Virus record (IMG/VR): IMGVR_UViG_3300045241_000108
Location: 1 to 46,357 of that record
Source: a virus
Length of the DNA stretch: 46,357 nucleotides
Direction: 5' to 3' (one strand)
The notes under the pieces were generated by a model. The model was not told the origin of the DNA and did no database searches. It saw only the letters and a list, made by a program, of their open reading frames with translations. This document shows, in pieces, positions 1-46,357 of this stretch (position 1 is the first letter of the stretch; each line of letters begins with the position of its first letter). A program made the translations under genes and the position numbers.

Positions 1-478
1 GCTCGACTCAGCCGGCGCCGTCGAGGGCATGCTGGTGCTGATCGAAAAGTACAAGCCGCAATTCTGGTGGGCCGAGAAGGGCGCGATCGAGAAATCAATC
101 GGGCCGTTTTTGCGCAAGCGCATGCTGGAGAAGCGCGTGTTCTGCGTCATGGATCCGATCGCGCCGGCGAACGACAAGGAGCAGCGCGCGCAATCAATCC
201 AGGCGCGCAGCGCCATGAAGATGGTGCACTTCCCGACCTGGACGCGCTGGTGGGCCGAGGCGCAGGACCAGATCCTCAAATTCCCCAATGGCCCGAAAGA
301 TGATTTTGTGGATACTCTCTCGCTCGTTGGTCTCGGTCTGTCGAAGATGCGATCGCGCAACCGGCAACCCAAGCCGAAAGAGGTTGCGCAGGAAGGCACG
401 TTCGCAGCGCTGTGGAGAGGCACCAAGCACGCTGAACGGCGCGAGCGGCAGAAGAGGAGCTTGAGCGGATGGCTATAG
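1..478 (+). CDS. terL: Terminase large subunit, C-terminal part (continues from 45103)
   Basis: This is the C-terminal nuclease half of the packaging motor ATPase/nuclease. Base 1 is the third base of a codon; the N-terminal part lies at 45103-46357, and joining across the 167-base end overlap gives a protein of about 521 residues. The end 'GPKDDFVDTLSLVG' carries the acidic residue typical of the last metal ligand of the RNase H-like terminase nuclease. The Arg/Lys-rich tail overlaps the portal start by 10 bases, an arrangement common in phage head operons. The ATG at 29 is internal and is not a real start. The family call is secure; the split is an artefact of where the contig was cut. Confidence 0.93.
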   Translation, partial: LDSAGAVEGMLVLIEKYKPQFWWAEKGAIEKSIGPFLRKRMLEKRVFCVMDPIAPANDKEQRAQSIQARSAMKMVHFPTWTRWWAEAQDQILKFPNGPKDDFVDTLSLVGLGLSKMRSRNRQPKPKEVAQEGTFAALWRGTKHAERRERQKRSLSGWL

Positions 479-2805
479 GACCAACAGGGCCGGGGATCCC
501 GCCACCGGTAGATCCGATGGCCGACCCCAATGCACCCGTCGATAACGCCGCCGGCCTGATGCAGATGCTGCAAGCCGACCAGGTCGGCGAGAAGCCAGAC
601 ATCGTCGATCGCGAGCCGCCGGATCCGCCGGAGCAGCGCGCGCGCCTGGTGAAGGCCTGGGCCTCGCGCGTCAAGGCCGCCAAGAAGCACTGGGACAAGG
701 CCTTCAAGCGCATGCAGGAGGACATGGATTTTGCCTTCGGCAAGCAGTGGTCGAACAGCGACGACGACAAACGCTATCGGGCCAATCTCACACTCAGGAT
801 GGTGGCGCAAAAAACGGCGTTCCTGTACGCGAAGAACCCGAAGGCCGTCGCGCGCCGGCGCGAGCGTCTCGACGCCACGCAATGGAACGAGACGCAGTCG
901 CAGATCTCTTCGTTGATGCAGGCCGGCGCCATGTTTGCCCAGCAGTCGATGCAGCCCGGCGCCCCGCCGGGCATGCCGCCGATGGCGGCAGCGTCGGGCC
1001 CGGCCGGCCTTGCCGGCAACATGATGGGCAACCCGATGGCCGCGCAGGTGGCGCAGCAGGGCATGGCGATCATGGCGGATGCCGCCAAGGTGCGCTCCGA
1101 GCACGAGATGCTCGACAAGCTCGGGAAGACGCTCGAGCTGCTCTACAAGTACAACATCGACGAGCAGGTGCATCCGTTCAAGATGATGATGAAGCTCGTG
1201 GTGCGGCGCACCGTCACCATGGGCGTGGCGTATGTGAAGCTCGGTTTTGAACGGGTGATGTCGCAGCGGCCCGACATGGAGAAGGGCATCGCCGACGCCT
1301 CCGAGCGCCTGGCCACCCTCGAGCGCTTGAGCGCCGATCTCGCCGACGAGCAGTACGACGAGAACGACAAGGAGAGCGAGCAGCTGCGACTGCTGATCGA
1401 GGACATGAGCCGGCAGTCCGAGTTCGTCGCGCGCGAGGGGCTCACCTACGATTACCCGATGCCGACCAACATCATCCCCGACGTGAAGTGCGTTGAGCTG
1501 CGGCATTTTCTCGGCGCCGACTACGTCGCCGAACAATTCCTGCTGACGCCGCACGAGGTGCAGGAGATCTACGGCAAGGACGTCGGCAAGAGCTACACCG
1601 CCTATCACCGCGACGATGTCTACGGCGCCGACCCGTGGACGCTGACCGAGGCGACCTGGAACACCGGCACCTCGAGCGATGACAAGGACTGCGATTTCTG
1701 CTGCGTCTGGCAGATCTACTGCCGCAAGGACGGCCTGGTCTACGAGGTGTGCGACGGCTACGAGGATTTTTTGCGTGAGCCGGCCTCGCCGGAGATCTAC
1801 AACGAGCGCTTCTATCCCTGGTACACGCTGCTGTTCAACGAGGCGCCGAACGAGAAAGAGATCTATCCGCCGTCCGATGTGCGGCTGATGATGGACATGC
1901 AGCGCGAATACAATCGCTGCCGCGAAGGTCTCAAGGAGCAGCGGATCGCCGCGCGGCCGTTCACTGCGGTGGTCGCCGGCGCGATCGAAGAAGACGATCT
2001 CAACAAGCTCGCCGAGCGCGAGGCCAATGCCATCATCGAGCTCAACGCCCTGCAGCCCAACCAGGACGTCAAGCAACTGCTGCAAGCCTATGCCGGGCCC
2101 GGCATCGACAACAATCTGTACGAGGTGAACCCCGTGTACGAAGACGTGCTTCGGGTCACCGGCGTGCAGGAAGCCAACCTGGGCGGCACCAGCGACACCA
2201 CTGCCACGCAGTCCAACATCGCCGAGGGCTCGCGCATGACGTCGATGGGATCCAACATTGACGACTTGAACGATTTGATGACGCAGATGGCGCGCAACGG
2301 CGGGCAGATCCTGCTCACCGAGGTGTCGCGCCCGACCGTGGAGAAGATCGTCGGCGTCGGTTGTGTGTGGCCGGAGATGAGCCGCCAGGACATCGCGCAG
2401 GAAGTGTTGCTCGAGGTCGAGGCCGGCTCGATGGGCCGACCCAACGCAGCGCAAGAGGTGGCGACAGCGCAGCGCGTCTATCCGCTGCTGATCCAGCTGC
2501 CCGGCATCGATCCAGAATTTCTTGCCAAGGATCTGCTGCGGCGCATGGACGACCGGCTCGATCTCACGCAGGCGTTCAAGAGCCAGCTCCCGTCGATCGT
2601 TGCCATGAACGGCATGTCGCAAGCACAGCTCCCCGGCACCGGACCAGCAGCCGGCGCTGCGCAAGGTCCGCAAGGCAAAGACAACGCCGCGGGACCAGCA
2701 GCTCAACCGCCTAGCGGGCCACCCGATGCCGCGCAGCAGCTCGGCGGCGCAGGAGTGTCACCGCCACATCCGAGCGGCGCACCGGGCTCACCGACTTTGC
2801 AATAA
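469..2805 (+). CDS. Portal (head-tail connector) protein
   Basis: This 778-residue protein is the likely portal, the dodecameric ring through which DNA is packaged and ejected. The call rests on its place directly after terminase, its size, and its content: an acidic/aromatic middle with 'YNERFYPWYTLLFNEAPNEK', then a long helical segment that suits the portal stem and crown. Residues of about 150-200 form a Met/Ala/Gly/Pro-rich insert, and the last 70 residues are Pro/Gly/Ala-rich and probably disordered. The start overlaps the terminase stop and has a GAGGAG ribosome-binding site. I did not recognise a specific named portal subfamily, but no other role fits this locus as well. Confidence 0.85.
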   Translation: MAIGPTGPGIPPPVDPMADPNAPVDNAAGLMQMLQADQVGEKPDIVDREPPDPPEQRARLVKAWASRVKAAKKHWDKAFKRMQEDMDFAFGKQWSNSDDDKRYRANLTLRMVAQKTAFLYAKNPKAVARRRERLDATQWNETQSQISSLMQAGAMFAQQSMQPGAPPGMPPMAAASGPAGLAGNMMGNPMAAQVAQQGMAIMADAAKVRSEHEMLDKLGKTLELLYKYNIDEQVHPFKMMMKLVVRRTVTMGVAYVKLGFERVMSQRPDMEKGIADASERLATLERLSADLADEQYDENDKESEQLRLLIEDMSRQSEFVAREGLTYDYPMPTNIIPDVKCVELRHFLGADYVAEQFLLTPHEVQEIYGKDVGKSYTAYHRDDVYGADPWTLTEATWNTGTSSDDKDCDFCCVWQIYCRKDGLVYEVCDGYEDFLREPASPEIYNERFYPWYTLLFNEAPNEKEIYPPSDVRLMMDMQREYNRCREGLKEQRIAARPFTAVVAGAIEEDDLNKLAEREANAIIELNALQPNQDVKQLLQAYAGPGIDNNLYEVNPVYEDVLRVTGVQEANLGGTSDTTATQSNIAEGSRMTSMGSNIDDLNDLMTQMARNGGQILLTEVSRPTVEKIVGVGCVWPEMSRQDIAQEVLLEVEAGSMGRPNAAQEVATAQRVYPLLIQLPGIDPEFLAKDLLRRMDDRLDLTQAFKSQLPSIVAMNGMSQAQLPGTGPAAGAAQGPQGKDNAAGPAAQPPSGPPDAAQQLGGAGVSPPHPSGAPGSPTLQ

Positions 2806-2866
2806 ATCTTTTTTCGGATAGGGTCCGCGTCGTCAGGGGAGTTTGTGGGCATGTGGTCAGCGGCTT

Positions 2867-3970
2867 ATGGCCGACGATGCACAGCCTGCTGTTGATACGT
2901 CATCGACGCCGCCGGTCTCCTCACCCGAGCCGGCAGCATCTCCACCTGCGTCGACTGGTGAAACTTCTCGTGCGCCATCACCAAGCGCACCATCTCCTCC
3001 AAGTGAAAGTCAGGGCGAAACCCGAGAGACCTTGCTGCAGGCTGTGCAGAAGGCAGTCCCCGAGCTGCGAACCTCACAGACTGATCAGGAAGGGCCGGGA
3101 GGCGTTCCGCTCGCGCCCGCGTCAACATCTGAAACGGCCAAATATCCCGACGATGCTCCCTCTGGGGATGACGATCTTCCAGATGAAGTAACGCCGGAAG
3201 AACTTGCCAAGTACCTGCCAGGCGCCAAACGGCGCGTTGATAAACTCATCGAGCAACGAAGAGCATTAAGGGCAGACGTCGCGCGTCTGAAAACTCTCGA
3301 GCCACAAGCCAGGGCGGCCGAGAGCGTCACGCAGTATCTCAAGGCCAATGACATTGGCCAGGATGATTTTCTGCTGACGCTCGAGCTCGCCGCGGCGATG
3401 CGGCGCGGTGATTTCAAGACGTTCTACGAGGGTGTTCGCCCGTACATGCAACTGGCCGAGGAGTATCTCGGCGTGCAGCTCCCGCAAGATCTGCAGCAGC
3501 GGGTCGCTGAAGGTCACATGACCTCGCAGGCCGCTCGTATGTTCGCACGCGAGCGCATGGACCGGGCACTGGCCGAAAGCCAGCGCATCCGCCAGGCGCA
3601 AGTGTACGACCAGACGACGTCTGCGCACGCCCAGGAACAACTCGCCAATTCGGTGCGCGATGAGGTCAACCGGTGGGAACAGGCAGTGATGAAGGCCGAT
3701 CCAGATTATGCCGCGAAGAAACAAGCCGCCGTGCAGGACACGATGTGGGCGGTCGTCCGAGAAAAAGGGCGACCGCAATCACCGGAACATGCCGTTGCGA
3801 TCGCCAATGAAGCATATCGGCGTGTGAACCAGCGCTATAGCGCTTGGGTGCCTCCGAGACGCCCGACATCGATGCAACCGCGCAGCACAGGCACAACCCA
3901 TGGCGCGGCGCCGGAAGCGAAAACCCTGCTGGAAGCAGTGAAATTTGCCAGAGAAAGCGCGCGCGCCTAG
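2867..3970 (+). CDS. Probable scaffolding protein
   Basis: A 367-residue protein between portal and major capsid, the standard place for a scaffold. The first 100 residues are Pro/Ser/Thr/Glu-rich and look disordered. From about residue 110 on it is predicted helical and highly charged, with many Ala, Arg, Glu and Gln, as scaffolds are. The start is uncertain. The ATG at 2867 begins 'MADDAQPAVD' but the best Shine-Dalgarno (AGGGGAG at 2834-2840) is about 26 bases upstream and only 2 bases before an in-frame TTG at 2843; an ATG at 2851 in another frame opens only a 14-codon reading frame. The functional call is from context and composition, not from a motif. Confidence 0.7.
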   Translation: MADDAQPAVDTSSTPPVSSPEPAASPPASTGETSRAPSPSAPSPPSESQGETRETLLQAVQKAVPELRTSQTDQEGPGGVPLAPASTSETAKYPDDAPSGDDDLPDEVTPEELAKYLPGAKRRVDKLIEQRRALRADVARLKTLEPQARAAESVTQYLKANDIGQDDFLLTLELAAAMRRGDFKTFYEGVRPYMQLAEEYLGVQLPQDLQQRVAEGHMTSQAARMFARERMDRALAESQRIRQAQVYDQTTSAHAQEQLANSVRDEVNRWEQAVMKADPDYAAKKQAAVQDTMWAVVREKGRPQSPEHAVAIANEAYRRVNQRYSAWVPPRRPTSMQPRSTGTTHGAAPEAKTLLEAVKFARESARA

Positions 3971-3988
3971 TTGAAAGGCGCAGCATAA

Positions 3989-5110
3989 ATGCCCGTCTAC
4001 ACACAGCCGCTACTCGACCACATAACGACGGCGGCGCTGGACTGGTGGCTCAACAAGGGCACGGCATTCCAGCAAGCGATCTCCGAGAAGCCGCTCTTGG
4101 CCATGATGGAGTCGAAGAAAAAGACGTTCCCCGGCGGCAAGGGGGACATCGTCGTCTCGGTGAAGGGCGACTACGGCAACACCGCAGCTCCCGGCACCGC
4201 TGACAAGTTGGTCGGCTACGAGTTGTTGGACAGCGTGCTCTACTACACGCCCGCCAACTTGAAGCAGGCGCGCTTCCCCTGGAAGGAAATGCACATCGGC
4301 ATCACGCTCACGCACAGTGAGCTCAAGACCGATGGCATCAGCGTTGTCGAAGGGTCGTCCGACAGCAACGCAACGAGTGAACATTCCGGCCGCGACGACA
4401 CCGTCCTGGTCGGGATCCTGAACGATGCGCTGGAGGATCTGAGCGAGCAGTACGCACGATCGCTCAACAACCTCCTGTGGGCGAACGGTGTGGCCGATCC
4501 CAAAGCGATTGCGGGCATGGCTGCGCTGGTCACTGACGCGCCCGGCACCGGCGTTGTCGCCGGCATCGATCGTGCCACCAAGACCTGGTGGCGCAATCGC
4601 GCCTACACGACGGCGATGGGCACGGCGGTCGGCACCACGCCGGCACTCGGCGCGTGGGGCGGTGGTCCGATCACCAGCTCGGCCACCGGTGGCGGCGCGC
4701 TCATCACGCTGCTGCAAAACGAGTATCGCCAGCTCTCGCGCTACGGTGGTCGCCCGAACACGGGCTTCTGCGGCAGCTCGTGGTTGTCGGCACTCGAGAC
4801 CGAGCTGCGGGCGAACGGCAACTACTCGATGACGGGCTTTGCCAGCGGCAAGGACGTCAGCGTCGGCACCATCAGCTACATGGGCACCGACTTTGAGTAC
4901 GACCCGACACTCGATGATCTCGGCAAGGCCAAGCGCTGCTACTGGTTTGACAACCGGGATATCTACCTGGTCGCGATGGACGGCGAGTGGCGTCACCAAC
5001 ACTCACCGGATCGTCCGCCGGATAAATACGTCCTCTATCGTGGCCTGACATCCACCGGGCAACTCTGTGCGCGACGGCTCAATTCGGCCGCCGTCATCGA
5101 CATTGCCTGA
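3989..5110 (+). CDS. Major capsid protein
   Basis: A 373-residue protein that forms the icosahedral shell, presumably with an HK97-type fold. It follows the scaffold gene with an AAAGG ribosome-binding site and is a well-folded mixed alpha/beta sequence without low-complexity regions. Recognisable features are an early helix 'TTAALDWWLNKGTAFQQAI', a central Gly-rich stretch ('AWGGGPITSSATGGGALIT') and a C-terminal 'PDKYVLYRGLTSTGQLCARR'. A stable hairpin follows in the downstream gap and may shape mRNA levels. The call is based on position, length and sequence style; no signature motif exists for this family. Confidence 0.8.
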   Translation: MPVYTQPLLDHITTAALDWWLNKGTAFQQAISEKPLLAMMESKKKTFPGGKGDIVVSVKGDYGNTAAPGTADKLVGYELLDSVLYYTPANLKQARFPWKEMHIGITLTHSELKTDGISVVEGSSDSNATSEHSGRDDTVLVGILNDALEDLSEQYARSLNNLLWANGVADPKAIAGMAALVTDAPGTGVVAGIDRATKTWWRNRAYTTAMGTAVGTTPALGAWGGGPITSSATGGGALITLLQNEYRQLSRYGGRPNTGFCGSSWLSALETELRANGNYSMTGFASGKDVSVGTISYMGTDFEYDPTLDDLGKAKRCYWFDNRDIYLVAMDGEWRHQHSPDRPPDKYVLYRGLTSTGQLCARRLNSAAVIDIA

Positions 5111-5162
5111 CAAGATTGGAGGTCGCTGTTGTTCTCGGCAGACCTGCAGCGGCTCTCCTCTC

Positions 5163-5194
5163 GCCGGGACTGGCACCCAACAACCAGTCCCGGC
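5163..5194 (+). promoter_or_regulatory. Strong hairpin after the capsid gene
   Basis: A perfect 11-bp inverted repeat (GCCGGGACTGG at 5163-5173 and its complement at 5184-5194) with a 10-base loop lies in the 112-base gap after the capsid gene. No T-tract follows, so it is not a classic intrinsic terminator. Processing, mRNA stabilisation or partial attenuation between a very highly expressed gene and the lower-expressed neck genes would fit. Confidence 0.7.
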
Positions 5195-5222
5195 GTCATC
5201 TGCAAACGCGAAGGAAAAACGA

Positions 5223-5777
5223 ATGTCGAAAGTAAAAATGCACTGGTGTACCGGCAAAATTAATCTCTCCGGCCAGGGCTTCACCATCATCTGGTTTGAT
5301 CACACCAACCCGATCAGCTGGCCGGAAGCGCAGGTGCTGATGGCGATGCATGGCGAGGAGAATGTTTACGACCTCAAGCCGGTCGCGCTCGGCGAGACGA
5401 CGATCGCCGAGGAGAAGGAGCGCCTGGCGCTCAAGCTCGGATACAAACCGACCGAACATGTTTTCCCCGGCCGCAATCCGCGCATGGAAACGCTGATGCC
5501 GGCGCACGAGGAGCAACTGCCGCACGCGGACCAGTATGGCCAGCTCACGGGCGGGCCGCTCACGGGTGCGCCAACGCCCAATCATCCCCCGCCGCTCGAG
5601 ACCAACACAAGCAACGGTCATCCGATCGAGGAGCCGCCGTCGCCGACGCCAAAACCAATTCCGCCGCAGCCGGAGGATGACGAGGACGAACCTGACGACG
5701 CCAAATCGGCCAATCCGCCGCCAGGCCCGGCGGTGTTCAAGCCCGGCAAACATCCGCGGCCGTATCGGGGCGCCTGA
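5223..5777 (+). CDS. Phage structural-region protein of unknown function
   Basis: A 184-residue protein. The ATG at 5223 has an AAGGA ribosome-binding site; a longer frame opens upstream at 5067 but would overlap the capsid gene and run through the hairpin, so the shorter start is preferred. Residues 1-85 look folded ('MSKVKMHWCTGKINLSGQ', 'PISWPEAQVLMAMHGEENVY'). From about residue 95 on it is Pro/Asn/Asp-rich and probably disordered, ending in a basic tail. The position after the capsid suits a decoration, head-completion or accessory virion protein, but no motif shows this. Its stop overlaps the next start by one base (TGATG). Confidence 0.7.
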   Translation: MSKVKMHWCTGKINLSGQGFTIIWFDHTNPISWPEAQVLMAMHGEENVYDLKPVALGETTIAEEKERLALKLGYKPTEHVFPGRNPRMETLMPAHEEQLPHADQYGQLTGGPLTGAPTPNHPPPLETNTSNGHPIEEPPSPTPKPIPPQPEDDEDEPDDAKSANPPPGPAVFKPGKHPRPYRGA

Positions 5778-6514
5778 TGCCGGTCGGTGTGACACTGGCT
5801 GAGCTGCGCACCGATCTGCGCGCCGAGACCGGGCAGTCGTTGTCCATGTCGCAGGGCGTGCAGTCGCAGCTCACGCAGGACAACCAGCTCAACCGCCAGC
5901 AGACAGAATTGTGGGACGCCTGGCACTGGCCGCATCTCAGTTACTGGCTCGACAAGACCTATACCAGCGGCCAGGCGGTCTACGACTTTCCCGACGATAT
6001 GCCGTTCGACCAGATCGTGCGCGTCATGATCGCCGAGGGCGGCAGCGGCGGCTGGAAGATGCTCAAGTACGGCATCCAGGCCTACGACACCGGCCCCACC
6101 GCGGCACCCGGCACGCCGATCCGCTGGGGCAACCAGGTCACGGTGACGAACGGCAAAACCGATCCGGTCGGTAAGATGCTGCTGGTGCCGACCCCGGTCG
6201 GCAACGGCACCATGCGCTTTGTCGGGCAGGCGCCGTGCAACCGGATGGTCGACCCGACCGATATCTGCGTGATCGATAGCAAGGCGATCGTGTTGTTCGC
6301 CGCCGCCGAGATCCTCGCCTTCCAGAAGGTAGAAGCCGCCGCGCTCAAGCTCACCAAGGCGCAAAATTATTTGCGCAAGCTGCTGCAGAACAGCGGCGCC
6401 GACAAGCGATCGAACTACAACATGGGCGGCAGCGCGCGCTCATCCGGCATTGATCACTTCGGTGCGCGGCCCTATCGCAATTACGTTCCCGGCATCGATT
6501 ACATCCCCTCGTGA
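5777..6514 (+). CDS. Head-tail adaptor / neck protein (T7 gp11-like position)
   Basis: A 245-residue protein starting on the last base of the previous stop codon. The N-terminus is helical ('MPVGVTLAELRTDLRAETGQ'), followed by beta-rich sequence with Trp/Tyr ('LWDAWHWPHLSYWLDK', 'VYDFPDDMPFDQIVRVM') and a C-terminal helix ('AAAEILAFQKVEAAALKLTK'). This pattern, helical ends around a beta barrel, is that of the podoviral adaptor or tail tubular A protein that docks on the portal. It is followed after 6 bases by the nozzle protein, as in many podoviruses. The call is an inference from fold pattern and gene order. Confidence 0.65.
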   Translation: MPVGVTLAELRTDLRAETGQSLSMSQGVQSQLTQDNQLNRQQTELWDAWHWPHLSYWLDKTYTSGQAVYDFPDDMPFDQIVRVMIAEGGSGGWKMLKYGIQAYDTGPTAAPGTPIRWGNQVTVTNGKTDPVGKMLLVPTPVGNGTMRFVGQAPCNRMVDPTDICVIDSKAIVLFAAAEILAFQKVEAAALKLTKAQNYLRKLLQNSGADKRSNYNMGGSARSSGIDHFGARPYRNYVPGIDYIPS

Positions 6515-6520
6515 GGTGCG

Positions 6521-7945
6521 ATGCCGTATTTCACCATCACCGACTTTGCTGCCGGCCTGGATCTGCGTCGATCGTCGCTGACGGCGCCGGCCGGCACGCT
6601 GCGCAAGCTGACCAATGCTCACGTCACGCCCGGCGGCGAGATCGAAAAAAGATTTGCCTTCGTTCCGTTCGCTACCCTTCCGGCCAACAGCAAGGGACTG
6701 CTCGAGCTGCAAGGCAAGCTCTACACGTTCGTCCCTGGCGGCAGCACCACCACCGACCCGACCACCCCCTGGGCCGTTGGCACCATGCAGCTCAACTGCA
6801 GCAGCATCGAGCAGATCATCGACTACGATTTTTTCGTCAACAAGGTGTTTGTGGTGGCCTACGTCGATGGCAACACCACCGACGCGGTTCACTTCTACGA
6901 CGGCATCGTGGTGCCCGGCGCGAAAGGGCTGTACGTCCGCACCTACAAAAACAAGATCTTCTCGGTCGAGAAAAATATTTTGTGGTTTTCCGCCGATGGT
7001 GATCCGACCGTCTGGGACGCGCTGGCTGATGCGACCGCAGGGTTCATCGATCTCGGCATCGGCGACAGCGATATGTCAGACGCGCAGGCGCTTGAAGTCT
7101 ACTACGACAAGCTGGCCGTCTTCTCAAAGACCGCCTCGCAGCTCTGGGTGATCGATCCAGATCCACTGCAGACGAACTACGCGCAGACACTGCGCCAGGC
7201 CGGCACGGTGGCGCCGCAGTCGGTGCTGTCCTACGGATCCGGCGACGTTCTCTATGTGGCGCCTGACGGCATCCGCTCTTTGCGCGCGCGCAATGCCTCG
7301 CTGGCGGCGTCGGTCTCCGATGTCGGTTCGCCGCTCGATCCGATTATGCAGGCGCTGTTCCGCGCCAATGGCGAGCCGTTCATGGGCAAGATTATCTCCA
7401 TGTTGCAGCCGGTCACCGGTCGCTTCTGGGTGATCTTGCCCGACCGCGTCTTCATCCTGTCGGCGTTTCCTGGCCCGAAGATTTCCGCCTGGTCGCAGTA
7501 CATCCCCAGCGTCGAGATCAATGGCAACGACGAGGTCTTTTCTATCACGGCCACCAGCACCCATCGCCAGCACGTCATCGTGCGCGATGCCAACAACAAT
7601 GTCATGTCCTACGGCGGCGCCGACGACACCGGCATCTGGATCGATGCCTGCCCGGTCGAGATCGAGTTTCCGTTTTTGTCGGGCGACAAGCCGGCCACGC
7701 AAAAGAGCTATCACGGCATCGACGCCGCGGCGACCGGGCAGTGGTCGGTCTACGCCGCCACCAACCCCGAGGACGAGGACGCCGAGGACTATCTCGGCGA
7801 GATCGTGGGCGCGAGCTTCATGCAGGGGCGCTTCGCCATCGAGGGGCGCTCGACGCACATCTCGATGCGGCTGCGCTCGGCGGTGCCTGGTCCGCTGACG
7901 CTGTCCAATCTGTCGGTGCATTACTCGATCGCGGAGCAGTCATGA
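6521..7945 (+). CDS. Tail nozzle / stabilisation protein (tail tubular B-like)
   Basis: A 474-residue, strongly beta-rich protein. The opening 'FAAGLDLRRSSLTAPAGTLR' is typical of podovirus tail nozzle/stopper proteins whose N-terminus runs along the tail. The rest has short repeated beta stretches with Asp/Gly turns ('YYDKLAVFSKTASQLWVIDP', 'GDVLYVAPDGIRSLRAR') consistent with a beta-propeller nozzle. It follows the adaptor gene and overlaps the next gene by ATGA. The role in closing the tail channel and passing DNA is known for this class; membership is inferred from pattern and place. Confidence 0.7.
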   Translation: MPYFTITDFAAGLDLRRSSLTAPAGTLRKLTNAHVTPGGEIEKRFAFVPFATLPANSKGLLELQGKLYTFVPGGSTTTDPTTPWAVGTMQLNCSSIEQIIDYDFFVNKVFVVAYVDGNTTDAVHFYDGIVVPGAKGLYVRTYKNKIFSVEKNILWFSADGDPTVWDALADATAGFIDLGIGDSDMSDAQALEVYYDKLAVFSKTASQLWVIDPDPLQTNYAQTLRQAGTVAPQSVLSYGSGDVLYVAPDGIRSLRARNASLAASVSDVGSPLDPIMQALFRANGEPFMGKIISMLQPVTGRFWVILPDRVFILSAFPGPKISAWSQYIPSVEINGNDEVFSITATSTHRQHVIVRDANNNVMSYGGADDTGIWIDACPVEIEFPFLSGDKPATQKSYHGIDAAATGQWSVYAATNPEDEDAEDYLGEIVGASFMQGRFAIEGRSTHISMRLRSAVPGPLTLSNLSVHYSIAEQS

Positions 7946-8622
7946 CCGTCAGCATTTCGATCGGCACTCTCCACTCTGTTCACTATGTGGCGTCACGTTT
8001 GCGCGAGACCGATCGCATCGAGTTTGCGGCGACGAGGCAAAACCTGGATCCTGACGAACTCACCAAGCGCATTATGCACAATGCCGACATGGTGTTCGTC
8101 GCGCGGTACAACGGCGTGCCGGCGAGCTGCTGGGGGTTGATGCCGATGTGGCCTGGCGTCGGCTACGCCTTCTGCTTCGGCACCGACGACTGGGGCTCGG
8201 TGCTGTTGGCGATGACAAGACACGTTCGCCGGTTTATGCTGCCGCTCCTGCTGGAGAACGGTTTCCATCGCATCGAGACGCGAAGCCTGGCGAGCAGACA
8301 AGATGTAGGACGCTGGCTCGAGATCTTCGGTGCAGAGGCGGAAGCCGTCTTGCGCGGCTCCGGCGCGCGCGGCGAAGATTTTATTCTCTTCAGGTGGCTC
8401 AGTGATGAGCTCCGGCCAGCGCAGACGAAGAACACACCCGGCGATCGACATCAGGCTGGCGACGACCGAGGACGTCGACGAGCTCGTCATGCTCGCGATG
8501 ACGCTGCTGCGCGAAAGCCCGACCTACCTCAAGCTGTTTTCCTGCGATCCGGCGGCGACGACAAAATATCTGCGCGCGGCGATCGCAACGGGCGTCTGTC
8601 CGCACATCGTGGCGGTGCATGA
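7942..8622 (+). CDS. T7 gp13-like GNAT-fold virion-assembly protein, with suspect C-terminal extension
   Basis: Residues 1-153 form a compact domain ('HNADMVFVARYNGVPASCWG', 'RGEDFILFRW') resembling the DUF2833/T7 gp13 proteins encoded just before internal virion proteins. The frame continues for 73 further codons, 218 bases into the next gene, yielding an Arg/Asp-rich sequence that looks like an out-of-frame shadow ('GDDRGRRRARHARDD'). A TGA at 8403-8405, one frame away, overlaps the next ATG exactly as at other junctions here. A missing base near 8392-8402 would therefore give the expected stop and a product of about 154 residues. The domain is likely real; the tail is doubtful. Confidence 0.65.
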   Translation: MTVSISIGTLHSVHYVASRLRETDRIEFAATRQNLDPDELTKRIMHNADMVFVARYNGVPASCWGLMPMWPGVGYAFCFGTDDWGSVLLAMTRHVRRFMLPLLLENGFHRIETRSLASRQDVGRWLEIFGAEAEAVLRGSGARGEDFILFRWLSDELRPAQTKNTPGDRHQAGDDRGRRRARHARDDAAARKPDLPQAVFLRSGGDDKISARGDRNGRLSAHRGGA

Positions 8623-8899
8623 GGGGAGGATCATCGGCGTGATCTCGTATTCGCTCGACGGCTCCTTCTCCAACTACAAGTGCGCGGTGATGGGCGAGCT
8701 GTTCGTCTACAAGGAGTTTCGCGGCACGCCGGCGGCCAGGATGCTGGTCGCCATGTGTCAGCATCTCGCCAAGGGCGACGGCGCCACCGCCATGCACATT
8801 CCGATCGCCGGCGGGCACGAGGCAGTGCCGACGCTGAAGAACATGCTGCGCAAATTCGGCGCCGAGGAGATCGGCGTCATATTCAGAAAGGTGCTGTGA
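8405..8899 (+). CDS. GNAT-family N-acetyltransferase-like protein
   Basis: A 164-residue protein. 'IDIRLATTEDVDELVMLAM' at the N-terminus and 'GELFVYKEFRGTPAARMLVA' in the middle fit the GNAT pattern, where a beta strand followed by R/Q-x-x-G-x-G/A binds acetyl-CoA; here the loop reads R-G-T-P-A-A, so the canonical glycine is partly missing. It sits between a gp13-like GNAT-fold gene and internal-virion genes, so it may be a structural relic rather than an enzyme. Start chosen at 8405 (TGATG junction with a -1 frame stop; AGGTGG upstream) over a longer frame from 8330. The substrate is unknown. Confidence 0.75.
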   Translation: MSSGQRRRRTHPAIDIRLATTEDVDELVMLAMTLLRESPTYLKLFSCDPAATTKYLRAAIATGVCPHIVAVHEGRIIGVISYSLDGSFSNYKCAVMGELFVYKEFRGTPAARMLVAMCQHLAKGDGATAMHIPIAGGHEAVPTLKNMLRKFGAEEIGVIFRKVL

Positions 8900-9552
8900 T
8901 GGGCGGCAAATCCGGTTCGTCAAACAATCAGATGCTGATGTTTGAAATGCAGCAGGCGGCGGAGGCCAAGCAGAAGGAGGCCGAGCGCCAGCAGCGTCTC
9001 GAGCAGGGCAAGACGGCGATCGACCAGCTCTTCGGCGGCGCCGGTTTCGATCAGGCGTTCTACGACAAGTACAGGAACGCCGAGCTCGCCAACGCCGAGG
9101 ACCAGCTCGGCACCCAGTACGACAAGCAGGTGATGCAGACGCGCTACAATCTGGCGCGCGCCGGCCTGTCGCGCTCGAGCGCGGCCAACCAGGCCAAGGC
9201 CGACCTGTCATCGCAGCGGGATTTTCAGGACATCGGCTTCCGCACCAAGGCCGATCAGGACGTCGCCGCGCTGCGCTCCGGCATCCAGGGCCAGCAGCAG
9301 GCCGCCTACAACCAGCTCTACGCCACCGAGGATCCCGGCGTTGCCGCCACCACCGCGGCCGGCGCCATCAAGTCATCGGCGGCGGCGCAGCCGGTGCTGC
9401 AGCCGCTCGGCGAATTGTTCAAGCCGCTGGTCATCGGCTCGATCTCGGCCGGGCAGAACCTGCTCGACCAGTATACGGCAAACAACCCGAGTATCGGCAG
9501 CGGTGCCAAACGCGCACCGGCGGTTTCCTACACCGGCGACACCGCGGCGTGA
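8899..9552 (+). CDS. Internal virion / ejection protein candidate
   Basis: A 217-residue, Gln/Ala-rich, mostly helical protein. Residues 10-50 are a charged coiled coil ('EMQQAAEAKQKEAERQQRLE'), followed by 'QLFGGAGFDQAFYDKYRNAE' and further helices, with a Gly/Ala-rich C-terminus. It begins at a TGATG junction with the acetyltransferase-like gene. Such proteins in the place of T7 gp14 are ejected into the host at infection and help build the trans-envelope channel. The function is inferred from composition and position only. Confidence 0.65.
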   Translation: MGGKSGSSNNQMLMFEMQQAAEAKQKEAERQQRLEQGKTAIDQLFGGAGFDQAFYDKYRNAELANAEDQLGTQYDKQVMQTRYNLARAGLSRSSAANQAKADLSSQRDFQDIGFRTKADQDVAALRSGIQGQQQAAYNQLYATEDPGVAATTAAGAIKSSAAAQPVLQPLGELFKPLVIGSISAGQNLLDQYTANNPSIGSGAKRAPAVSYTGDTAA

Positions 9553-9558
9553 TCGATC

Positions 9559-10242
9559 ATGTGTGAACCAATGCTCATGGGGGTGATCGGCGCCATCGGG
9601 TCGATCGGATCCGCCATTGCCAGCTCGTCGGCGCAGGCGTCGGCGATGCGAAAGCAGGAGGAGGCGAACGCGCAGTGGGCGAACTACCAGCGCCAGGCGC
9701 GCAACGAAGCCAACCAGCGCGAGGAGCAACTGCGCCAGCAGGCCGAGGCCGCGCGCCAGAGCACGCTGGGCGAGCTTACGGCCGACAAGCAGAAAGGTGC
9801 GCAGGATGTCGAGCAGCAGCGCCTGCAGAAGGACATCACGCCGGTCAACCTGCAGGGCCAGCAACCGGTGGTCGGCGACGAGCTGCTCGCGGGCTTGAAG
9901 GGCGCGGCCCCCGAGGTGCAGGCCGATCTCACCGCGAGGATCAATTCCGCCTCGCAGGATGCACGCAAGCGCATCGCCAACCTCGCCACCATCCAGTCTT
10001 ACGGCGACAGCCAATTCGGTCTGCAGAACCGCGCGCAGGATCTGTTCAACCAGTCGGGGCAGAACATCCGCCTGGCCGGCTCCGAGCGGCAGAGCAACCT
10101 CGCCGCATTGGGCGTGGCCGAACAGGTCGAGCCGGCGAAAATCACGACCACGCCGTCACCGTTTGGCGGCATCGCGTCATCGCTGGCCAGTCTCGCTGGC
10201 AAGGGCATCACCACCGGCATGAGCGGCGGTTTCGGAGCATAG
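9559..10242 (+). CDS. Internal virion protein, T7 gp14-like
   Basis: A 227-residue protein. The N-terminus 'MGVIGAIGSIGSAIASSSAQ' is a Gly/Ala/Ser/Ile-rich hydrophobic segment of the kind that lets gp14-type ejection proteins enter the outer membrane. It is followed by a long Gln/Glu/Arg coiled coil ('NEANQREEQLRQQAEAARQS') and a Gly-rich end. It follows the previous candidate ejection protein with a 6-base gap and precedes two large internal-virion candidates, the same order as gp14-gp15-gp16 in T7-like phages. The match is one of pattern rather than clear identity. Confidence 0.7.
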   Translation: MCEPMLMGVIGAIGSIGSAIASSSAQASAMRKQEEANAQWANYQRQARNEANQREEQLRQQAEAARQSTLGELTADKQKGAQDVEQQRLQKDITPVNLQGQQPVVGDELLAGLKGAAPEVQADLTARINSASQDARKRIANLATIQSYGDSQFGLQNRAQDLFNQSGQNIRLAGSERQSNLAALGVAEQVEPAKITTTPSPFGGIASSLASLAGKGITTGMSGGFGA

Positions 10243-10245
10243 GCG

Positions 10246-11961
10246 ATGGCACAGTTCTGGACCGAAGATCCATCGATCGGCAACGCGCTCGCCGGCCTCG
10301 CCGACAGCTTTTCCTACAAGAGCCAGCTCGCCGCGGCGAACAGTCTCGAGGATCTCAAGAAGAAACGCGAAGAGGCTGCAGCACGAGCGCGAGCGGGCAA
10401 CGCCGCGAGCACGGTGTTGATGGCGCAACAGCCGCCGACCGTGGCGCCGCAGGCACCGTACCAGGAAGCCTGGGTGAACAGCTCGGGTCAGCGCGGATCC
10501 GAGAATGTGCCGCTGGTGGGCGGTCTGCCGTCGTTGCGCGCGTTCACGCCCGACATCACTGCAGCCGACGAACGGGCAACCGCCGCGGCGCAAGCGCAGC
10601 GCAACGCGGAATTTGATCGCGTGCGCGCCAAGCAGATCGCTGACCAGAGGCTCGGCTACGACATCGCCAGCAACATGGGCGACGTCGCCACCAACGCGCC
10701 GAAGATGGAGGCCAACGCCACGCTCGACATGTACGGCGTACCGAAGACGTACGAAGATCAAGTGAAGATGCAGACGCAGCTCACCGGCCAGCTGCCGATG
10801 CTCGACGTGAAGGGAACGACCAACAACTACGCGATCAGGGATCCCGAGGGCAACATCGTCGCGCAGGGCACCACCCGCGACGGCAGAAACGATTTGACCA
10901 CCGGCAAACCGATCGTCGCGCCGCCGGGGCACAGCGTCGTCAAGATGGGTGATCTTGCAGCGGACCAGAGCCCGTTCAAGGATGAAGGCGCGCGGCTCGC
11001 TGCGCTCGCACAACTGACCAGAAAGGCGACGATCGGTGCGCAACCGCTGAGCCTAGACGAACAGCAGCGCGCCGGAATTATTCTCGCCAACCAATTTCCC
11101 AATGTGCAAAAGGTCGAGAAGGATGACGCCGGCAATATCCGCATCGTGCGCTACGACGAAAAGGTGGCGCCATCAGTCTACGCGCCACTGATCGCGCAGC
11201 TCAATGCCGGGCTCGGCGTTCGTCCCACGCAGCAGGCGCCAGCGCAGCCCGCGCCAACTGTGCCACCGCCAGCCCCGGCGCCCGGCGTGACAACTGGACC
11301 GATGCCGGCGAGCCCGGCAGCGCCGGCACCCGCAGATACAAAGCCGATCGTGCCGGCCGGCGCGCTGGCGCCCAACACACCGGCGGTGAGCGCGCCGATC
11401 GTCCAGGGCAGCGGCGATACGCAGCTCAAGGAAGTGCTCAACCATCCGGCGGTCAAAGGCGCGATCGACGCCGGCCGCGCCTACAACGAGCTGCTCGCGG
11501 CCTCGCAAGCCAAAACGCCCGAGGCTGATCTGCACATGATCTACATGCTGGCGAAGATCTACGATCCGAACAGCGTGGTGCGCGAGGGCGAGGTGGCGAC
11601 GGCGGCGAACACATCACCGGCGATGGAAAAATGGTGGGGACTTTACAACAAGCAGGTTAACGCGCAGTCGGCGCTAAGCGATCGCGCCCGTGCCTCGTTC
11701 ATCGAGGAAGGCTACAAGGCGGCGCAGGCGCACTACGCTGCAGCGCAAGGTCTGATCAAATACGCCGGCGAGCGTGCCGGTGGGCTTGGCCTCAATCCAC
11801 AAAACGTCATGCCGCCGTTGACGGCGCCGCAGCGACAAGGCCCGGCACCGGCCGCGGCGGCTCCTGCAGCAGCTCGTGGCGGTGGTGGTGGCCAGACCGT
11901 CGTCCTTGACGGCAAGCGCTACACCAAGAACCCCGATGGCTCGTTTAGCGGACCATACTGA
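10246..11961 (+). CDS. Large internal virion protein candidate
   Basis: A 571-residue protein. The first 200 residues are Ala/Gln/Glu-rich helices; residues of about 330-390 are a Pro/Ala-rich linker ('APAQPAPTVPPPAPAPG'); then comes a helical domain ('AIDAGRAYNELLAASQAKTP', 'MIYMLAKIYDPNSVVREGEV'). The latter phrase, with an Asp-Pro-x-Ser-Val-x-Arg-Glu-Gly-Glu core, is common in phage ejection proteins. The last 30 residues are Gly-rich. It overlaps the next gene by one base. The role in DNA ejection is inferred from place and composition. Confidence 0.65.
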   Translation: MAQFWTEDPSIGNALAGLADSFSYKSQLAAANSLEDLKKKREEAAARARAGNAASTVLMAQQPPTVAPQAPYQEAWVNSSGQRGSENVPLVGGLPSLRAFTPDITAADERATAAAQAQRNAEFDRVRAKQIADQRLGYDIASNMGDVATNAPKMEANATLDMYGVPKTYEDQVKMQTQLTGQLPMLDVKGTTNNYAIRDPEGNIVAQGTTRDGRNDLTTGKPIVAPPGHSVVKMGDLAADQSPFKDEGARLAALAQLTRKATIGAQPLSLDEQQRAGIILANQFPNVQKVEKDDAGNIRIVRYDEKVAPSVYAPLIAQLNAGLGVRPTQQAPAQPAPTVPPPAPAPGVTTGPMPASPAAPAPADTKPIVPAGALAPNTPAVSAPIVQGSGDTQLKEVLNHPAVKGAIDAGRAYNELLAASQAKTPEADLHMIYMLAKIYDPNSVVREGEVATAANTSPAMEKWWGLYNKQVNAQSALSDRARASFIEEGYKAAQAHYAAAQGLIKYAGERAGGLGLNPQNVMPPLTAPQRQGPAPAAAAPAAARGGGGGQTVVLDGKRYTKNPDGSFSGPY

Positions 11962-14102
11962 TGGCCGACGTCATCACCGATCCTGAACTGCTGAAGCGAT
12001 TAAACGCAGCTGCTGCGGCGCCGGCACCGGATGATGCCAGCACCAATGTCGTCACCGATCCTGCATTGCTCGAGCGCCTGAAGGTGGCCTCGACAGAACA
12101 GGCGGCACCGCTACAGCGCAGCTGGGCTGGGAAGGCGGCCAGTTTTCTCGGCGCACCGGATCCGAACGCGCCGCCAGACGCCTCCGGCGTCAACGCCACC
12201 ATCGGCCGCGTTGCCACCGGCGTCGTCGGCGGGATCCCCGACCTGGCGATCAAGATCCAGAACGCCAAGCTCAATCCGTTCGACATGGTCGGCGCCGGCG
12301 TCGATCGACTGCTCGGCACGCAAATGCCGGAGACCAAGATCCCCGAGGTGACGCCGCTGTTGCGCCAGGCCACCGGCACGCCCGAGCTGCCGGCGGATGC
12401 GTCAGGCGCCAGGCGCCTCCTCGAGGGCGCTGCAACGGTGGCAGCCGGAGGCGGGGCTCAGGGCGTCGGTCGCGCCATTGCTGCCACGGTACCGGCCGGT
12501 GCAACCGCCGGCACCGCCGCCATCCTGCCGGCGGTCGCTGCCACCGCGCGCAACATCGTCGCCCCTGTCGTTGGCTCCGAGGTCGGTGGCGCTGTCGGCG
12601 AGAAGCTCGGCGGCGAAAGAGGCCAGGTGCTCGGATCCCTGCTCGGCGGCCTTGCCGGCAGCGCGCCGAGCCCCAGCTCACTCGTCGAGCGCTACTACGG
12701 CCGCCAGGCGCGACCCGATGCGGCCGACATCGCCGCCAAGGCCAAGGCGGAAGGCATCACGCCAACGGCCGGCATGCTCGGCAACGAGAAGATCCAAGAC
12801 ATCGAGCGAGGGATCTCCGGCAAGGGCACAGCGTTCCTGTCGAACCCTGTTGTTGACGCGCGCGAGCGCACTCTGGTGCAGATGCGCGAGGCGGCCGACC
12901 GGGCTGCAGCCGATCGCGGCGCCGCACATCCATCGCCAACGCCAGGCACAATCGGCGAACATGTGCTCGACACCGCCGAGCAAACCGCGCGAGGCCTGCG
13001 CGGTGAGAGCTCGGCCGCACAGCAGGCGCTGATGGATCGTGTCGGCCCGCAGTCGCCGGTCAATGTGGCGGGGACGTACGCAGCGCTGAAAAAAGAAATC
13101 GGCAGCGTGTCGCCGGATGTCGCCAAGCCGATGCTGGCACGCCTCGATGCGCTCGAGCAGATGATGCCGCGCGATCAAACCGGTCGGGTCGTCGTCGGCC
13201 CTGGCGGCGAGATTAATATTCCGTACGAGCGCATGAAGAGCTGGCGCAGCAATCTCGGCAGAACAACGCAGACGCAAGAAAGCCTGGCAACCAATAACCT
13301 GAAGCAAGTCTATGGCCCGGCCACTGACGCGATGCGTGAGACCGCAATCTCGCGTGGCGTCACGCCGGCGGAATTTGATGCAGCGATGGAGGTCACGCGA
13401 ACGCTGAAGGGATCCGGCGGCCCGGTGCGGTACTTTGAAAAGATCGCCGGCAAGGAAGGCACGTCAGGCGGGCGGGTTGGCGGCCTGCCGCCCGAGCGCG
13501 CGTTCAATCGCGTCGTCGACGAACAAAACCCCGAAGGTCTGCAGCGTCTCGAGCAGCACGCACCGCAAGCGCTCGATCGCATTGCCGGCGACACCCTGCG
13601 CCTGCGCACGCAGGAGACGCTCGGCCATGGCGGCACCGGCGGCACCGGGGCGCCGATCGAAGGCATCCGCGGTGGCGGCGCTGCAGGAGCTCGCCGGTTT
13701 GCCGACTGGTGGGCGAGCATGAGCCCCGAAGCGCAGCGCATCCTGGGCGGCAACCGGCAGGGGACGATGCAAAACCTCTCCGAGCTCAGCGGCGCCTTCA
13801 ATTATCCGACCAGGCAGACGGGTCTCTCGCGCGCGATGGGCGCTCAGCTCGGCGGCATTGGTGGACGTTTCGCCGTGGCCAATGTGCTCGGCCAGGGTGC
13901 CCAGGCTCTTGGCCTGCCAAAATCCGTAGGATGGGGCGCCGGTTATTTCGGCCTGGCGCCGGTTCTCAATTATCTGCACGGCCGGATGCTCGAGAGCGGC
14001 GCGGCGCGGCGCGGCATGAGCGGCGACTATTCAACGACCGCCACGCCGACAATCGCTGATCTGATCGCGCAGCTCACGGCAGCAGGGAACGCAAACCGAT
14101 GA
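11961..14102 (+). CDS. Large internal virion protein candidate with duplicated N-terminal motif
   Basis: A 713-residue protein that opens with two copies of a short motif, 'VITDPELLKRLNAAAA' and 'VVTDPALLERLKVAST', about 25 residues apart. Similar 'TDP-LL-LN' openings occur in large phage virion proteins and may act as sorting or docking signals. Residues of about 155-235 are very Ala/Gly-rich and hydrophobic, so this part could insert in a membrane. The rest is helical with Gly-rich turns. It starts at a TGATG junction and its end overlaps the next gene by 4 bases. Together with its neighbours it probably forms the ejected core. Confidence 0.65.
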   Translation: MADVITDPELLKRLNAAAAAPAPDDASTNVVTDPALLERLKVASTEQAAPLQRSWAGKAASFLGAPDPNAPPDASGVNATIGRVATGVVGGIPDLAIKIQNAKLNPFDMVGAGVDRLLGTQMPETKIPEVTPLLRQATGTPELPADASGARRLLEGAATVAAGGGAQGVGRAIAATVPAGATAGTAAILPAVAATARNIVAPVVGSEVGGAVGEKLGGERGQVLGSLLGGLAGSAPSPSSLVERYYGRQARPDAADIAAKAKAEGITPTAGMLGNEKIQDIERGISGKGTAFLSNPVVDARERTLVQMREAADRAAADRGAAHPSPTPGTIGEHVLDTAEQTARGLRGESSAAQQALMDRVGPQSPVNVAGTYAALKKEIGSVSPDVAKPMLARLDALEQMMPRDQTGRVVVGPGGEINIPYERMKSWRSNLGRTTQTQESLATNNLKQVYGPATDAMRETAISRGVTPAEFDAAMEVTRTLKGSGGPVRYFEKIAGKEGTSGGRVGGLPPERAFNRVVDEQNPEGLQRLEQHAPQALDRIAGDTLRLRTQETLGHGGTGGTGAPIEGIRGGGAAGARRFADWWASMSPEAQRILGGNRQGTMQNLSELSGAFNYPTRQTGLSRAMGAQLGGIGGRFAVANVLGQGAQALGLPKSVGWGAGYFGLAPVLNYLHGRMLESGAARRGMSGDYSTTATPTIADLIAQLTAAGNANR

Positions 14103-16078
14103 TCGATCGCAGTCAGTTTCTCGAGGAGCTCAAGCGCAATCCTGATCTGATGCATCGCATCGCCGTGATCACGGCCGGCGAGGTCAGTGCCAGCGCACCG
14201 ATCTCAAAGCAGATCATCCAGGCCGAGACGATCTTCAACCGCGCCATGGCGCGTGGACAGACGCTCGAGCAGGTGACGCGCGAGCGTGGTTATAGCTATC
14301 CCGATGGCAAAGGTGGCTATTACCCAAGATCGACGTTTGAGGGCGGCGAGCAGTCGCTGGCGCGCAACGGCGGCGAGGCGCGCTTTCGCGAGCTGGTGCT
14401 CAAGCCGGTGATCAACGGCTCCGACGAAGGCACAAAAACATTCGGATTTGCGCCGACTGGCAATGCCTCCGAGGGCAACAAGCGCGATGCACGCGGTCTC
14501 GGTTTTGCCTCCGGTCGCGCCGCTGACGGCGTCTACTCAAAATTCAAATGGCATCCAGACGGCCGGGAAATGTATGTGCAACAGGCCGGCTCGGGTGATC
14601 GCGACGAGCGCATTGCAGCCAAGCGCACCGGCGAACAGCCGTCCCAGGTCTCCGATCAGCTGCCGGGAGGCGCGCCGCGGGGAGGTTACGAGGGCGTCAA
14701 CTACGCAACGCCGCGGCAGACACCGGAAGAGGCCGCCAACACCGCACAGCTGACCCGACACTACGGTGTCGGCTATCAACCGCCGGGCGTCGTCGATGTT
14801 GCCAATCCTGCAGCGCCAAATCTTGCGCAGATCCCGCTGCCGCCAATGCGGCCGGGAGGCGCTGGACCGGGAGCTGGTGCGACTGCTGCTGCAGCGCCGG
14901 CGACACCATCCGTCGCTGACAGCCTGGCCAACCTGACGATCGATGAAGCGCAGCGCGGCGGCGGCACAGCCCCACCGCCGGTGGAGAGCTTGCCGCGCAT
15001 AGCAGTGGTCGGGCCGACGCCGACACCGCAATCAGCGCCGGCAGCATCAGCACGAGCTCAAGCACCGGCACGAGCCGCAGCGCCGGCGCGAACCCCGCTC
15101 AGTCCATTCGCCGGCCGCTCGACCTACATCGATCCCAACACCAATCATCGGATCCTCAACCCTGGGGGATCTGGAGAGGAGGCGATGGGGATCACGCGAG
15201 ATCTTGGGCGGGCCGTTCCTCCCGGCGCGGCGCCGTCCAGATCACCGGCGACGGCCAGGCCTGCCTCCCAGACTACGCCGTCGCCGGCACTTGCTCAGGA
15301 GCCGTACACGCGCGCGACGGTGCCCGACATCCTCGCGCCGGAAAACAATACGCGCCGCACCGTGCCCGACATCCAGACCGACATGCGAGCACCAGCTGCA
15401 GCACTATCGGTACCGTTCGACGAGAACGACATGCAGCGGCGCAATGCCTTCGACCGGCCACCGCCGAGGCCTGCTGCCGATCCGACAATTTTTGATCCAA
15501 ATCAAATTGCGCAACAGCGACCGCTCGGTGACTTCACGTCGGCGCGTCCTGTGCAGGCTGATTTTATCACCGAGCTCTCGCGAGCCTTGCGGTTGCCGAC
15601 AAGGCAAAACGCGAGCGTGCCGCCACCATCGGCCACACCGTTCCCCCTCGCACCCGAGATGGCGCGTTTACTGGCGCCACCGCGGCCGGGTGATGCAGCG
15701 CCAACCCTACCCAGGTCGCTGGAAGACCCTTCAGCGGCGCCCGCATTTGGAGGTAGACCGTCACCGCTACCGTTTGCACCGCGCACGGTCGGTGAGCAGC
15801 TCAGAGGTTTGTCACCGTTCGCACCCAGCGCTGGTGGATCCGCAACGCAGCCGCCGGCATCAGCGTCGATCCCGCCGGAGCGGCAGCAGTACACTCCAGC
15901 ACCGGACACCAATGTGCCGGCGCAGGCGGCACCGGCGATTTCGCCAGTGGCCGGCGGGCCCAACCTGTCGCCGTTTGAACAATGGCCACCGCCCTGGTGG
16001 AATTTTGGTGGCGGCGATTTCGGTGGGGGTTTCGGCGGTGGCTTCGGTGGCGGCTACGACTTCGGCGCCTATGGTTGA
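14099..16078 (+). CDS. Virion protein with possible cell-wall hydrolase domain and disordered tail
   Basis: A 659-residue protein in two parts. Residues 1-170 look like a hydrolase: 'RIAVITAGEVSASAPISKQI' places a Glu in a context similar to the catalytic Glu of SleB/lysozyme-like enzymes, followed by 'AETIFNRAMARGQTLEQVTR', close in style to the 'NRV' helix of that family. The rest is Pro/Ala/Arg/Thr-rich and apparently disordered, ending in a Gly/Phe/Tyr-rich repeat ('GGGFGGGFGGGYDFGAYG'). A virion-borne peptidoglycan hydrolase that opens the wall during ejection would fit the position (as T7 gp16). The catalytic call is an inference from one motif. Confidence 0.6.
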   Translation: MIDRSQFLEELKRNPDLMHRIAVITAGEVSASAPISKQIIQAETIFNRAMARGQTLEQVTRERGYSYPDGKGGYYPRSTFEGGEQSLARNGGEARFRELVLKPVINGSDEGTKTFGFAPTGNASEGNKRDARGLGFASGRAADGVYSKFKWHPDGREMYVQQAGSGDRDERIAAKRTGEQPSQVSDQLPGGAPRGGYEGVNYATPRQTPEEAANTAQLTRHYGVGYQPPGVVDVANPAAPNLAQIPLPPMRPGGAGPGAGATAAAAPATPSVADSLANLTIDEAQRGGGTAPPPVESLPRIAVVGPTPTPQSAPAASARAQAPARAAAPARTPLSPFAGRSTYIDPNTNHRILNPGGSGEEAMGITRDLGRAVPPGAAPSRSPATARPASQTTPSPALAQEPYTRATVPDILAPENNTRRTVPDIQTDMRAPAAALSVPFDENDMQRRNAFDRPPPRPAADPTIFDPNQIAQQRPLGDFTSARPVQADFITELSRALRLPTRQNASVPPPSATPFPLAPEMARLLAPPRPGDAAPTLPRSLEDPSAAPAFGGRPSPLPFAPRTVGEQLRGLSPFAPSAGGSATQPPASASIPPERQQYTPAPDTNVPAQAAPAISPVAGGPNLSPFEQWPPPWWNFGGGDFGGGFGGGFGGGYDFGAYG

Positions 16079-16087
16079 GGTTAGTGC

Positions 16088-16642
16088 ATGGACGTAGCCG
16101 ACATGCTCGCTAGCCTGAGTAGCCCAGATCCGACGCTGCTCGATCAGGCGCGCCAGCAATACCCGGCGTTGAGCAACTACGACATCGCCTACAAGAACAA
16201 CCCCGGTGGCGGCCAAGGCTACATGGAGAGCTGGCCACCCGGCGAAACGGGAACGCCGCAACAGCCGCGCCCGCCGGAATTTAGTCCGAACCGTTTCGGT
16301 GTTGAAAGCTACAACGCGGCCTCGCGGCCCATCGATCTACTCGGTGATGTTGCGTCACATCATCTGGTCAACATCGACCCGCAGGTAAAGCAAACCTACC
16401 AAGACTTCACCGGCTCGCTGCAGCCGTGGCAGGAAGACATTCTCAAGGGGCAGTATCAGCACGCCACTGCCAACCAGGGCGAGACCAGACCCTACGACCA
16501 GTGGCGCTCGCTATCCGGCGTCCCCGCCTACTTCCGCGGCTACGCCTTCCAGCAGTGGCCGCAAGACTTCAACCAGCGCGCTTACACACCGCAGCAGATG
16601 AACAGCTTCGACCACATGATGCAGTATTTGCGCAGGCGCTAG
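16088..16642 (+). CDS. Conserved-looking protein at the end of the virion operon, function unknown
   Basis: A 184-residue protein rich in Gln, Pro, Tyr and Trp ('AYFRGYAFQQWPQDFNQRAY', 'MESWPPGETGTPQQPRPPEF'). No membrane segment or signal peptide is visible. It follows the previous gene after 9 bases and so is probably expressed with the virion genes. It ends three bases from the convergent leftward gene, and no terminator lies between them, so late transcripts would run antisense into the accessory operon. I do not recognise the family; a minor virion component is the simplest guess. Confidence 0.6.
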   Translation: MDVADMLASLSSPDPTLLDQARQQYPALSNYDIAYKNNPGGGQGYMESWPPGETGTPQQPRPPEFSPNRFGVESYNAASRPIDLLGDVASHHLVNIDPQVKQTYQDFTGSLQPWQEDILKGQYQHATANQGETRPYDQWRSLSGVPAYFRGYAFQQWPQDFNQRAYTPQQMNSFDHMMQYLRRR

Positions 16643-16645
16643 GCA

Positions 16646-16912
16646 TCAGTCGTCCTTGCCGATTTTGATCCCGAACTTGCGCAGTGATTTGCGCATGGTC
16701 TCCATCTTTGCAAGCTCGCGATCGAACAGCTGCTGAAACGTCAGCTTCGGCTCGACATTGAGCACCGCGACCATGTCGGCCATCGAGACGTTGGGCGCAT
16801 CGGCAAAAACCTGAAAATGACAACCGGGATGCGCGGTGTCGAAATCGCGCAGGTGCTGTAGCCATGCCTGCGCGAGCTCGTCGGGCAGCTCGGTGGCGGT
16901 GAAGATTTTCAT
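16646..16912 (-). CDS. Small phage protein of unknown function
   Basis: An 88-residue acidic/basic mixed protein starting 'MKIFTATELPDELAQAWLQH' and ending in a charged helix ('KMETMRKSLRKFGIKIGKDD'). It is the last gene of the leftward accessory operon from the recombinase promoter. The start at 16912 is 2 bases after the exported-protein stop; a longer upstream frame is out of keeping with its neighbour. No known motif was recognised. Proteins with a similar opening ('HLRDFDTAHPGCHFQV') occur as small phage hypotheticals. Confidence 0.65.
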   Translation of the reverse strand: MKIFTATELPDELAQAWLQHLRDFDTAHPGCHFQVFADAPNVSMADMVAVLNVEPKLTFQQLFDRELAKMETMRKSLRKFGIKIGKDD

Positions 16913-16914
16913 GA

Positions 16915-17268
16915 TCAGTCGTCCGATGGTCGGGCCGAGTCGATGCGCGACCAGTAGAAGGTCTCGTAGCCGATGTCCTTCAGCAGGCCTTTGATCTTGC
17001 ATCGCATGCCCGCCGAGCAGGCGCGCAGGATAAACGGCGCCGTGCTCGGGCCGAGCTGCCCCTTCGCCGGCGATGCCTGCCTGAAGGTGAGCTCGCCGTA
17101 TCTGCAGTCAATGCCTGCACCTTCGTCGCCGAGCAGCGCCAGGGTGCCGTCGTCATGTTGTATGATTACGCCGACGCAGGTGGCTGGCTCTGCCTTCAGG
17201 CTGTAGTCGTAGTTTGCCGCGTGTGCTGGCGCGGCCAGTAGTGCGATTGCGATCAGAACTTTTTTCAT
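16915..17268 (-). CDS. Exported protein with Sec signal peptide
   Basis: A 117-residue protein. 'MKKVLIAIALLAAPAHA' is a textbook Sec signal peptide with an A-x-A cleavage site, so the mature part of about 100 residues starts 'ANYDYSLKAEPATC' and goes to the periplasm. It has four mature cysteines, allowing two disulphides. The ATG at 17268 has GGAGGG seven bases upstream; a GTG just before it is less likely. It overlaps nothing but sits within 4 bases of the HTH gene stop. Exported lysogeny-operon proteins often act in superinfection exclusion or as host-modifying morons, but no function can be read here. Confidence 0.8.
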   Translation of the reverse strand: MKKVLIAIALLAAPAHAANYDYSLKAEPATCVGVIIQHDDGTLALLGDEGAGIDCRYGELTFRQASPAKGQLGPSTAPFILRACSAGMRCKIKGLLKDIGYETFYWSRIDSARPSDD

Positions 17269-17271
17269 CAC

Positions 17272-17502
17272 TCATCCCTCCAATTTTTTGATTGCGTATT
17301 CGCCGGTCTTCCCCGTGGCGATGAGGTAGCGCAGAAAGCGCGCCACCGGTCCCGGCACGGTGCGCTCGTCATCGCGCCAGCGCCGGTGAGTTTTTTCGTC
17401 AACGCCGAGCAGCTCTGACGCCTGCAGCCGCGACAGTCCGAGCTGCTCGATGGCCTTGTTGTACTGGTCGCTGGTCATGCGGGCTGTTTTGTCGAGGGTC
17501 AT
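17272..17502 (-). CDS. Small HTH transcription regulator (paralog of 19660-19854)
   Basis: A 76-residue DNA-binding protein of the XRE/Cro type. The helix-turn-helix is 'RLQASELLGVDEKTHRRWRD', followed by 'DERTVPGPVARFLRYL', a phrase nearly repeated in the protein at 19660-19854. The start at 17502 has a GGAGA ribosome-binding site and makes an ATGA overlap with the membrane-protein gene; a second Met at 17478 is possible. It is third in the recombinase operon, downstream of an operator-controlled promoter, so it may feed back on the same GGGCC-N3-GGCCC sites or oppose the other paralog. DNA binding is clear; target and sign are not. Confidence 0.8.
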   Translation of the reverse strand: MTLDKTARMTSDQYNKAIEQLGLSRLQASELLGVDEKTHRRWRDDERTVPGPVARFLRYLIATGKTGEYAIKKLEG

Positions 17503-17657
17503 AGGTTGCCATCTCCGCGATTGCGAGCATGGAAAGCTAGGAAAGCGATGGCACCCACCGCGTGAACCAAGATGTAGATGCCGACAGCAAGTGCGAAAAC
17601 GTAATCGGTTGCGGTCATGGCTAGGAATGCGTCTCCAGTCACGAGAAGGCCGATCAT
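17499..17657 (-). CDS. Small membrane protein
   Basis: A 52-residue protein with one or two hydrophobic segments ('[20 protein letters not shown]') and a short basic tail ('[10 protein letters not shown]'). The start at 17657 overlaps the recombinase stop (ATGA) with AAAGG eight bases upstream, and its stop overlaps the HTH gene start. The gene is therefore translationally coupled on both sides. A position between recombinase and regulator suggests a lysogeny-expressed membrane protein, perhaps for superinfection exclusion, but this is only an inference. Confidence 0.65.
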
Positions 17658-18295
17658 GCTGCAAACCTTTCCCGTACGCGGATCACGGTCTTGGCTGACC
17701 ACGGTGCGCCGGTCGGCGTGGCGATCTTGCGGGCATTCAATTCAGCCGCGATCGCAGTGGACGACATGTGCAGCATCTCGCTGATCACGCCGCGCAGCTG
17801 CTCGGCGCGCGCCAGAGCTGACGCGCGGTTCTTGTTCGCCTGCGCCTGGTTGCCGAGCTGCACGCCGCGCGCCTTGGCGCCGGCAAGCGCAACCTTGGTG
17901 CGATCGGAGATCATGCGGCGCTCCTGCTCGGCGAGCGCTGCGTAGATGTGCAGCATGAAGGGGTCGGCATTGGCGCCGAGGGCGGCGACGATGAACGGCA
18001 CCTTCTGCACCATCAGCGAGGCGATGAAGGCGACGTCGCGCGAGAGGCGGTCGAGCTTGGCAACGCAGACGGCGGCCTTTTCCTTCTTGGCGTGCTTGAG
18101 AGCCGCGGCGAGCTGCGGCCGGCGCTCGAGCGCGTCGGCGCCCTTGCCGGTTTCAACTTCGGTGTATTCAAAAACGACTTCGGCACCTTCGGCCGTGGCA
18201 AACGCGCGGACGGCATCGCGCTGGGCCTCGAGCCCCAGGCCGGAGCGGCCTTGCGCTTGCGTCGACACCCGGTAGTAAGCAATCAGCGTTTTCAT
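17654..18295 (-). CDS. Serine recombinase (resolvase/invertase family)
   Basis: A 213-residue site-specific recombinase. The catalytic domain (about residues 1-140) has '[13 protein letters not shown]' with the nucleophile Ser11 and Arg9, and 'KLDRLSRDV' with Asp82, Arg83 and Arg86; the long helix '[19 protein letters not shown]' follows. The C-terminus ('[20 protein letters not shown]') is the HTH DNA-binding domain. The length is that of small resolvases, not of large serine integrases. The start at 18295 has GGGAGAG just upstream. It is the first gene of the leftward operon under a promoter with an operator in its spacer. It might resolve multimers, invert a segment or act on the host; its site is not evident. 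Confidence 0.92.
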
Positions 18296-18320
18296 CGATC
18301 TCTCCCGTTCCAAGGCCTGG

Positions 18321-18349
18321 AATATAGGGCCAACGGCCCACCAGGTCAA
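18321..18349 (-). promoter_or_regulatory. Leftward promoter with operator in spacer
   Basis: On the minus strand a -35 TTGACC (18344-18349) and a -10 TATATT (18321-18326) are 17 bp apart, close to the sigma70 consensus. The palindrome GGGCCAACGGCCC (18327-18339) fills the spacer next to the -10. It should drive the recombinase operon, giving a leader of about 19 bases that contains the GGGAGAG site. A protein bound to the palindrome would block polymerase. Confidence 0.8.
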
Positions 18350-18366
18350 TAGGTGAGCCTATTGAC
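18345..18366. promoter_or_regulatory. Perfect inverted repeat joining two divergent -35 boxes
   Basis: Nine-base arms GTCAATAGG (18345-18353) and CCTATTGAC (18358-18366) with a TGAG centre. Each arm contains most of the -35 box of one divergent promoter, so the repeat may simply reflect two facing promoters, or be a binding site for a second regulator. One arm sequence recurs at 21656-21664 beside another operator. Confidence 0.75.
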
Positions 18367-18390
18367 TACCCTGGGCCAATGGCCCATACT
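18362..18390 (+). promoter_or_regulatory. Rightward promoter with operator in spacer
   Basis: TTGACT (18362-18367) and CATACT (18385-18390) are 17 bp apart. The operator GGGCCAATGGCCC (18373-18385) fills the spacer and touches the -10. It points to the gene at 18416 with a leader of about 19 bases containing AGGAG. It is the mirror image of the leftward promoter at 18321-18349. Confidence 0.75.
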
Positions 18391-18415
18391 GGCTCATCAA
18401 CAACAGGAGAGACCA

Positions 18416-18781
18416 ATGCGAAAATCCGATCTCAGAATACAGATCCACCTTGCCCTAGCCAGCCTCGACCGCGGCTGGAAGGGCGCAACCAAAGGCCTGA
18501 CCGTCGCGCAGATGAAAGACATGCTCCAGGGTCTGCGCCGCGAGCAGATCCAGCGCGGCATCATCAAGCCGCACGCCGGCGAGAGGGACGTCGTCATTGA
18601 GGTGTCCGATCATGGCACCGTCGTCGGGTTCTTCCCAAAGACCAAGGACGCGGATGAGCTGCTGCACTCGGTCGGCGCCAGCTCGTACCAGTGGATGGGC
18701 AACACGCTCTACATGGATCACCGGGTCGCCCAGGACTTCATCGCCCAGGTGTCCGAGGAGGGTGGAAGGTTCGTCCGATAG
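18416..18781 (+). CDS. Small protein under operator-controlled promoter, function unknown
   Basis: A 121-residue protein. The N-terminal half is helical and basic ('RKSDLRIQIHLALASLDRGW', 'LTVAQMKDMLQGLRREQIQR'); the second half is mixed ('GNTLYMDHRVAQDFIAQVSE'). The ATG at 18416 has AGGAG upstream and lies at the right distance from the promoter at 18362-18390. A strong terminator follows directly, so this is a single-gene unit divergent from the recombinase operon. That arrangement suits a regulator or a protein acting early or in the lysogen, but I do not recognise the family. Confidence 0.75.
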   Translation: MRKSDLRIQIHLALASLDRGWKGATKGLTVAQMKDMLQGLRREQIQRGIIKPHAGERDVVIEVSDHGTVVGFFPKTKDADELLHSVGASSYQWMGNTLYMDHRVAQDFIAQVSEEGGRFVR

Positions 18782-18801
18782 ATCGAGCTCCAGGCCTAGC
18801 G

Positions 18802-18831
18802 ACAAACCCCCGCCTCTCGGCGGGGGTTTGT
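18802..18831 (+). terminator. Intrinsic terminator
   Basis: A perfect 13-bp stem (18802-18814 with 18819-18831) closed by the tetraloop TCTC, with a run of G/C core and flanking A/T, sits 20 bases after the 18416-18781 gene. Its central 26 bases are identical to the terminator at 20181-20206. Confidence 0.88.
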
Positions 18832-18858
18832 GTTTATGCGAACAGGCCGCGAACCGAA

Positions 18859-18993
18859 TTGAGAAACCAACTGAGAAACTTTGAGAAACCGGGTGAGAAA
18901 CCGTTGGTACTGCTGCAAAAACACTAATGCAGCAAATTTGGATATTTGTAATTGGATCAACGGTTTCTCAGTACTGGTTTCTCAGTTTCTCAG
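18859..18993. repeat. Inverted iteron array A (unit TGAGAAACC)
   Basis: Four direct copies of TGAGAAAC begin at 18860, 18872, 18882 and 18894; three inverted copies (GTTTCTCA) begin at 18963, 18977 and 18985. The 51-base AT-rich centre between the paired arms (18907-18957) contains its own inverted repeat, TGCTGCA/TGCAGCA (18911-18934). The arms 18871-18906 and 18958-18993 are both 36 bases. The innermost pair matches over 13 bases, and the variant second copy CTGAGAAACT is matched exactly by the outermost inverted copy AGTTTCTCAG. The whole lies in a 282-base gap without a credible gene. Candidate roles are origin iterons, integrase arm sites (attP), a centromere or a structured RNA. Confidence 0.85.
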
Positions 18994-19063
18994 TCATGTA
19001 TGGTCATGTCGTTCCTGCTGCGGTCCAATTCGTTCGCCTTCGTTCTCAACAGGGTCTGCCCCC

Positions 19064-19639
19064 ATGGCGTCGATCATCTGGCTCACGACCCCACGGCCCC
19101 ACTATGGTCCGCGCTGCCCGCTGGGATTTCGCTTTCCTGGCGTCTACCGGATCACCGGTTTCAGTTTTGCGGATGACATGGCCACGGCCAACAGGGAGCT
19201 GCCGGTGACGTACTATTCCCTGAGTGGTGACGATGGACCGATCAAGATCGCAGAACCGGTGTTCACGCCGATCACGCATCTGGATCCGGCGCTTGATGAC
19301 GGTTGGATCATCGTCAAGCATCACCCAAGCCGCGAGATCGCCATGGGCTATCTCGAGGGTCAAATCGACATGGTCGACACTCTGATGAATACCTTCGCCA
19401 GCAGCATGTACCAGGCGCCCGAAGGGCCGTTCACACTGCTGCACCGCAAGCCGCGCCCGACATGCGAAGATCACCTGCTGGTCTTCGTCGCCAACGATCC
19501 AGACTACAGGCCCAGGGGCAGGCCGCCAGGCGCACCTCCCGGCGAGTACTGGTTTCACATCACCCGTGCGAACGGAGAGCTGGCGCCAGAGGGTCTCTAC
19601 GGCAGTGACGAGAACATCCTCTGGCCACAGGAGGACTGA
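19064..19639 (+). CDS. Protein of unknown function downstream of array A
   Basis: A 191-residue protein with no recognised motif. It is beta-rich at first ('GFRFPGVYRITGFSFADDMA'), then helical ('GYLEGQIDMVDTLMNTFASS'), with a Pro/Arg-rich stretch ('PRGRPPGAPPGEYWFH') and an acidic end. The ATG at 19064 is chosen, with AGGG nine bases upstream. A longer frame opens at 18881 but that start is inside array A and its 61 extra residues are Cys/Ser/Trp-rich and unlike the rest. A T-tract terminator follows. Its place next to the array makes a partner role possible. Confidence 0.65.
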   Translation: MASIIWLTTPRPHYGPRCPLGFRFPGVYRITGFSFADDMATANRELPVTYYSLSGDDGPIKIAEPVFTPITHLDPALDDGWIIVKHHPSREIAMGYLEGQIDMVDTLMNTFASSMYQAPEGPFTLLHRKPRPTCEDHLLVFVANDPDYRPRGRPPGAPPGEYWFHITRANGELAPEGLYGSDENILWPQED

Positions 19640-19646
19640 CACAAAC

Positions 19647-19677
19647 AAAACCCCCCAGCTCAAGGCCGGGGTTTTTT
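19647..19677 (+). terminator. Intrinsic terminator
   Basis: An 8-bp stem (AAAACCCC at 19647-19654, GGGGTTTT at 19668-19675) is followed by a six-T run at 19672-19677, directly after the 19064-19639 gene. It overlaps the 3' end of the convergent HTH gene at 19660-19854. Confidence 0.8.
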
Positions 19678-19854
19678 CTTGAGCAGGTGCCGCAGAAATG
19701 AGGCCACCGGCCCCGGCACCGTGCGTTCATCGTACTTCCAGCGCTTGATCGTTCGCTCGTCGACGTCGAGCAGATTGGCTGCCGTGGCCACCGTCAGGGC
19801 GAGGGATTTGAGAGCAGCGTTGAACTCGCTGCTGGGCATGGGGCGTCGAACCAT
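19660..19854 (-). CDS. Small HTH protein, candidate phage repressor, probably leaderless
   Basis: A 64-residue XRE/Cro-type DNA-binding protein with HTH 'VATAANLLDVDERTIKRWKY' followed by 'DERTVPGPVASFLRHLL', shared with its paralog at 17272-17502. Its promoter -10 (TACAAA, 19861-19866 on the minus strand) ends six bases before the ATG at 19854, so transcription should start at or next to the A of the start codon and the mRNA would be leaderless, as lambda cI is from its maintenance promoter. Two operators lie beside the promoter. A repressor role is inferred from this context; the protein lacks a C-terminal oligomerisation domain. Confidence 0.8.
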   Translation of the reverse strand: MVRRPMPSSEFNAALKSLALTVATAANLLDVDERTIKRWKYDERTVPGPVASFLRHLLKKKPRP

Positions 19855-19860
19855 GGGCCG

Positions 19861-19890
19861 TTTGTAGGGCCATAGGCCCCTTGTTGACAA
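19861..19890 (-). promoter_or_regulatory. Leftward promoter of the HTH gene, operator in spacer
   Basis: On the minus strand TTGTCA (19885-19890) and TACAAA (19861-19866) are 18 bp apart, with the operator GGGCCATAGGCCC (19867-19879) in the spacer. It shares its -35 region with the facing promoter through the palindrome CTTGT-TG-ACAAG (19880-19891), so the two promoters probably exclude one another. Confidence 0.72.
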
Positions 19891-19913
19891 GAAGGGCCAG
19901 TGGCCACTACAAA
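19884..19913 (+). promoter_or_regulatory. Rightward promoter sharing its -35 region with the HTH promoter
   Basis: A consensus TTGACA (19884-19889) and TACAAA (19908-19913) are 18 bp apart, with the operator-like GGGCCAGTGGCCA (19894-19906) in the spacer. It mirrors the leftward promoter and points to the secreted peptide gene at 20020 with a leader of about 100 bases. Confidence 0.72.
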
Positions 19914-19929
19914 AGGGCCAGTGGCCACT
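19892..19929. repeat. Tandem operator pair
   Basis: A 17-base segment AAGGGCCAGTGGCCACT occurs at 19892-19908 (with its first A at 19892) and again 21 bp later at 19913-19929, two helical turns apart. The second copy covers the predicted start site of the rightward promoter. A half-site GTGGCCAT follows at about 19945-19952. The spacing would let two repressor dimers bind on the same face. Confidence 0.75.
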
Positions 19930-20019
19930 CGGTCCCCTAATCAAGTGGCCATGCGCGGCGGGGAAAATGCCACATACCCCGTCGCGCACTCAAACGTGGC
20001 GACAACAGGAGGCTGAACC

Positions 20020-20157
20020 TTGAAAAAAATCGCTATCGCTTTCGCCGCATTGTTCACGCTGGTATACGTCACGCAGGCATGGGCCGGATGCCCGATGGGC
20101 ACGCGCTATACTTGCGTGCAGGGCTTCAACGGCAAAGTCGTCTGCAGCTGCTCGTAA
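20020..20157 (+). CDS. Secreted 45-residue four-cysteine peptide
   Basis: A short gene with a TTG start supported by AGGAGG seven bases upstream. 'MKKIAIAFAALFTLVYVTQA' plus 'WA' is a Sec signal peptide; the mature part of about 23 residues, 'GCPMGTRYTCVQGFNGKVVC' followed by SCS, has four cysteines and could form two disulphides. The signal peptide start resembles that of the exported protein at 16915-17268. It has its own operator-bearing promoter and a terminator directly downstream. A lysogenic-conversion, superinfection-exclusion or antimicrobial peptide is possible, but nothing in the sequence decides between these. Confidence 0.75.
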   Translation: MKKIAIAFAALFTLVYVTQAWAGCPMGTRYTCVQGFNGKVVCSCS

Positions 20158-20180
20158 AACCTAGTTTCAGCACCAAAGCA

Positions 20181-20206
20181 AAACCCCCGCCTCTCGGCGG
20201 GGGTTT
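20181..20206. terminator. Bidirectional intrinsic terminator
   Basis: A perfect 11-bp stem (20181-20191 with 20196-20206) around a TCTC tetraloop, with A/T on both flanks so it can act in both directions. It lies between the secreted peptide gene and the convergent integrase gene. Its 26 bases are identical to the core of the terminator at 18802-18831. Confidence 0.88.
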
Positions 20207-20212
20207 CAGTTT

Positions 20213-21364
20213 CTATTTCACCCGCCGGATCCCGGCCGCCTTGCGGCGCGTGGCCTTGTCCTTCGCCTCGATGGCCTCGTTCCATTTGCTCACCACCATC
20301 TCGTTCATGGCAACGCGGTTGGCGTGTTGCGAATAATAATCAGCCATCTCGTTTGACCGGTGACCGGTGACCGTCTTCACGCCGGCGGCGCCGACCATCA
20401 GCTGCGCAACCTCCGAGGCGGCGTTCTTGCGCAGGCTGTGCATCGAGATAGTTTTGGTGCCGCGCTTGGCCAGGCCGATCTTGATCAGGTGGTTGCGGAT
20501 CGACTGGCTCAAGCACATCGCATCTGGCCACGGTTTGCCCAGGGAGCTGGTCAGGATCGTCTCGCCAACACGCGGCGCAGCATTGAGCGCGTCGAGCAGC
20601 GGCTTGGGGCAGAGGTGATAATTCGGCAGCGGGTCGGGGATGGCGTTGGTCTTCTCCGGCGTGACCCAGATGCCTTTGCCGTCGAACTGCGACCACAGCA
20701 TCTTGACGCAGTCACCGCCGCGCTGGGCGCCGAAGTGCAGCAGCAGCTTGGCGAGCTTGAGATGCTCGGGCGCAGTCTGTGCGAACAGCGTCTGCTCGGC
20801 ATCGGTCCACGGTCGCGCCGGGCGCTTCACCTTGTAGCGCAGCGTTGCCTCCTCGACCGGATTGGCGCGGCCCTTGATGCCGAACTCGGGATACTTTTTG
20901 CAAACGCGCCAGATGTTCGACAGCAGGAATATCTGCCGGTCAGCGGCAGAGGCGCAGAACTCTTTTGTGATCTCCTCGCTGTAGAGATCGATCGCATCGC
21001 TGTCGAGATCCGCGAGCGGGCCGGCACCGAGACGCTCGCCGAGGATGTCGAGGGGCCGAGCGTAGATGCGCTGGGTGCTGGGCTTCAGCTCGAGATACTC
21101 AAGCGATGTCTTGTAGCGCATGATGCCCTTGCCGATTGTCCCCTCGCCGATGACGGGGCGTACCACCGGAGCGGCCTTCTTCTTTTTCGTTGGTGATGGT
21201 TGCTGCTTGATCGATTTCAGGCACGCCTCGTACGCGCGCTTGAACTCGACAGAGGTTTCGTCAGCGGGAAGGGGCGTCAGCTTGCCGTCGACCGGCGAGC
21301 GAAAATAAACGTAGGGCTTACCCTTCGCGATCTTTCGGTTCAGGAAGTCCAGCGGCTTTGGCAT
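20213..21364 (-). CDS. int: Tyrosine-family phage integrase
   Basis: A 383-residue tyrosine recombinase that should insert the phage at a host attB site. The catalytic domain carries Arg215 ('FGAQRGGDCVKM'), His309-x-x-Arg312 ('SMHSLRKNAA'), His335 ('VTGHRSNEM') and the nucleophile Tyr343 or Tyr344 ('ADYYSQHANR'). The core-binding domain is at about residues 75-170 and the basic N-terminus ('PTKKKKAAP') may touch arm sites. The start at 21364 overlaps the excisionase-like gene by 47 bases. It shows that the phage is temperate. The attachment site was not identified; array A is one candidate for arm-type sites. Confidence 0.95.
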   Translation of the reverse strand: MPKPLDFLNRKIAKGKPYVYFRSPVDGKLTPLPADETSVEFKRAYEACLKSIKQQPSPTKKKKAAPVVRPVIGEGTIGKGIMRYKTSLEYLELKPSTQRIYARPLDILGERLGAGPLADLDSDAIDLYSEEITKEFCASAADRQIFLLSNIWRVCKKYPEFGIKGRANPVEEATLRYKVKRPARPWTDAEQTLFAQTAPEHLKLAKLLLHFGAQRGGDCVKMLWSQFDGKGIWVTPEKTNAIPDPLPNYHLCPKPLLDALNAAPRVGETILTSSLGKPWPDAMCLSQSIRNHLIKIGLAKRGTKTISMHSLRKNAASEVAQLMVGAAGVKTVTGHRSNEMADYYSQHANRVAMNEMVVSKWNEAIEAKDKATRRKAAGIRRVK

Positions 21365-21617
21365 CGCGTCTCTCTCTCAAAATGCGGTGAACAATATTCT
21401 GCTCACCATGGTCCTTCAGGTTGTCGAAGGCTGCATCGAGATCGAGGCGATCCCACAATTTGATCCCACCCTTGCGGACAGGCTGTGGCATTGTCCCGTC
21501 TTCCACCCACCTGTCGAACGCCGAAGTCGACACTCCGAGGTAGGCTGCAGCCCTCTCGGCCCGCATGGCACGCGGCGGATAAGCCATGCGATCTTGCAGC
21601 TTTTCCGCAACCGTCAT
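21318..21617 (-). CDS. Excisionase-like / AlpA-like HTH protein
   Basis: A 99-residue DNA-binding protein with a winged or MerR-like HTH: 'AERAAAYLGVSTSAFDRWVE' followed by 'DGTMPQPVRKGGIKLWDRLD', the usual layout of phage excisionases and AlpA regulators. The gene overlaps the integrase start, as xis-int pairs often do, so the two are probably co-translated. The start at 21617 follows GGCAGG with a short leader from the promoter at 21631-21660; a Met at 21590 is an alternative. The role in directing excision or regulating int is inferred. Confidence 0.82.
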   Translation of the reverse strand: MTVAEKLQDRMAYPPRAMRAERAAAYLGVSTSAFDRWVEDGTMPQPVRKGGIKLWDRLDLDAAFDNLKDHGEQNIVHRILRERRDAKAAGLPEPKDREG

Positions 21618-21630
21618 CCGAACCTGCCAC

Positions 21631-21660
21631 AATATATCGGGCCAATGGCCCATACGTCAA
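21631..21660 (-). promoter_or_regulatory. Leftward xis-int promoter with operator
   Basis: On the minus strand TTGACG (21655-21660) and TATATT (21631-21636) are 18 bp apart with the operator GGGCCAATGGCCC (21639-21651) between them. The -35 lies in GTCAATAGG, the same nine bases that form the arms of the repeat at 18345-18366. It should drive the excisionase-like and integrase genes. Confidence 0.75.
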
Positions 21661-21848
21661 TAGGGGGTGGGCGACCCGGCGGGGAGGCGCCTGTCCATCC
21701 AACACGCTCCCCCGCCAGGCTTCCCAGGGCAGGCCTCCAGCTCCTCAGATGAGCATTTCCTGCCAAGCGAAACTGTGCGCGCCTCGATGGCCTTGAACGG
21801 GAATGCAAAGACATCCCGTGGGGCCAAGCAAAACCCACAGGCCACCAC
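21657..21848 (-). CDS. Possible small Cys-containing protein
   Basis: A 63-residue frame from a GTG at 21848 with several cysteines ('ACGFCLAPRDVFAFPFKAIE', 'SLGRKCSSEELEACPG'). Its composition is plausible for a small zinc-binding protein and it would lie in the leftward operon, ending inside the xis promoter. No clear ribosome-binding site precedes it and no family was recognised. The stretch 21661-21924 otherwise shows nothing that I can call, so this may be non-coding spacer. Confidence 0.35.
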   Translation of the reverse strand: MVACGFCLAPRDVFAFPFKAIEARTVSLGRKCSSEELEACPGKPGGGACWMDRRLPAGSPTPY

Positions 21849-21924
21849 ACCGGCCCGCAGGCCATCTTTCGATCCCGACAGGCGCGCTTGCCGAGGAGGT
21901 ATTGCCCCCGGTGTGGTGGAAAAC

Positions 21925-22296
21925 TCATGTCACTGCCTCGCACGCAAACAGGTCTTCGCCGCGAACGAGCGGCTCCGGCGCCAGCATCTTGCGCGCCAGC
22001 TTCCTTGCCTGGTGTTCCCGCACGCGCGTGCGATCGATCACCAGCAGCTCGTCGGGGTTGAGGCCGCGCCTTTGCGCAAAGGCCTGCAAGGCCTCCGGCG
22101 TCAGGCCGACTTGTCGAGCAGAAATATTATGGATGGCGTGGTTGAGCCCGAGCCCATGATTGGCGCCGCCGCAGATGCACTCACAGGCTGATCGCCGCGG
22201 CTCCTTGAGCTGCGTCGGCTGCAGCGCGTTGTGGCAGCGCGCATCGCAGAGAGCAATGCAGCGGCGTCGACTGTGCACAGCCAGGACTGTGGTCAT
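21925..22296 (-). CDS. Cys-rich, probably zinc-binding phage protein
   Basis: A 123-residue protein whose first half carries 'CIALCDARCHNALQPTQ' and 'SACECICGGANHGLGLNHAI'. The 'C-x-C-x-G-x-N-H-G-x-G' phrase recurs in uncharacterised small phage and bacterial proteins and looks like a zinc-binding knuckle. The second half is helical and basic ('VIDRTRVREHQARKLARKML'). The ATG at 22296 overlaps the previous stop (TGATG). It is in the leftward recombination/lysogeny operon; nucleic-acid binding is a reasonable but unproven guess. Confidence 0.75.
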   Translation of the reverse strand: MTTVLAVHSRRRCIALCDARCHNALQPTQLKEPRRSACECICGGANHGLGLNHAIHNISARQVGLTPEALQAFAQRRGLNPDELLVIDRTRVREHQARKLARKMLAPEPLVRGEDLFACEAVT

Positions 22297-22577
22297 CACT
22301 GCTCCGGTAGCTGCATGGTGGAGACCATCTCGTCGTAGTCGCGCGCGACCGTCTTGCGCATTTCGACGTGGACGCAATCGAGAATGCGCAGCGCATCCTC
22401 CCTGTCATCGGCCTTGAGCGCCACACAGTTCATCAGCAGGCCGATCGCGCAGCCGGCAACGTCATCGAGCTTGTGGCCGTAGACGACGTACTTAATCTGA
22501 TCGGCCAGGCTCAGCTCCTGGTCCGTTGGCGGCGAAGAGACCGGGCTCGTTTCGTTCAACCTTGTTGCGATAGTCAT
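22296..22577 (-). CDS. Small acidic phage protein, function unknown
   Basis: A 93-residue protein with a folded core ('LADQIKYVVYGHKLDDVAGC', 'AIGLLMNCVALKADDREDAL') and an acidic end. The start is uncertain: the ATG at 22577 makes an 86-base overlap with the preceding gene, and an AGGAG near 22512 could serve a later non-ATG start near the conserved-looking 'LADQIKY'. It is coupled to the next gene by TGATG. No motif was recognised. Confidence 0.6.
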   Translation of the reverse strand: MTIATRLNETSPVSSPPTDQELSLADQIKYVVYGHKLDDVAGCAIGLLMNCVALKADDREDALRILDCVHVEMRKTVARDYDEMVSTMQLPEQ

Positions 22578-22725
22578 CGGCGATCGCCTCCATTGTTTTG
22601 ATCTCGTGCTCCGCATCGCGCATCTTCATCTTGCCGAGCTCGACCCAGCGCGGATAGACGCGCCGGCGCATGCGCAGCTCACGCTCGAGGCACAGGAGCT
22701 TCGTCGCGTTGTCGATCGTCGTCAT
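22492..22725 (-). CDS. Small charged helical phage protein
   Basis: A 77-residue protein dominated by 'LERELRMRRRVYPRWVELGK' and 'DAEHEIKTMEAIADDYRNKV', a helical hairpin seen in many uncharacterised small phage proteins with the pattern 'ELxMRRRVYPxxVxxGK'. The function is unknown. The ATG at 22725 lies inside the end of the upstream membrane-protein gene. Its C-terminus is Gly/Glu/Pro-rich and overlaps the next gene. Confidence 0.72.
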   Translation of the reverse strand: MTTIDNATKLLCLERELRMRRRVYPRWVELGKMKMRDAEHEIKTMEAIADDYRNKVERNEPGLFAANGPGAEPGRSD

Positions 22726-22825
22726 GCGCCACCCTGATGATTGCGCCAAACAGGAACCCGATTGTTGAGCCGACCGCGGTGGCGATCCACAGCCAGAAGA
22801 CAAAACCCCAGACACTGATTGTCAT
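22679..22825 (-). CDS. Small single-span membrane protein
   Basis: A 48-residue protein with one hydrophobic segment ('FVFWLWIATAVGSTIGFLFG', continuing AII) and a charged tail ('RVAHDDDRQRDEAPVPRA'). The ATG at 22825 has GGAGA seven bases upstream. It overlaps the next gene by 47 bases in another frame. It belongs to the leftward operon. A membrane role cannot be specified. Confidence 0.6.
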   Translation of the reverse strand: MTISVWGFVFWLWIATAVGSTIGFLFGAIIRVAHDDDRQRDEAPVPRA

Positions 22826-22837
22826 CAGGCATCTCCG

Positions 22838-23296
22838 TTAGCCCCCAGCCAACGGATTGGTCACGTTGCGCTCGTCGTCGCGTGTTGCTCCCAGCATCTG
22901 CAGCACGCGCTCCTGCTGATCGCCATCTAGGCTGATCATCACTTCCTTGAGGATGTAGTGGCGCGCGTCGTCCCAGAATGTCTCGAGCTCGGCCTGCGTC
23001 ATCGAGTGTTTCGACATAGAGGGCAACACGGTGACCACCTTGGTGCCGTTTCGCAATGTGACGTCGTAGCCGCGGCCGGTCTCGTAGATGATCTCGGCGC
23101 GGAATGTTTTCTCGTCGGCGCCGAGCATCTTGGCGATCTCGGCGATCGTGGCGAACACCTTGCTGTTGAAGGCAGCATTGCGCTCGTGGACGATCTCAAC
23201 ATCGATCGTGTCACCCACCTTGGTCTTCTTGTTGAGAACCTGGCGCGCGTCATCGTTTGCCGGCACCAGCGCTCCCTTGGCGACGTTGAGTTTCAT
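22838..23296 (-). CDS. DUF1367-like phage protein (recombination-associated)
   Basis: A 152-residue protein. 'GDTIDVEIVHERNAAFNSKV' followed by 'FATIAEIAKMLGADEKTFR' matches the style of DUF1367 proteins, in which a 'R-N-x-x-F-H-x-K-F/Y-F-A-L' phrase recurs, here with Asn-Ser in place of His. Such proteins lie beside phage annealing proteins and NinB-type recombination genes. The ATG at 23296 is within the end of the Erf gene in another frame (47-base overlap), showing tight coupling. The biochemical role is not known. Confidence 0.65.
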   Translation of the reverse strand: MKLNVAKGALVPANDDARQVLNKKTKVGDTIDVEIVHERNAAFNSKVFATIAEIAKMLGADEKTFRAEIIYETGRGYDVTLRNGTKVVTVLPSMSKHSMTQAELETFWDDARHYILKEVMISLDGDQQERVLQMLGATRDDERNVTNPLAGG

Positions 23297-24179
23297 TTCC
23301 GTCTCGTAGCTTGCGCAGGCGTTTGTTGATCTCGCGCTCGACGAAGGCATGGTGAGCTGGCAGTGCCTTTTGCAGCTCGACCAGCATGTCCTCGTTCTTT
23401 GCCACCCACTTCTTGGCCAGCTCGAGCGCCGGTACGGCGTTGATCATCATCAGCAGCGATCGCGACCAGTCCTGCCAGTCGCCGCCGGGGACGTGCGGAA
23501 ACTCAAATGGCTTGTTTGGATCGTGAGCTGGCTCCAGTTGTTGCGCCGGCGTTGTTGCTCCGATCTGGGCCCGATCGGTGAAGCGCTGCTTGGGTTCTTT
23601 CTCGTTGGTCACCGCCAGGCCGAGGATGGCGCGCAGCGAGTAGCGCTGCAGGTAGGTCATGGTGGATCCCATCGCCTGCACGGCATTGCGGTTCTGGCCA
23701 ACATCAGGCGGTCCATCGAGCGTCTTCTCGATCGAGTAGCCGTTGCGATGGCACAGCCGGCAGGTGACGTAGATCCTGTTGGGCTCGTGCTTCTCGGTGT
23801 GCTCGGCATCGGGGAAGATTGCGTAGAGGCCATGCCTGCCCAGCACGGGATCGATCTCCGCTGCAATCGCCGCCATCGACTCAAACCTGATCGACTTGCC
23901 GCCGGAGAGACCAATCTCCTGATCCTTGACGATCGGCCGCAGCTCGGCCTTGGCCGCCGCCAGGGCGTTGTTGAACTCGGCCTTCTTCTGCCCGAGCTCA
24001 GCCGCCTCGTAGAGCTTGGCCAGGCGCTCGAGCGTGGCGACGTCGGCGCCCTTGTCGACCGCAGCGCGCAGCAGATCGATCAGCGTGGTCGTCGGTGGTG
24101 TGATGACGGCGCCGTAACCGAACGGCGGACGCGGATCAGCCGCCTGTGGGTCTGTGCCAAGGCTGGGAGGGTTATTCAT
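23250..24179 (-). CDS. erf: Erf-family single-strand annealing protein
   Basis: A 309-residue recombination protein that should anneal complementary single strands made by the adjacent exonuclease. The Erf-like core covers about residues 30-200: 'YEAAELGQKKAEFNNALAAA', 'AAIAAEIDPVLGRHGLYAIF' and 'NAVQAMGSTMTYLQRYSLRA', the last containing the well-known G-S-x-x-T-Y-x-x-R-Y segment. The C-terminal third is charged and variable. It overlaps the exonuclease gene by 8 bases and the next gene by 47. Together they resemble the lambda Exo-Beta pair. Confidence 0.88.
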   Translation of the reverse strand: MNNPPSLGTDPQAADPRPPFGYGAVITPPTTTLIDLLRAAVDKGADVATLERLAKLYEAAELGQKKAEFNNALAAAKAELRPIVKDQEIGLSGGKSIRFESMAAIAAEIDPVLGRHGLYAIFPDAEHTEKHEPNRIYVTCRLCHRNGYSIEKTLDGPPDVGQNRNAVQAMGSTMTYLQRYSLRAILGLAVTNEKEPKQRFTDRAQIGATTPAQQLEPAHDPNKPFEFPHVPGGDWQDWSRSLLMMINAVPALELAKKWVAKNEDMLVELQKALPAHHAFVEREINKRLRKLRDGNETQRRQGSAGAGKR

Positions 24180-24966
24180 CGCCCGCGCTCCTGATTGAGA
24201 GGTGGCCCTTCTTGTTCCGGCTGATGCGGATCTCCTGGTAGAGCAGGCGACCGACGTCTTCCGGCACCAAGGATTTGGCTAACGTGGCCGCCTGCTCATG
24301 GACGCGGTGAGCCTGGTGGGTGGCCCGCCAGTCCATTAGGTGTTCGATCATTTCGGCTTTGTAGTTGGCGTCTTCGGCCTCGAGATTGATCGTGCGCAGT
24401 TTCTCCCACGCCACGAGCTGCGGCAGATGCACCGGCGGCAGCATCGTTTCCATGCAGCGGTGAAACTTGGCGATGCGCTCGAGCACCTCGTCGTAGTAGG
24501 TCTGCTCAAATTCGATCTCGACCTCGACCGGCTCGGCGCCGCCGGCGCTGATCAGCATGATGGCGAGCTCGGCATCCATGCAGGCGCGCTGGATCAGGAA
24601 CTGCGGCGTGTAGAATTGTCTCGCCCAGTCGATCGACCAGGCGGTGCATTTGGCATCGATCACCGCATCGCGCACCGGGTCGTAGGCGTCGAGCGTGCAG
24701 GTGAGGTAGTCGAGCTGCGGATGGCGCAGCACCTCGCCGCGCTCTTCGAACGGGTAGCCGAGCTTGCGCTCGTGCCAGTCGAGGATGAACGGCTCCATGT
24801 AAGCGCCGTGCTGCACCGGCCAGTTGTTGCTGAAGTCAACGGGCGGATCCAGGCCGACGATCTGCCGCCATTTGGCGAGGAGCTGCTCGGGCGCGCCGTT
24901 GACGATGGTCGGCACATCGGAGGCGCCAATCTCGCCGCGCTGTGCGATCTGGCTAGCGGTAAGCAT
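24172..24966 (-). CDS. YqaJ / lambda exonuclease-like recombination nuclease
   Basis: A 264-residue PD-(D/E)XK nuclease. Visible catalytic elements are Glu58 ('GAYMEPFILDW'), Asp93 ('YLTCTLDAYD') and Asp104-x-Lys106 ('DAVIDAKCTAW'), in the order and spacing of YqaJ-type viral recombinases; 'MLTASQIAQRGEIGASDVPT' at the start is the family's usual substrate-recognition helix ('R-x-x-x-I-G-A-S-D-x'). It should resect double-strand ends to give 3' tails for the Erf protein downstream. The start at 24966 overlaps the HTH gene by 14 bases. Confidence 0.88.
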   Translation of the reverse strand: MLTASQIAQRGEIGASDVPTIVNGAPEQLLAKWRQIVGLDPPVDFSNNWPVQHGAYMEPFILDWHERKLGYPFEERGEVLRHPQLDYLTCTLDAYDPVRDAVIDAKCTAWSIDWARQFYTPQFLIQRACMDAELAIMLISAGGAEPVEVEIEFEQTYYDEVLERIAKFHRCMETMLPPVHLPQLVAWEKLRTINLEAEDANYKAEMIEHLMDWRATHQAHRVHEQAATLAKSLVPEDVGRLLYQEIRISRNKKGHLSIRSAGDE

Positions 24967-25168
24967 CGGGCAGGTTCTTGATGTAGCGCAGGACAGAGAA
25001 CTCGTTGACCAGCAAGCGCCGGCCAAAGCGCTTGATCTCGAGATCACCCTGGATCCGGCGAAGATGACGATCACTGCAGTGAAGGATGGCGCAGGCTTCG
25101 CGCGGCGTGATGGGCTTAAACTTCCCGTTGCCGCGCGCTCTGCGGCGCGTGGTTTTCTTTTTACGCAC
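24953..25168 (-). CDS. Small HTH DNA-binding protein, first gene of the leftward operon
   Basis: A 71-residue basic protein. After 'MRKKKTTRRRARGNGKFKP' it has an excisionase/MerR-type HTH, 'PREACAILHCSDRHLRRIQG', and a wing-like end ('FGRRLLVNEFSVLRYI'). A GTG start at 25168 is chosen because GGGAGG lies six bases upstream; a TTG at 25195 is also in frame. It is the gene nearest to array B, so it is a natural candidate to bind those sites and control both operons or an origin. That link is inference only. Confidence 0.72.
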   Translation of the reverse strand: MRKKKTTRRRARGNGKFKPITPREACAILHCSDRHLRRIQGDLEIKRFGRRLLVNEFSVLRYIKNLPDAYR

Positions 25169-25660
25169 GGCAAACCTCCCTGGCACTCGAGCCAAGTTCT
25201 ACCGATCACGCGCGATTGGTTTTCGCGCGCGTTTGCATGCTCGTGTCTGCGTAATTGTGCGACGATTGGTCGCCCGTACTGCTTTTTACACCGGGAGAGC
25301 CTAGTTAGTTCCGCCTAGGGCACTAGCCCGATGGCTGTATTAAGAATGCTTACTACCGGAAAGAGTTGATATGGATCAACGGCATTTTTCAAGATGTCAA
25401 AATTTTCACAATCACATGAATGGTGTGTTCAGCCGAACCCAATACCGCACACGATACCGGACAGTAGCGGACCTGAGAGGACTGGAGAGGACTCGAGCGG
25501 ACAACGTCAGTAATGCTGGCGTGAATACTTTCCCAAAAAATATTTTTTTCATGTCCGGTACAGTCCGCTCCAGTCCGCTGTCGCGGTTTGACAATGATCG
25601 CACCGCGCTCGCACCATCACACACCTCCAGCTCCTCGACTGATCATCATGACGACAGCTC
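25169..25660. other. Non-coding divergent junction
   Basis: A 492-base gap between the leftward recombination operon and the rightward replication operon. It is clearly more AT-rich than the surroundings. It holds a palindrome GTTGAT-ATGG-ATCAAC (25365-25380), a GGGC-ACTA-GCCC repeat (25318-25329), array B (25457-25586) and an isolated TTGACA at 25588-25593 without a good -10. Open frames crossing it run through the array and have unnatural composition. It must contain the promoters of both operons, but I could not place them with confidence. Confidence 0.7.
25457..25586. repeat. Inverted iteron array B (10-bp unit, core GGAC)
   Basis: Five direct copies with GGAC cores at 25459, 25469, 25479, 25489 and 25499 are exactly 10 bp apart (for example AGAGGACTGG, AGAGGACTCG). 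Three inverted copies with GTCC at 25553, 25563 and 25573 are also exactly 10 bp apart (CAGTCCGCTC, CAGTCCGCTG). The centre of about 50 bases contains the AT-only palindrome AAAAAATATTTTTT. A perfect 10-bp pitch puts all sites on one helix face. The place between recombination and replication operons suits an origin of replication or a shared control site. Confidence 0.85.
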
Positions 25661-26107
25661 ATGCAGCACGGGCAGCTCACTCTCTTTGGCAAGCGCCAGC
25701 GTAAGAAGCGCGCCGCTCCCGAATTTAATCTGCATGTCCTGATCGCCGACATCCTCAATCGCTGGGGCACACCCGACTGGCGCTGGACGCACCTGCCGTT
25801 TGGCGAACATCGCAACGCGATCACCGGCGCCAGGCTCAAGCGCATGGGCACCAAACGCGGCTGGCCTGATTTTGTTTTGCTGTCGCCGCGCGAGCATCTG
25901 GTGGATGGCGAGGTGTGGCGCTGGCCCTTTGGCAAGGCACACTTCCTCGAGCTCAAGCGCAAGGGCGCGCAACTCAGCGACGACCAGGCCGAGCTCGGCG
26001 CCTGGCTCATGGACAATGGCTATCCGTACCGCGTTGCCGACAACTTCGACGAGGCTCTTACCATCCTTAAATGCTGGGGCGCCGTGCGCGTCAGTGTGTC
26101 GGCATGA
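25661..26107 (+). CDS. VRR-NUC domain nuclease
   Basis: A 148-residue PD-(D/E)XK nuclease of the VRR-NUC type. 'TKRGWPDFVLLSP' gives Asp70 and 'AHFLELKRKGAQLSDDQ' gives Glu97-x-Lys99, followed by the usual 'Q-x-x-x-x-x-L-x-x-x-G' end ('AELGAWLMDNGYPYRVADN'). Phage VRR-NUC proteins act on branched DNA such as Holliday junctions or replication intermediates. It is the first gene of the rightward replication operon; its ribosome-binding site is weak. The next gene overlaps its stop by 4 bases. Confidence 0.85.
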   Translation: MQHGQLTLFGKRQRKKRAAPEFNLHVLIADILNRWGTPDWRWTHLPFGEHRNAITGARLKRMGTKRGWPDFVLLSPREHLVDGEVWRWPFGKAHFLELKRKGAQLSDDQAELGAWLMDNGYPYRVADNFDEALTILKCWGAVRVSVSA

Positions 26108-26607
26108 GAAACGAAGACATCCGTATTGAGCTCGACTGGTACAGCATCTCGCGCGCCGCACAGATCGGCTGCATGCGCCAGATCGACGCGCTGCAGAATA
26201 ATTATCGATTGAAGAACAACGTCGGCGAGAGCGACAGCTGGACGCTGCACATCGAGGGCGCCGCCGGCGAGCTGGCGACGGCAAAGCGCTTCAACGGCTA
26301 CTGGCCCGCTCTCGTCGGCAATCCCAGAGCGCCAGACGTCCGCATCAACGGGCGATGGTGCGAGGTCAAGACCAACAAGAGCCGCCAGTGGACTGACCTG
26401 ATCGTCGGACACGATGATCCAGACGACTATCCCTACATCGGCGTGCTCAGTTTCCTGCCGGTCTTCATCATCACCGGTTGGTTGCCGGCGGCAGAAATCA
26501 AACTCGCAAAATGGTGGCGTGATCCGGTCGGTGGCCGGCCGGCATACTTTGTGCCGCGCGATGAGCTCCGGCCGATGGAAGAGCTACTCAAACAGGAGGC
26601 AGCATGA
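26104..26607 (+). CDS. Putative second PD-(D/E)XK nuclease-like protein
   Basis: A 167-residue protein starting at an ATGA overlap. 'IEGAAGELATAKRFNGYW', 'RAPDVRINGRWCEVKTNK' give Glu56, Asp78 and Glu87-x-Lys89, the E...D...ExK arrangement of the PD-(D/E)XK fold. The rest ('PYIGVLSFLPVFIITGWLPA', 'WWRDPVGGRPAYFVPRDEL') is like a domain that interacts with DNA or partners. It follows another such nuclease, so the two may handle different replication structures. Family membership is an inference from the motif only. Confidence 0.7.
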   Translation: MRNEDIRIELDWYSISRAAQIGCMRQIDALQNNYRLKNNVGESDSWTLHIEGAAGELATAKRFNGYWPALVGNPRAPDVRINGRWCEVKTNKSRQWTDLIVGHDDPDDYPYIGVLSFLPVFIITGWLPAAEIKLAKWWRDPVGGRPAYFVPRDELRPMEELLKQEAA

Positions 26608-27020
26608 CGACCACCCTACTAAACGGTAGCCAGACCGATGAAGAGGCCCAGCGCGGCGTCCTGGCGCTGTCGACTATCGTCAACCAGCGCAACGATCTGC
26701 TCAAGGCAAACGACCGGCTTAACGCCGACAACATGCTGATGCGCGAGCGTATTGCGCAGCTCACGTCGCGGCTCGAGACCGCCACAAGCGAGCGCGATCA
26801 CTACATGAATTTCAGCACTGAATTGGTCTCGCGTCTGTCGAGCATCGATATGCTGATCAAGAGCGCGGTCGAAGAGGCGAAGCACTCAGCCTATCGACCG
26901 CCGATCGTGCCGCCGCCGTTGCCCAAAGAACCGGGCGTCTCCGAGCAGGATACGGCGGCGATCGCCGCTCTTCTCAAGCGACTGCCGCACAATGGCGGCA
27001 GTGAGGGGAGCAGCGAATGA
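26604..27020 (+). CDS. Coiled-coil phage protein
   Basis: A 138-residue protein. Residues of about 15-90 form a long coiled coil ('QRNDLLKANDRLNADNMLMR', 'RLETATSERDHYMNFSTELV'), then a Pro-rich hinge ('RPPIVPPPLPKEPGVSE') and a short helical end. The ribosome-binding site is GGAGG and the start overlaps the previous stop. Its place in the replication operon suggests a scaffold or partner for replication or nuclease proteins. No family was recognised. Confidence 0.7.
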   Translation: MTTTLLNGSQTDEEAQRGVLALSTIVNQRNDLLKANDRLNADNMLMRERIAQLTSRLETATSERDHYMNFSTELVSRLSSIDMLIKSAVEEAKHSAYRPPIVPPPLPKEPGVSEQDTAAIAALLKRLPHNGGSEGSSE

Positions 27021-27226
27021 ACGTCATCAAGGGAACGAGCGCGCTCACCAAGGGCGCGGTGTGGATCTGGATCGATCAGATCGTATCGATGAACACCAAC
27101 CAGGGCGGTGGTGCCGTCATCCACACCGCTGACGGGCAGACCATCGCGCTCAACGAGAAGCCCGACCATGTGCTCGAGACGATCCGCGAGCTGAAAAAAA
27201 TAGAACGCCTCGAGGAGACCGCGTGA
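27017..27226 (+). CDS. Small beta-rich protein
   Basis: A 69-residue protein beginning at an ATGA overlap. The sequence 'AVWIWIDQIVSMNTNQGGGA' followed by 'GQTIALNEKPDHVLETIREL' suggests a small beta-sheet with a final helix, similar in layout to FlbD- or LytTR-like mini-domains. No catalytic residues are visible. It is one of a run of tightly coupled small genes before the primase. Confidence 0.65.
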   Translation: MNVIKGTSALTKGAVWIWIDQIVSMNTNQGGGAVIHTADGQTIALNEKPDHVLETIRELKKIERLEETA

Positions 27227-27507
27227 TGTCGAACATTCCCATTGCCCGCGCACACTTGCGCGCTGCCATCCAATATCACGCCGACGACGCCGCCTATCTC
27301 TGCAAGTCGATCGAACTGGCGCTCGCTTACATGACGCGCGAGCGGCCGAAGTTTGTGGCCGAGGTCGAGCTGCCGCCGCTGACCGATGCGCAGCGTGTGA
27401 TCGCCAACCAGTTGCGCTACGGCAAGCACTGGTCGCTCAACCGCATCGCTACCTTCCTGCACACCAACATCGGCCGCGTGTCTACGGCCGTGAACGGGAA
27501 AGGCTGA
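27226..27507 (+). CDS. Small helical protein with HTH-like end
   Basis: A 93-residue protein (start ATG 27226; a GTG at 27223 is possible). The N-terminal half is helical ('RAHLRAAIQYHADDAAYLCK'); the C-terminus 'GKHWSLNRIATFLHTNIGRV' has the layout of an HTH with a recognition helix. It lies five bases before the primase. It may be a replication-operon regulator or an initiator-like protein, but this is conjecture. Confidence 0.65.
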   Translation: MSNIPIARAHLRAAIQYHADDAAYLCKSIELALAYMTRERPKFVAEVELPPLTDAQRVIANQLRYGKHWSLNRIATFLHTNIGRVSTAVNGKG

Positions 27508-27511
27508 CGCG

Positions 27512-28432
27512 ATGAACGCAGCTCAAATCGCCCAGGCGCTCGGCGGCAAACGTAGCGGCAACCAGTGGAAGTGCCGTTGCCCGGCGCATGACGACAACGA
27601 TCCCTCGATGATCGTGTTCGACGGGAAACATTCTGTGCAGGTGCGCTGCTATGCCGGCTGCGATCCGCTCGAGATCATCGCGGCGCTGCGCTCGCGCGGC
27701 TTGTGGGGTGAAGACGCTGACGTGGACTATTCTACTGAACCGCGCAGCCTGGTCGAGGCGAGGCGGGCGGATCCCGACCGTCACCACAAGCTGGCGATGA
27801 AGATCTGGGAAGGTTCGGCTGACGCGGCCGGCACGGCGGCAGAGCATTACCTCCACGGCAGAGGCTTGGTGCTTCCGCCAAAGGCTTCCGAGGTCATCGG
27901 CTATCATCCGCGCTGCCCCAACGCACAGCTGCGAGCACCTGCCTTGGTGGCACTGATGCGAAACGTGGAGACCTTCAGGCCGCAAGCCATCCAGCGGCTG
28001 TTTCTTGATCTGGATCAAAACAAAAAAACCGAAAGCATGATGCTCGGTCCCGTGGGCAACGCGGCGATGATGATCACCTCGAGGCACGATACGTTCTGGG
28101 ACTGCCTCTCGTTCTGTCCCAGGCTCTACGTTTGCGAAGGCCTGGAGACGGGACTAGCTCTGCACCAGGCAGGGCATCATCCGGTCTGGGCGCTCGGCTC
28201 GGCCGGCGCCATCGAGCGGTTCCCGGTAATCTTTGGGGTTGGCCAGATCGTCATCTGCGCCGACAATGACAACTCGAGCATCGGCCTGCAGTGTGCGATC
28301 ATTTGTGCCGCGCGCTGGAACGCCACATCGCACCAGAAGGCAACGATCGTGATGCCGCCGTCGACCGGCGCCGATTTTGCCGACGTGCTCAACGTCCTGC
28401 GAAGGGAAGAGATTGATGCCGCACTCGCATGA
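27512..28432 (+). CDS. Toprim-type DNA primase
   Basis: A 306-residue primase. The N-terminal zinc knuckle has Cys21, Cys23 and His26 ('WKCRCPAHDDNDPSM') and Cys46 and Cys50 ('RCYAGC'). The Toprim domain carries Glu209 ('LYVCEGLETGLA') and Asp251-x-Asp253 ('IVICADNDNSS'), the metal-binding acidic residues for RNA primer synthesis. It resembles the small phage and plasmid primases that work with a separate helicase, here encoded directly downstream with a 17-base overlap. No phage DNA polymerase is seen, so host polymerase probably extends the primers. Confidence 0.9.
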   Translation: MNAAQIAQALGGKRSGNQWKCRCPAHDDNDPSMIVFDGKHSVQVRCYAGCDPLEIIAALRSRGLWGEDADVDYSTEPRSLVEARRADPDRHHKLAMKIWEGSADAAGTAAEHYLHGRGLVLPPKASEVIGYHPRCPNAQLRAPALVALMRNVETFRPQAIQRLFLDLDQNKKTESMMLGPVGNAAMMITSRHDTFWDCLSFCPRLYVCEGLETGLALHQAGHHPVWALGSAGAIERFPVIFGVGQIVICADNDNSSIGLQCAIICAARWNATSHQKATIVMPPSTGADFADVLNVLRREEIDAALA

Positions 28433-29663
28433 CGATGAGCCATTTCCGCCAGAAGGCTGCGAGGTGATCACACCCGATGATCCGCGCTGGCAGGAGGCCG
28501 AGCGCAGGATGGCGCGCAAGGACAAGGGCAATGGCGCCGGTGAGCAGCACGAGGAGCCCGAGCTCCTCGACATCAAGGCCGAGATCCACAGGCGCGAGTG
28601 GAATATCGAGGATCATATCCCCGCCAACAACGTGACGCTGCTCAGTGGTGAGGGCGCCGTGGGCAAATCAATTCTGGCGTTGCAACTGGCGGTCTGTACG
28701 GCGCTCAACGCGATTTCGCAGATTGATCACGACTGGATCGGGCTGTTGCCGAAAGGTGGCCCGGCCTTGGTCATTTCCTGCGAGGAAGAGGCCGACGAGA
28801 TGATCCGCCGGCTCGAGGATACCGTGCAGCATTACGGCGCGACCAGGAGAGATCTGGTCGAGCATCTTTTCATGTGTTCATGGGTCGATGCCGACAACAC
28901 GCAGTTGGCCCGACTCGACAGGCGCAATGATACGATCGTGCAGACCGAGCTCTACCAGCGTTTGCTGCTTTCGGTGATGCGCATCAAACCGCGGATTATC
29001 GTGCTCGATACGGCGGCGGATCTCTTTGGCGGCAACGAGATCTCACGCAGCCACACACGCGCCTTCATCGCCATGGTGCGGCGCTTGGCGATCGCGGCGT
29101 GCAACAACGCCAGTGTCCTGCTGCTCACCCATCCATCGCTTGAGGGCATCCGGTCGGGCAGCGGGTTGAGCGGCTCAACCGCATGGCACAATTCGGTGCG
29201 CGCACGCTGTGTGTTCAAGCATTTCAGCGAGAAGGATGGCGACGACGACGCCGAGCCCGATCGGGATCTGCGTATTCTCGAGTGGCGCAAGAACAACTAC
29301 GGCCCGCCGCGCGACACTGCCACGCTGCGCTGGAAGGCCGGTGTGTGGGTGGTAGAGGGCGGTGGTGCCGACACGCTCGAGCAGCAGCTGCGCTGGCGCA
29401 ACATTGATGCGATGTATCTGGATTGTTTGCGCAAACGCCTCGAGCAGCAGCGGCCGGTCTCGGACAGGCCAGGCAAGAACTACGCGCCAACCGAGTTTGC
29501 CGACATGCCGGCGGCGCGAGACGCCAAGCCGCGCATCACCAGCAATGATTTCAGGAAGGCGATGGATCGCCTGTTCGACAGCGGGCGCATCGTGGTGAAA
29601 ATCGAAGGATCCGCATCACGGCAACGGCGATGCATCGTGGAGGCGGTGGCGGCACTTCTGTAG
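28416..29663 (+). CDS. RecA-fold replicative helicase / RepA-like ATPase
   Basis: A 415-residue P-loop protein. Walker A is 'LLSGEGAVGKSILALQ' (residues 76-90) and Walker B 'RIIVLDTAADLF' (Asp198). 'SVLLLTHPSLEGIRSGSGLS' is like the motif-4 and arginine-finger region of RepA/DnaB-like hexameric helicases (AAA_25 type). The C-terminal 100 residues are an extra helical/winged domain. The start at 28416 has AAGGGAAG upstream and overlaps the primase end. The pair forms the replisome core of the phage, and array C begins three bases after its stop. Confidence 0.87.
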   Translation: MPHSHDDEPFPPEGCEVITPDDPRWQEAERRMARKDKGNGAGEQHEEPELLDIKAEIHRREWNIEDHIPANNVTLLSGEGAVGKSILALQLAVCTALNAISQIDHDWIGLLPKGGPALVISCEEEADEMIRRLEDTVQHYGATRRDLVEHLFMCSWVDADNTQLARLDRRNDTIVQTELYQRLLLSVMRIKPRIIVLDTAADLFGGNEISRSHTRAFIAMVRRLAIAACNNASVLLLTHPSLEGIRSGSGLSGSTAWHNSVRARCVFKHFSEKDGDDDAEPDRDLRILEWRKNNYGPPRDTATLRWKAGVWVVEGGGADTLEQQLRWRNIDAMYLDCLRKRLEQQRPVSDRPGKNYAPTEFADMPAARDAKPRITSNDFRKAMDRLFDSGRIVVKIEGSASRQRRCIVEAVAALL

Positions 29664-29665
29664 CC

Positions 29666-29801
29666 TGCCAACGCACTACCAACGCCCATACCAACGGTTA
29701 CCAACACCTACCAACGCATGTGTGTGCATACCCCCCCTATACCCCCCCCCGCGTTGGTAGCGGCACGCGGTCGTTGGTAGTAGACCCGCCGCCACCAACA
29801 C
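29666..29801. repeat. Inverted iteron array C (unit TACCAACGC)
   Basis: Direct copies of TACCAAC(G) start at 29677, 29689, 29699 and 29709, preceded by a variant TGCCAACG at 29666: spacings of 11, 12, 10 and 10 bp. Inverted copies CGTTGGTA start at 29752 and 29772, 20 bp apart. The centre of 33 bases has two long C-tracts (seven and nine C) around TATA. A degenerate direct copy CCACCAACAC follows at 29792-29801. It fills the gap between helicase and the next gene. An origin next to the replication genes is the simplest reading. Confidence 0.85.
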
Positions 29802-29824
29802 GGGGGAAAGATCGGGAGGTTCCC

Positions 29825-30118
29825 ATGGGAAGATCAAGAGGTAGTGGAAACGCAGCCTGGAGAGCATCGAGAGCACAAACAGCTGGGCTCAAGAGGTGCA
29901 GACAATGTGTGGCGATCAAGAAGGATGGTCAGCAGTGCAGAGCTCCAGCTATCAGAGGGTGGCACCGCTGCTACAAGCATGGTGGTCAGATGGTGATAGG
30001 CCGCAGGAGATTAGCCGCAGCTCAGAGGTTGAAGCATGGCAGGTTCACACAGAAGTCAACGAAGGAAATCCCTGCGAGACGAAGTAAGAGACGCTCTGTT
30101 GGCCATGCTGCGCGATAA
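29825..30118 (+). CDS. Zinc-finger protein of the 'LKHGRYT' phage type
   Basis: A 97-residue basic protein. 'LKRCRQCVAIKKDGQQCRAP' followed by 'AIRGWHRCYKHGG' is a four-Cys zinc finger plus the His-Gly-Gly motif, and 'AAQRLKHGRFT' is close to the 'NALKHGRYT' phrase found in small prophage proteins of alphaproteobacteria. The ATG at 29825 has GGGAGG six bases upstream; a longer frame from 29630 runs through array C and is rejected. It probably binds nucleic acid and may be the protein that recognises array C, but this is not shown. Confidence 0.78.
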   Translation: MGRSRGSGNAAWRASRAQTAGLKRCRQCVAIKKDGQQCRAPAIRGWHRCYKHGGQMVIGRRRLAAAQRLKHGRFTQKSTKEIPARRSKRRSVGHAAR

Positions 30119-30272
30119 GACGGCGCCGGCGACGGCGCGAGCGCACGCCGCGCGATCGCTGGTTTTGCTGCTCGGCGAGGAGACGACGCCAGGCGCGCAG
30201 CGCGAGGCGAGTGGGATGACGATCGATGAGCTCGACGCAGAGATCGCGGCTAGCCAACAGCCAGAGCGTTGA
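30036..30272 (+). CDS. Small helical protein, possible terminase-small-like or accessory protein
   Basis: A 78-residue protein overlapping the zinc-finger gene by 83 bases in another frame. 'SLRDEVRDALLAMLRDKTAP', 'ATARAHAARSLVLLLGEE' form a helical array and the end 'GMTIDELDAEIAA' is a short helix of a kind often seen at the C-terminus of small packaging-region or DNA-binding proteins. No separate small terminase was found elsewhere, so this is a weak candidate. The long overlap lowers confidence, but the composition looks natural. Confidence 0.6.
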   Translation: MAGSHRSQRRKSLRDEVRDALLAMLRDKTAPATARAHAARSLVLLLGEETTPGAQREASGMTIDELDAEIAASQQPER

Positions 30273-30530
30273 CGTTGATGGCGTAGAGCTGCAGTGATTG
30301 CGCGTTCCGTACTGCAAACGAGCCGGCAGCGCGCCCATCCCTGGGTGTACCCCTCACAAACTCAGCGCTGCCGGCACTCTCGCGTGACACGCTGACGCTC
30401 GTGAGTATGTCACAGGGCCATCGGCCCACGCGCGACTTCGCCTACTGCCGCAGCGACAAATCGCAATCCGCCCCCTGCCACCCCCCGTCGAAGGCAACGG
30501 GCGTGGGCGCAATGCTCCCCCCCAAAATTT
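30273..30530. promoter_or_regulatory. Convergent intergenic region with nested inverted repeats
   Basis: The 258-base gap between convergent genes has an 11-bp perfect inverted repeat (GCCGGCAGCGC at 30322-30332 and its complement at 30365-30375), a second repeat GTGACA/TGTCAC (30384-30413), and an operator-like GGGCCATCGGCCC (30415-30427). Several C-tracts follow near 30473-30523. No credible gene is present. It may terminate both operons or hold a structured RNA. The operator copy has no promoter or start codon beside it. Confidence 0.6.
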
Positions 30531-30806
30531 TTATCGCAGATCTCGCAACCGCCGGATCTCCTGCACCAGCAGTGCGGTTGTCTTGATGTCGACCGGCACG
30601 ATCGCTCCCGGTTCAAGCATTCGCCCGATGTCGTCCGCAACATCCACAACACCTCGCCCTTCCTCGATGCGCAGCCTCAACCCAAACCGTTCGATCTCCC
30701 GCCGCAAAAAAGAAATCTCGCTGGCCGCCTCAGTGAGCAGCGCGCCGTTTTCGCAATCCCCTTCGCCGCAATTTTTGTGGGTGTTCAATCGCTCGACGAT
30801 GTCCAT
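30531..30806 (-). CDS. Small phage protein with coiled-coil part
   Basis: A 91-residue protein starting 'MDIVERLNTHKNCGEGDCEN'. The sequence 'EAASEISFLRREIERFGLRL' is a coiled coil of the type found in many small phage proteins that begin 'D-I-V-x-R-L'. The C-terminal half includes 'VDIKTTALLVQEIRRLRDL'. An ATG at 30806 follows GAGGGGAC; a GTG at 30809 is possible. It is the last gene of the leftward cluster. The function is unknown. Confidence 0.7.
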   Translation of the reverse strand: MDIVERLNTHKNCGEGDCENGALLTEAASEISFLRREIERFGLRLRIEEGRGVVDVADDIGRMLEPGAIVPVDIKTTALLVQEIRRLRDLR

Positions 30807-30816
30807 CACTGTCCCC

Positions 30817-30921
30817 TCAGACTGGCGGCCATCGAAACCAGCGGCGACCGCGTTTGGCGGCCCGGCGCAGCATCCGCATCACCACCAGCAGCTTGATCTC
30901 AAACCATGCTGCGCTGTTCAT
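30817..30921 (-). CDS. Very small basic protein
   Basis: A 34-residue protein, 'MNSAAWFEIKLLVVMRMLRR' then 'AAKRGRRWFRWPPV', with an amphipathic or membrane-touching first half and a strongly basic, aromatic end. The ATG overlaps the upstream stop (ATGA) and has AAAGGG six bases before it, which supports translation. It resembles a cationic membrane-active peptide. Whether it is made is not certain. Confidence 0.5.
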   Translation of the reverse strand: MNSAAWFEIKLLVVMRMLRRAAKRGRRWFRWPPV

Positions 30922-31199
30922 GCGCGCCCTTTCATTTCCGGTTGGCCTTCGAAGCGCGCGATCATTTCCTTCATCAGCGCGACGACGTCGGCCCGATCGG
31001 CGCCGTTGCTGATGTAGTTGCAGCGGCCACTGTGATCACCGAACGGGAACACCATCAGGACGAAGCCGGTCTTGCGCGCGTTGCCTTTGAGGTCACCGTT
31101 GAAGCCCTTGTCGAGCCCGCGCGCCACCGCGTTCATCGTGTCGATGTATTGCTGCTCGATCGGTCCATCGCCCAAAATCCGATCCTTGCGGTCAGGCAT
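30918..31199 (-). CDS. Conserved small phage protein ('PFGD...GRCNYISNGADR' type)
   Basis: A 93-residue protein. 'LMVFPFGDHSGRCNYISNGA', followed by 'DRADVVALMKEMIARFEGQ', is a phrase I recognise as recurring in small hypothetical proteins of many proteobacterial phages. Its function is unknown. The start at 31199 overlaps the upstream stop; the frame could extend further upstream but the extra part is Ser/Arg-rich and antisense-like. The strict conservation style suggests a specific role in host takeover. Confidence 0.8.
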   Translation of the reverse strand: MPDRKDRILGDGPIEQQYIDTMNAVARGLDKGFNGDLKGNARKTGFVLMVFPFGDHSGRCNYISNGADRADVVALMKEMIARFEGQPEMKGRA

Positions 31200-31536
31200 C
31201 GTGTGCCTCGCTGACTTTTTTGGTGCTGCTCTCGCCGAGGATGAACTCGACATCGATGACGTCGCCATCCTGCAGTTCGTCCCAGTGGTTCTCGATGTAC
31301 TTGTGCGCCTCCGGCATCGTGCGCGGGTAATCGCGACCGTAGTCATACGGGTCGTACCTGGCGCGGCGCTTATGTGTGTCGATGACCATCACGCAATGCT
31401 CGCTCGGGTCACAGCACCATCCATCGCGGCGCATCAGGTAGCGCTGCGCGGCGTTGTCGGGGATCGGTTTGAAGCACATCACCGGGATGAAGGTGTTGCG
31501 GTCTCTGATCTCGAGCACTTTGATCTTCATCGTCAT
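31192..31536 (-). CDS. Conserved small phage protein ('KVLEIRDRNTFIPV' type)
   Basis: A 114-residue protein. 'KIKVLEIRDRNTFIPVMCFK' at the start, 'AQRYLMRRDGWCCDPSEHCV' in the middle and 'HWDELQDGDVIDVEFILGES' at the end are a pattern familiar from uncharacterised proteins of many phages. A Cys pair ('WCCD') and an acidic C-terminus are present. The ATG at 31536 has AAAGGA upstream and overlaps the previous stop. No biochemical role is known to me. Confidence 0.8.
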   Translation of the reverse strand: MTMKIKVLEIRDRNTFIPVMCFKPIPDNAAQRYLMRRDGWCCDPSEHCVMVIDTHKRRARYDPYDYGRDYPRTMPEAHKYIENHWDELQDGDVIDVEFILGESSTKKVSEAHDA

Positions 31537-31745
31537 GGTCGTCCTTTCATCCGTTCGATGTAATCCGCGGCTTCGATCAGCAGGGTGGCCGACATAAACA
31601 GCGGCGCCACCGGATCGCGCTCGTACCAGTCGAGCCAGCAACCGGCCAGGCTGCGCAGTTGCCGCACCATGTCATCGGCGCTGCGTGGCGTTACGGCTTT
31701 CGACCACAGACCTGGCATGTCGCGGGCGAGCCATCGATCGGTCAT
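31533..31745 (-). CDS. Small phage protein, function unknown
   Basis: A 70-residue protein with Trp-rich helices ('SLAGCWLDWYERDPVAPLFM') and 'SATLLIEAADYIERMKGRP' at its end. It is tightly coupled on its downstream side by ATGA. The C-terminal phrase 'LL-EAADYIE' recurs in small phage proteins, often near coiled-coil proteins like that at 30531. No motif gives a function. Confidence 0.68.
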   Translation of the reverse strand: MTDRWLARDMPGLWSKAVTPRSADDMVRQLRSLAGCWLDWYERDPVAPLFMSATLLIEAADYIERMKGRP

Positions 31746-31749
31746 GGTC

Positions 31750-31890
31750 TCACCTCATGAAGCTCGCCAGTCCGCAGCACACCACCAGCACAGCAAACGA
31801 CGCATCCACATTGACGCCGTTCGCCATGGCCATACCGCAGGACATCCCGACAACGATCATGGCGGTGAAGGCGTGCGAGGGCAGGATCAT
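31750..31890 (-). CDS. Small membrane protein
   Basis: A 46-residue hydrophobic protein with two possible spans ('AFTAMIVVGMSCGMAMANGV' and 'ASFAVLVVCCGLASFMR'). The start at 31890 overlaps the upstream HTH gene's stop (ATGA). Its size and layout would suit a small inner-membrane effector. A longer frame upstream is antisense-like and rejected. Confidence 0.58.
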   Translation of the reverse strand: MILPSHAFTAMIVVGMSCGMAMANGVNVDASFAVLVVCCGLASFMR

Positions 31891-32315
31891 GTCACCGGCA
31901 CCTTCATCGGCCGCCCGCACGTCGGGCAGCGGCATTGACCGGCGGGCGGCTCGGCGGCGAGCTGCTTGAGGTCGCCGAGCTCGTCGTTGAAATAGCACTC
32001 GACCGGCGTCATCCAGTCTTCGCGCACAGCGTGGCGCGCCTTCTTGATCTGGTGCTTCACCTGGCTGGACGTAATTCCTATCACCCTGGAGATCTGCGCG
32101 TAGCTGGCGCCGGCATCGCGCGCGCGCAGCATCGCCCGGTCGCGCTCGTTGAGGCACTGCGCCTTGACCAGGCGGGGCGGCAGCACGTCCTTCCAGCGGC
32201 GATCGCGCGCCACCGCCGGATGCACCGGCGTTCCGGTCTTGCGCAGCTCCTCCTCGAGCGCGATACGCTCGCGGTTCCAGCCCACGGGATAGAACGTGGC
32301 GTGATGATCGGGCAT
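31887..32315 (-). CDS. HTH plus zinc-ribbon regulatory protein
   Basis: A 142-residue protein. 'ERDRAMLRARDAGASYAQIS' followed by 'RVIGITSSQVKHQIKKARHA' is a sigma-like or homeodomain-type HTH, and the C-terminal 'GQCRCPTCGRPMKVP' is a likely zinc knuckle. The ATG at 32315 is chosen over a longer, Ser/Cys-rich frame. The pair of domains suggests a transcription regulator, possibly of the late genes that diverge at 32698. The target is unknown. Confidence 0.75.
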   Translation of the reverse strand: MPDHHATFYPVGWNRERIALEEELRKTGTPVHPAVARDRRWKDVLPPRLVKAQCLNERDRAMLRARDAGASYAQISRVIGITSSQVKHQIKKARHAVREDWMTPVECYFNDELGDLKQLAAEPPAGQCRCPTCGRPMKVPVT

Positions 32316-32319
32316 GGGC

Positions 32320-32697
32320 TTACACCAGGATCTGTGCCGGCAGCGGATGATCGAGGCCGACATTGCGCCAGAGGTGCAGACAATTCGGGTGCAGGTTTTT
32401 GTACTCGGATTTTTTCGGGTGAAATTGCAGCACGGTCTCTTCGTCGTCCCAGAAGGCATCCTTCACCCAGCACATCTCCTGCCAGTTGGGTGGATGCCTG
32501 CCTTCGATCGAGACGCTGACGTGCTCCCAGCCGCCGAGTGGAGGATCCTCATCCAGGCCATCGCCGGCGATGATGCGCAGCAGGCGCCCGCACGGGCCCA
32601 TCACCTCAAACGCGCCCCAGATGGTGCCGGGCAGCGAGGCGTAGAGACCGACCCGCAGCCGGCCAGCTTCGATCTTGGGTTCAGGTTTTTGCTTCAA
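32320..32697 (-). CDS. Conserved phage protein ('WVKDAFWDDEE...HLW' type), TTG start
   Basis: A 125-residue protein. 'MCWVKDAFWDDEETVLQFHP' and 'SEYKNLHPNCLHLWRNVGLD' form a phrase that recurs in phage hypotheticals (grouped in recent databases as DUF7694, as far as I recall). No ATG precedes the conserved region, so the TTG at 32697 with GAGGT eight bases upstream is taken as start. It is the first gene of the leftward cluster. The function is unknown. Confidence 0.75.
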   Translation of the reverse strand: MKQKPEPKIEAGRLRVGLYASLPGTIWGAFEVMGPCGRLLRIIAGDGLDEDPPLGGWEHVSVSIEGRHPPNWQEMCWVKDAFWDDEETVLQFHPKKSEYKNLHPNCLHLWRNVGLDHPLPAQILV

Positions 32698-32731
32698 GGT
32701 GGCAGACCTCGTCCCCCATCATCAACTCGCT

Positions 32732-32760
32732 TTGAAAAAAAACGCAACCCGGTGTATAGA
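32732..32760 (+). promoter_or_regulatory. Sigma70-like promoter for the tail-fibre/lysis operon
   Basis: TTGAAA (32732-32737) and TATAGA (32755-32760) are 17 bp apart, within an A-rich stretch. It points to the tail-fibre gene at 32839 with a leader of about 70 bases. No GGGCC-N3-GGCCC operator is present here, so this operon would not answer to the same regulator as the lysogeny promoters. Confidence 0.72.
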
Positions 32761-32838
32761 AAAAACCTGCTCGCAACGCGACGGCAGCGCCGCGCTTAGC
32801 CCCGAGCGCCAAGGTCGGCGGGGCACCGAAAACCAAGC

Positions 32839-34218
32839 ATGGTTACGGTCAAGCGCCCGCAGCGCCTCTTCTCGTTTTCCGATCACAGCCAGATGCGGCC
32901 GAAAGAGCCGCCGCCCGGCGACCGGCTCGACGCGCAGTTTCACGAGCTGATCGAGGCGATCAACACCACGCAGAACGCGCTCTCCGAGATCCGCCGCGAC
33001 GACGGCAAGTTAAAAAACAGGACGGTGACGGAAGATCACTTAGTCCCCGGTTTGCTGTCTTCGATCAAAACAAACCTCACCAGTGAGCTCGCGCCGTTTG
33101 CCCTGAGCGTGGCCGGTGCGTCGGCCAATGCCCGCGAGGCCGAACGCAAGACCGCGCTGTACGCCCAGGATGCCGAGCGCGCAGTCCAGGTCGCCACCAC
33201 GCTGGTCAACGGCATGGCGGCGCTGCGCCAACTCATCCAGAACAAATCCGACGTCAACGCCAAAGCCGCCGACATCGCCGACATGTTCGCCACCGAGAGC
33301 GAAAACTGGGCGAACTATTCCCGCGCCCAGGCCGACAACGCCATCAAGGCGAAGGACGAGGCGGTGGCCTGGGCCGAGTATCTGGCCGGGCCGGTGGTCG
33401 ATCCCGGCGCTGCTCCCGCCTACATCGCCGGCTCACCGATCGGCAGTGGCCTCTACTACCAACCGGTCGAGGGCGGACTGGCCGGCCTGTGGTCGGCGAA
33501 ATGGTGGGCGCTGCAGGCCTACAGCCTGGTCGGCGCCGCCGGGCAATTTTTTCTCGGACCATGGCCGGCGGGCCCGTTGCCCGGCGAACAAAATCCGCAA
33601 ACCGGCCAGGTGACGCCCAACCCGATCCCGCCCGGCTCGATCTACTACGACACCACGTCGGGCCAGATCATGGTGTGGAACGGCATCGCCTGGAAGCAGG
33701 CGACGGCGCTGCAGTCGACGGTCTCCATCAGCTACGTCTACCAGGCCGCCGCCAGCCAGCAGAATTTTTCCGGCCCCGATCTCAACGGACAGACGCCCGA
33801 CGTCGGCAACTATCCGTCGAATGTCTTCATCAACGGCGTGCGCCTGGTGCCCACCCTCGACTACACCATCGACGTCGGCACCGACACGCTGCACATCAAC
33901 GCGCCGGTCACGCTCAACTCGATGGTGCAGTGGGATCTGCTGGTGCCGCCGGCGGCGGCGAGCGCGATGGTCAAGGCCTGGAAGATCGTGCCGCTCGCGC
34001 CCGACGGCGCGATCCAGAATTTTCCGCTCAAGTACGTCAACGCCGCGTCCGCCACCGTTGATGCCAACGTCGGCTCGAGCCCCGAGCTCATCGTCGTCCT
34101 CGACGGCGTCATGCAAGAGCCGGGCTCGGATTTTAGCGCCGCCGGATCGGCGCTGCACATGATCGTGGCGCCGGGCGCCGACGCCGACTTCTGGGCGGTC
34201 TGGTATCAACCGGTATGA
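32839..34218 (+). CDS. Tail fibre / tail protein, virion-proximal
   Basis: A 459-residue protein. Residues of about 20-200 are helical and coiled-coil ('SANAREAERKTALYAQDAER', 'WANYSRAQADNAIKAKDEAV'), typical of the shaft base of phage fibres. Residues of about 200-290 contain 'GSIYYDTTSGQIMVWNGIAW', a common fibre motif, and the last part is beta-rich ('NVFINGVRLVPTLDYTIDV'). It is first in the late rightward operon. It is likely the anchoring fibre or an accessory tail protein. The ribosome-binding site is weak. Confidence 0.72.
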   Translation: MVTVKRPQRLFSFSDHSQMRPKEPPPGDRLDAQFHELIEAINTTQNALSEIRRDDGKLKNRTVTEDHLVPGLLSSIKTNLTSELAPFALSVAGASANAREAERKTALYAQDAERAVQVATTLVNGMAALRQLIQNKSDVNAKAADIADMFATESENWANYSRAQADNAIKAKDEAVAWAEYLAGPVVDPGAAPAYIAGSPIGSGLYYQPVEGGLAGLWSAKWWALQAYSLVGAAGQFFLGPWPAGPLPGEQNPQTGQVTPNPIPPGSIYYDTTSGQIMVWNGIAWKQATALQSTVSISYVYQAAASQQNFSGPDLNGQTPDVGNYPSNVFINGVRLVPTLDYTIDVGTDTLHINAPVTLNSMVQWDLLVPPAAASAMVKAWKIVPLAPDGAIQNFPLKYVNAASATVDANVGSSPELIVVLDGVMQEPGSDFSAAGSALHMIVAPGADADFWAVWYQPV

Positions 34219-34228
34219 GGAGCGCTCG

Positions 34229-34555
34229 ATGACACAGGCGCTGCGCGTTGCCCTCTGGGTGCCGACCGAGGATCCCCCCGATGCGTCGAACGACGGCATC
34301 CTGACCAAGGCGGCGCAGATCGCGGCCAAGGTGCTGCCGACGCGCTTTGCTTTAGGCGGTGGCGGATCCGGTGGTGGCGGCATCCCCGAGGCGCCGATCG
34401 ACGGCAAGACCTACGGCCGCAAGGATGCCGGCTGGATCCAGGTCACCGGCGGCTCGGGCGGCGGCATCACCGAAGCGCCCACTGACGGCGCCCCGTATGT
34501 GCGGCAATCCAGCGCCTGGGTGTCGATCGCCATCATCGATGCAGGAACCTACTGA
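34229..34555 (+). CDS. Small tail-fibre-type protein with repeated motif
   Basis: A 108-residue protein with two copies of an 'E-A-P-x-D-G-x-x-Y-x-R-x-x-x-x-W' motif: 'IPEAPIDGKTYGRKDAGW' and 'ITEAPTDGAPYVRQSSAW', separated by Gly/Ser-rich linkers. The motif is common in fibre and baseplate proteins. GAGGAG precedes the ATG. It may be a fibre segment or a short cap protein expressed with the fibre genes. Confidence 0.68.
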   Translation: MTQALRVALWVPTEDPPDASNDGILTKAAQIAAKVLPTRFALGGGGSGGGGIPEAPIDGKTYGRKDAGWIQVTGGSGGGITEAPTDGAPYVRQSSAWVSIAIIDAGTY

Positions 34556-34567
34556 GGAGAAAACGCC

Positions 34568-35128
34568 ATGGCGGTAACCATCGAAGTCAAGGACGGCGAG
34601 ACCGCAACGGTCGGCGGCCCGGCGCGCATGCGCGTCATCGGCGCCGTCACCGGCGCGGTCAGCCTCAACGCCGAGGCGATCGATGCGCCGGGCGTCGAGG
34701 TCAGGGACGGCGAGACCGCCGAGGTGATCGGCCCGGCCATCCTGCGCGTGACCTCCGACGTGCCCGGCTCGGTGCTGATCGACGGCGAGCCGGTGGTGAA
34801 GCCACCGGAAACAACGCCACCACCGCTCGACGTGCCGCCGGCGCTCGATGCGCTCGTCCCCGATACGGCGGTCGCCGGCGATGCCGCCGACATCACCATG
34901 GTCGTCGAGGGAGAAGGCTTCACCGCCGACAGCGTCATCGTGTTCGACGGCAACGATGAGCCGACCACGTTCATCGACGCCACCGCGGTGTCGACCGGCG
35001 TCAAGCCGTCGCTGTTTACCGTGCCGGCCGATTGCCCGGTGAGCGTGCGCAACGGCGCTGCGATGAGCAACGCGCTGACGTTCTCGTTCACCGATGGCGC
35101 GGCGCGCTCGAGCAAATCAAGGCGCTGA
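34568..35128 (+). CDS. Ig-like / IPT-TIG domain structural protein
   Basis: A 186-residue, beta-rich acidic protein. The first 60 residues hold two similar strands, 'IEVKDGETATVGGPARMRV' and 'VEVRDGETAEVIGPAILRV'; after a Pro-rich linker ('PPETTPPPLDVPPALD') comes an IPT/TIG-like domain ('VPDTAVAGDAADITMVVEGE' and 'NGAAMSNALTFSF'). Such domains decorate virions and help attachment to cell surfaces. The short basic end is unusual. Confidence 0.72.
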   Translation: MAVTIEVKDGETATVGGPARMRVIGAVTGAVSLNAEAIDAPGVEVRDGETAEVIGPAILRVTSDVPGSVLIDGEPVVKPPETTPPPLDVPPALDALVPDTAVAGDAADITMVVEGEGFTADSVIVFDGNDEPTTFIDATAVSTGVKPSLFTVPADCPVSVRNGAAMSNALTFSFTDGAARSSKSRR

Positions 35129-35130
35129 TC

Positions 35131-35475
35131 ATGTCGCAACGCGCAGTCGGCATCGGCAGAAAAACCAAGGTCGCGGCGGCGCGGAAAAAACGCCGGGTGC
35201 AGCCGCGCCTCTCCGCGATGGAGCGCCGCACCAAGAAGCAGCTCGACGAGCTGCTCACCCGCGGCGTGCGAAAACAGAAAAAGAAAAAGACGTTGACGGA
35301 AAAAAAGATGTCCAAACCCAGCAGGAGAAAAACGACGATGAACAACGACGACAAGAAGCACGAGAAGCACGCGCCGAAAAAACCGGACAAGGAAAGCGCT
35401 CCCGATCCGATGTCAACGCCACCTGACTCGCCGCCGGCGCTGCCCGGCGATGCCGAGAAGCACGAGAAGAAATGA
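35131..35475 (+). CDS. Lys/Arg-rich disordered protein
   Basis: A 114-residue, strongly basic protein ('RKTKVAAARKKRRVQPRLSA', 'LLTRGVRKQKKKKTLTEKKM') that changes to a Pro/Asp/Lys-rich disordered end. AAGGCG precedes the ATG, three bases after the previous stop. Neighbouring genes code for tail proteins. It could bind nucleic acid or a polyanionic surface. No family was recognised, and internal Met codons leave the start open. Confidence 0.6.
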   Translation: MSQRAVGIGRKTKVAAARKKRRVQPRLSAMERRTKKQLDELLTRGVRKQKKKKTLTEKKMSKPSRRKTTMNNDDKKHEKHAPKKPDKESAPDPMSTPPDSPPALPGDAEKHEKK

Positions 35476-35657
35476 TCAGCAGGAGCAGACCGAGCCTGGC
35501 GGCGGCCTACGGCCTGCCGCCCGACACGCCGCTCAATCTCGTCGTCTCGCGCGGCTTGAACATGCACGCCATCAACCGCGCGATCGCGGTGAAGAAGGAA
35601 TACGACGCCAACACAACGACGCCGCTGCAGAAGGATCCGAAGACGCCGCAGGAGTGA
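35472..35657 (+). CDS. Small protein in the tail operon
   Basis: A 61-residue protein, 'SRPSLAAAYGLPPDTPLNLV' followed by 'VSRGLNMHAINRAIAVKKEY', starting at an ATGA overlap with the preceding gene. No motif is evident; the composition is natural. It lies directly before a tail-fibre gene and may be a chaperone or minor tail component. Confidence 0.6.
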   Translation: MISRSRPSLAAAYGLPPDTPLNLVVSRGLNMHAINRAIAVKKEYDANTTTPLQKDPKTPQE

Positions 35658-35663
35658 TTGCCC

Positions 35664-37499
35664 ATGACTTCGCGTTATCGCCACCGACGCACTCCGCTGC
35701 CCGCCACGCCGTTTCCCTCGCCGATCGAACCCGGCGAGATCGTCGTCAACACCGCCAACCGCCAGCTCGCCGTGGGCGATGCCGCGGCCGGCACGCTCGG
35801 CCAGCCCAAGCCGCTCATCGGCGTGCGCTTCTTTGATCCGACCGCGGCCTATGTGCTCAACGACGTCGTCACGCAAACCGGAAAAGTTTATCGCGCCAAC
35901 GGCAGCATCGCGCCGGGCGCCTTCAACGCATCCAGCTGGACCGAGATCGGCGCCGGCGGCACCGCCGTGAACGTGGCGTCGGATCCGGTCGGCTTTGTCT
36001 CCGCCACCAACGTGCAGGCGGCGATCGCCGAGCTCGACGCCGAGTACCACACCGCCGACGCCGCGATCATCACCGCCTACCAGAACGCCGACACCGCGCT
36101 GCAGACCAACATCGACGGCAAGGTTGCCAAGGCCGGCGATACCATGGCGGGACATCTCTCGCTCCCGACCGGTCCTGGCGCCGCCAATGCGGTGCGCAAG
36201 GATTACGTCGACGCCGCCGATGCGACACTGACGACGTCGGTCAACGGCAAGGTTGCCAAGGCCGGCGACACGATGGGCGGGCAATTATTGCTCTATGCCG
36301 ATCCCGTGCTGCCGCTCGAGGCAACGACAAAGCAGTACGTCGATGGGTGGATCGCCGCCGCCGGCGGCAATGCGGTCAAATATATTGCGCAGTCGCTCAC
36401 CGCGCCGCAGCAGCAGCAGGCGCGGCAGAACATCTACGCCGCACCCTTCGACGCGCTGGCCTACAGCGGTTTGCAGATCAATGGTGGCATGGAGGTCAAT
36501 CAGGAAAACGTCGGTCTTGCCGTCAATGGGGCGACCAAATATTGCATCGATGGCTGGCAGGCTTCTTCGGTTGGGTCGCAAACCATCAACACCTCACAGC
36601 ACCCGTCCTGTCCGCCCGGCTTCACGGCATCGACGGCCCTTCAGGTGAACGTCGCCAATGCCGCGCCGTCAGCCGGGCACCTCGTCACCCTCAGACAGCC
36701 CATCGAAGGCTATCGCATCGCGCGGCTGGCGTGGGGGACGGCCAACGCGCAGCCGATCACACTGGGGTTTTGGATCTATGCCGTCCGCCCCGGCAATTAC
36801 TCGGGGTCTATTGTCAACGGAGCGGCCAACCGATGCTACCCGTTCGCCTTCACCATCAATGCTGCCAGCACCTGGGAGTACAAGACCGTCACCATTCCCG
36901 GCGACACCACCGGCACATGGGCCAAGGACAATACGATTGGGATGTATGTCACCTTCGCGATGATGGTTGGCAGCACCTATCAGTCAGCGGCAGGCGCGTG
37001 GGCGGCAGGCAACTTTTGCGGCGCAACCGGCAGCATCAACGGTGTCGCCGCGACCAGCGACGTCATGCTGGTGACCGGCGTCACCGTGCATCCCGGCAAC
37101 GAAGCACCAGCAGCAACGCGCTCGCCGTTCATCGTGCGGCCATTCGATCAAGAGCTACAGGTGTGCAAACGCTACTTTGAGAAAAGCTACAACTACGCTG
37201 TGGTGCCGGGTTCTGCTCTTGCGGTGGGTGCAGGAGGAATGTTCTGGGGCACCGGGTACACCGCTGTTCCTATGGTGCTGACGCAATCATTCTCCGTTGA
37301 GAAGCGCGCAACCCCAACAATGAAAGTATATGACAACGGTGGATTTCAAGGTGCGATATCCTTCTACAGCGGGAGTTGGCAAAACGGTGCGGCAGTAACT
37401 GTGGCAGTCCCGCTCACTAAATCTTTTGCGGTTTCGCCGAACGCAGCTGGACCTTCTTGGTGGAGTTGCGACTACACCGCCGACGCGAGACTTCCATGA
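35664..37499 (+). CDS. Tail fibre protein A
   Basis: A 611-residue fibre. The N-terminal 85 residues ('SRYRHRRTPLPATPFPSPIE', 'GEIVVNTANRQLAVGDAAAG', 'PKPLIGVRFFDPTAAYVLND') are paralogous to the start of the fibre at 37810 and probably form the virion-binding anchor. Next come shaft repeats with 'KVAKAGDTMAGHLSLP' and 'KVAKAGDTMGGQLLLY'. The C-terminal 330 residues, 'SGLQINGGMEVNQENVGLAV' onward, form a receptor-binding domain with a jelly-roll style. The ATG at 35664 is preferred over TTG at 35658 by spacing to AGGAG. Confidence 0.82.
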   Translation: MTSRYRHRRTPLPATPFPSPIEPGEIVVNTANRQLAVGDAAAGTLGQPKPLIGVRFFDPTAAYVLNDVVTQTGKVYRANGSIAPGAFNASSWTEIGAGGTAVNVASDPVGFVSATNVQAAIAELDAEYHTADAAIITAYQNADTALQTNIDGKVAKAGDTMAGHLSLPTGPGAANAVRKDYVDAADATLTTSVNGKVAKAGDTMGGQLLLYADPVLPLEATTKQYVDGWIAAAGGNAVKYIAQSLTAPQQQQARQNIYAAPFDALAYSGLQINGGMEVNQENVGLAVNGATKYCIDGWQASSVGSQTINTSQHPSCPPGFTASTALQVNVANAAPSAGHLVTLRQPIEGYRIARLAWGTANAQPITLGFWIYAVRPGNYSGSIVNGAANRCYPFAFTINAASTWEYKTVTIPGDTTGTWAKDNTIGMYVTFAMMVGSTYQSAAGAWAAGNFCGATGSINGVAATSDVMLVTGVTVHPGNEAPAATRSPFIVRPFDQELQVCKRYFEKSYNYAVVPGSALAVGAGGMFWGTGYTAVPMVLTQSFSVEKRATPTMKVYDNGGFQGAISFYSGSWQNGAAVTVAVPLTKSFAVSPNAAGPSWWSCDYTADARLP

Positions 37500-37813
37500 C
37501 CGACTATCAACTCACCGCGACTGATGTCGTCATCCGCACCGCGGATCAGGCGAACATCCCCAACGATCCGGCCAACCGCGACCGTGACGAATACGAGCAG
37601 TGGCTTGTCGACGGCGGTGTGCCCGATCCGTATGTGCCGCCGCCACCAACACCGCCGGAAGCGCAGCCGGAAACAACGGTGCTCTACGATCACGAGAACC
37701 GTTTGCGCGCGATCGAGGGACAGCCGCCGCTGACGATCGGTGAATTTGTGCTGAAGGCCACGCAAGAACCTGCACCGGCGCCCGCCGGCAAAAAAGTGCG
37801 GGGAGCGAAATGA
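37496..37813 (+). CDS. Tail-fibre assembly or accessory protein
   Basis: A 105-residue protein starting at an ATGA overlap with fibre A and ending at an ATGA overlap with fibre B. 'VIRTADQANIPNDPANRDRD', 'EYEQWLVDGGVPDPYVPPPP' is a phrase found in phage fibre-assembly chaperones and small tail proteins, where 'N-R-D-x-x-E-Y-x-x-W-L-x-x-G' recurs. It is likely to help fold one or both fibres. Confidence 0.72.
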   Translation: MTDYQLTATDVVIRTADQANIPNDPANRDRDEYEQWLVDGGVPDPYVPPPPTPPEAQPETTVLYDHENRLRAIEGQPPLTIGEFVLKATQEPAPAPAGKKVRGAK

Positions 37814-39372
37814 CATCGCACTATCGCCACCGGCGCATCATCAATCCGGCCGCCACCTTTCCGACGCCGATCGAGCCCGGCGAGATCATGGTGAACAGCG
37901 CCAACCGCCAGCTCGCGCTCGGCGATGCGGATCCGGCTTCGCCCGGCGTGACCAAACCGCTGATCGGCGTGCGCTTCTTCGATGCCAAGGCGCAATACGG
38001 TGCCGGTGAATTTGTCGTCCAGGGCGGCGTTCTCTATCGCAGCAAGGCCGTCATTCTGCCTGGCGCCTTCAACGCCGCGCAGTGGGAGCCCTACGTCAGC
38101 GATACGACGGCCAAAGCCTACATCGATGCCGCCGATGCGGCGATCACAACTGCCTTCCAGAACGCTGATGCGGCGATCGTCACCGCCTACCAGGCGGCCG
38201 ATACCGCGCTCACCTCATCGGTCAACAACAAGGTCAACAAGGCCGGCGACACCATGGCGGGACCGCTGCAGCTCGCCGGCGCGCCGAGGACCGACCTCGA
38301 GGCCGCCAACAAAAAATACGTCGACGAGACGGTGGCGACCGGCGGCTCGACGCCGCGCGCCGACCAGATCATCACCGTGCCGAGCGGCAATCTGCAGACC
38401 GGCAACGTGCAGCTGCAGCTCTACGAACTCGACCTCGAGAAGGCGCCGCTGGCGTCAGCGCAGCTCACCGGCAACCCGCGCGCGCCGACGCCGCCGGTCA
38501 ATGACAACAGCATCTCGATCGCCACCACGGCGTTCGTTGCCGGCCAGGCCTCGACGATCGCGCCATTGGTTGACGGCGCCGGGTTGCCCGGCTCTTCGCT
38601 CAAATACGCGCGCGAGGATCATGTGCATCCGTCCGACGCCACGCGCGCGCCGATCGACTCGCCGGCCTTCACCGGCACGCCGAACGCGCCGACGCCGCCG
38701 CCTGGCGACAATGACACCACGCTCGCGACGACGGCCTTTGTGGCGCAGGCCATGGTCGGCATTTCCGGGTTCTCCACCGGCGACGTCAAGTTGACGTTCA
38801 AGTCAATCGCCGATGCCAGTTGGGTGATGATGAACGACGGCACGATCGGCGATGCCGCATCGGGCGCCTCGACGCGCGCCGGCGCCGACTGCCATGCGCT
38901 GTTCATCCTGCTGTGGGACAGCATAGCGGACACCTACTGCCCGGTGGTGGGTGGGCGCGGCGGCAGCTCGGCTGCGGACTGGTCGGCGCACAAGAAGCTC
39001 ACGCTGCCGCGCGCGCTCGGCCGCGCGCTGGCGGTTGCCGGCAGCGGCTCCGGCCTGTCGGGTCGCGCGCTCGGTCAATTTGCCGGCGAAGAAAATCACA
39101 CGCTGATCCCCAACGAGCAGGCCAGCATGGGTGTGAGCGTCAACGTCAACGTCAGCGGGTCCACGGGCAGTGTCGTCACCGATGTCACCTCAAACAACGC
39201 CAATGTCATGAACAGTGAAGCGCAAGGTCAGGTCGTCGGCTCCCTCACCGTCAGCAAAGGGGCGGTGACCATCAGCGCTTCCGGCTCCGGCAGCGGCACG
39301 GCCAATGGCGGCGGCCAGGCGCACAACAACGTGCAGCCGTCGTCGTTCATGAACGTGATGGTGAAGCTGTGA
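37810..39372 (+). CDS. Tail fibre protein B with collar-type tip
   Basis: A 520-residue fibre. Its N-terminal 95 residues ('SHYRHRRIINPAATFPTPIE', 'GEIMVNSANRQLALGDADPA', 'KPLIGVRFFDAKAQYGAGEF') are paralogous to fibre A. A shaft with 'KVNKAGDTMAGPLQLAG' and two 'AFTGTPNAPTPPPGDND'-type repeats follows. The C-terminal part, 'KSIADASWVMMNDGTIGDAA' to 'NNVQPSSFMNVMVKL', is a phage tail-collar domain with a Gly/Ser-rich tip. Its tip differs completely from that of fibre A. Confidence 0.84.
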   Translation: MTSHYRHRRIINPAATFPTPIEPGEIMVNSANRQLALGDADPASPGVTKPLIGVRFFDAKAQYGAGEFVVQGGVLYRSKAVILPGAFNAAQWEPYVSDTTAKAYIDAADAAITTAFQNADAAIVTAYQAADTALTSSVNNKVNKAGDTMAGPLQLAGAPRTDLEAANKKYVDETVATGGSTPRADQIITVPSGNLQTGNVQLQLYELDLEKAPLASAQLTGNPRAPTPPVNDNSISIATTAFVAGQASTIAPLVDGAGLPGSSLKYAREDHVHPSDATRAPIDSPAFTGTPNAPTPPPGDNDTTLATTAFVAQAMVGISGFSTGDVKLTFKSIADASWVMMNDGTIGDAASGASTRAGADCHALFILLWDSIADTYCPVVGGRGGSSAADWSAHKKLTLPRALGRALAVAGSGSGLSGRALGQFAGEENHTLIPNEQASMGVSVNVNVSGSTGSVVTDVTSNNANVMNSEAQGQVVGSLTVSKGAVTISASGSGSGTANGGGQAHNNVQPSSFMNVMVKL

Positions 39373-39632
39373 CGCCGATCGAAACAGCAGGCAAGGTCGC
39401 GGGCACCGCCGTCGATGCGATGCGCTCGACGCCGCTGGCGATTGCACTGCTGGTGGTAAATTGCCTGTTCATGGGCTTGGGGGCGTACGTTCTCGGCGAG
39501 GTTGCCATCAACGCCAAGGAACGAAATACGGCGCAGCTGGATTTGATCAAGCAGCTGGTCAGCGATATTCGCGACTGCCGCCAGGGGCCGCGTAGCGAGC
39601 TACAACCAGACACGCTGTGGGTGCTGCGATGA
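39369..39632 (+). CDS. Single-span membrane protein, holin or spanin candidate
   Basis: An 87-residue protein with a GTG start that overlaps the fibre B stop (GTGA). One membrane segment, 'PLAIALLVVNCLFMGLGAYV', is followed by a charged helical tail ('KERNTAQLDLIKQLVSDIRD') and precedes the endolysin with an ATGA overlap. This place and layout suit a holin or a small Rz-like protein. The topology (N-in with a C-terminal coil) is more like an inner-membrane spanin; the sequence does not settle it. Confidence 0.65.
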   Translation: MTPIETAGKVAGTAVDAMRSTPLAIALLVVNCLFMGLGAYVLGEVAINAKERNTAQLDLIKQLVSDIRDCRQGPRSELQPDTLWVLR

Positions 39633-40582
39633 GTTACGGGCGCGTCGTCATATCGTCGGGCCACTCCGCGATCTGTCGCGGTGCCTCCGGCATCATTGAT
39701 GAGGTCGACGAGGCGCGCCGGGTTGTCGATCACCTGGCCGATGAGCTGGCCAACTACGACATCGAGGTGGAGGTGTTTCATGACAACACCTCGACCACGC
39801 AGAGCGAAAATCTCGAGACCATTGTCGCCTTCCATAATGCGCAGAGCCGCGATCTCGATATCAGTGTTCACTTCAACGCCTACGTCGAGACTGAAAAAGG
39901 CATGGGCTGCGAGGTGCTCTATCTGAGCCAGAGCGAGCTGGCGGCCGAGCTGTCGGCGGCGATTGCCTCGTGCGGGTTCATCAACAGGGGCGCGAAGAAA
40001 AGGACCGACCTGGCCTTCCTCAACGGCTGCGACCGGCCGGCCGTGCTGATCGAGATATGTTTTTGCGACAGCGCCACCGACTGCGACGTCTACGAGGATC
40101 AATTCGAACGGATTTGTATCGCGATCGCCGAGACGCTCGCCGGCGCCGAGGAGGAGAAGGGACCGCGGCCAGAGATCGTCGCCGGTCGCGTGTCAAAATT
40201 TGGCGGGCCTTTCGATAGCGGCGTCGACCCCGCTGAGGGTCTCGCGTTCATCACCGAGGTTGAGCAGGCTCCGCATTTGTTTTTGGCGGTGCAGCCGCCC
40301 AACACCACCGGTCTGGCGCGCCGGCTCAACCCGTTCGTCCACTACATCGCGATGCGCTGGGACTACGAGAAAACGCCGAAAGAAATGTTGCTGGAGCAAG
40401 TCGCGCTGGTGCGCGCAACCAAGACCGGCATTGCACTCCGCGCCTTTCCATCCGACTGGGGTCCACACATCGACACCGATCGCGTGGCCGATATTTCGCC
40501 AGGTTTGATGCAAGACCTGGGCATTACGACCGACGACGAATGTGAAGTCATCTTCCCGTTCAACCCAGAAGGAGACGTGTAA
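39629..40582 (+). CDS. Endolysin: N-acetylmuramoyl-L-alanine amidase with unusual C-terminal domain
   Basis: A 317-residue lysis enzyme. Residues 1-185 are an Amidase_3 domain: His12 ('ISSGHSAICRG'), Glu28 or Glu25 ('IIDEVDEARRV'), His81 ('ISVHFNAYV') and catalytic Glu142 ('AVLIEICFCD'). The C-terminal 120 residues, including 'YIAMRWDYEKTPKEMLLEQV' and 'DTDRVADISPGLMQDLGITT', look like a double-psi barrel-type domain, as found in other phage endolysins. This domain might bind or cut peptidoglycan. The start at 39629 overlaps the previous stop. No signal peptide is present, so release needs a holin. Confidence 0.9.
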   Translation: MSYGRVVISSGHSAICRGASGIIDEVDEARRVVDHLADELANYDIEVEVFHDNTSTTQSENLETIVAFHNAQSRDLDISVHFNAYVETEKGMGCEVLYLSQSELAAELSAAIASCGFINRGAKKRTDLAFLNGCDRPAVLIEICFCDSATDCDVYEDQFERICIAIAETLAGAEEEKGPRPEIVAGRVSKFGGPFDSGVDPAEGLAFITEVEQAPHLFLAVQPPNTTGLARRLNPFVHYIAMRWDYEKTPKEMLLEQVALVRATKTGIALRAFPSDWGPHIDTDRVADISPGLMQDLGITTDDECEVIFPFNPEGDV

Positions 40583-41145
40583 TGAAGCCTTTTCTCGCCG
40601 TGATTTCTCCGGTCGCATCGGGCGCTCACCCCGACCATGAGCTGCCGAAACCGCCAGCGACGGGAGCGCCACCACGCCCCGACCACACGCTGCCCGGCCA
40701 ACTGCCGCGCCCCGAACATCCGATCTACTACCCGCTGCCACCGGGAGCGCCGGTTGATCCTGAGTACGGCGTGCCAGACACCCATCCCGATCAGGGATTG
40801 CCGAAGCCGCCACCGCGCCCCGATCAAGGTTTGCCGGGACCGCAACCGCATCCTGAGCACCCGATCGTATTGCCACCGGACACGGGTGGTTGGTTGCCGA
40901 TTTACATCTGGGGACCGACCGATCCACGTCCTGACCAGGGATTGCCGGGACAACCGGGACAACCGCCGCGTCCATCGCAGGGGCCTGGTTTTGTGACGCC
41001 CCCGATCGTCATTCCGCCGCCGGTGGAAACCGATGACGGTCAGCGTGTCGAGTTCAAACCGATCTGGACACCGGACAATGGCTGGCAAGTGATCGGCATT
41101 GTCGAGCCGGAAAAGCCGATCCCGACGCCGTCGAAGAAGAGGTAG
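40582..41145 (+). CDS. Proline-rich repeat protein
   Basis: A 187-residue protein built from short Pro-rich units: 'PDHELPKPP', 'PDHTLPGQ', 'PEHPIYYP', 'PDQGLP' (at least four times) and 'PEHPIVLPP', with Gly and Trp links ('GGWLPIYIWGPTD'), ending in a folded 40-residue part ('FKPIWTPDNGWQVIGIVEPE'). Similar 'PDNTLP/PDQGLP' repeat proteins occur in the same place next to phage endolysins. The role is unknown; a cell-wall or tail linked adhesin would fit. GAAGGAG precedes the ATG and the gene overlaps the endolysin stop by one base. Confidence 0.75.
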   Translation: MKPFLAVISPVASGAHPDHELPKPPATGAPPRPDHTLPGQLPRPEHPIYYPLPPGAPVDPEYGVPDTHPDQGLPKPPPRPDQGLPGPQPHPEHPIVLPPDTGGWLPIYIWGPTDPRPDQGLPGQPGQPPRPSQGPGFVTPPIVIPPPVETDDGQRVEFKPIWTPDNGWQVIGIVEPEKPIPTPSKKR

Positions 41146-41154
41146 GAGCAACGA

Positions 41155-41346
41155 TTGCCTCCGTATCCGAAACCGAAATCGCAAAAGCAGCGTGCAGCAA
41201 TGCACGCTGCTGCCGAGGGTCACTCGACGCTCGGCATTCCGAAAAAAGTCGGCGCCGAATTTGTCAAAGGCGACAAGCCCGGCAAATTACCGATGCAGGT
41301 AAAGCCGAAGCGCAAAACTGTTCACTCCAAGGGATGGAGTAAATGA
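41155..41346 (+). CDS. Small conserved phage protein ('HSTLGIPKKVG' type), TTG start
   Basis: A 63-residue basic protein. 'KSQKQRAAMHAAAEGHSTLG' followed by 'IPKKVGAEFVKGDK' is a phrase recurrent in very small phage proteins, probably structural. The TTG start at 41155 is decided by AGGAG seven bases before it. It follows the Pro-rich protein gene by 9 bases. The function is unknown. Confidence 0.75.
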   Translation: MPPYPKPKSQKQRAAMHAAAEGHSTLGIPKKVGAEFVKGDKPGKLPMQVKPKRKTVHSKGWSK

Positions 41347-41347
41347 C

Positions 41348-41521
41348 ATGCCAATCGGTCTGATCTTCTGGGTCATCATGCTGCTCTGGATCATCTCTTG
41401 GGCGGCAGGGCAATGGGGATCGCAGCAGTTTCCGTGGGCGGTTCACGCCAGCGGTCTGCTGTTCTTCATTCTGCTGTTCCTGCTCGGCTGGCACGATTTC
41501 GGGTTTATCGTTCACCCGTGA
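41348..41521 (+). CDS. Two-span membrane protein, holin candidate
   Basis: A 57-residue protein not listed among longer genes: 'MPIGLIFWVIMLLWIISWAA' is one span and 'ASGLLFFILLFLLGWHDFGF' the other, with a short polar link. The size and two-helix layout are those of class II holins, and proteins starting 'MPIGLxFWxxMLLW' occur in other phage lysis regions. The start is two bases after the previous stop, where GGAG lies about nine bases upstream. It is the best holin candidate in the window. Confidence 0.68.
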   Translation: MPIGLIFWVIMLLWIISWAAGQWGSQQFPWAVHASGLLFFILLFLLGWHDFGFIVHP

Positions 41522-41652
41522 TCGAACGCAACATGGTGCTGGCGATCGCATTGGGAATACTGATCGTCATGCTGGTGGTTGCGTCGGTAAGCTGGCCGGC
41601 GTGCTGCGACTGCTCGTATGACGAGCAGAATGTTTTAAGGTGTGATCGATGA
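41518..41652 (+). CDS. Very small membrane protein with Cys-rich end
   Basis: A 44-residue protein from a GTG overlapping the preceding stop (GTGA), or 39 residues from ATG at 41533. One membrane span ('MVLAIALGILIVMLVVASVS') is followed by 'WPACCDCSYDEQNVLRCDR'. The cysteines near the end of the span recall a spanin lipoprotein but there is no good lipobox. It is coupled to the next gene by ATGA. A lysis or envelope role is likely; certainty is low. Confidence 0.55.
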   Translation: MIERNMVLAIALGILIVMLVVASVSWPACCDCSYDEQNVLRCDR

Positions 41653-42020
41653 ACAAAGCACGCGCAGCTCAGATCTGGGCGCAGCTCGAGAGGCGGTTGA
41701 TCGAGCGCTGCGGTCTGCCGAACGGCCGCATGCTGGAGGTCAATCGCCCCTACCTGATCCGCTGGATCGGCGATCGTCTCAAGGCGGTGCCGGTGGAGAT
41801 GGAGGAGATGGTGCTGGCGCCCGAGCCACCGCCCACGGCATGGCTGCGACCTCCGCTCGAGATCCAGAGGCTGAAGGATGAGGTCGCGCTCAACCGGCGC
41901 ATCAAAGAGGTCATCGATGACACCATCAACGACGTGCGCCTGGCGGCGATGCTCGAGCGCTCGTGCTCGCGCCGCATGGGTTATGACGGTGACGATCCCG
42001 TCGACTACGGAAAACGCTGA
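41649..42020 (+). CDS. Phage protein of unknown function before the 788-residue gene
   Basis: A 123-residue charged protein ('IWAQLERRLIERCGLPNGRM', 'LNRRIKEVIDDTINDVRLAA') without membrane parts. Helical in most parts, it starts at an ATGA overlap and ends at a TGATG overlap with the next gene, so the two are translated together. It may be a partner of that large protein. I do not recognise the family. Confidence 0.68.
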   Translation: MNKARAAQIWAQLERRLIERCGLPNGRMLEVNRPYLIRWIGDRLKAVPVEMEEMVLAPEPPPTAWLRPPLEIQRLKDEVALNRRIKEVIDDTINDVRLAAMLERSCSRRMGYDGDDPVDYGKR

Positions 42021-44386
42021 TGCCGGGCCTGGGCGACATGCTCGGCGGCGGCCTGGAGGACTGGCAGCGGCTGATGCAGGCCGGCGGCCAGCTCCCGCAG
42101 TCGCCGGGATTTCCGCCGGCGGCCGAGCCGCCGGTGGACGAGCTTGGCCGGCCGATCGTCGATCAGCCCGAACTGGCGGCGGTGCCAAACAACATCGGCC
42201 AGCAGCTCGGCGATCTTGCCAAGCAGGCCTTCCAGGCGGTGCGACAAGATCCGGCGCCGGAGTTCACCAAGGGTGCGGCGCCTATTCCGGCAATTCCAGG
42301 ATTACCGAGAACGGTGCAGGAAAACGTCGCGGCGTTGTCGGCGCAACGAAACAAGGCGCCCGATCCGCTCGAGGTCATGATCCAGCTCGGCGGCGGCCCT
42401 GGCGGATCGCCGGCCGCAGCTCCGTTCCTGGGTGCCGTGCGGCGCGGCATTCTCGGCGAGCAACTCGGCCGATCGATCCTGCCGCCAGGCGCGACTGGAA
42501 CGGCCATGCAGATCGCCGAGCGTTTGCCGCAGCCGGAGGCACCGCAGCGATATCTCACCGGCCCCAGTGGTCCGCAATTTCGCGCGCAGACTGCGCAGGG
42601 TGCGGTCGACCTGGCGAAGACCGAGCCGCACATCATCCCGAATGAAAACGGCGTGGGCTTCAAGGGCGCGCCGGAAAACGTCAAATCCGCCGACGATCTG
42701 CAGCGGGCGCGCGCGGACTTCGACAAGTACGTTGAGCTGGGGTCGCGCATCGGTGGACAGAATTGGTATCCGAACGCGCGCGAAACCCTTGGCGAGATCA
42801 CCGGAGCTCCACCACCGCGAGCTGGCTCCAACGCGCCGCCGGCCGGTCATCTGGCCGCCCAGGAATACGCAGCCTGGTCACCGCAAGCGACACCGCCAGT
42901 CAACCAGAACTGGGCGATCCAGGCGCACAATGCCTACGAGATGGGAATGCCGCTCGACAAAGTGCGAACCGGACAACAGGGGCGGCAATACATCGAAGCG
43001 CGGCAATCCGGCGAAGACATCAAGCTCGGCAAGAAGACCGGCCCTTACAGCGAGAGCATCGATCCAACAATTCCCGAGCCGCCGACGTCGGCGAACGATA
43101 TCTGGCACGCGCGCGCACTGGGCTACACCAAGAACGGCAAACCATGGAGCAGCGCGCTGACGGCGCAGCAGCATGTGTGGATGGACGGCGAGACATTGAC
43201 GGCGGCAAATCGCGCCAGCGAGCTCGGTCTCGGTGGTGACAAAAACTGGACCGCGCAAAAAGTGCAGGCCGCCGGCTGGATCGGCAAACGCGCGGAAGAT
43301 ATTTTCAACAAGGCCGCGGCGCGCGGAAAGCCGATCACCATCGAGGAGGCGCTGCAGCAGGCCGACGTGCAGTACAAGCACACGCTGGATCAGCAGACGG
43401 CCTTTGCCACCTATGAAACGATCCCCGGTGTTGGCACCGGACATCTGCCGGAGATCTCTACCGGAGATCAGTTAGCGCGCGAGGCCTACCATAACGACCC
43501 GCGCTCGGCGATGACGGTGCCCGGCGCCGGCGGGCAACCCTACGACGTCATCTACAACGCGCTCGGTGCCTATCAGCGGCCGACTATTCCCATCACCGGG
43601 ATTTTTGAGAAGGAGGGGCTGACCGATATCAACAAAGCCAACGCTGGGCGGCCACTGGTCAGTCTGACGGGAAAATCCGGCTCGCGTGTTGTGGATCCTG
43701 CTTCGGAAAAAATGCTCAACCTGGGAGAAGGTCTGCGCACCTATCTCAACGTCAACAACATGGGCGCCGCCAACTACATGACGACCAGGAACAGAGCCGG
43801 CCGAGCGGGCGATGTCCTTTTCAATCCGCAAGGTCAGCTCTCACCGGCCGAGGTCGAGCGCCTGCAGGGCATCGGTGGTGAATTTGGCCGGCCCAACTTG
43901 TTGCATCTCGGCGACGACCAGGCGGTGCTGACCAACTGGGAAGGCGCTCCGGCGATGACGCCAAAAAAGGTTGGCGAGCTCGCGCAGCAACTCGGCGAGG
44001 CAGCAGGGCCGGTGCAGCGCGTTGAACGCCAATCGTTGACGCAAGACTTCAGCAAAACGCTGGCCGAACAAAATGCCGGGTCTGGCAAGGCCACCCAACA
44101 GCTCTTGGATCTCTTTAATGATCCGCAGATGATCGCCAAGGTGGACGCATCCGACCAGGTGCGCAGTATGGTGCGCGGAATGTACGAGCGCGATGCGCAG
44201 CTCGGCCGCGAAGGCAAGACGGTGCGTCAGGATGTGCAGAATGCCAGAAAAATTATTATCGACAGTGGTCTTGCCGGCCTCAAGGCCGCGCTCGCGGCCG
44301 GCAAGGTTGCGCTTCCGACTATCGCCGCTGTTTTCGCCGGCGTGCCGTTGCTTCAGCAGCAGCAGCAATCTCAGCAGGGGGGTTAG
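42020..44386 (+). CDS. Large 788-residue phage protein of unknown function
   Basis: The largest protein outside the head genes. The first 130 residues are Pro/Gly-rich. The middle (residues of about 330-480) has 'DIWHARALGYTKNGKPWSSA' and 'NWTAQKVQAAGWIGKRAEDI', a pattern I associate with DUF7178-type phage proteins. Then come folded parts and a hydrophobic C-terminus ('LKAALAAGKVALPTIAAVFA') ending in a Gln-rich tail. The hydrophobic end and length recall ejected proteins. It could enter the cell with the DNA, but is far from the ejection genes in this map, though only about 3 kb from the portal on the circle. Confidence 0.72.
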   Translation: MPGLGDMLGGGLEDWQRLMQAGGQLPQSPGFPPAAEPPVDELGRPIVDQPELAAVPNNIGQQLGDLAKQAFQAVRQDPAPEFTKGAAPIPAIPGLPRTVQENVAALSAQRNKAPDPLEVMIQLGGGPGGSPAAAPFLGAVRRGILGEQLGRSILPPGATGTAMQIAERLPQPEAPQRYLTGPSGPQFRAQTAQGAVDLAKTEPHIIPNENGVGFKGAPENVKSADDLQRARADFDKYVELGSRIGGQNWYPNARETLGEITGAPPPRAGSNAPPAGHLAAQEYAAWSPQATPPVNQNWAIQAHNAYEMGMPLDKVRTGQQGRQYIEARQSGEDIKLGKKTGPYSESIDPTIPEPPTSANDIWHARALGYTKNGKPWSSALTAQQHVWMDGETLTAANRASELGLGGDKNWTAQKVQAAGWIGKRAEDIFNKAAARGKPITIEEALQQADVQYKHTLDQQTAFATYETIPGVGTGHLPEISTGDQLAREAYHNDPRSAMTVPGAGGQPYDVIYNALGAYQRPTIPITGIFEKEGLTDINKANAGRPLVSLTGKSGSRVVDPASEKMLNLGEGLRTYLNVNNMGAANYMTTRNRAGRAGDVLFNPQGQLSPAEVERLQGIGGEFGRPNLLHLGDDQAVLTNWEGAPAMTPKKVGELAQQLGEAAGPVQRVERQSLTQDFSKTLAEQNAGSGKATQQLLDLFNDPQMIAKVDASDQVRSMVRGMYERDAQLGREGKTVRQDVQNARKIIIDSGLAGLKAALAAGKVALPTIAAVFAGVPLLQQQQQSQQGG

Positions 44387-44612
44387 GTCGATGCGGAGCA
44401 GCGCCGTAAAACGTCATCGACGTGATCTTGTCGAGGTCGATCTCTTTGTTCTGGCTGCGCGGCCACACCTCGCCGCTCAGCAAAAAGTAGCGAGGATCAT
44501 AGCCTTTCGGCCAGTCGTTTGGATCCGGCGAGTCGAACGCGCGCTGCTCTTCAGCCGTGAACGGCTTCTCGATCCGGTAGCCGGGACCACCTTTGTATAG
44601 AACCTTCACCAT
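44319..44612 (-). CDS. Small leftward protein with operator at its start
   Basis: A 97-residue protein ('VKVLYKGGPGYRIEKPFTAE', 'DPNDWPKGYDPRYFLLSGEV') ending in a basic Ala/Arg helix. It is the only leftward gene in the late region, and its last 68 bases are antisense to the 788-residue gene. An operator-type palindrome GGGCCAACGGCCC (44625-44637) lies 12 bases before the ATG. A possible -10 TATGAG ends six bases before the ATG, as at the leaderless HTH gene, but GAGGA may instead be a ribosome-binding site. It may be expressed in the lysogen. No family was recognised. Confidence 0.65.
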   Translation of the reverse strand: MVKVLYKGGPGYRIEKPFTAEEQRAFDSPDPNDWPKGYDPRYFLLSGEVWPRSQNKEIDLDKITSMTFYGAAPHRPNPPAEIAAAAEATARRRKQRR

Positions 44613-44624
44613 ATCATCCTCATA

Positions 44625-44637
44625 GGGCCAACGGCCC
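44625..44637. promoter_or_regulatory. Operator palindrome between divergent genes
   Basis: GGGCCAACGGCCC, identical to the copy at 18327-18339, lies in the 45-base gap between a leftward gene (ATG 44612) and a rightward gene (ATG 44658). No good -35 boxes are seen at the expected distances, so the promoter part is uncertain. It connects this isolated locus to the lysogeny regulon. Confidence 0.7.
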
Positions 44638-44657
44638 TTATAACAGGAGAAGCACAG

Positions 44658-44942
44658 ATGGCAACCCCTCCCTATAAAACCCTAGCAAATTCACCGTTGT
44701 GGCCGCCAAATCCGTCCAATGCGCAGGCGTCTTCGCCAGGACCGCAGCCGCCGGCGCAATCGCCTACGCAGGACAACTACTCGCATCATTCGTCACCAAC
44801 GCCGGGCAATGTGCAGACGCCCTATAGCAAGACGGTGCCGCAGAATAAAAACAAGTCCATCAGCAAGATGCCCGACGTGCCGATGCACAAGGTCAAGCAC
44901 TCTGAGCCGGTCGGCCGGCCGAAGAACCGGAACCCGTACTGA
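44658..44942 (+). CDS. Disordered small protein
   Basis: A 94-residue protein rich in Pro, Ser, Asn and Gln ('LWPPNPSNAQASSPGPQPPA', 'SKTVPQNKNKSISKMPDVPM') with a basic end. ACAGGAG lies upstream of the ATG. It is coupled to the next gene by TGATG. Its composition suggests an unstructured virion or regulatory protein; no motif is visible. Confidence 0.65.
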   Translation: MATPPYKTLANSPLWPPNPSNAQASSPGPQPPAQSPTQDNYSHHSSPTPGNVQTPYSKTVPQNKNKSISKMPDVPMHKVKHSEPVGRPKNRNPY

Positions 44943-45106
44943 TGCTGGAAAAATTTTGGATATGGCTGGCGTGGAAACTGCCGCGGCCACTGACGTATTG
45001 GGCGAGCATCCGACTACTCAGCGCTGCCACAGTCGGCGAGTGGAGCAACGAGTCGCCGACAACGCTGCTGGCAATGGATGCGCTAAAGCGATGGGATAAG
45101 CGATGA
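44942..45106 (+). CDS. 54-residue conserved phage protein overlapping terminase start
   Basis: A short protein 'MLEKFWIWLAWKLPRPLTYW' then 'ASIRLLSAATVGEWSNESPT' and 'TLLAMDALKRWDKR'. The layout 'W-L-A-W-K-L-P-R-x-L-x-Y-W-x-x-I-R ... MDALKRW' is one I recognise from very small proteins in many unrelated phages. The function is unknown. It starts at a TGATG junction and overlaps the terminase ATG by four bases (ATGA), so it is translated together with the packaging gene. Confidence 0.78.
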   Translation: MLEKFWIWLAWKLPRPLTYWASIRLLSAATVGEWSNESPTTLLAMDALKRWDKR

Positions 45107-46357
45107 GCGATCGGCGGCTCCTGCTGCTCAAGCGCAAGCGCGCCATCCTGAAGGCGCGCGACAACCTGATTGATTTCACGCAGCTCATGATGCCGGATCC
45201 CAACAACGCCGACGATCCCGACTATTCGCTCTACTCACCGCAAAAATTTCACCGCGTCATCGGCGCCGGCCTCGAGGAGATCGAGAGCGCAAAATATCGC
45301 CGACTGATGATCAACATCGGGCCGCGCTTCGGCAAGACCACGCTGGCGAGCGCGATGTATCCGGCCTGGTACATCGGTCGCCATCCCGAGCGCTCGATCA
45401 TCGTCGCCACCTACAACGAAACCTACTCGTGGGATCTCGGGCGAAAAATAAGAGACATCATGCAGACGTCGCAGTACCGCCAGGTGTTTCCCGATCTGCT
45501 CATCAAGAAGAAATCCGCAGCAGTAAACCGCGTAGAGACCACTGACGGCGGCGTTGTGTTCTGCGTCGGCCGCGGATCCGCCGTCACTGGTCGCGGCGCG
45601 CACACCATCCTGCTCGACGATCCGCTCAAGGATCGCAGGGAGGCCGATAGCGTCGTCATCCGCGACGGTCTCTGGCAGTGGTACACGCAAGTGCTGCGCA
45701 CCCGGTTGATGAACAAGTACGGCACGGTGGTGATCATCCAGACGCGCTGGAACGAGGACGACCTGGTCGGCCGGCTGATCGATCCGCTCAACCCGTATTA
45801 CTCGCACGATGAAGCCAAGCTCTGGCGCAAGATCGAGCTGCCGGCGCTGGCCGAGGAGAACGACATCCTGGGCCGTGCCGAGGGCGAGGCGCTGTGGCCC
45901 GAGCGCTTCGATGTCGAGTATCTCAACGAGATCAAGATGTCGGATCCGCGCGGTTTCATGGCGCTCTACCAGTGCCGGCCGTCACCGCGCGAAGGCGCCT
46001 TCTTCCGCCACACCGATCTCGTTCCCTACACCTCGATGAAGGATCTGCCGGCGCACGACACGATGCGCTTTTACGCGGCATCCGATCATGCGGTGACGCT
46101 CGCCAAGCACGGCGACAAAACCTGCCTGATGGTGGTCGGCGTCGATACGAACGATCATGTCTGGATCATGCACGATGTGGTGTGGATGCGGCTCGACTCA
46201 GCCGGCGCCGTCGAGGGCATGCTGGTGCTGATCGAAAAGTACAAGCCGCAATTCTGGTGGGCCGAGAAGGGCGCGATCGAGAAATCAATCGGGCCGTTTT
46301 TGCGCAAGCGCATGCTCGAGAAGCGCGTGTTCTGCGTGATGGATCCGATCGCGCCGG
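45103..46357 (+). CDS. terL: Terminase large subunit, N-terminal part (continues at 1)
   Basis: ATPase and first part of the nuclease domain of the DNA-packaging motor. Walker A is 'NIGPRFGKTTLA' (residues 71-82), Walker B 'TILLDDPLKD' (168-177, Asp172/Asp173), and the coupling motif is probably 'VVIIQTRWNEDD'. The nuclease begins with 'FYAASDHAVT' (Asp near residue 328). The frame is open to the window end and continues at base 1 to stop at 478. The ATG at 45103 overlaps the preceding stop. No separate small terminase was recognised next to it. Confidence 0.95.
   Translation, partial: MSDRRLLLLKRKRAILKARDNLIDFTQLMMPDPNNADDPDYSLYSPQKFHRVIGAGLEEIESAKYRRLMINIGPRFGKTTLASAMYPAWYIGRHPERSIIVATYNETYSWDLGRKIRDIMQTSQYRQVFPDLLIKKKSAAVNRVETTDGGVVFCVGRGSAVTGRGAHTILLDDPLKDRREADSVVIRDGLWQWYTQVLRTRLMNKYGTVVIIQTRWNEDDLVGRLIDPLNPYYSHDEAKLWRKIELPALAEENDILGRAEGEALWPERFDVEYLNEIKMSDPRGFMALYQCRPSPREGAFFRHTDLVPYTSMKDLPAHDTMRFYAASDHAVTLAKHGDKTCLMVVGVDTNDHVWIMHDVVWMRLDSAGAVEGMLVLIEKYKPQFWWAEKGAIEKSIGPFLRKRMLEKRVFCVMDPIAP
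46191..46357. repeat. Copy of bases 1-167 (end overlap of a circular or permuted genome)
   Basis: These 167 bases match bases 1-167 except at 127 (G versus C) and 148 (C versus G). Both differences fall on third codon positions of terminase and are synonymous (Leu, Val). The overlap therefore shows closure of the genome with two sequence variants in the population rather than random error. It is not evidence of a physical terminal repeat. Confidence 0.9.

Follow-up and report, generated by a model that had tools for sequence, protein, structure and literature searches.

Three repeat arrays of a temperate phage, termed A, B and C, share one plan in which direct copies of a short unit are followed by a centre and then by inverted copies, and array C, which starts just past the stop codon of an AAA_25 helicase gene, is probably the replication origin of the phage, in which quickly changing iterons flank a conserved C-tract core. 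Taken jointly, the three arrays are likely to be an attP site (A), an operator array (B) and a replication origin (C), and on this reading one plan serves integration, control and replication alike.

The window analysed here is the whole 46,357-base virus record, which belongs to a temperate phage with family matches to a P22-like portal, a tyrosine integrase, a serine recombinase, ERF, YqaJ, VRR-NUC, a primase and an AAA_25 ATPase. Rfam and tRNA searches of the window gave no match and no phage isolate with close DNA similarity to it was found. Relatives were collected through the portal and YqaJ proteins, and four of their records (G001-G004, or G1-G4) were read; all four are collinear with the window, so that homologous gaps could be compared.

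The first-pass annotation of this DNA had reported arrays A, B and C, and we confirmed the existence and location of all three, each far above shuffled expectation. A scan requiring a 7-mer to occur at least five times and on both strands in a 170-bp stretch recovered A and C plus one more site in the window, a palindrome cluster at 19784-19951, while dinucleotide shuffles of the window gave about 0.05 arrays of the A/C type per window. The degenerate array B escapes this 7-mer scan; its 10-bp run of five units in step was reached in none of 2000 shuffles. The pitch of 10-12 bp that had been ascribed to the arrays holds for the forward copies and fails for the inverted ones, which are 21 bp apart in C and 14 and 9 bp apart in A.

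Features of the three arrays and of the genes beside them (positions in the window)
Feature	Position	Strand	Remarks
Array A, forward set	18860..18902	+	four copies of TGAGAAAC(C), starts 18860, 18872, 18882, 18894 (steps 12, 10, 12 bp); word of 9 bp (copies of TGAGAAACC); P-arm-like candidate integrase sites; same in G003
Array A, centre	18911..18934	.	TGCTGCaaaaacactaaTGCAGCA; inverted core-type sites, candidate attP crossover region; nearly identical in G003; about 59 bp between forward and inverted sets
Array A, inverted set	18962..18992	-	three copies of GGTTTCTCA, starts 18962, 18976, 18985; P'-arm-like candidate sites, integrase side
Tyrosine integrase gene	20213..21364	-	Pfam Phage_integrase; PHROG integrase
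Small HTH_17 protein gene	24953..25195	-	PF12728, E 4.7e-6; excisionase/BldC-like class; first gene of leftward operon; candidate array B binder
Array B, forward set	25459..25502	+	five GGAC at exact 10 bp, starts 25459, 25469, 25479, 25489, 25499
Array B, centre	25503..25552	.	about 50 bp; dyad CGTCAG..CTGGCG, then CCCAAAAAATATTTTTTT; AT-rich; kept in relatives
Array B, inverted set	25553..25576	-	three units, GTCC at 25553, 25563, 25573, exact 10 bp
DNA primase	27512..28432	+	CHC2 zinc finger, DUF7146, Toprim_3
AAA_25 replicative helicase	28416..29663	+	RSF1010 RepA-like; C-terminal winged helix
Array C, forward set	29666..29717	+	five iterons T[A/G]CCAACGC: TGCCAACGC 29666, TACCAACGC 29677, TACCAACGG 29689, TACCAACAC 29699, TACCAACGC 29709
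Array C, putative conserved origin core	29731..29750	+	CCCCCCCTATACCCCCCCCC; recurs between array halves of relatives; array C centre 33 bp
Array C, inverted set	29751..29779	-	two iterons, 29751-29759 and 29772-29779
Small HGG zinc-finger protein gene	29825..30118	+	lies past array C; matches no family; relatives keep it, and it does not swap with the array

Array C and the helicase beside it

The gap that holds array C, from the helicase stop codon to the start of the HGG-protein gene, carries other unit words in the relatives (TTCAGACTG in G1, CTACGATCG in G4 and TGCGCCAGT in G2). Words were expected to drift from one relative to another under a largely constant copy number, pitch and orientation, and this was borne out for array C and in part for array B. 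To place array C in a wider set, an alignment of three helicases was used to collect 57 viral and 80 bacterial-genome AAA_25 loci, and a C-type array was counted where it lay on both strands and no more than 430 bp from the helicase stop codon, direct-only arrays being excluded. Of 136 loci, 64 had such an array, whereas shuffles gave 11 of 680 and windows taken from other parts of these loci 28 of 673. The words of the arrays vary widely; their commonest pitch is 10-11 bp, and 44-45 bp separate the last forward from the first inverted copy in the window phage, G4 and the loci L031 and L034. A like plan, with six forward and two inverted copies of TGGGACA, is seen in a freshwater myovirus whose RepA is annotated. 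In the window, an extra forward near-copy, CACCAAC, lies beyond the inverted set of array C at about position 29791.

The closest solved helicase is RepA of RSF1010 by both sequence (1g8y, the sole PDB match, E 2.5e-8) and fold (1nlf, the top Foldseek match, E 1.4e-13). RSF1010 encodes RepA together with the RepB primase and RepC, and the phage likewise has a primase gene beside its helicase gene; a RepC-like initiator was not found next to the phage helicase. Unlike RSF1010 RepA, the phage helicases have an extra C-terminal winged helix, predicted here with confidence (pLDDT 90), or a Prim-Pol fusion, and among the relatives the helicase is fused to Prim-Pol or Toprim.

A comparison of G2 with the window showed that the primase (83% identical) and the HGG protein (70%) are kept, whereas the helicase (34%) and the array word are both replaced, indicating that helicase and array form one cassette. 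Consistent with this, across 40 loci word similarity tracks the helicase, with r = 0.68 for the ATPase domain and 0.60 for the winged helix. In the same 40 loci the winged helix had no link to the iteron word beyond that of the ATPase domain (partial r -0.04, p 0.74), and only single pairs favour it as the iteron reader, such as L031 and L032, in which the ATPase domains are 94% and the winged helices 57% identical and the words differ (TGCGAACT and TTCCAACG). We propose that a RepA-like hexameric helicase, with its own C-terminal winged helix as the likeliest contact, would bind the iterons on both sides of the core and be loaded there facing both ways. The core would mark where the strands open or are primed, and the recognition word of the helicase-iteron cassette would change quickly while its geometry and core stay.

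A conserved C-tract core

Between the array halves of most loci lies a core of the general form C5-7 (T)ATA C5-9. The form CCCCCC(T)ATACCCCCC was found there at 56 of 75 array loci, compared to 7 of 690 shuffles and 1 of 478 sites elsewhere, and about a quarter of the AAA_25 arrays, G2 among them, do not have the exact core. We additionally searched from the core itself by exact matching of viral contigs to CCCCCCATACCCCCC and CCCCCCTATACCCCCC, which gave at least 189 usable sites. Among the matches listed, iteron arrays were present at 49 of 189 core sites compared to 1 of 189 shuffled, the other 140 falling below the array threshold used, and an AAA_25 gene stood beside only 14. Array-bearing cores lie inside or follow genes with PHROG matches to families for replication initiation, O-like proteins, DnaD-like loaders, primosomal proteins, primases and helicases, whereas control genes drawn from other parts of these contigs match such families as repressors and terminases.

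Where the core lies within genes it translates as PPIPP, TPHTP or PPYPP, and in O-like genes every frame occurs (9, 8 and 4 cases for frames 0, 1 and 2), which indicates that the constraint falls on the DNA. In Pasteurella phages with a near-identical O-like gene (98% for the O protein), a P-like loader is encoded next to it, and the lambda origin lies at the corresponding position. We consider it an even chance that this previously undescribed core is common to the origins of unrelated initiators (AAA_25, O-like, DnaD-like and primase-helicase) and that in the AAA_25 class the iterons are recognised by the helicase encoded beside them, protein and iterons switching specificity jointly and rapidly against an unchanged geometry and core.

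As in the lambda and plasmid iteron origins, array C consists of three or more direct iterons beside a gene for an initiator or helicase. The lambda iterons lie inside gene O; the array of the O-like relatives is likewise within the O gene, and an AT-enriched stretch often comes after it and was seen beside the core in several of them. Unlike those origins, the C class has a C-tract core, an inverted second half and unit words that differ between close relatives, and its AAA_25 type displays neither a clear AT-rich element nor a separate initiator. Known iteron origins contain an AT-rich unwinding element; since none was seen in array C of the window, its GC content nowhere falling below 50% in 40 bp and its centre being GC-rich, array C would work like an iteron origin but its formal membership in that class remains that of a candidate. 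The GC skew of the phage was uninformative as a test of the origin.

Regulation of the replication operon by array C, as an operator or a termination control site, would suit its position between two co-directional genes of one operon, and iteron arrays often autoregulate too. However, array C lies behind the helicase gene and not ahead of a promoter, the core and iterons of the O-like phages sit inside the initiator gene in the manner of the lambda origin, and arrays of this type are linked to four unrelated kinds of replication gene, all of which makes a purely regulatory site unlikely. A partition centromere of the parC type is scarcely credible: although the iteron pitch of array C resembles that of ParR sites, the family matches flanking the array include no partition ATPase or adaptor, and arrays of this type are linked to helicases, initiators and primases instead. 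What the computation shows is the homology, geometry and core of the arrays, their linkage to replication genes and the swap in G2, whereas origin activity, helicase loading, binding partners and the attP and operator functions are inferred. The origin reading of array C is the one we prefer, and C-type arrays apparently represent a widespread class of phage origin with an undescribed C-tract core; open-access literature on AAA_25/RepA, phage origins, iterons and the literal core yielded no description of this origin, an absence that is itself weak evidence.

We know of no assigned origin for most environmental phages, and a core motif with an iteron array by a helicase gene would allow such origins to be found from sequence. 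In addition, quick iteron change at kept geometry amounts to a natural set of matched protein-DNA specificities, and it raises the question of whether origin words changed to escape satellites or resident prophages that use or block the origin.

Arrays A and B

Array A adjoins the integrase gene and has repeated arm-type-like sites around a core, as attP sites do, and it is best read as an attP in which the two inverted sets are candidate arm-type sites. In the relative G003 array A has an identical word and again four plus three copies, and it directly adjoins the integrase terminator; in the window about 1.1 kb is inserted between array and integrase. Four homologous integrases from Bradyrhizobium genomes (35-44% identical) are followed, just after the stop codon, by one to three direct copies of other words (TGGAAAACC, TGGGAAGTC, CTGGTAAGT), which run into [C/A]GTTGAT or a variant of it and then into other, host DNA. 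In two cases the genes beyond look like erpA and glmS, as judged by us from the translation. Such half arrays look as attL or attR halves would; integrase-side halves were seen in four genomes, and a second att end was not found in the two genomes searched. A search of Bradyrhizobium for an attB with the array A core gave nine identical matches with three mismatches, in one conserved gene, compared to two for the control, and yielded no attB that could be assigned.

Arm-type repeats that are inverted and whose words differ among related phages have been described for mycobacteriophage attP sites (PMC3203893). The CrimD-type attP resembles array A in having short arm-type sites on both sides of a core, one side inverted, with words that vary among relatives, and differs from it in having two plus two sites rather than four plus three (PMC3203893). 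The tyrosine integrase would be expected to occupy the two inverted sets flanking the crossover core of array A.

Array B lies in the gap between a leftward operon headed by the HTH_17 gene and the rightward replication operon. Its homologue in G1 comprises six AGTG units in a 10-bp step, while G2, G3, G4 and L016 have in common a third, irregular type; these are the only three unit types known, a clean 10-bp run is missing from the G2/G4 type, and a search for further relatives gave none new. The centre retains its dyad and a CCCAAAAATATTTTT stretch in the relatives, with 26-32 of 46 positions identical. Among the leftward-operon proteins compared, HTH_17 is the most diverged (52-64% identity, compared to 65-82% for YqaJ and ERF). 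With modest confidence, and by analogy, we read array B as an operator array whose units the small HTH_17 protein encoded next door would most likely fill head to tail. Head-to-tail wHTH filaments of BldC, RdfS and Xis bind units one DNA turn apart (PMC11963761), and array B likewise has direct units at this spacing with an HTH_17 gene adjacent. It differs from the BldC, RdfS and lambda Xis systems (PMC11963761) in its mirrored second half.

For array A, the two small HTH genes nearby (17272-17553 and 19660-19848) could suggest an operator for an excisionase or repressor in place of integrase arm sites. We consider this quite unlikely, given that the nearer HTH gene has palindromic operators of its own (AGTGGCCACT) and sits in the insert missing from G003, which nevertheless keeps array A right by the integrase gene, and that homologous integrases bear half arrays at the same position. 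More room is left for array B to be a recombination site or another origin, with unwinding at its AT-rich centre, since that centre is conserved and the array stands at the opening of the replication operon; we nonetheless doubt it, as no replication initiator gene adjoins array B, which lies between two divergent operons and near small HTH genes.

One plan, three neighbourhoods

It had been suggested that the three arrays are one kind of element. This did not hold, as A lies with the integrase, B in the divergent early control gap and C with the replicative helicase; a single element in three copies was likewise ruled out by the differing neighbours and relatives. The shared plan is a convergent architecture for cooperative DNA-binding proteins, and cooperative protein binding on one helix face, put forward in the first-pass annotation, stays the best common reading as a proposal.

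A cruciform or RNA hairpin, proposed there as another common principle, was abandoned. That all the arrays work through base pairing of their inverted halves is very improbable: A and B do form better RNA folds than their shuffles (z -8.8 and -5.8), as expected of any inverted array, but array C gains nothing over its shuffles (z -1.3), and several homologous C-type arrays have direct copies only (L039, L069, L091 and L046). In addition, copy numbers are unequal between the forward and inverted sets, and the differences between array A and its G003 homologue are located in the spacers.

HTH genes and insert around array A

Array A, a repeat array read as a putative attP, is flanked on each side by a small HTH gene, the two genes being paralogues that share a DERTVPGPVA motif and have identical PHROG families. 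Between array A and the integrase gene lies a stretch of ~1.1 kb that the collinear relative G003 lacks. This stretch contains the second HTH gene together with its putative operator and terminators and is read as an inserted regulatory cassette. The palindromes at this HTH gene are likely to form its auto-regulatory operator; the equivalent region of the relative G1 (L021 6080-6200) displays repeats of GGGCCANTGGCCC.

Features in the window
Feature	Position	Detail
First small HTH gene	17272-17553
Insert	19050-20176
Second small HTH gene	19660-19848
AGTGGCCACT palindromes	19895-19952	two full, one half; directly upstream of second HTH gene
Small HGG zinc-finger protein	29825-30118	conserved; downstream of array C

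Array C and variant cores

The HGG zinc-finger protein, which gave no match in Pfam or PHROG, is also found behind array C, the iteron array, in the relatives G1, G2 and G4. In the arrays right behind the AAA_25 helicase stop of loci L036, L039, L045, L089 and L091, the usual two C tracts of the core give way to one C tract plus one G tract, which form a hairpin (CCCCCTAAAGGGGG and similar) that could represent an alternative core.

Iterons within an initiator gene

In L250, L264 and L285, an initiator gene houses both the core and GGTAACGC iterons, of which four are forward and two or three inverted; the plan of arrays A, B and C, with direct copies, centre and inverted copies, recurs here in a lambda-O-like setting.
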